A DNA stretch of 20,939 nucleotides from a virus. Made by a program: the position numbers and the translations under genes. Below the pieces are notes generated by a model that was not told the origin of the DNA, did no database searches, and was given only the letters and a program-made list of their open reading frames with translations. Shown one piece after another: positions 1 through 20,939 of the stretch (positions within the stretch are counted from its first letter, which is position 1; each line of letters opens with the position of its first letter). The stretch covers positions 1-20,939 of IMG/VR virus record IMGVR_UViG_3300031236_000052; one strand, given 5' to 3'.

Positions 1-1
1 A

Positions 2-73
2 GACGAACGAAATGAGTTAGAAGATTTTATTGTTACGTACTCTACGAACGCGTATTCTCAAAAAGAGGATTAA
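2..73 (+). CDS. C-terminal end of a truncated gene, unknown function
   Basis: An open frame enters from the left edge and stops at TAA 71-73, giving 23 residues ending in NAYSQKED. It is acidic and polar with no recognisable motif. The beginning lies outside the window, so no function can be given. The same frame stays open after the stop until 217, which could mean a split gene or a separate downstream gene. Confidence 0.45.
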   Translation, partial: DERNELEDFIVTYSTNAYSQKED

Positions 74-94
74 TTTCAAGAGTTTCTGTTAGAT

Positions 95-217
95 GTGATT
101 AATAAAGAGAATCCCAATCATTTTATCGAGAGTCAGTATGATAAAAAGTTGGATAAGTGGGTTTTTAAAGTAGGTGAATGTATATTCAAGGTTTTTGATT
201 GGAATGATAGAAGATAA
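95..217 (+). CDS. Possible small ORF, unknown (about 40 aa)
   Basis: The frame following the TAA at 71-73 is open from 74 to the TAA at 215-217. The only usual start in it is GTG at 95, with AAGAG at 78-82 as a distant, poor ribosome binding site. The product would be a short basic and aromatic peptide (ends VFDWNDRR). Its stop overlaps the ATG at 204 of the next gene, an arrangement often seen in coupled phage genes. It may instead be the 3' remnant of the gene ending at 73. Low confidence. Confidence 0.25.
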   Translation: MINKENPNHFIESQYDKKLDKWVFKVGECIFKVFDWNDRR

Positions 218-380
218 GACGAAAAAGTTACTGGATCCTCGACGTTTAAAGAGACAGGCAAGAAAGAAGAATTGGGGTAAAAAAGCAGATGCAAAGATGT
301 TAGATGATATTCTGAAGGAGCTGCATAGGGATATTACGCCTTTGGGAAGATTTTTATTGGCAGAGACAATTTTAGAGTAA
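204..380 (+). CDS. Small basic hypothetical protein (58 aa)
   Basis: The product is a short, strongly basic protein (DPRRLKRQARKKNWGKKAD) followed by an acidic helix-like stretch. I recognise no family; the basic N-terminal part could bind nucleic acid, which is inference from charge only. ATG 204 is chosen because it overlaps the preceding stop at 215-217, favouring translational coupling; a GTG at 174 would add ten residues. Neither start has a strong ribosome binding site. It sits in a run of tiny genes ahead of the tRNA. Confidence 0.55.
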   Translation: MIEDKTKKLLDPRRLKRQARKKNWGKKADAKMLDDILKELHRDITPLGRFLLAETILE

Positions 381-392
381 TGGAGTGTTTTT

Positions 393-572
393 ATGCAAAA
401 GATAATCAAAAATGGTGTCACGGTTGTACTTGAAGAATGTTCCGATGATATAAAGACCATCTCTTTTGAAGATTCTCCCAAAGAGTTTCAAGAATGGTTT
501 TTAAAAAATCTTCCTGAAATTGAAGAGCAGGTTAATCAGATTCATGAAGCATATTTTTCAACAACGCATTGA
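393..572 (+). CDS. Small acidic hypothetical protein (59 aa)
   Basis: An ATG at 393 follows GGAG at 382-385 with normal spacing, and the frame runs to TGA 570-572. The 59-residue product is acidic and probably helical, with a hydrophobic-basic start (MQKIIKNGVTVVLEE) and an aromatic centre (EFQEWFLKNL). No family is recognised. It lies 12 bp after the previous gene in the same direction, so it is probably co-transcribed with it. Its good ribosome binding site and fit between neighbours support a real gene. Confidence 0.55.
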   Translation: MQKIIKNGVTVVLEECSDDIKTISFEDSPKEFQEWFLKNLPEIEEQVNQIHEAYFSTTH

Positions 573-616
573 AGTATGCTTTGATTACATCTTGATTGAT
601 ATTATGGAGTTAATAG

Positions 617-802
617 ATGAAGGATAGTAAGTTTATTGATGAAAGGATCAGATTTAGTGAGGATCCTTTTTCAACGGATTATAAACAATATATTCTGTCT
701 CCTGTATTTAAACAACATAAGGGAAGAAAAGCTTTAAAAAAGCTGAGTCTGTCGAAGAAAAGATTTGATTATTATGTGGATTCTTTGAGTAGAAACAAAT
801 AA
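617..802 (+). CDS. Small basic hypothetical protein (61 aa)
   Basis: ATG 617 follows GGAG at 606-609 with a 7-nt gap. The protein is rich in Lys, Phe, Tyr and Ser (KALKKLSLSKKRFDYYVDSL) and unrecognised. Its TAA stop at 800-802 directly abuts the first base of the tRNA-Gln gene at 803, so the tRNA is probably cut from the same transcript. Function unknown. Confidence 0.6.
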   Translation: MKDSKFIDERIRFSEDPFSTDYKQYILSPVFKQHKGRKALKKLSLSKKRFDYYVDSLSRNK

Positions 803-876
803 TGGGGTGTCGTCTAAAGGTAGGACACCTGGCTTTGGACCAGTGAATATAGGTTCGATTCCTGTCGTCCCAACCA
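803..876 (+). tRNA. tRNA-Gln (anticodon UUG)
   Basis: A full cloverleaf can be drawn. The acceptor stem is 803-809 with 866-872 (U1-A72, typical of bacterial Gln tRNAs, with two G-U pairs). The D stem is 812-815/823-826. The anticodon stem is 828-832/840-844 with one outer mismatch and loop CTTTGGA at 833-839. The anticodon is TTG at 835-837. The variable loop has 4 nt, and the T arm is 849-865 with loop TTCGATT. The discriminator A873 is followed by an encoded CCA at 874-876. The tRNA would read CAA, and CAG by wobble. It begins right after an upstream stop codon. Confidence 0.92.
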
Positions 877-883
877 GATATAT

Positions 884-1008
884 AAGGACATAGCTTAGCG
901 GTAAAGCAACTCGGAATAAGAATTGAGATATTGATTGGCGATGGTAGTAGCACTTATCAAGATTTTTAGGAGAGGAAGTCATGAGTTCAAATCTCATTGT
1001 CCCTACCA
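884..1008 (+). tRNA. Degenerate or enlarged tRNA-like element
   Basis: The ends of a tRNA are clear. The 5' acceptor strand is AAGGACA (884-890), the D arm has stem GCTT/AAGC (893-896/904-907), the T arm is at 981-997 with loop TTCAAAT, the 3' acceptor strand is TGTCCCT (998-1004), then A and CCA (1005-1008). The acceptor has one A-C mismatch. The middle is abnormal: the anticodon-like hairpin (910-914/923-927) has an 8-nt loop AATAAGAA, and 53 extra nt follow before the T arm, including an arm of 8 positions with one mismatch (928-935/956-963). If U917 is U33, the anticodon would be AAG (Leu), but this is doubtful. It may be a pseudo-tRNA, a fusion of two tRNA halves or a tRNA-like RNA. Confidence 0.5.
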
Positions 1009-1044
1009 GATAAGAGGATGTTGTCCCTAACAGATAAGAGGATG
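997..1044 (+). repeat. 24-bp tandem direct repeat at the tRNA-like 3' end
   Basis: Bases 997-1020 and 1021-1044 are two adjacent 24-bp copies that differ at one position (ACCA in the first, AACA in the second). The first copy holds the acceptor 3' strand and CCA of the tRNA-like element. The second ends in AAGAGGATG just before ATG 1047, so it also supplies the ribosome binding site of the next gene. Confidence 0.85.
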
Positions 1045-1046
1045 TA

Positions 1047-1568
1047 ATGAGTAAAGAATTGAAAACTAAGGAAGAGTTCGAAGAAGTTTTAAAGAATAGA
1101 AATATTCAATGGTTCCCTACTGGTCCTTATGACGGAAGAATTAGCGGCCAATTTGAGGGAGTTTTTGCTGACATAGATTTTGATATGAAATTTGAACCCT
1201 ATCTTGATTATGTACTTACAGCTACTTCGCCTGGTTCGGATAATATGTTGGCAATTACGCTTCAAGAGACTAACGACTTTCATAACATGGGATTTGATTA
1301 TCTAAGAAATAGAATAGATTGCTTAAGCAAATGTTTTAAACAGATAGCTGAAATGGTTGTGTGTGATTATTATTTTGCGGGATTAGGGTTCACAAAAGAC
1401 GGCAACACACATGAACAAGACTACGGCGATATTTACTGGGAGTCTTATTTTATAAATATGCAGAATGAAGAATTGTATTCTAAGATATTTAAAAGAATTC
1501 AACAGAATTATCCTGTACCTATACGTGGGAAATTTTGGTGTTGTGAGGACGAGAGAGGAAAGGCTTGA
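1047..1568 (+). CDS. Hypothetical protein (173 aa)
   Basis: ATG 1047 follows AGAGGATG in the second copy of the 24-bp repeat. The product is a compact, soluble-looking acidic protein with many aromatic residues and several Cys (C95, C99, C109, then a late CC pair at 166-167). No signal peptide or membrane segment is seen and I do not recognise the family. The gene ends at TGA 1566-1568, four bases before the GTG of the next gene, so the two are probably co-translated. It lies between the tRNA cluster and the terminase, a place where phages often keep accessory genes. Confidence 0.7.
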   Translation: MSKELKTKEEFEEVLKNRNIQWFPTGPYDGRISGQFEGVFADIDFDMKFEPYLDYVLTATSPGSDNMLAITLQETNDFHNMGFDYLRNRIDCLSKCFKQIAEMVVCDYYFAGLGFTKDGNTHEQDYGDIYWESYFINMQNEELYSKIFKRIQQNYPVPIRGKFWCCEDERGKA

Positions 1569-1571
1569 TAT

Positions 1572-1958
1572 GTGACGAAAAAATTTCTGTATAACTTAGC
1601 AAGGAAACATCAATTGGAAGAAAGTTCAAGAGGCATGTGTGCGGAGGAACTTCTGGCGAGAGACGCAAATGTTCCTGTGGTATCTCTAGAGCAGATTAAA
1701 AATTTGCCGAACACTGAAGGAGAACAAGCTTTCATTCGTGACAAAGGTTATGTATGTGAATGGAATGGAAGTAAATGGATAAGAGCTAAGTCTTTTGGTC
1801 GTGGCGGTATTACTTATCAGGGATGGGTTGAGTCCTTGCCGGCCAGAGATGAAGAAGATGCTCAAAAATATGGAATATTTCCTGTTGATGAATTACGTTT
1901 AAAAGAAATAGAGAAGAAGCGACAAGATAACAGAAAAAGTTTATCGATCAATGAATGA
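1572..1958 (+). CDS. Hypothetical protein (128 aa)
   Basis: The start is GTG 1572, with AAAGG about 10 nt upstream inside the previous gene. An ATG at 1570 overlaps it but runs at once into TGA. The middle of the protein (about residues 37-66) contains GEQAFIRDKGYVCEWNGSKW, which resembles the short beta modules with a WNGxxW pattern found in phage fibre and virion proteins. The C-terminus is a charged helix rich in Lys and Glu. Function unknown; the resemblance is pattern-based only. Confidence 0.65.
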   Translation: MTKKFLYNLARKHQLEESSRGMCAEELLARDANVPVVSLEQIKNLPNTEGEQAFIRDKGYVCEWNGSKWIRAKSFGRGGITYQGWVESLPARDEEDAQKYGIFPVDELRLKEIEKKRQDNRKSLSINE

Positions 1959-2036
1959 TATGGATATCGTTATTAATTGAAAAATAAGTAAGTGTGTATT
2001 AAATATTAAACAAATGTTCTTAGTCTTAAGGAATTT

Positions 2037-3626
2037 GTGGAAAGAGAATACACAGAAGCAGAAATAGCAATCGTAGCAGAGGCCCTTGAAGCAAGGCTTG
2101 CTGCTGAAGAATCCCTGTACGAGTTCACTAAACAAGCATGGCCGTCTGTTGAGGGGAATATCCCTTTTGTTGGTGGCTGGCACATGGAGATTATCTGCAA
2201 ATGCCTTGAATCTCTCTTTAGACGTGAGTTTAAAGACGGCTTGTTCAATGTCCCGCCAGGCACTAGCAAGACAACCTTGATAAGCATTATGTTCCCTGTG
2301 TGGTGTTGGATTCATGATGTTGAAGAAACGTTCATGTGTGCATCTTATGCCGCTGCTGTGTCTTTGGAACAATCTTTGAAGTGTAGACGATTATTGGAGT
2401 CTGAATGGTTTCAATCAAGGTGGGGTGATAGAGTTAAGCTGGCTTCAGATCAAAGTGCTAAGGGATTCTTCTACAACAGTTGTTTTGGGTATAGGATTGC
2501 AACCTCTGTTACTGGTGCTACAACTGGGCGACGGGCTGCAATTAAGATTGCAGATGATCCGAATGATGTGAATGATGCTTATTCAGAAGTAAAAATACAA
2601 GGTGCTGCTAATTGGTGGAACCAGGTATGGCCGAGCAGGTCTAAGGATCCAAAGAAAGACATTCGTATTGTGGTTCAACAAAGAGTGGGCGAGAGAGATA
2701 TTTCTGGATTGATTCTGAATTCTGACAATGCAGATTCATGGTTAAAGCTTATCTTGCCAATGGAGTTTGATCCATCTAACAAATGCACGATCACATTCCC
2801 TAATGGGGAAGTGTGGGAAGATCCAAGAACTGAAGAGGGACAATTGCTTTGCGAAGATCGTATCGGCCCAAGACAGATTGCGAGTTTTAAGTCTCATTTG
2901 GGGGAGTATGGATATGCCGGTCAATATCAGCAACGACCTAGCCCAATGGCCGGAGGTATTATTAAGAGGCATTGGTTTATCTTGTGGGATAAATTAACTC
3001 CTCCGGACATTGAATATGTGGTGCAGAGTTGGGATACAGCTTATGGGGAAAAGGAATCTAATTGCTATTCTGCATGCACTACGTGGGGAATATTCAAAAT
3101 ATCTGGTGACACACGCGGATTAATTTTGTTAAGTTTATGGAGAGGGCGCGTAGGTTTTCCAGAACTAAGGGTAATGGCACAACGTCTTTATAGAGATTAT
3201 AGAGATGACGGGGAAATTACTTTGACTCCTAGCACGAACTTTAGACCGGACTATGTGTTAATAGAAGAGAAGATGACGGGAGGACCTTTAATACAAGAAT
3301 TAACCAGAGCGGGAATTCCGGTCATAGGATTTAATCCAGGAAAATATGGGGACAAATCTAAAAGGGTTCATATGATAACGCCTCTGTTAGAAGCAGGCCG
3401 TGTGTACGTTCCGGGGAAGCCTCCTTTTTATAAGGAACCACGGAAATTTGCTGAAACTTTGGTAGAAGAGTGCGTTAAGTTTAACCCTCTTAGCATAACT
3501 GATCGCGACCTTGTGGACACCATGACGCAAGCTTTGATTAGACTGAATCGGTCTGGTTGGATTATGCATCCAAGTGACGATGACAGGTCTGATACAAGCA
3601 TTAGAATTAAGAAACCGATTTATTAA
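2037..3626 (+). CDS. terL: Terminase large subunit (ATPase and nuclease)
   Basis: This is the DNA-packaging motor protein, 529 aa, a normal length for TerL. It would dock on the portal, pump DNA into the procapsid using ATP and cut concatemers. The Walker A-like loop is VPPGTSKTT (residues 72-80), where Ser replaces the Gly normally before the Lys; similar PPGxxKST loops are known in phage terminases. The Walker B-like segment is IADDP (171-175). The C-terminal RNase H-like nuclease shows likely metal ligands at D333 (SWDTAY), E410/E411 (VLIEEK) and D489-D494 (DRDLVD). The start is GTG 2037 with TAAGGA at 2027-2032. No small terminase subunit is obvious next to it; one of the small neighbouring genes may serve. 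Confidence 0.95.
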   Translation: MEREYTEAEIAIVAEALEARLAAEESLYEFTKQAWPSVEGNIPFVGGWHMEIICKCLESLFRREFKDGLFNVPPGTSKTTLISIMFPVWCWIHDVEETFMCASYAAAVSLEQSLKCRRLLESEWFQSRWGDRVKLASDQSAKGFFYNSCFGYRIATSVTGATTGRRAAIKIADDPNDVNDAYSEVKIQGAANWWNQVWPSRSKDPKKDIRIVVQQRVGERDISGLILNSDNADSWLKLILPMEFDPSNKCTITFPNGEVWEDPRTEEGQLLCEDRIGPRQIASFKSHLGEYGYAGQYQQRPSPMAGGIIKRHWFILWDKLTPPDIEYVVQSWDTAYGEKESNCYSACTTWGIFKISGDTRGLILLSLWRGRVGFPELRVMAQRLYRDYRDDGEITLTPSTNFRPDYVLIEEKMTGGPLIQELTRAGIPVIGFNPGKYGDKSKRVHMITPLLEAGRVYVPGKPPFYKEPRKFAETLVEECVKFNPLSITDRDLVDTMTQALIRLNRSGWIMHPSDDDRSDTSIRIKKPIY

Positions 3627-3641
3627 AGGAGAATTAAATGG

Positions 3642-4118
3642 ATGGAAGATAAAGAACACATAACGTATTGTGTAAATGAGTATTTAGAAAATAATATAGA
3701 TGAATTAATTATTAAAATAAAAGAAAGGGAAAAAGAAATGGAAGACAATGGAATTATTCAAGAGCAAGCCGCACCCATTAGCACAGGAGAGGCATCTATT
3801 ACTGATGTTGAGGAGATTTTAGAACAATCTGCATCAGATTCTGAAACACAAGAAGAACAGGCTGCTGAACCCCCCACTATTCCTGTACATGAGACTTTTA
3901 CGGTGCAAGACAATCTAAATGGACAGAATTTTCTCTACACGATTGATGTACCTACTTATCATATCAGCAAGATGCTAGGACAAATGGCTTTCATTTTGAA
4001 TGCAGTTAATGAGAACTTATCTTCTTTTAATGCGCATATGGATTCTCATGGAAAAACATTTGATGGAATGTGCAATAGATTGACGGATATTTACACAGCA
4101 CTTGATAGAGCGAAGTAA
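3642..4118 (+). CDS. Acidic hypothetical protein downstream of terminase (158 aa)
   Basis: The product is very acidic. It has an N-terminal Glu/Lys helix (to about residue 35), a low-complexity Glu/Gln/Ala/Thr linker (about 40-80), and a C-terminal part from about residue 83 (HETFTVQDNLNGQNFLYTID) that looks folded, with helices near the end. I do not recognise it. GGAG at 3628-3631 serves two ATGs: ATG 3638 opens a four-codon frame that stops at once, while ATG 3642 opens this gene. A hairpin, TAATCTA/TAGATTA (4116-4122/4127-4133), begins at its stop codon. Its position after terL suggests a packaging or virion role, which is inference. Confidence 0.65.
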   Translation: MEDKEHITYCVNEYLENNIDELIIKIKEREKEMEDNGIIQEQAAPISTGEASITDVEEILEQSASDSETQEEQAAEPPTIPVHETFTVQDNLNGQNFLYTIDVPTYHISKMLGQMAFILNAVNENLSSFNAHMDSHGKTFDGMCNRLTDIYTALDRAK

Positions 4119-4177
4119 TCTAATACTAGATTATGGAATAGTAGACTAAACAATTTAACTACCGGGAGCAAAATGAA

Positions 4178-4681
4178 ATGGAATTAGAGACAAAAATAGA
4201 GTCAATGCGTGCTTTGTTGGAACTTTTGAATGAGTTAGATAAACCAAATGGGTGTGTTCAGAAATTAGGTTCTGATGATTCAGATGACATAAGTAATATA
4301 TATAAATCGCAAAAAGATATTAATATTAGATTAAGTAGTATAGAAGATAAAATATCAAGGATAGTTGATGTTTTTGAATTTAATATTCAAGATTTGAAAG
4401 ATAAAATTGATGTAATATTGAGTCGATCTAATTCTTTAATAAAAATTTCCACTAAACAAAATGTTTTTTTAGACTTTGATTCAGCAAAGCAAGAAGTTTT
4501 AAATTTCTTTCAAAATCACAATAAGACAGCACAGCCAGCTTATGTAATGCGGAGATTAAACAAAACGATTGATAAAGACAAGAAGCAAGTTCGGAATGCT
4601 ATATTGTCTCTTCTTCATGAAGGGAAGTTAAGGAATGTGGCTCGTGGGCATTATGAGATTGTGAGAGAGCAAGAAGAGTAA
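4178..4681 (+). CDS. Coiled-coil protein with winged-helix-like C-terminus (167 aa)
   Basis: Residues 1-100 are helical with heptad-like spacing (IYKSQKDINIRLSSIEDKIS and following), suggesting a coiled coil that makes an oligomer. Residues about 107-160 read like a winged helix: helices, then the turn NKTAQPAYVMRRLNKTIDKD, a recognition-like helix KQVRNAILSLLHEGKL, and a wing RNVARGHYEIV. Such proteins usually bind DNA; a regulatory or packaging-recognition role (for example a small-terminase substitute) is possible but unproven. GGGAG at 4164-4168 is the ribosome binding site; an ATG at 4173 opens only a four-codon frame, so ATG 4178 is the real start. Confidence 0.7.
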   Translation: MELETKIESMRALLELLNELDKPNGCVQKLGSDDSDDISNIYKSQKDINIRLSSIEDKISRIVDVFEFNIQDLKDKIDVILSRSNSLIKISTKQNVFLDFDSAKQEVLNFFQNHNKTAQPAYVMRRLNKTIDKDKKQVRNAILSLLHEGKLRNVARGHYEIVREQEE

Positions 4682-4816
4682 GACTTAAGGAATATATTGG
4701 TTGATTTTTGGTGTTTGTTGAGACAAAATTAGGAGTACTTTACTTTTACCGTTAATCTAGTACAAAATGCTTTTGATGTGATTAAGACTAAAGATCTTGA
4801 CACATCAAGAGTTTAC

Positions 4817-4874
4817 AAAACAGCCCCTCTTAATATCTCCTAAATATATTTACTACACAAGGGGGACTGTTTTT
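4817..4874 (+). terminator. Rho-independent terminator after the terminase block
   Basis: The arms AACAG-CCCC (4819-4827) and GGGG-A-CTGTT (4862-4871) pair with a single bulged A and are followed by a T run (4870-4874). The loop is long, about 34 nt. It lies downstream of the last + strand gene before the convergent RuvC operon, where a terminator is expected. Confidence 0.65.
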
Positions 4875-4907
4875 CTATTGACTCAATAGTTGATTTGTTT
4901 TAGGATT

Positions 4908-4962
4908 CGAGAATACTTAATTGTCCAAAGCTCAATTAAGTTAAGGGTATTCTTGTTTTTTA
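4908..4962 (+). terminator. Second rho-independent terminator or attenuator hairpin
   Basis: CGAGAATAC (4908-4916) pairs with GTATTCTTG (4947-4955), and TTAATTG (4917-4923) pairs with CAATTAA (4933-4939), leaving a 3'-side bulge. A run of seven T follows at 4956-4962. The 3' arm can also pair with CAAGAATAC at 4973-4981, which would break this terminator. Confidence 0.6.
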
Positions 4963-4985
4963 ATAATGTTCCAAGAATACTCTAT

Positions 4986-5042
4986 TATAATCCTTACCGT
5001 GTATTATTGATTTCTGTTCTATACTTCTCGGTAAGGATTATA
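4986..5042. repeat. Perfect 14-bp inverted repeat
   Basis: TATAATCCTTACCG (4986-4999) and CGGTAAGGATTATA (5029-5042) are exact reverse complements around a 29-nt A+T-rich loop. No T run follows on either strand, so it is not a standard terminator. It lies just past the end of ruvC and could protect or end that - strand transcript, or be a protein-binding site. Apart from this repeat and the two terminators, the stretch 4682-5064 holds only short open frames with no convincing start. Confidence 0.75.
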
Positions 5043-5064
5043 TTGTTCCGACTATAAAACTGTA

Positions 5065-5541
5065 TCATTTGTTTTCTTTATAAATATGAGCATGCGTTAG
5101 AGCAATTGCTAAAGCATCTGATGCGTCGGTTGTCAGGTCTTCGGGGCACTCCTTGATTAAAAATTTCATTAGAGTGTAGACCTGATGTTTCTCTGCGTGT
5201 CCATACCCTGTTATAGTCTTTTTTACATGAGTAGATGTGTATTCGGTTATAGGAATGTCATTCATGGCGGCAGCCAGCAAAAAAGGACCTCGAGAAATTG
5301 CGAGCAATAAACTTGATGATCCACTTACGTTTATAAACGTTTTCTCTATCGCCATTTGAGAAGGCTTAAATTCTTCTATAACTTTCATGGTTTCTAAGTA
5401 AATATGTTTAAGTCTTTTTTCAATGGTTTCTCTTGGATTGGTCTTTATCAATCCATGAGCAATATAAAGAGGTTTGGGGGCATTCTCAATGAGCCCCCAA
5501 CCACTTATAGTTAGAGCTGGATCAATCCCTAAGATCTTCAT
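5065..5541 (-). CDS. ruvC: RuvC-type Holliday junction resolvase
   Basis: The product is a 158-aa endonuclease of the RuvC family, which cuts four-way DNA junctions as a dimer. The four acidic catalytic positions are visible: D7 in ILGIDPALTISGWG, E66 in MAIEKTF, and D139 and D142 in TTDASDALAIAL. The segment SGSSSLLLAISRGPFLLAA matches the family's conserved helix after the second acid. Length is close to bacterial RuvC (about 170 aa). In phages such enzymes usually clear branched DNA ahead of packaging. It overlaps the upstream gene (5522-5896) by 20 bp on the same strand, so the two form one operon running against the structural genes. No RuvA or RuvB is present. Confidence 0.92.
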   Translation of the reverse strand: MKILGIDPALTISGWGLIENAPKPLYIAHGLIKTNPRETIEKRLKHIYLETMKVIEEFKPSQMAIEKTFINVSGSSSLLLAISRGPFLLAAAMNDIPITEYTSTHVKKTITGYGHAEKHQVYTLMKFLIKECPEDLTTDASDALAIALTHAHIYKENK

Positions 5542-5896
5542 TCATTTTTTCCTCGCGTTGCATTTTCAAAAAATCCTCTAATGGAATGCCGAATTTAAAT
5601 TTTGTTATTAAAAACATTTTTTCGATCTCAGATATTGTTTGTTGGTTTATTGGTGTAACTAAGCCACTGGAATCTGGATATTTTCTGTGTATTTTTATCT
5701 GTTCAAATTCTTCACGTGTCCAAGAAACAAGATCTCTCATAGTTCTTATGCCTATTTCTATTAATTCCATTCTAGTATATATAGATAAATAAGGAATATT
5801 TATAATCCAAGATTCACAATTTATTTCGTTATACATTTGCATGTGGGAACTGAATTTTTTTGCATTCAAGTCGTATTCTATGTCTTTTGTTAGCAT
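5522..5896 (-). CDS. Helix-hairpin-helix-like small protein (124 aa) upstream of ruvC
   Basis: The segment IYTRMELIEIGIRTMRDLVS and the residues after it (about 38-95) resembles the helix-hairpin-helix fold of the RNA polymerase alpha C-terminal domain: a first helix, a GI-turn, a DLV helix, then helix-turn segments ending in QTISEIEKMF. Proteins with this fold often bind DNA or protein partners. The C-terminus is charged. The start is ATG 5896 (- strand) with a weak purine-rich ribosome binding site. Overlap with ruvC suggests coupled translation and a shared role in DNA handling. A similar segment (LGITQIKDLVYFSR) occurs at the N-terminus of the GroES-like protein encoded at 10212-10859. 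The family assignment is by pattern only. Confidence 0.65.
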   Translation of the reverse strand: MLTKDIEYDLNAKKFSSHMQMYNEINCESWIINIPYLSIYTRMELIEIGIRTMRDLVSWTREEFEQIKIHRKYPDSSGLVTPINQQTISEIEKMFLITKFKFGIPLEDFLKMQREEKMNEDLRD

Positions 5897-5942
5897 TCCA
5901 CTTCTTTCTTTTTTTTGAGGTTTTATTAATATTACTGACGAA

Positions 5943-5969
5943 TTTTGATGTAATCATATTTTATCAAAA
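5943..5969. promoter_or_regulatory. Inverted repeat in the divergent ruvC-portal spacer
   Basis: TTTTGAT (5943-5949) and ATCAAAA (5963-5969) form a 7-bp inverted repeat with a 13-bp gap in the 146-bp spacer between the divergent gene at 5896 and the portal at 6043. It could be an operator or simply chance in A+T-rich DNA. I see no clear promoter boxes here. Confidence 0.3.
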
Positions 5970-6042
5970 AATAATATGTTCAAAAGATGATTTATTAGTT
6001 GTAAAGTAGGATGAGTTGTTTCTCAAAAAGTGATGCTTATTC

Positions 6043-8415
6043 GTGGACACATTAAATTCTACTCCTTTTGTAAAGATAGAAGATCTTCCGGATGGCTCTA
6101 GTGTCTATGAAATGGGCGATGATCAGGATGAGAATGTACTTTATCCAAATTTTGGAAAGGTGAATTTTGGAGAGAATCTAGCTGAAACACTTAATCCTTC
6201 TGAACTAGAGCGAATAGGATCGCAACTACTAGAGGATATAGTCCAGGACAAAGAATCTAGAGTTGAATGGGAACAGGCTTATCTTAAGGGTATTAAATAT
6301 TTAGGATTTAAATTAGAAGAATTCAAAGATGTTCCGTTTATTTCTGCTTGTCGTGCTGTTGATACGACTCTTTCTACCTCTCTTATTCGTTTTTATGCAA
6401 CTGCGCGCGCAGAATTATTTCCGCAAAAAGGACCTGTCGAATGTGAATTATTAGGATATCCAAATCCAGAGTTGGAACAACAATCGGATCGTATTAAGAG
6501 TTGGATGAATTATTATCTAACTGAAGAAGACAAAGAATATTATTCAGACTCTGAGAGACTATTGATTTATTTGGGTATAGTTGGATGTGCATTTAGAAAA
6601 GTATACGTTGATCCCATTACTCAAAAACCAGTTGCTAGATTTATTGATCCTCAAGATTTCATTGTAAATAATAGTTGTGTTAGCATTTTAAGCTCTAGTC
6701 GTTTAACTCATGTTCTGTCGTTGACGAAGAAAGATATTAAGATGCGTCAAATGACGGGTTTTTATAGAGAGATGTCTCTGGAAGGTCTTAATGACGAAGA
6801 TGAAGACGAAAATCTTCAAACGACTAAAACAATCAAGAAATTAGAAGGTATTCAAACAGGAAGTTATGAAAAACAATCTATTTTCAAGATATTTGAAGTT
6901 CATACAGATCTTGTTATAGAAGATAGAAGTAAAAAAATGGAGGAAGAGCAATTGCCTCTTCCATATATAGTATCAATTTGTGAATCTACAAGAAAAATAT
7001 TATCAATTAGAAGAAACTGGGAAGAAGGAGACTCTTTATTTAAAAGAAAGAATTATTTCATACAATATAATTACTTACCAGGATTTGGATTGTATGGATT
7101 AGGATTATCGCATCTTCTTGGGAGCAATGCAGTTGCTTTAACGAGTGTTTTGAGACAATTAATTGATGCTGGAACCTTGAAGAACTTTCCTGGTGGTTTA
7201 AAGGTAAAGGGCCTTCGAACTGAGTTCAATGACAAACCCATAGGACCAGGTGAGTTCTGGGATATTGAGACAGGTGGGTTGCCGATTCAGCAAGCAATTA
7301 TGCCAATGCCTTATGGAGAGCCGTCTCAGGTTTTAAATGAACTCAGAAAAGAATTAATACAACAAACACAGAATCTAGCATTGACTGCAGATACTCAACT
7401 CGCAGAAGACAAACAAAATGCAGCAGTTGGAACAACGTTAGCTTTATTAGAGGTTGCAAATTTAGTTCAATCTTCCATTTTAAGATCACTTCACATCTCA
7501 TTAAGTCGAGAATTTGGATTACTTTATGAATTGTTTGCACAAAGCTTTCCAGAGAATCCTGTATCGTTTCCGATTAAAGGACAGATTAATTCTGTTACAC
7601 GACAAGATTTTACTCCTAATATTCGTATTATTCCTGTTTCAGATCCTTCTATTAATACTTCTTCTCATAGATTAATCAAGGCATCTTCTTTAATTCAAAT
7701 AGCTGAAAAGGCTCCTCAACTCTATGACATGAGACAAGTTCATTTGCGTGCATGTGAAGCAATGAAGATGGAGAATATAGAACAGATTTTACCGCCTCCT
7801 CAAGAATCGCCAACAGTTGATCCGATTCATGAAGTTATGAATGCAATGCAAGGAAAGGCGTCAAAGGCAGCTATCTGGCAGGACCATCCGTCTCACATTA
7901 CGGTTCTCTCTGGTGCTGATCCTCAAGGACAGAATCCTCTTATTCAGTCGTTAATCCATGAACATCAAGCGATGCAATATTATGTTGAAATGCAAATGCA
8001 TATGGGCATCCAGTTGCCTCCTTTAGATCAGATGCAAGATCCAAATATCCAGAATGAAGTGGCTTTAAGAGCTGCAATGGCAACACAACAGCAACAACAA
8101 CTTCAGCAACAACAGTTAGAGCAGATGGCGGCTCAACAGAATCCACAACCTCAAATCGATCAATCAACTCTCATGTTGGCGGACATTCAGCAGCAACAAG
8201 AGATTGCAAAGACCAAAGCTGAAACAGACTTGATGAAAGAAAAGATGAAGCTAGAGTTGGATAAGTATAAAACTGATATTCAAAAGTTAATAGCGGATGA
8301 AAAGAATGAAACAGACATAGCAATTCAAAATATGAAAATAGAACTAGATCTGATTAAGCACTCACATGAAGTTGACAAACAAAATATGTTTCAAAATTCA
8401 CCAGCGGAGATTTAA
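6043..8415 (+). CDS. Portal protein (P22-like)
   Basis: This 790-aa protein should form the dodecameric ring at one capsid vertex through which DNA enters and leaves. Residues about 45-560 show the pattern of P22-type portals: MNYYLTEEDKEYYSDSERLL, a segment IVGCAFRKVYVDPITQKP and PQDFIVNN, a wing with YEKQSIFKIFEVH, then LYGLGLSHLLGSNA and an LRKELIQQTQNLA helix region. From about residue 680 there is a Gln-rich stretch (several Gln runs) and a long charged coiled coil (KTKAETDLMKEKMKLELDKY and following), comparable to the barrel or crown extension of large portals. The start is taken as GTG 6043 because an in-frame TGA lies at 6031-6033; AGTGAT at 6029-6034 is a weak ribosome binding site. 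Large size is usual for podovirus portals. Confidence 0.9.
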   Translation: MDTLNSTPFVKIEDLPDGSSVYEMGDDQDENVLYPNFGKVNFGENLAETLNPSELERIGSQLLEDIVQDKESRVEWEQAYLKGIKYLGFKLEEFKDVPFISACRAVDTTLSTSLIRFYATARAELFPQKGPVECELLGYPNPELEQQSDRIKSWMNYYLTEEDKEYYSDSERLLIYLGIVGCAFRKVYVDPITQKPVARFIDPQDFIVNNSCVSILSSSRLTHVLSLTKKDIKMRQMTGFYREMSLEGLNDEDEDENLQTTKTIKKLEGIQTGSYEKQSIFKIFEVHTDLVIEDRSKKMEEEQLPLPYIVSICESTRKILSIRRNWEEGDSLFKRKNYFIQYNYLPGFGLYGLGLSHLLGSNAVALTSVLRQLIDAGTLKNFPGGLKVKGLRTEFNDKPIGPGEFWDIETGGLPIQQAIMPMPYGEPSQVLNELRKELIQQTQNLALTADTQLAEDKQNAAVGTTLALLEVANLVQSSILRSLHISLSREFGLLYELFAQSFPENPVSFPIKGQINSVTRQDFTPNIRIIPVSDPSINTSSHRLIKASSLIQIAEKAPQLYDMRQVHLRACEAMKMENIEQILPPPQESPTVDPIHEVMNAMQGKASKAAIWQDHPSHITVLSGADPQGQNPLIQSLIHEHQAMQYYVEMQMHMGIQLPPLDQMQDPNIQNEVALRAAMATQQQQQLQQQQLEQMAAQQNPQPQIDQSTLMLADIQQQQEIAKTKAETDLMKEKMKLELDKYKTDIQKLIADEKNETDIAIQNMKIELDLIKHSHEVDKQNMFQNSPAEI

Positions 8416-8418
8416 GCA

Positions 8419-8673
8419 ATGAGTGAATATATTACAATGGATGGGGATATTGAAATTAGAAGCGAGTATCCGCTTCATACGTATACCATAGAGACAAAGA
8501 CGGCTTGCAACGATGCGCTGGAAAGATACGTAGCTATTAGCTGCAAGATTAAAAGAGAATTAATAAAAGGAAGATCTTTGGATGATATTTATCGTGAATT
8601 CAGATCTGAAATTTCTGAATTTAGAAAAATTATACCAAGAGAAGATTATTTAAAACTTATAAATACTAATTAA
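8419..8673 (+). CDS. Hypothetical protein (84 aa) next to portal
   Basis: The gene starts three bases after the portal stop, so it is almost surely co-translated; the GGAG at 8405-8408 inside the portal end is its ribosome binding site. The protein begins with a short acidic, beta-prone stretch and then turns helical and charged (CKIKRELIKGRSLDDIYREF). No family is recognised. Small conserved genes are common directly after portal genes in podoviruses, but the role is unknown. Confidence 0.65.
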   Translation: MSEYITMDGDIEIRSEYPLHTYTIETKTACNDALERYVAISCKIKRELIKGRSLDDIYREFRSEISEFRKIIPREDYLKLINTN

Positions 8674-8698
8674 TTACTTATCAAACAAGGAGACTATA

Positions 8699-9886
8699 AT
8701 GTCTGATGCTACTTTATACAAATTTATGAGCGGTTACCATGGTACCGATAATATGAGAGCCAAAGCACAAAAGATGCTTGGAGGAGAATTCGCTAATACT
8801 AGTATGTCGCCAAGATCGAGCGCCTCAGCACCTTCTAGAACTCCTATGCGTGAATATAAAAGGGGTGGCCACGTAGAGCATTTTGAAGCTTCTCGTGAAC
8901 GTCATCATGAGCATCAGGGCATGCCTAAGAAGAGACATCCTCATGGGCATAGAGAACGCTATCCTTCAGAACATGAGATTCAAGGAGGTCATCTAACAAA
9001 TCTTTATATTCCTCATGAAATGCAAATGGAAAGAGATGGACGAGAGTATAGGGTGCCTCATTCGGGATCGCACAGAAGGCGTCATACACATGGCGGTGAA
9101 GCTCTAGCGCATGGGATTTCAGTTCCAAATGCGGCCGTTGGTGGTAGAATGTCAAAAGGGGGATATGCGTATCCGGAATCAGATAGAGGAAGCTCTTCTT
9201 ATGGCAGAAATAGAGAAGATTATCCCTCGGATGAAAGGGAAAGTGCTGCTAAAAGAGGTGGGAGTTTGCATTCTCATCACCCTCATCACAGGCATTATTC
9301 AGAAGGTGGATTCGATAAAGAACATGGCAGAGCTTATGATCTGGGTGGTCATCTAAAAAAGGGTGGTCATTCGGGACATCGTAGGGGACGGTGTTACGCG
9401 GATGGTGGCATGGTGGAAGAAGATCCATTCTCCAATATGACTCTGGGAATGCCTGAAGAAAATCTTCCTCAAGAACCCATGCATCAAGAGCAAACTCAAC
9501 AAGGATTCCCCGTTGAAGAGCACCAGGGAATGGGACTGCCCAATCCTTTTGCTAATATGGGCGCTGGTCAAATCAGAGCCAAGATGGGCTTAGAGCACCC
9601 AGAAATGGGCACCCCAATGAGAAGGGGCGGCAGAGCTCATCATCACCATGATGGTCATCATTCAACCAGAACTCGTAACGAAAGCGGAATGAGTGCTGCT
9701 TTGAACTTTGAAACCTTTCCTCATGGGGAAAGAGGGTATGGAGACAAACGTTCTCATGGTGAACATGAAGCTCGTCGTGGCAGATATGCCATGGGAGGCG
9801 TTGGAAAGATGCGTCATGGGCAAATGACTCCCACTGGAAAGCAATTAGGTAAAAGAGGAACAAGAACTTTGAGTGAAACTTATTAA
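8699..9886 (+). CDS. His/Gly/Arg-rich low-complexity virion-region protein (395 aa)
   Basis: A strong AAGGAG ribosome binding site precedes ATG 8699. The first 40 residues look like a short ordinary N-terminus; the rest is unusually rich in His, Gly, Arg and Lys with many short motifs of the type KRGGH, GGHLKKGG, YADGGM and YAMGG. Clusters such as SLHSHHPHHRHY and RAHHHHDGHHSTR could bind metal ions or nucleic acid. Phage head regions sometimes encode basic Gly-Gly repeat proteins of unknown role, so a DNA- or scaffold-associated internal protein is one possibility. There are no membrane segments. The protein is probably disordered. Its place between portal and co-chaperonin suggests a role in head assembly; function is unproven. 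Confidence 0.75.
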   Translation: MSDATLYKFMSGYHGTDNMRAKAQKMLGGEFANTSMSPRSSASAPSRTPMREYKRGGHVEHFEASRERHHEHQGMPKKRHPHGHRERYPSEHEIQGGHLTNLYIPHEMQMERDGREYRVPHSGSHRRRHTHGGEALAHGISVPNAAVGGRMSKGGYAYPESDRGSSSYGRNREDYPSDERESAAKRGGSLHSHHPHHRHYSEGGFDKEHGRAYDLGGHLKKGGHSGHRRGRCYADGGMVEEDPFSNMTLGMPEENLPQEPMHQEQTQQGFPVEEHQGMGLPNPFANMGAGQIRAKMGLEHPEMGTPMRRGGRAHHHHDGHHSTRTRNESGMSAALNFETFPHGERGYGDKRSHGEHEARRGRYAMGGVGKMRHGQMTPTGKQLGKRGTRTLSETY

Positions 9887-9904
9887 GTTTTAATATATTA
9901 AACT

Positions 9905-9933
9905 TTGATAAAATGGTTTTAATAAAGTATAAA
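9905..9933 (+). promoter_or_regulatory. Likely sigma70-type promoter
   Basis: TTGATA (9905-9910) and TATAAA (9928-9933) are separated by exactly 17 bp, in the only spacer between 8674 and 12292 long enough for a promoter. A transcript would start near 9940, about 30 nt before the TTG start at 9971. A near-palindrome (9885-9905) overlaps the upstream stop codon and could end the preceding message. Confidence 0.5.
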
Positions 9934-9970
9934 TGTATTAATATCTATATATAAGAAGATAGAGGTTTTT

Positions 9971-10219
9971 TTGTTACATAAATTTTATGAAGCTATTCGA
10001 ATTTCTCTTCAAGAAAGAAAAATAGACGTTATAAAGCATTTGAGAATGGGAAACTGTGGGTCATATGAGGATTATCGTTTTAATTGTGGGAAGCTAAATG
10101 CTTACGATCATTTTACGATTATCCTTGATGATCTTTATGATAGGTTCCAAATGGGAAAATCTCCTGAATTAAATAAAAAACATATTCCACAAGAAGAAAG
10201 AGAGGAACTGGGTGAGTAA
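9971..10219 (+). CDS. Conserved-type small phage protein (82 aa), TTG start
   Basis: The start is TTG 9971, five bases after AGAGG (9961-9965); no ATG fits. The protein is probably all-helical (FYEAIRISLQERKIDVIKHL, then SYEDYRFNCGKLNAYDHF) and resembles the small helical proteins often found between portal and scaffold genes in podoviruses, whose function is unknown. It overlaps the next gene by 8 bp, so the two are translationally coupled. Confidence 0.65.
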   Translation: MLHKFYEAIRISLQERKIDVIKHLRMGNCGSYEDYRFNCGKLNAYDHFTIILDDLYDRFQMGKSPELNKKHIPQEEREELGE

Positions 10220-10859
10220 TAAAGCGATAGCTCCAGAAGGATTGAAAATTATTGATCATTCCAAGCAAGAAGACACATCATTCCTTATGGTGCATAATAT
10301 TCATAATTTCATAGAAGACGAAGATCTTTTGTTTGATTTATTATATCTTGGAATTACTCAGATCAAAGATCTTGTTTATTTTAGTAGAAGTAATTTAATT
10401 GAGCACTATAAGTTTTCTAAGGATCAAGTTGATAAAATTCAAAGTATTTTAAAGTCATACAATCCAAATTTGATGTTAGGAATGGATGTTAATAGAATAA
10501 TGAGAAGAAATATCGTGAGAGAATTAGGTTTTTTTCCGCCTCCGGTTGCGGGATATAAATTTATAGTTCAGCTATATATCGAACCCAATACAACGGCAGG
10601 AGGGATTTTTATCCCAGATACAATAATGGAATTTAAGAAATTTAATTCTATTTCAGGAAAAGTAATTGCTATGGGGCCCGATTGTTATGAACATCCACGA
10701 TTCCGCTCAGGTCCTTGGATAAAACTTGGAGACATCGTATCTATTAATAGAAATGAGGGTACACAGCAATCTTATAGAGATATTCAAATAATGATAATAG
10801 ATGACGATAAATTACTTCTTCCTAGATTAGAAGATCCAACCTATGTAAAGAGGAATTAA
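10212..10859 (+). CDS. GroES-like co-chaperonin with extra N-terminal domain (215 aa)
   Basis: Residues about 106-212 match the chaperonin-10 fold: VAGYKFIVQLYIEPNTTAGG, GIFIPDT, the SGKVIAMGP strand, and GPWIKLGDIVSI with a final IDDDKLLLP. In this family the region around GGIFIP is the mobile loop that contacts GroEL; phage versions such as T4 gp31 replace host GroES for capsid folding. The protein is about twice normal length. Residues about 34-85 form an extra helical module (LLYLGITQIKDLVYFSRSNL and following) that resembles the helix-hairpin-helix segment of the protein encoded upstream of ruvC. The start is GTG 10212, overlapping the preceding stop. How the extra module is used is unknown. 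Confidence 0.82.
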   Translation: MSNKAIAPEGLKIIDHSKQEDTSFLMVHNIHNFIEDEDLLFDLLYLGITQIKDLVYFSRSNLIEHYKFSKDQVDKIQSILKSYNPNLMLGMDVNRIMRRNIVRELGFFPPPVAGYKFIVQLYIEPNTTAGGIFIPDTIMEFKKFNSISGKVIAMGPDCYEHPRFRSGPWIKLGDIVSINRNEGTQQSYRDIQIMIIDDDKLLLPRLEDPTYVKRN

Positions 10860-10862
10860 TTT

Positions 10863-11816
10863 ATGGAAACTGATAATAATTTAGATCAATCAGAAAATAA
10901 TTTAGAAAACACTTCTTTTCAGATTGTAGATAACCCAGAAGATAACTTCACAAATGAAATAAACGCAGAATATAAGCATAAAACTCATAGACTTCAGAAA
11001 GAAAAATATCGAATTCTTAAGGAAGCTCAAGATTGGCAAGATGCTGCTTATTATTGGAAGTCTGAGGCGGATAAATTGCATAGATATGCAACGGATTCGT
11101 CTGATGCGGCTTTAGCTCAAGCAGACCAAAATGTCTATCATATTATTGAACAAGCTAGAGAAAATAAACGACGCGCATTAGAGGAAGGTGACACAGATTT
11201 AGCTGTGCAGGCTGATTTTGATCTTAGTACAGCTGTTGCTCGATTGGAGACAATCAAAAATAAGCAGACAGAAAGAGATTATGAAAAACAGAAGTATCTA
11301 AATGCCATTGAAGAAGCTGAAATTGCCAAGCAATATCAATATTCGGCACCTCCTATTGCTCAGTATACTCCTGAAGTAGATGTTCCTGTTGAAGCAGAAT
11401 ATTTAGTTAAAGCAAATCCTTGGATGAATCCTGCTAGGCCAGAATATGATCCAAATAAGGTTAATACTTTGTATCAATTTACAAAGGAATTGGATGAAAA
11501 TTTATATAGGCAAGGTAGAGGGCATGAATATTTTTCACCAGCTTATATAAGTGAGGTAAATAATTTTATAAGAAGTAATTTTTCAGACTCTGATAGTAAT
11601 AGATCAAATTCTAATAACAAATCAAATTACAATAATGTTTCTCCTGTAAGTAGGGGGAATTCGTCATATTCTAACTCAAAACCTAAAGAACGTTATGTTT
11701 TGACGGAGGATGAAAAGTTCATGGCCCGCAATGCGGGGTTGTCTGAAGAAAGCTGGTTGAAGCACAAAATAGAAGACATGAAGAAGAGAGGGGATAGAAA
11801 TACTTATGGCCAATAA
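10863..11816 (+). CDS. Probable capsid scaffolding protein (317 aa)
   Basis: The protein is acidic and mostly helical. Residues about 38-160 form a long coiled coil (KTHRLQKEKYRILKEAQDWQ and beyond, then EGDTDLAVQADFDLSTAVAR). A conserved-looking NPWMNPARPEYDP block (about 185-197) follows, then an Asn/Ser-rich linker (about 240-278), and a C-terminal basic helix with YVLTEDEKFMARNAGLSEES. This pattern, with the capsid gene following within a few genes, is that of podovirus scaffolding proteins, whose C-terminal helix binds the coat protein and which leave or are cut before DNA fills the head. The name rests on composition and place, not on a conserved catalytic motif. It overlaps the next gene by 11 bp. 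Confidence 0.72.
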   Translation: METDNNLDQSENNLENTSFQIVDNPEDNFTNEINAEYKHKTHRLQKEKYRILKEAQDWQDAAYYWKSEADKLHRYATDSSDAALAQADQNVYHIIEQARENKRRALEEGDTDLAVQADFDLSTAVARLETIKNKQTERDYEKQKYLNAIEEAEIAKQYQYSAPPIAQYTPEVDVPVEAEYLVKANPWMNPARPEYDPNKVNTLYQFTKELDENLYRQGRGHEYFSPAYISEVNNFIRSNFSDSDSNRSNSNNKSNYNNVSPVSRGNSSYSNSKPKERYVLTEDEKFMARNAGLSEESWLKHKIEDMKKRGDRNTYGQ

Positions 11817-12291
11817 AAGAGAATACATTAAAGATAGATTCCAGGAAACACGAAAGTTTCAAGAAAGATCTGCTGAGGAAAGAGATGCAATTATTAAATC
11901 GCACTTAACTATGACTTCAAAGAATCTTCTAGATATTGATCCAAGTACAATTCCAGTTGATAAAGATTACTGTTATATTCGTGAAAGCCTTATGGGGAAT
12001 CCAGATCATTATTCTTTAGACGAAGCTGCTATGAAAGGCTGGGAACCTGTTACATCGCAACACAGACCTGATTTAGCCTCCGCTTATAGTGGAGGAGGGC
12101 ATATGCCGGCTTATATTAGACGCAGAGAGTTGATTTTACATCAAAGAGATAAGAAGTATGGGCAAATCGAAAGACAATCTCGTCAAGAGCAAACCAATCA
12201 GATGATGAATACTCTACCTGGTCAAGACCACTTTATGGATGATCCTTCTATGCCTATGAAGGTTATTCATAATAGCAGCAAGTATTCTTAA
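11806..12291 (+). CDS. Conserved phage head-region protein (161 aa), unknown role
   Basis: The central segment (DPSTIPVDKDYCYIRESLMG, then YSLDEAAMKGWEPV) follows a pattern I recognise from many phage proteins encoded beside scaffold or capsid genes: a short proline-rich strand, an aromatic-Arg-x-Ser block and a KGWEPV turn. Their function is not known. The N- and C-terminal parts are charged helices (RREYIKDRFQ-like and RDKKYGQIERQSRQEQ). The start overlaps the upstream gene by 11 bp. A virion or assembly role is likely from position only. Confidence 0.68.
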   Translation: MANKREYIKDRFQETRKFQERSAEERDAIIKSHLTMTSKNLLDIDPSTIPVDKDYCYIRESLMGNPDHYSLDEAAMKGWEPVTSQHRPDLASAYSGGGHMPAYIRRRELILHQRDKKYGQIERQSRQEQTNQMMNTLPGQDHFMDDPSMPMKVIHNSSKYS

Positions 12292-12307
12292 ATATGGATG
12301 GTAAATA

Positions 12308-12442
12308 ATGGAAAGCATAGAAAAAGAAAACAAAGAAGATTTTGAATCAAAAGATAAGAGCATTACAAATAAAATAGTAATTATTGATGTGCCTATAAAA
12401 GGTAAAAATTTTCAAATGCAGTTTGAGGAAGTAACAGAATAA
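12308..12442 (+). CDS. Very small acidic protein (44 aa)
   Basis: ATG 12308 opens a 44-codon frame ending at TAA 12440-12442, two bases before the ATG of the next gene; GGATGG upstream (12296-12301) may act as a weak ribosome binding site. The first half is a charged helix of Glu and Lys; the second half is strand-like (KIVIIDVPIKGKNFQMQFEE). The tight fit between two genes and the ordered composition support a real gene, but I recognise no family. Confidence 0.5.
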   Translation: MESIEKENKEDFESKDKSITNKIVIIDVPIKGKNFQMQFEEVTE

Positions 12443-12443
12443 A

Positions 12444-13556
12444 ATGTCTACTTATACAAATATTTTTGGTGGGAATCAAGTTAGTCCAGCATTTAGTTCT
12501 TATGCTAACATAACATTGTCTGCAAATTTACAGTTGCAATGGCCAACTTCATTTCAGGATACGGCGAATGTTGTGGCTAGTATTATGGATGTAACGCCAA
12601 CTGGAGCTGGATTGACTCTTACATTGCCGGCAGTTGCAACTAACCCAAGTCCTCCTGCTGCTCCTGCTGGAATTGTTTCTGTTGGCACCAATTTTATTAT
12701 TAATAATCTAGCAACTGCTTATAGTCTCCAACTTAATACAGCTGATAATGCTCCTCTGCTCACAATTGTTCCTGGAACTGCGTATTATATTTATCTTAGT
12801 GATAATACAACGGTTGCTGGAACTTGGAGGAAATTACCTATAGCTTTGGGAGCTTCTGGTCCTATCACTAGTTTAACTATGACAGGAGATCCGAGTGGAT
12901 CACTAACCATTACACCTGCTTCTATTACTTCTAGTGGGGGATTTTCGTTTATGTTATCTCCGAATCTGGATGCAGTTTCTGGGTTAGCAACTTCAGGGCT
13001 TGTGGCATACAATAGCGGAACTAAGACATTTTCGGCCGTCACTCTTATTAATGGGGGTAATATTTCCATTACAAATCCTCAGGGGATTTCCGGAAATCCA
13101 ACCATTGGCTTGATAAATCCTTTCGTATCACCTGTTACGATCGGCAATATTGTGTTGTCTGGCCACACCATAACAACGACTCCGGCCCACACCAATCTGA
13201 ATGTAGGCGATGGTTCTCAACAAGTTATCTTTTCTGCTAATTCAATCGATTCTCCTCAAGTTTTAATAGCGGCAGGGAATGTTAGTTCAAGTGGTGCTCC
13301 TAATTATCTAACTTCTAATGTGAGTGGAATAGTTAAACCAGCTATGACGACAGGAACGTATTTAATTAATTATACCAGCTTAACAGGAACAGCGGATGTG
13401 ATAGTGGGATCATGTGCTCCTGTTGGTGGAACCATCTACTCATTTAATCCTGTTACAACATCGGCAATTTATCCTCAAGCAACTGTCTATACCTACAATA
13501 TGAGTGTTAGTCCACCTGTTTTGGCTGATGCAGCTTTTACTTTTATGATTTGTTAA
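12444..13556 (+). CDS. Beta-rich virion or fibre protein (370 aa)
   Basis: The N-terminal domain (about 1-135; YTNIFGGNQVSPAFSSYANI, then LQWP, ITN-like strands and DNTTVAGTWRKLP) follows a pattern common at the N-terminus of phage virion and fibre proteins. The rest is rich in Gly, Ser, Thr, Asn and Ile with repeated beta-strand phrases (ITSLTMTGDPSGSLTI, GLVAYNSGTKTFSAV), typical of trimeric fibres, and ends in a possible head-binding or tip domain with two late Cys (CAPVGGTIYSF and the final C). No signal peptide. It is probably a head fibre or decoration protein because it lies ahead of the capsid gene. Its stop overlaps that of the convergent KGG gene by 4 bp. Confidence 0.7.
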   Translation: MSTYTNIFGGNQVSPAFSSYANITLSANLQLQWPTSFQDTANVVASIMDVTPTGAGLTLTLPAVATNPSPPAAPAGIVSVGTNFIINNLATAYSLQLNTADNAPLLTIVPGTAYYIYLSDNTTVAGTWRKLPIALGASGPITSLTMTGDPSGSLTITPASITSSGGFSFMLSPNLDAVSGLATSGLVAYNSGTKTFSAVTLINGGNISITNPQGISGNPTIGLINPFVSPVTIGNIVLSGHTITTTPAHTNLNVGDGSQQVIFSANSIDSPQVLIAAGNVSSSGAPNYLTSNVSGIVKPAMTTGTYLINYTSLTGTADVIVGSCAPVGGTIYSFNPVTTSAIYPQATVYTYNMSVSPPVLADAAFTFMIC

Positions 13557-13900
13557 TTATTCTTTACGCAATTGAGCAGTTTTACTGGCTCCTCCTTTTT
13601 TTTTCCCATCGCTACATATCCTTCATGTCCTAATTGAGCAGCTTTAGCGGCTCCTCCTTTTCTTCCTATGGCTACATATCCTTCATGTCCTAATTGAGCA
13701 GCTCTAGCGGCTCCTCCTTTTCTTCCTATGGCTACATATCCTTCGCGTCCTAATTGGGCGACTCTACTTGCTCCTCCTTTTTTCCCTAATTCCTTAACTC
13801 TTTCAGGCGACATCGCCGCAAATCCACGCTTCTGCTTTAGTACAGCCTGGTTGGGAGCCTCTGCATCCATTGAAACTTCGTTTTCTGTCTTTATTGTCAT
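13553..13900 (-). CDS. KGG-repeat stress-type protein, last repeat frameshifted (115 aa)
   Basis: Residues 25-100 carry 20-residue repeats with the KGG signature of bacterial GsiB/Con-10-like stress proteins: KGG at 41-43, 61-63 and 81-83, each followed by ASRVAQLG-like or AARAAQLG-like and then GYVAIGR. Such proteins are hydrophilic, probably disordered, and linked to desiccation or general stress in bacteria. At the fourth repeat the frame shifts in a run of nine A (T 13596-13604 on +), giving KKKEEPVKLLNCVKNN instead of a fourth KGG. Two fewer A, or one more, would restore KGGASKTAQLRKE and a stop at 13557-13559. The gene opposes its neighbours and has its own AAGGA site and likely promoter, like a phage moron. 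Confidence 0.82.
   Translation of the reverse strand: MTIKTENEVSMDAEAPNQAVLKQKRGFAAMSPERVKELGKKGGASRVAQLGREGYVAIGRKGGAARAAQLGHEGYVAIGRKGGAAKAAQLGHEGYVAMGKKKEEPVKLLNCVKNN
13569..13790. repeat. About 3.7 tandem 60-bp repeats inside the KGG gene
   Basis: Units beginning CAATTGAGCAG or TAATTGAGCAG (13569, 13631, 13691, 13751) recur every 60 bp, with the copies at 13631 and 13691 nearly identical. The first unit is 62 bp because of the long T run at 13596-13604, which is the cause of the frameshift. Confidence 0.85.
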
Positions 13901-13937
13901 AGCTTTTTTTCCTTTTTGCCTATTGCGTTGGTTTTTT

Positions 13938-13946
13938 TATATACCA
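13938..13946 (-). promoter_or_regulatory. Possible extended -10 promoter for the KGG gene
   Basis: On the - strand TGGTATATA (extended -10 form TGnTATAAT, with TATATA at 13943-13938) lies about 38 nt ahead of ATG 13900. The -35 region is poor (TTTCTA at about 17 bp), which an extended -10 can offset. Suggestive only. Confidence 0.35.
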
Positions 13947-14067
13947 GTGTTTGTGCCTATTAGAAAGTTTAATTTTTCCCAAGTTTTCCCACGCATAAGC
14001 GAATTCATTCATTTTTTTATTGATAAATTTTATTGTCTTTTTTTGATTAATGTTGTTTAATATTAAC

Positions 14068-14193
14068 TAATGTCGGGCGAGACATTAAATCGCTGGCTCA
14101 GATTTTAATCTGAGTGAGAGTCATACTCATAATATGACACGTCGAGCGAGACGGTCTTAAATCGCGAGGGGAGTTCAGCTCTCCGGTTCGCGG
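14068..14193 (+). ncRNA. Structured RNA leader with two pseudoknot-like units
   Basis: Within the gene-free stretch 13901-14270 the + strand folds into a chain of hairpins. They are TAATGTC/GACATTA (14068-14074/14081-14087), CTCAGATT/AATCTGAG (14097-14104/14107-14114), GTCATA/TATGAC (14120-14125/14133-14138), CGTC/GACG extended by GAC/GTC (14136-14156), and a long arm CGCGA-GGGGAG/CTCTCC-TCGCG (14163-14192). The first and fourth share loops GGGCGA and GAGCGA and are each followed by TTAAATCGC, whose TCGC can pair with the loop GCGA to form an H-type pseudoknot. It lies upstream of the capsid-region genes, so it may control their expression or be a small RNA. I recognise no known class. Confidence 0.6.
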
Positions 14194-14226
14194 TATATCC
14201 ATAAAATATCGAATATTAACATTGTG

Positions 14227-14249
14227 TTGGCTTTGCCAATTAATTTTTT
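14227..14249 (+). promoter_or_regulatory. Small hairpin with T run before the decoration gene
   Basis: TTGGC (14227-14231) pairs with GCCAA (14235-14239) around a TTT loop and is followed by TTAATTTTTT (14240-14249). It looks like a weak terminator placed inside the leader, about 20 nt before ATG 14271, so an attenuator is conceivable. The remaining part of the spacer, 13961-14067, is A+T-rich with nothing else I can support. Confidence 0.35.
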
Positions 14250-14270
14250 ATTATTTTATGGAGATATTCT

Positions 14271-15527
14271 ATGTCTTATGGCACGAATGCGTCCCAAGGA
14301 TTACAACCCGTCAGACGAATTGATGGGACCTTATGGAATGGCGCAACTAATGATTATCCTATTCCTAGTGGATATGCAACTTCTCTGTTTAATGGAGATC
14401 CGTTAACTTTTGTTGGAAATGGGAATGTTGGACTTGCTTATAGTCCGCCCAACACAAGCGTTAATCCTCCAATCGCGGCTTCGTGGCTTCCAATTATGGG
14501 TGTTTTTCAAGGAGTTAAGTATTATGATGTGAATAATAATTATGTCACAGCGGATATGTGGAAAGCTGGAACTGTAACCGTTAATGGTGGACCAGCTTTT
14601 GTAAGTGTTTGTGATGATCCTTGGGTTTTATTTAATATTCAGGTTTCGAATTATAATGCACTTACTTCTGGTGTTCGTCTTACAGATTTGTTTTTTAACT
14701 ATAATGTTAGCGTGGGCGGAAGCGGAGTTTCTCCTGGTTTAAATCCATCTCCCCCAACAAATCCTCCTGCGGGTGATGCTTTTTCACAGAAATCAGGTTT
14801 TTATTTAGATTATTCTACCTCAACAACTTCTTCAGCTTCTGTATTTAAGGTTATTTCCTTAACTCCACAACCTGGAAATATGTTTGCGGTAGCAGAACCT
14901 GCTATTAATGGAACATTGGTTGGGCCTGGTGCTTATAATAATGTACTGGTACTTGCAAACAATCATCTTCTAAAGAATGCAAGTCCAGGACAAGGTAATT
15001 TTAGTGGTCCTTTAACTGGTTCATTTACCGTAGCTGGAGTGGGGTCTCCGCCATTAACACCGGCGGTTCCTTTTCCTGTAAACAATACTGCGTTTCCCGT
15101 TGCTGGGCCCACCTCTGGTTTTATTCCTGTTCAGCTTGTTCTTCCTGAAGCTCCTAGTGTTGGATCTGGCATTGTTTTGGATCCTGTAATTGCGGGACTA
15201 ATAGATATTCCTTATTCAGGATCTTATTTAGTTAATGCAACTGCACAGATTGAAAATACGACTGGAGGACCTACCCAATTCTTTATGTATGCTGTTGTTT
15301 ATAATCCAACTACAAATGCATACGTTGGTTCTACTTTAATGGATTTCTCCATTACTGGAGGAACAGGAGACAACATGCAGGGAGCTGTAGTAGTTCCTCT
15401 TCTATCAGCGGCCAAAATAGGAATTGTGATTTGTACTAATAATGGTGGAACTGGGCAATTTCAAGAATTCAATTCAGTGACTGGTTCTTATGTGACTTTT
15501 GTTCAAGTTTCCAGAATCGCTTATTAA
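14271..15527 (+). CDS. Probable capsid decoration protein with C-terminal C1q-like domain (418 aa)
   Basis: Residues 1-238 follow a pattern known from structural proteins encoded just before podovirus major capsid genes: LQPVRRIDGTLWNGATNDYP, a GYATSLFNGDPL segment, then FQGVKYYDVNNN and later NMFAVAEPAI. A Gly/Pro-rich linker follows. Residues about 285-418 form a separate beta domain with IDIPYSGSYLVNATAQIENT, a central QFFMYAVVYN strand and a final SVTGSYVTFVQVSRI strand, resembling the C1q/TNF-like jelly roll often used for receptor contact. GGAG at 14260-14263 is the ribosome binding site. The likely location is the capsid surface, next to the capsid protein encoded 13 bp downstream. The domain names are by pattern. 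Confidence 0.72.
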   Translation: MSYGTNASQGLQPVRRIDGTLWNGATNDYPIPSGYATSLFNGDPLTFVGNGNVGLAYSPPNTSVNPPIAASWLPIMGVFQGVKYYDVNNNYVTADMWKAGTVTVNGGPAFVSVCDDPWVLFNIQVSNYNALTSGVRLTDLFFNYNVSVGGSGVSPGLNPSPPTNPPAGDAFSQKSGFYLDYSTSTTSSASVFKVISLTPQPGNMFAVAEPAINGTLVGPGAYNNVLVLANNHLLKNASPGQGNFSGPLTGSFTVAGVGSPPLTPAVPFPVNNTAFPVAGPTSGFIPVQLVLPEAPSVGSGIVLDPVIAGLIDIPYSGSYLVNATAQIENTTGGPTQFFMYAVVYNPTTNAYVGSTLMDFSITGGTGDNMQGAVVVPLLSAAKIGIVICTNNGGTGQFQEFNSVTGSYVTFVQVSRIAY

Positions 15528-15540
15528 GGAGTAATAAATA

Positions 15541-16440
15541 ATGGCAATTAATACTGGCGAAATAGCGAATCTATTAAGACCTGGACTCGCTGCCGTTTTT
15601 GGGGACTATCCAATGTACCCCGCACAATGGTCTGAATTTTATGAAGTATACGAATCCGATAAGGCTGTTGAAATCGAAGTCGAAATGAAGATGTTGGGGC
15701 TTGCTCAAATTCGAGCTGAAGGCGCTGCAACTGCTATGGACGATATGGGTCAAAGAATTATCACAAACTATGTGCATAAGTACTTGGCTCTTGGTTTCAT
15801 TATCACAAGACAGGCTTTGTTGGATAACCTTTATAAAACAAGGTTTCCACTTCAAGCAAAGGCACTTCGAAATTCTATGGCTCAAACCAAAGAAGTTCTT
15901 GGAGCTGCTGTTTTGAATAATGGATTCAATGGGGCATTCCCGATTGGTGACGGGCAGCCCGTTTTCAGCACTTTGCACCCAATTGATACTGGAGTTTTGA
16001 GCAATACATCTGTAGCTGCTCAATTGAGTGAAACCTCACTCGAGACTGCGATTACACAGACTCAACAATTCCGAAATCAAGCTGGATTGATCGTTATGAC
16101 GAAACCTCAGAAATTGATTGTGCCTCCACAACTTCAATTTACTGCTTGTCGTTTGCTTGAATCTTCTTTCAGAACTCAAACAGCTGATAACGATATAAGC
16201 GCGATCTACAATCTGTCTGCAGTCCCTCAAGGGTATAGAACCAATCAATTTTTGACGAGTCCGACCGCATGGTTCTTGTTCACTGATGCACCTGACGGTT
16301 TCAAGCATTATGTTCGTGAAAAAATCGAAACTGATGTCTATACCGATTTTGCAACAGACAACCTTATGGCGAAAGCAGTTGAGCGGTATTCCTTCGGTGT
16401 CTCTAACCCAAGAGCCGCTTACGGAAACATGGGAGCTTAA
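15541..16440 (+). CDS. Major capsid protein
   Basis: The product is the 299-aa shell protein, of HK97-like fold by family. Features seen: an N-terminal arm (GEIANLLRPGLAAVFGDYPM), a long helix region with MDDMGQRIITNYVHKYLALG, then RQALLDNLYKTRF, the segment GQPVFSTLHPIDTG, a central TKPQKLIVPPQLQFTACRLL block and DAPDGFKHYVREKIETDVY with the C-terminal ERYSFGVSNPRAAYGN. This series is typical of Mu-type or podovirus major head subunits. The AAGGAG-type ribosome binding site just upstream is strong, fitting high expression. No protease gene is seen nearby, and the protein does not need an obvious delta domain. Confidence 0.9.
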   Translation: MAINTGEIANLLRPGLAAVFGDYPMYPAQWSEFYEVYESDKAVEIEVEMKMLGLAQIRAEGAATAMDDMGQRIITNYVHKYLALGFIITRQALLDNLYKTRFPLQAKALRNSMAQTKEVLGAAVLNNGFNGAFPIGDGQPVFSTLHPIDTGVLSNTSVAAQLSETSLETAITQTQQFRNQAGLIVMTKPQKLIVPPQLQFTACRLLESSFRTQTADNDISAIYNLSAVPQGYRTNQFLTSPTAWFLFTDAPDGFKHYVREKIETDVYTDFATDNLMAKAVERYSFGVSNPRAAYGNMGA

Positions 16441-16443
16441 TAT

Positions 16444-17133
16444 ATGAGACCCGTTATATATAATTGGCCTGCAGAAAATCCTCAAGCTTTGATGGTAAAT
16501 CAAACTGTAACTGCACCTGGAAACATTCCTTTAAATGGACCTTATGGGCTTCAGCCATTTCCAGGATTTTCTAGGACAGTTACGGTTTCATCGAGCACAG
16601 GAGCTTTTCCAGGATTCCAATTTACTATAACGGGCTTATATCAAACGCAACCATTAACTGTTGTCTTTCCAAGTACTGCTTTAGTTGGAGGTTCATTCGA
16701 AACTACAGCTTATTTTGATGTAGTTACCTCTATTTCTATTGTTTCAACAGGGGGAACTTTTCCTCTTCCTCCGACTTTTAGTGCTGGGTGGGGAGTAACG
16801 GGACATACTCACTACTTTGTATGGAATACATATACTAATCATCCCTCTTCCTCAACTGCAGTTCAAGTTGTTGTTAATGGAGGAGGAACAATAGCATATG
16901 GTTGTTTTGGATCTTTATTTGATCCATCCTTGGTTTATCCGCCTACTTATCTTGATGGTGAGCCACCTACATTGCCCAATAGTTATCTTGTGAATGCGGT
17001 TTCAACAATGGCGTCTGGGACAACTATATCGGCATTTGGATATGCCAGCCTTTTGAATTATATAGCTATTTTTGTTGAGGCAGGCCAACCCGGAACGAAC
17101 TTTACAGCAATATTTTGTCAGCAAGGAATTTAA
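16444..17133 (+). CDS. Beta-rich conserved virion protein (229 aa)
   Basis: ATG 16444 follows a GGGAG that lies in the end of the capsid gene. The N-terminus (RPVIYNWPAENPQALMVNQT, then GNIPLNGPYG) matches a family of small beta proteins found next to phage capsid genes, of unknown role. The rest alternates Val, Thr, Ser, Gly and aromatic strands (FPGFQFTITGLYQTQPLTVV, GWGVTGHTHYFVWN). No signal peptide or membrane segment. Probably a capsid-associated or decoration protein, by position and composition. Confidence 0.68.
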   Translation: MRPVIYNWPAENPQALMVNQTVTAPGNIPLNGPYGLQPFPGFSRTVTVSSSTGAFPGFQFTITGLYQTQPLTVVFPSTALVGGSFETTAYFDVVTSISIVSTGGTFPLPPTFSAGWGVTGHTHYFVWNTYTNHPSSSTAVQVVVNGGGTIAYGCFGSLFDPSLVYPPTYLDGEPPTLPNSYLVNAVSTMASGTTISAFGYASLLNYIAIFVEAGQPGTNFTAIFCQQGI

Positions 17134-17135
17134 TA

Positions 17136-17327
17136 ATGAGTAGAGCAAAGAAAATGTGGATTCAAGGTGCGATTAAAAGCCCAGGAGCGCTTCACAAGCA
17201 ATTGCATGTGCCAGCTGGCCAAAAAATCCCTGAGGGAAAGCTAGAGAAGGCAGAGAATTCTAAAAATCCTCTTTTGAGAAAGAGAGCAAATCTCGCTGAA
17301 ACTTTAAAGGGGTTCCACAAGGGGTAG
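17136..17327 (+). CDS. Small basic conserved phage protein (63 aa)
   Basis: ATG 17136 follows AAGGAA (17124-17129). The product is strongly basic and carries the pattern MWIQGAIKSPGALHKQLHVP, then KIPEGKLEKAENS and KRANLAETLKGF, which I recognise as a small protein widespread near phage structural genes, including some distantly related phages. Its function is unknown; the charge would suit contact with DNA or the capsid interior. A TTG at 17115 could lengthen it by seven residues, but ATG 17136 has the better spacing. Confidence 0.72.
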   Translation: MSRAKKMWIQGAIKSPGALHKQLHVPAGQKIPEGKLEKAENSKNPLLRKRANLAETLKGFHKG

Positions 17328-17365
17328 TCACTTATTGACTTATTTGTTTGGGAAATTATTAAATA

Positions 17366-18532
17366 ATGCCAACTGCTTCGAATTCTTATAATTTTGAAAA
17401 TACAATTGTTCAGCAATTCATTGATGATGCATTTGAAAGAATTGGCATTCTTCCTGATTTAATTACGGCCGAACAGATTCAATCAGCTCAAAGAAGCGCG
17501 AATCTTCTTTTGTCTGAATGGATCAATAAGGGATTAAACCTATGGAGCACTAATATTGAGATGATCAATATGGTGCAAAATAAGGCTGTTTACGAGCTTC
17601 CTATCCCAACTAGTAAGGTTTTAGATGTTTGCAGAAGAACTAGCACGCGTCAATTGAATGGGACGGCTTCTTCCTATATTCCAGGTTCAACAACTCCTAA
17701 TGGAATCGCTAAAAATGCATTTGATGGGGATCCTACAACTTCTTGTATGCAAACGTTGCCTAATGGAGCTATTCAATATGATTATGGTCAAAATCCAACA
17801 ACTCCTCCGACGCCTATTCAGATATGTTTGTCTTTAGTTGGTGTACAATCAAATGAAGACGCCAATTACAAGTTAGAGTTTGAAACTTCAAATGATGGAA
17901 CAAATTGGAATTCTGCCCAAGCTCTTTCCGTACCTTATTCTTATCCTCCTAATAATTCTCCTGCTTTCCCTAAGGGGCAAATAATTTGGTTTAAGTTGTT
18001 TAATACAACGGGATATAGATATTTTAGGATTGTTGAGACTGATGGATCAACATTAGATATACAAGAACTTTATTTTAATAATAATCTTCAAGATATTATC
18101 TTAGGTGAAATATCAAGATCTGAATATTTAGCTTATCCTCAAAAAGATCAAACAGGGATTCCAACTACTTATTGGTTTGATCGTCAAATCAATCCTTTGA
18201 TTCATTTGTGGCCTGTTCCTTATCAATATTATAATGCGGTTGCTTCTCCTTTGAATGCAACTCCTCAAAATTTGACTCTTCTTTTTACAAGAGTTCGAAT
18301 GTTGGAAGATATTGGTTCCTTCTTGAATCTAGCTGAGGTTCCTCAAAGATTTTATGAACCTTTGGTGGCGGGAATCGCGTTCAAGATTGCCGTTAAATAT
18401 GCGCCAGACAGAATACAAACATTGAAAGCTCTTTATGACGAGGCTTTTGCATTGGCAGCCTCTGAAGACAGTGAACGTGTTCCTCTGCGCATTGATGGAA
18501 GCTACTTAAGAGAATGGGTGGGGATTAACTAA
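17366..18532 (+). CDS. P22 gp4-like head-tail adaptor with inserted discoidin-like domain (388 aa)
   Basis: Residues 1-95 and 239-388 match P22 gp4-type tail accessory proteins, which bind below the portal after packaging and keep DNA inside. The pieces are IVQQFIDDAFERIGILPDLI, SEWINKGLNLWS, KAVYELPIPTSKVLDV, then ISRSEYLAYPQKDQTGIPTT, LIHLWPVP, and RVRMLEDIGSFLNLAEVPQR with VAGIAFKIAVKYAPDR. Between them, residues about 95-238 form an inserted domain: AKNAFDGDPTTSCMQT, ITYDYG-like strand AIQYDYGQN, YKLEFETSNDGTNWN and TTGYRYFRIVETDGSTLDIQ. This is the pattern of F5/8 type C (discoidin) carbohydrate- or surface-binding folds. Its last base is shared with the ATG of the next gene. Confidence 0.85.
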   Translation: MPTASNSYNFENTIVQQFIDDAFERIGILPDLITAEQIQSAQRSANLLLSEWINKGLNLWSTNIEMINMVQNKAVYELPIPTSKVLDVCRRTSTRQLNGTASSYIPGSTTPNGIAKNAFDGDPTTSCMQTLPNGAIQYDYGQNPTTPPTPIQICLSLVGVQSNEDANYKLEFETSNDGTNWNSAQALSVPYSYPPNNSPAFPKGQIIWFKLFNTTGYRYFRIVETDGSTLDIQELYFNNNLQDIILGEISRSEYLAYPQKDQTGIPTTYWFDRQINPLIHLWPVPYQYYNAVASPLNATPQNLTLLFTRVRMLEDIGSFLNLAEVPQRFYEPLVAGIAFKIAVKYAPDRIQTLKALYDEAFALAASEDSERVPLRIDGSYLREWVGIN

Positions 18533-18939
18533 TGTCTTATCGTCCTAAAGGTAAAAATGTTTTCATTAATCCGGAAGATCCGGTCGGTGTTGCTCTTTGT
18601 GACAATTCTGATTTTGTTTATCAACATCAACAGCTCAATAAGCAGCTTGAATGGCGTGGGAATGCTCTTATTTGGACTGGTTTTTTAGCAGCTGGAGATC
18701 ATTTGGATGTTCCTAATGAACAATTGAGACCTCCTCTCTTAAAGCCAGATCCGGTCCCTTTAACTAATCCACGCTTCCCTCAAGAAATAACGACGAATTT
18801 GGTTAATTGGGCGATTGATTATCCCCCTTATTCAAAGGTAACCACGACGTCAAATTTTTATGTAGTTCCACCGCCTGCTCTTCCAGAAAACGTACGACTG
18901 ACGCTTCTGCAAAATGCTCAATGGCAAACTCAACCTTAA
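18532..18939 (+). CDS. Conserved phage structural-region protein (135 aa)
   Basis: The gene overlaps the adaptor stop by one base (TAATG), so the two are translationally coupled. The segment LNKQLEWRGNALIWTGFLAA and DVPNEQLRPPLLKPDPVPLT, with the Pro-rich NPRFPQ, matches a family of small proteins encoded with podovirus adaptors. The N-terminus is basic (SYRPKGKN) and the C-terminus is Pro- and Asn-rich. The role is unknown; a tail or adaptor-associated part is likely by position. Confidence 0.66.
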   Translation: MSYRPKGKNVFINPEDPVGVALCDNSDFVYQHQQLNKQLEWRGNALIWTGFLAAGDHLDVPNEQLRPPLLKPDPVPLTNPRFPQEITTNLVNWAIDYPPYSKVTTTSNFYVVPPPALPENVRLTLLQNAQWQTQP

Positions 18940-18951
18940 AGGAGATAATAA

Positions 18952-20709
18952 ATGGCAATCACCACTCTACCGACTGCTCAGCACCCAACTCATTTAGATA
19001 GGCTTGCCGTAGGTCCTTATGGAACGCCCGATGTTCCTAATACTATTTTGCAGCTGACATCAGATGATTCTGCCTTTCTGTTGCCGAATTTGACTACAGC
19101 GCAAGCAACAGCTGCGTTTTTGAATCTTGTATCTGATCCAACAGGTGCAACTACGCAAAATGCTGCTGCTGGTATGGAAATATTTGTGACAGATGGAACT
19201 GGTGGATCGGGTGGATCCAATTTGTTCAATCATGGGCAGGGAGTCTATTACTGTTCTCAAACATCAGCAGGCCCTCCTCCTGTATTTACATGGACAAAGT
19301 TTGGAACTGGTGGTGTAGGATCTCTTCCAGGGCCTGGCGTCATCGTAACTGATGGTGCTGGAAACCCAAGCGCTATTTCAATGTTGGTTACACCTGGAAC
19401 AAATAATATCGGACTGGGTGTGGGATCTTTATCAGCGGTTACAACAGGAAGTAATAACGTTGGTTTTGGTTTTAATGCATTACATACCATTACAACTCAA
19501 TCGGCTAATATCGCAATCGGTGTTCTTGCTCAGCAAAATGCCACAGGTCAAGGAAACGTTGGAATTGGAGGAGGAACGCTTCTAGCTGTTAGTGGATCAA
19601 GCAATGTTTCCTTAGGAAATAGTTGTTTAACTCAAACCACTCTTGGAAGCTTTAATACAGCAGTTGGATTTCAGGCATTAAATGCTAACATCGGAATGGC
19701 TTTGCCAAGTGCTGTTGGATGGAACAATACAGCTATTGGGTCTAATGCAGGTTTAACGCAAAGTACTAACTCTAATTGTACTTTTGTTGGATCTGGCTCA
19801 GATGCGATTTCACCAAACTTAACAAATGCAACCGCCATTGGTGCTTCTGCTACTGTTTCTACTTCTAATACACTGGTTTTGGGAAGTACAGGAGGAACAG
19901 GAACCAATGTTGTTGTTGGAAACACAACTAATGACTTTGCGAATCTAGCTATATTTTCTATCTTTTCTACAGTTAAGGGTTTCTTGCCCCCTCAGATGAG
20001 TCAGATGAATCGTACAACTATTAGCGCAATTCCAGGTAATGTGCCTGATGGTTTGCTTGTTTATGATATAACCAATCATGCTCCTTATTATTGGAACGCA
20101 AATACGCTTGCTTGGGTTCCATGGGGAACTGGTGGAGGCTCTGGAACCGTGACGTCGGTTGGGACAGGAACCGGCTTGACAGGTGGTCCTATTACCACTA
20201 GTGGAACCATCTCTCTAGCTAATACAGCTGTTACTCCTGGCACCTATACTCTTGCCACTGTCACTGTAAACGCTCAGGGACAGATTACCTCGGCAAGTAA
20301 TGGATCTGCTGGTTCTGGAACAGTAACCAGTGTTGGAAGTGGAACAGGATTGTCAGGAGGACCTATTACCTCTAGCGGAACGCTTTCAATTGCTAATACA
20401 ACTGTAACGGCTGGAAGTTATACGAATGCCAATATCACGGTAAATGCTCAAGGTCAGCTTACAGCGGCAAGCAATGGAAGTGGTGGAACAACTCCGACAA
20501 CTGGTTCAGGAACCCTAACTGCTGGAACATTAACTGTTTCAGCAACTCAAGTAACTGCAAGTTCTAAGATATTTACGACAAACACAACATTCGGAACAGG
20601 CGTTGTTGGCATTTTGAGTATTTCATCTCAAACTCCAGGAACAGGATTCGTTGTTACTTCGTCTTCTTCTACTGATAATAGTTCTTTTGCATGGGTAATA
20701 ATTGGTTAA
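18952..20709 (+). CDS. Tail fibre-like protein with YadA-type and 58-residue repeats (585 aa)
   Basis: An AAAGGAG site precedes ATG 18952. Residues 1-130 form an N-terminal module ending in a small beta unit (GVYYCSQTSAG and PVFTWTKFG). Residues about 145-325 are repeats of the YadA-head type (NNIGLGVGSL, NNVGFGFNAL, ANIAIGVLA, NTAVGFQAL, NTAIGSNAG), as in trimeric adhesins. Then comes FLPPQMSQMNRTTI with LLVYDITNHAPYYWNANTL, common in phage fibres. Two 58-residue copies of GTVTSVGTGTGLTGGPITTS and what follows come next, and a C-terminal domain with TASSKIFTTNTTFG and SFAWVIIG. Such proteins form trimeric receptor-binding fibres. No signal peptide, as expected for virion proteins. Confidence 0.85.
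   Translation: MAITTLPTAQHPTHLDRLAVGPYGTPDVPNTILQLTSDDSAFLLPNLTTAQATAAFLNLVSDPTGATTQNAAAGMEIFVTDGTGGSGGSNLFNHGQGVYYCSQTSAGPPPVFTWTKFGTGGVGSLPGPGVIVTDGAGNPSAISMLVTPGTNNIGLGVGSLSAVTTGSNNVGFGFNALHTITTQSANIAIGVLAQQNATGQGNVGIGGGTLLAVSGSSNVSLGNSCLTQTTLGSFNTAVGFQALNANIGMALPSAVGWNNTAIGSNAGLTQSTNSNCTFVGSGSDAISPNLTNATAIGASATVSTSNTLVLGSTGGTGTNVVVGNTTNDFANLAIFSIFSTVKGFLPPQMSQMNRTTISAIPGNVPDGLLVYDITNHAPYYWNANTLAWVPWGTGGGSGTVTSVGTGTGLTGGPITTSGTISLANTAVTPGTYTLATVTVNAQGQITSASNGSAGSGTVTSVGSGTGLSGGPITSSGTLSIANTTVTAGSYTNANITVNAQGQLTAASNGSGGTTPTTGSGTLTAGTLTVSATQVTASSKIFTTNTTFGTGVVGILSISSQTPGTGFVVTSSSSTDNSSFAWVIIG
20143..20490 (+). repeat. Two 174-bp tandem repeats in the fibre gene
   Basis: The copies at 20143-20316 and 20317-20490 each encode 58 residues starting GTVTSVG. 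They are similar but not identical in DNA, so they are not recent. A third, incomplete copy begins at 20860 in the next gene. Confidence 0.85.
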
Positions 20710-20721
20710 AGGAAATAAATA

Positions 20722-20939
20722 ATGTCTGCATATTTAGTCACACAGTTAACTGCCACTCAAATCGCAGCGCTGACTCCAACAAATGGAATGGTTATTTATA
20801 ATACCACGACGAATCAATTCCAGTTCTATCAGAATGGAAGCTTTTTAATAGTTACGGGTGGAATTGTAACCTCAGTTGCAAGCGGAACTGGTTTGACGGG
20901 AGGACCTATTACTTCCAGTGGAACGCTTTCGATAGCCAA
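20722..20939 (+). CDS. Second tail fibre-like protein, cut by the window edge
   Basis: ATG 20722 follows AAAGGAAA. The 72 codons present encode a start module (LTATQIAALTPTNGMVIYNT and FQFYQNGSFLIV), similar to the middle of the preceding fibre, and then GGIVTSVASGTGLTGGPITS, a copy of its 58-residue repeat. The rest lies outside the window. It appears to be a paralogue or partner of the upstream fibre. Confidence 0.8.
   Translation, partial: MSAYLVTQLTATQIAALTPTNGMVIYNTTTNQFQFYQNGSFLIVTGGIVTSVASGTGLTGGPITSSGTLSIA

Follow-up and report, generated by a model that had tools for sequence, protein, structure and literature searches.

The head-operon leader of an uncultured tailed phage is filled by two tandem RNA modules, each a predicted H-type pseudoknot (14070-14093 and 14139-14165) with a hairpin after it; the module recurs, at the corresponding position, in about 22 related but distinct phages, likewise uncultured. 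We analyzed a 20,939-nucleotide stretch of DNA (here called the window), a virus record whose terminase, portal, and capsid PHROG assignments mark it as a fragment of such a phage; a search for DNA similarity to named phages found none, and no relative turned up in the genome collection. At the level of sequence, the analysis establishes two modules, compensatory pairing in relatives, strand specificity, placement ahead of the head operon, and, across the set of leaders, promoter-like sites nearby. We consider it very likely that the element is a functional structured leader RNA, and probable that it acts post-transcriptionally. Its role would most likely be that of a translational operator or a stabilizing leader for the head genes, acting after transcription. 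As the best explanation of the whole we propose, at a probability of roughly one half, a cis-acting RNA of two tandem modules with which the head-operon mRNA begins and which works post-transcriptionally, most likely as a protein operator. The relevant features of the window are as follows.

14033-14061, + strand: weak sigma-70-like promoter (TTGTCT-17-TTTAAT) shortly before unit 1
14070-14093, + strand: H-type pseudoknot of unit 1 (S1, 14070-14074/14081-14085; S2, 14077-14080/14090-14093)
14097-14114, + strand: 3' hairpin of unit 1, CTCAGA-TTTTAA-TCTGAG
14120-14138, + strand: spacer hairpin between the units, GTCATA...TATGAC
14139-14165, + strand: H-type pseudoknot of unit 2 (S1, CGTC/GACG, 14140-14143/14150-14153; S2, 14146-14149/14162-14165)
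14168-14184, + strand: 3' hairpin of unit 2, GGGGAG-TTCAG-CTCTCC
14226-14240, + strand: candidate terminator-like hairpin and run of Ts, in the leader beyond unit 2
14260-14263, + strand: Shine-Dalgarno-like sequence GGAG of the first head-operon gene
14271-15527, + strand: first head-operon gene (418 aa), immediately preceding the major capsid protein gene
15541-16440, + strand: major capsid protein (MCP), PHROG 371

The N-terminal part of the 418-aa protein is conserved in relatives, and we regard its gene, judging by position, as decoration-like. Just ahead of the leader, on the opposite strand, lies a short protein with KGG-like repeats (13553-13900, - strand).

The initial annotation had described a duplicated pseudoknot motif in this capsid leader, with a GCGA loop that pairs with a TCGC tail and with hairpin stems that differ in sequence yet still pair. 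The duplication is real and recurs in relatives, and both kinds of pairing are present in both units, which read ATGTC-GG-GCGA-GACAT-TAAA-TCGC (unit 1) and CGTC-GA-GCGA-GACG-GTCTTAAA-TCGC (unit 2, 14140-14165); the distance between them, given there as 72 nt, is 69 nt from start to start. Outer pairs lengthen S1 of unit 1 to TAATGTC/GACATTA (14068-14087). Because a 7-bp S1 leaves only AA (2 nt) to cross, the knotted form must open these outer pairs, and it probably has a 4-bp S1 with the loop TTAAA, which is geometrically sensible. Other pairings are available to the leader: an alternative pseudoknot involving GTGAG/CTCAT is possible at the spacer hairpin (14120-14138), and in unit 2 a longer pairing of 14161-14167 with the downstream TTCGCG competes with S2. 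The RNA from 14050 to 14270 folds with a z score of -5.5, and the strongest pseudoknot-plus-hairpin of the leader beats 99.3% of shuffles. The paired 12-mer/9-mer pattern had no match in 40 dinucleotide shuffles of the window, compared with 71 real matches, counted irrespective of where they lie. A leader-peptide reading, in which an ATG at 14070 opens a 12-codon open reading frame through unit 1, was dropped when inspection by eye found no such frame recurring in relatives.

The initial annotation had made its reading depend on homologues outside this phage, and these were found among MCP relatives gathered from IMG/VR and from one DNA pattern scan. Our counts cover 34 units from 22 distinct leaders, window included; leader L204 and the second units of L192, L197, and L238 were added by reading and stand outside the counts. 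The shared plan is a stem of 3 to 6 bp, 1 to 2 nt, a second stem of 4 to 5 bp, an A-rich loop, and a 3' hairpin, the last following almost every unit in relatives. Often there are two copies, 63 to 84 nt apart, while some leaders have a single module, and in three members of the clade (L123, L149, and L239) no clear module was found. The letters vary widely, as units from L130 (AAGAC-g-GACC-tga-GTCTT-caaac-GGTC), L151 (AGGC-g-GACAG-a-GCCT-..-CTGTC), L152 (AAAGT-g-TACCG-t-ACTTT-tcaatt-CGGTA), L133 (AAGTT-c-TACG-AACTT-..-CGTA), and L125 (ACGAG-tg-AGCC-aaat-CTCGT-..-GGCT) illustrate. Two further elements were observed beside the modules. In L046 the two modules come right after a third, stronger pseudoknot-like element (7208-7239; GCTGGA t AGCAATT TCCAGC ctact AATTGCT), and an extra hairpin like TCTG[AG]GCCATAAATCAGA recurs in the leaders of L130, L148, L196, L202, L192, and L242.

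The case for a structured RNA rests chiefly on compensatory change. Every one of the nine pairs in S1 and S2 shows changes at both partners among the 34 units; 94.4% of S1/S2 cells are paired, compared with 62.1% after shuffling, and the covariation score is 0.859, compared with 0.213. Sliding the alignment by one to three columns lowers covariation to 0.1 or less. The 3' hairpin has a double-change score of 0.533 (0.08 when shuffled). S1, S2, and the 3' hairpin all covary between phages, a mark of the RNA family proposed here. Within a single phage, L148, S2 switches as a pair between GACC/GGTC and TACC/GGTA. For these counts we used N-padded rows, as MAFFT misaligned the raw units. Since units were picked partly for pairing, the covariation counts lean toward structure, a bias that the held-out, anchor, and slide tests answer in part. 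The less circular tests were held-out leaders, an anchor pattern run over the whole collection, and a descriptor run over the rest of the loci. Six of the 12 held-out leaders, by our count the new distinct leaders without type-B hairpins, reached P ≤ 0.02. The anchor pattern, which fixes S2 and part of L3 and leaves S1 free, hit 10 sites across IMG/VR; three had a pairing S1, all of them in head-operon leaders, and the other seven had none. The descriptor gave 15 matches in 11 leaders, where its rate over the remainder of these loci predicts 0.47. A first descriptor, run on distant relatives, had flagged CCTTG/CAAGG "pseudoknots" in pelagiphage-like contigs; these fall within the coding region upstream and were discarded. 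Both stems show compensatory changes across about 22 related, distinct phages, and the idea of a functional pseudoknotted RNA has gained support.

These data leave very little room for a repeat that serves at the DNA level, as an operator or promoter repeat, or that arose by chance. The 12- and 9-mers repeated in one leader would suit such a repeat, but the letters differ between phages while the pairing is kept, and descriptor matches in the clade leaders are strand asymmetric (22 forward versus 8 reverse, by our count). G-U pairs are tolerated as well; their presence in S2 of L046 and L196 points to RNA rather than DNA.

S2 is partly conserved (GACC in many units), a G recurs in L1, and L3 is A-rich; no nucleotide column is invariant in the 34 units, and we conclude that there is no strictly conserved binding pocket. 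This bears on a small-molecule riboswitch with tandem aptamers. Tandem, pseudoknotted aptamers with A-rich loops do occur among riboswitches, and the general likeness speaks for one here, but besides the lack of an invariant column, head genes are not metabolic and Rfam returned no match; we think a riboswitch highly improbable. In Rfam 15, no family other than tRNAs reached the gathering threshold in the window or its relatives, in keeping with the initial annotation, which had recognized no known class, and we found no earlier description of the module in the open-access literature or Rfam. (A second tRNA-like Rfam match in the window, at 884-1005, scored 41 bits, was unusually long, and was not called by ARAGORN.)

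The fold is narrowly distributed. In the MCP tree, a single clade (support, 98/94) contains the pseudoknot leaders, which make up 23 of its 26 rows, and the phages around it have another type of tandem hairpin or no such element. R1, a covariance model for GACC-class units, was run on 19 contigs; its confident matches all lay in head leaders, and it found no confident second locus in these contigs, many of them fragments. Built from six GACC/TACC-type units, it is too narrow and misses the window's own units as well as divergent ones. In the first IMG/VR pattern search, exact paired copies occurred only in contigs of the same virus, with single matches elsewhere, and the relatives from the phage collection (L153 to L161; phages of Planktothrix, Alcaligenes, Caulobacter, Roseobacter, and others) had no such leader. 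Within the patterns and contigs searched, the module is restricted to leaders of the operon made up of the 418-aa-gene homologue and MCP.

Other hairpins occupy similar positions outside the pseudoknot clade. In L132, L138, L139, L210, L215, L217, L222, L225, L228, L233, and L235, the leader of the gene before MCP has one to three hairpins whose loop is almost always UCACGU(A/U)U, in many cases with CGA ahead of it; their stems differ but pair, and they sit where the pseudoknot modules do. The neighboring clade has a different tandem hairpin element (conserved loop UCACGUAU) at the same place; should the modules be operators, it would look as if the operator had been swapped. Pelagiphage-like L075, L085, L092, L095, and L097 have a hairpin about 10 to 60 nt before the gene upstream of MCP, again pairing through stems of unlike sequence (GTGAC/GTCAC, GAAC/GTTC, and GTAC/GTAC), which enclose a repeated TGGAG/AG internal loop.

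The modules lie close to a predicted transcription start. The window promoter is weak by consensus (P = 0.54 alone); sigma-70-like promoters over 22 leaders combined give a Fisher P of 1e-5, individual leaders varying, and the median gap from promoter-like site to unit 1 is 28 nt in the leader set. A structured two-module RNA so near a promoter, with a terminator-like hairpin (14226-14240) after unit 2 in the window leader, could suggest processive antitermination of the HK022 put type, in which the nascent RNA would bind RNA polymerase and late-operon terminators would be ignored. The put RNA of HK022 (putL/putR) has two structured parts and a length of about 70 nt, and putL sits right behind its promoter (PMC9378689); structured RNA downstream of a promoter is common to both systems (here by the combined P of 1e-5, the window's own site being weak). 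Compared by description, put belongs to early operons and combines a triplex with two stem-loops, and the text searched mentions no pseudoknot (PMC9378689), whereas here there are pseudoknots in a head operon. Terminator-like sites in the head-leader region are no commoner than in shuffles (2 found versus 3.2 expected), none stood out by reading in the other leaders inspected, and the contigs searched hold no second copy of the module at another promoter. Antitermination would also not need a kept distance to the start codon, and we judge it improbable.

Such a distance recurs in ten relatives. The last module ends 32 to 37 nt before the ATG in eight leaders, and L197 and L238 also fit by reading; it is not kept in L151, L133, and others, nor in the window, where the gap is 86 nt. 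This spacing, a correlation, suggests action at the translation start region. Together with the 3' hairpin of each module and the promoter proximity, the distance repeated in many relatives goes beyond the initial annotation.

As a constitutive 5' stabilizer and translation enhancer, the modules would do no more than block 5'-end-dependent decay and hold the ribosome site accessible, and capsid mRNA would be plentiful with no regulator involved. The phage needs much capsid protein, the predicted transcript has the modules close to its 5' end, the gap between the last module and the ATG is A/U-rich, and the stem letters drift freely while the shape is kept, all as such a leader would have it. 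It would have no need, however, of two copies, of a partly conserved S2, an L1 G, and an A-rich L3, or of the repeated 32- to 37-nt distance, and we hold it to be rather unlikely. Because of the two copies, the recurrent letters in S2, L1, and L3, and the spacing, we slightly prefer a protein-bound operator to a passive stabilizer, although a protein-bound translational operator taken specifically falls somewhat short of even odds. In this operator model, the two tandem modules, located where the head-operon mRNA starts, would act in cis both on the region in which translation of the first head gene begins and on the mRNA of that gene; they may be bound by an RNA-binding protein, from phage or host, that controls how much head protein is made, and two modules could allow cooperative or dimeric binding beside the 30S footprint. 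The model for this is the T4 gene 32 pseudoknot, which nucleates repressor upstream of its ribosome site. More tentatively still, the operator might be autogenous, an undescribed RNA family of tandem pseudoknot-hairpin modules that matches head-protein synthesis to assembly in a DNA phage.

Little is known of the RNA-level control by which tailed DNA phages adjust when, and in what quantity, head proteins are made. That related phages keep the fold with other letters suggests that the control RNAs for shell building include an undescribed family, and a family of covarying pseudoknots linked to a single capsid operon, which Rfam lacks, offers a defined RNA for experiments.

Among known phage leaders, that of T7 gene 10, a capsid gene, carries a 5' hairpin processed by RNase III. 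A structured 5' leader on a capsid mRNA is common to both, but the T7 element is a simple hairpin made by cleavage, with neither a pseudoknot nor tandem modules. In T4, T2, and RB69, the gene 32 leader pseudoknot is an autogenous translational operator, and in 2010 a review considered the T4-type element possibly the only viral pseudoknot in translational autoregulation (PMC3014915). The leaders described here differ in having two modules with extra 3' hairpins, and the genes downstream, as tested, are the 418-aa gene and MCP rather than a single-strand-binding protein gene. What the two systems share is an H-type pseudoknot located in the leader of a phage mRNA, some tens of nucleotides before the start codon, recognized here by sequence and covariation, and an A/U-rich stretch that follows the pseudoknot and reaches the ribosome site (PMC3014915). 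By this analogy, the T4 gene 32 leader pseudoknot would be the closest functional parallel to the head-operon modules.
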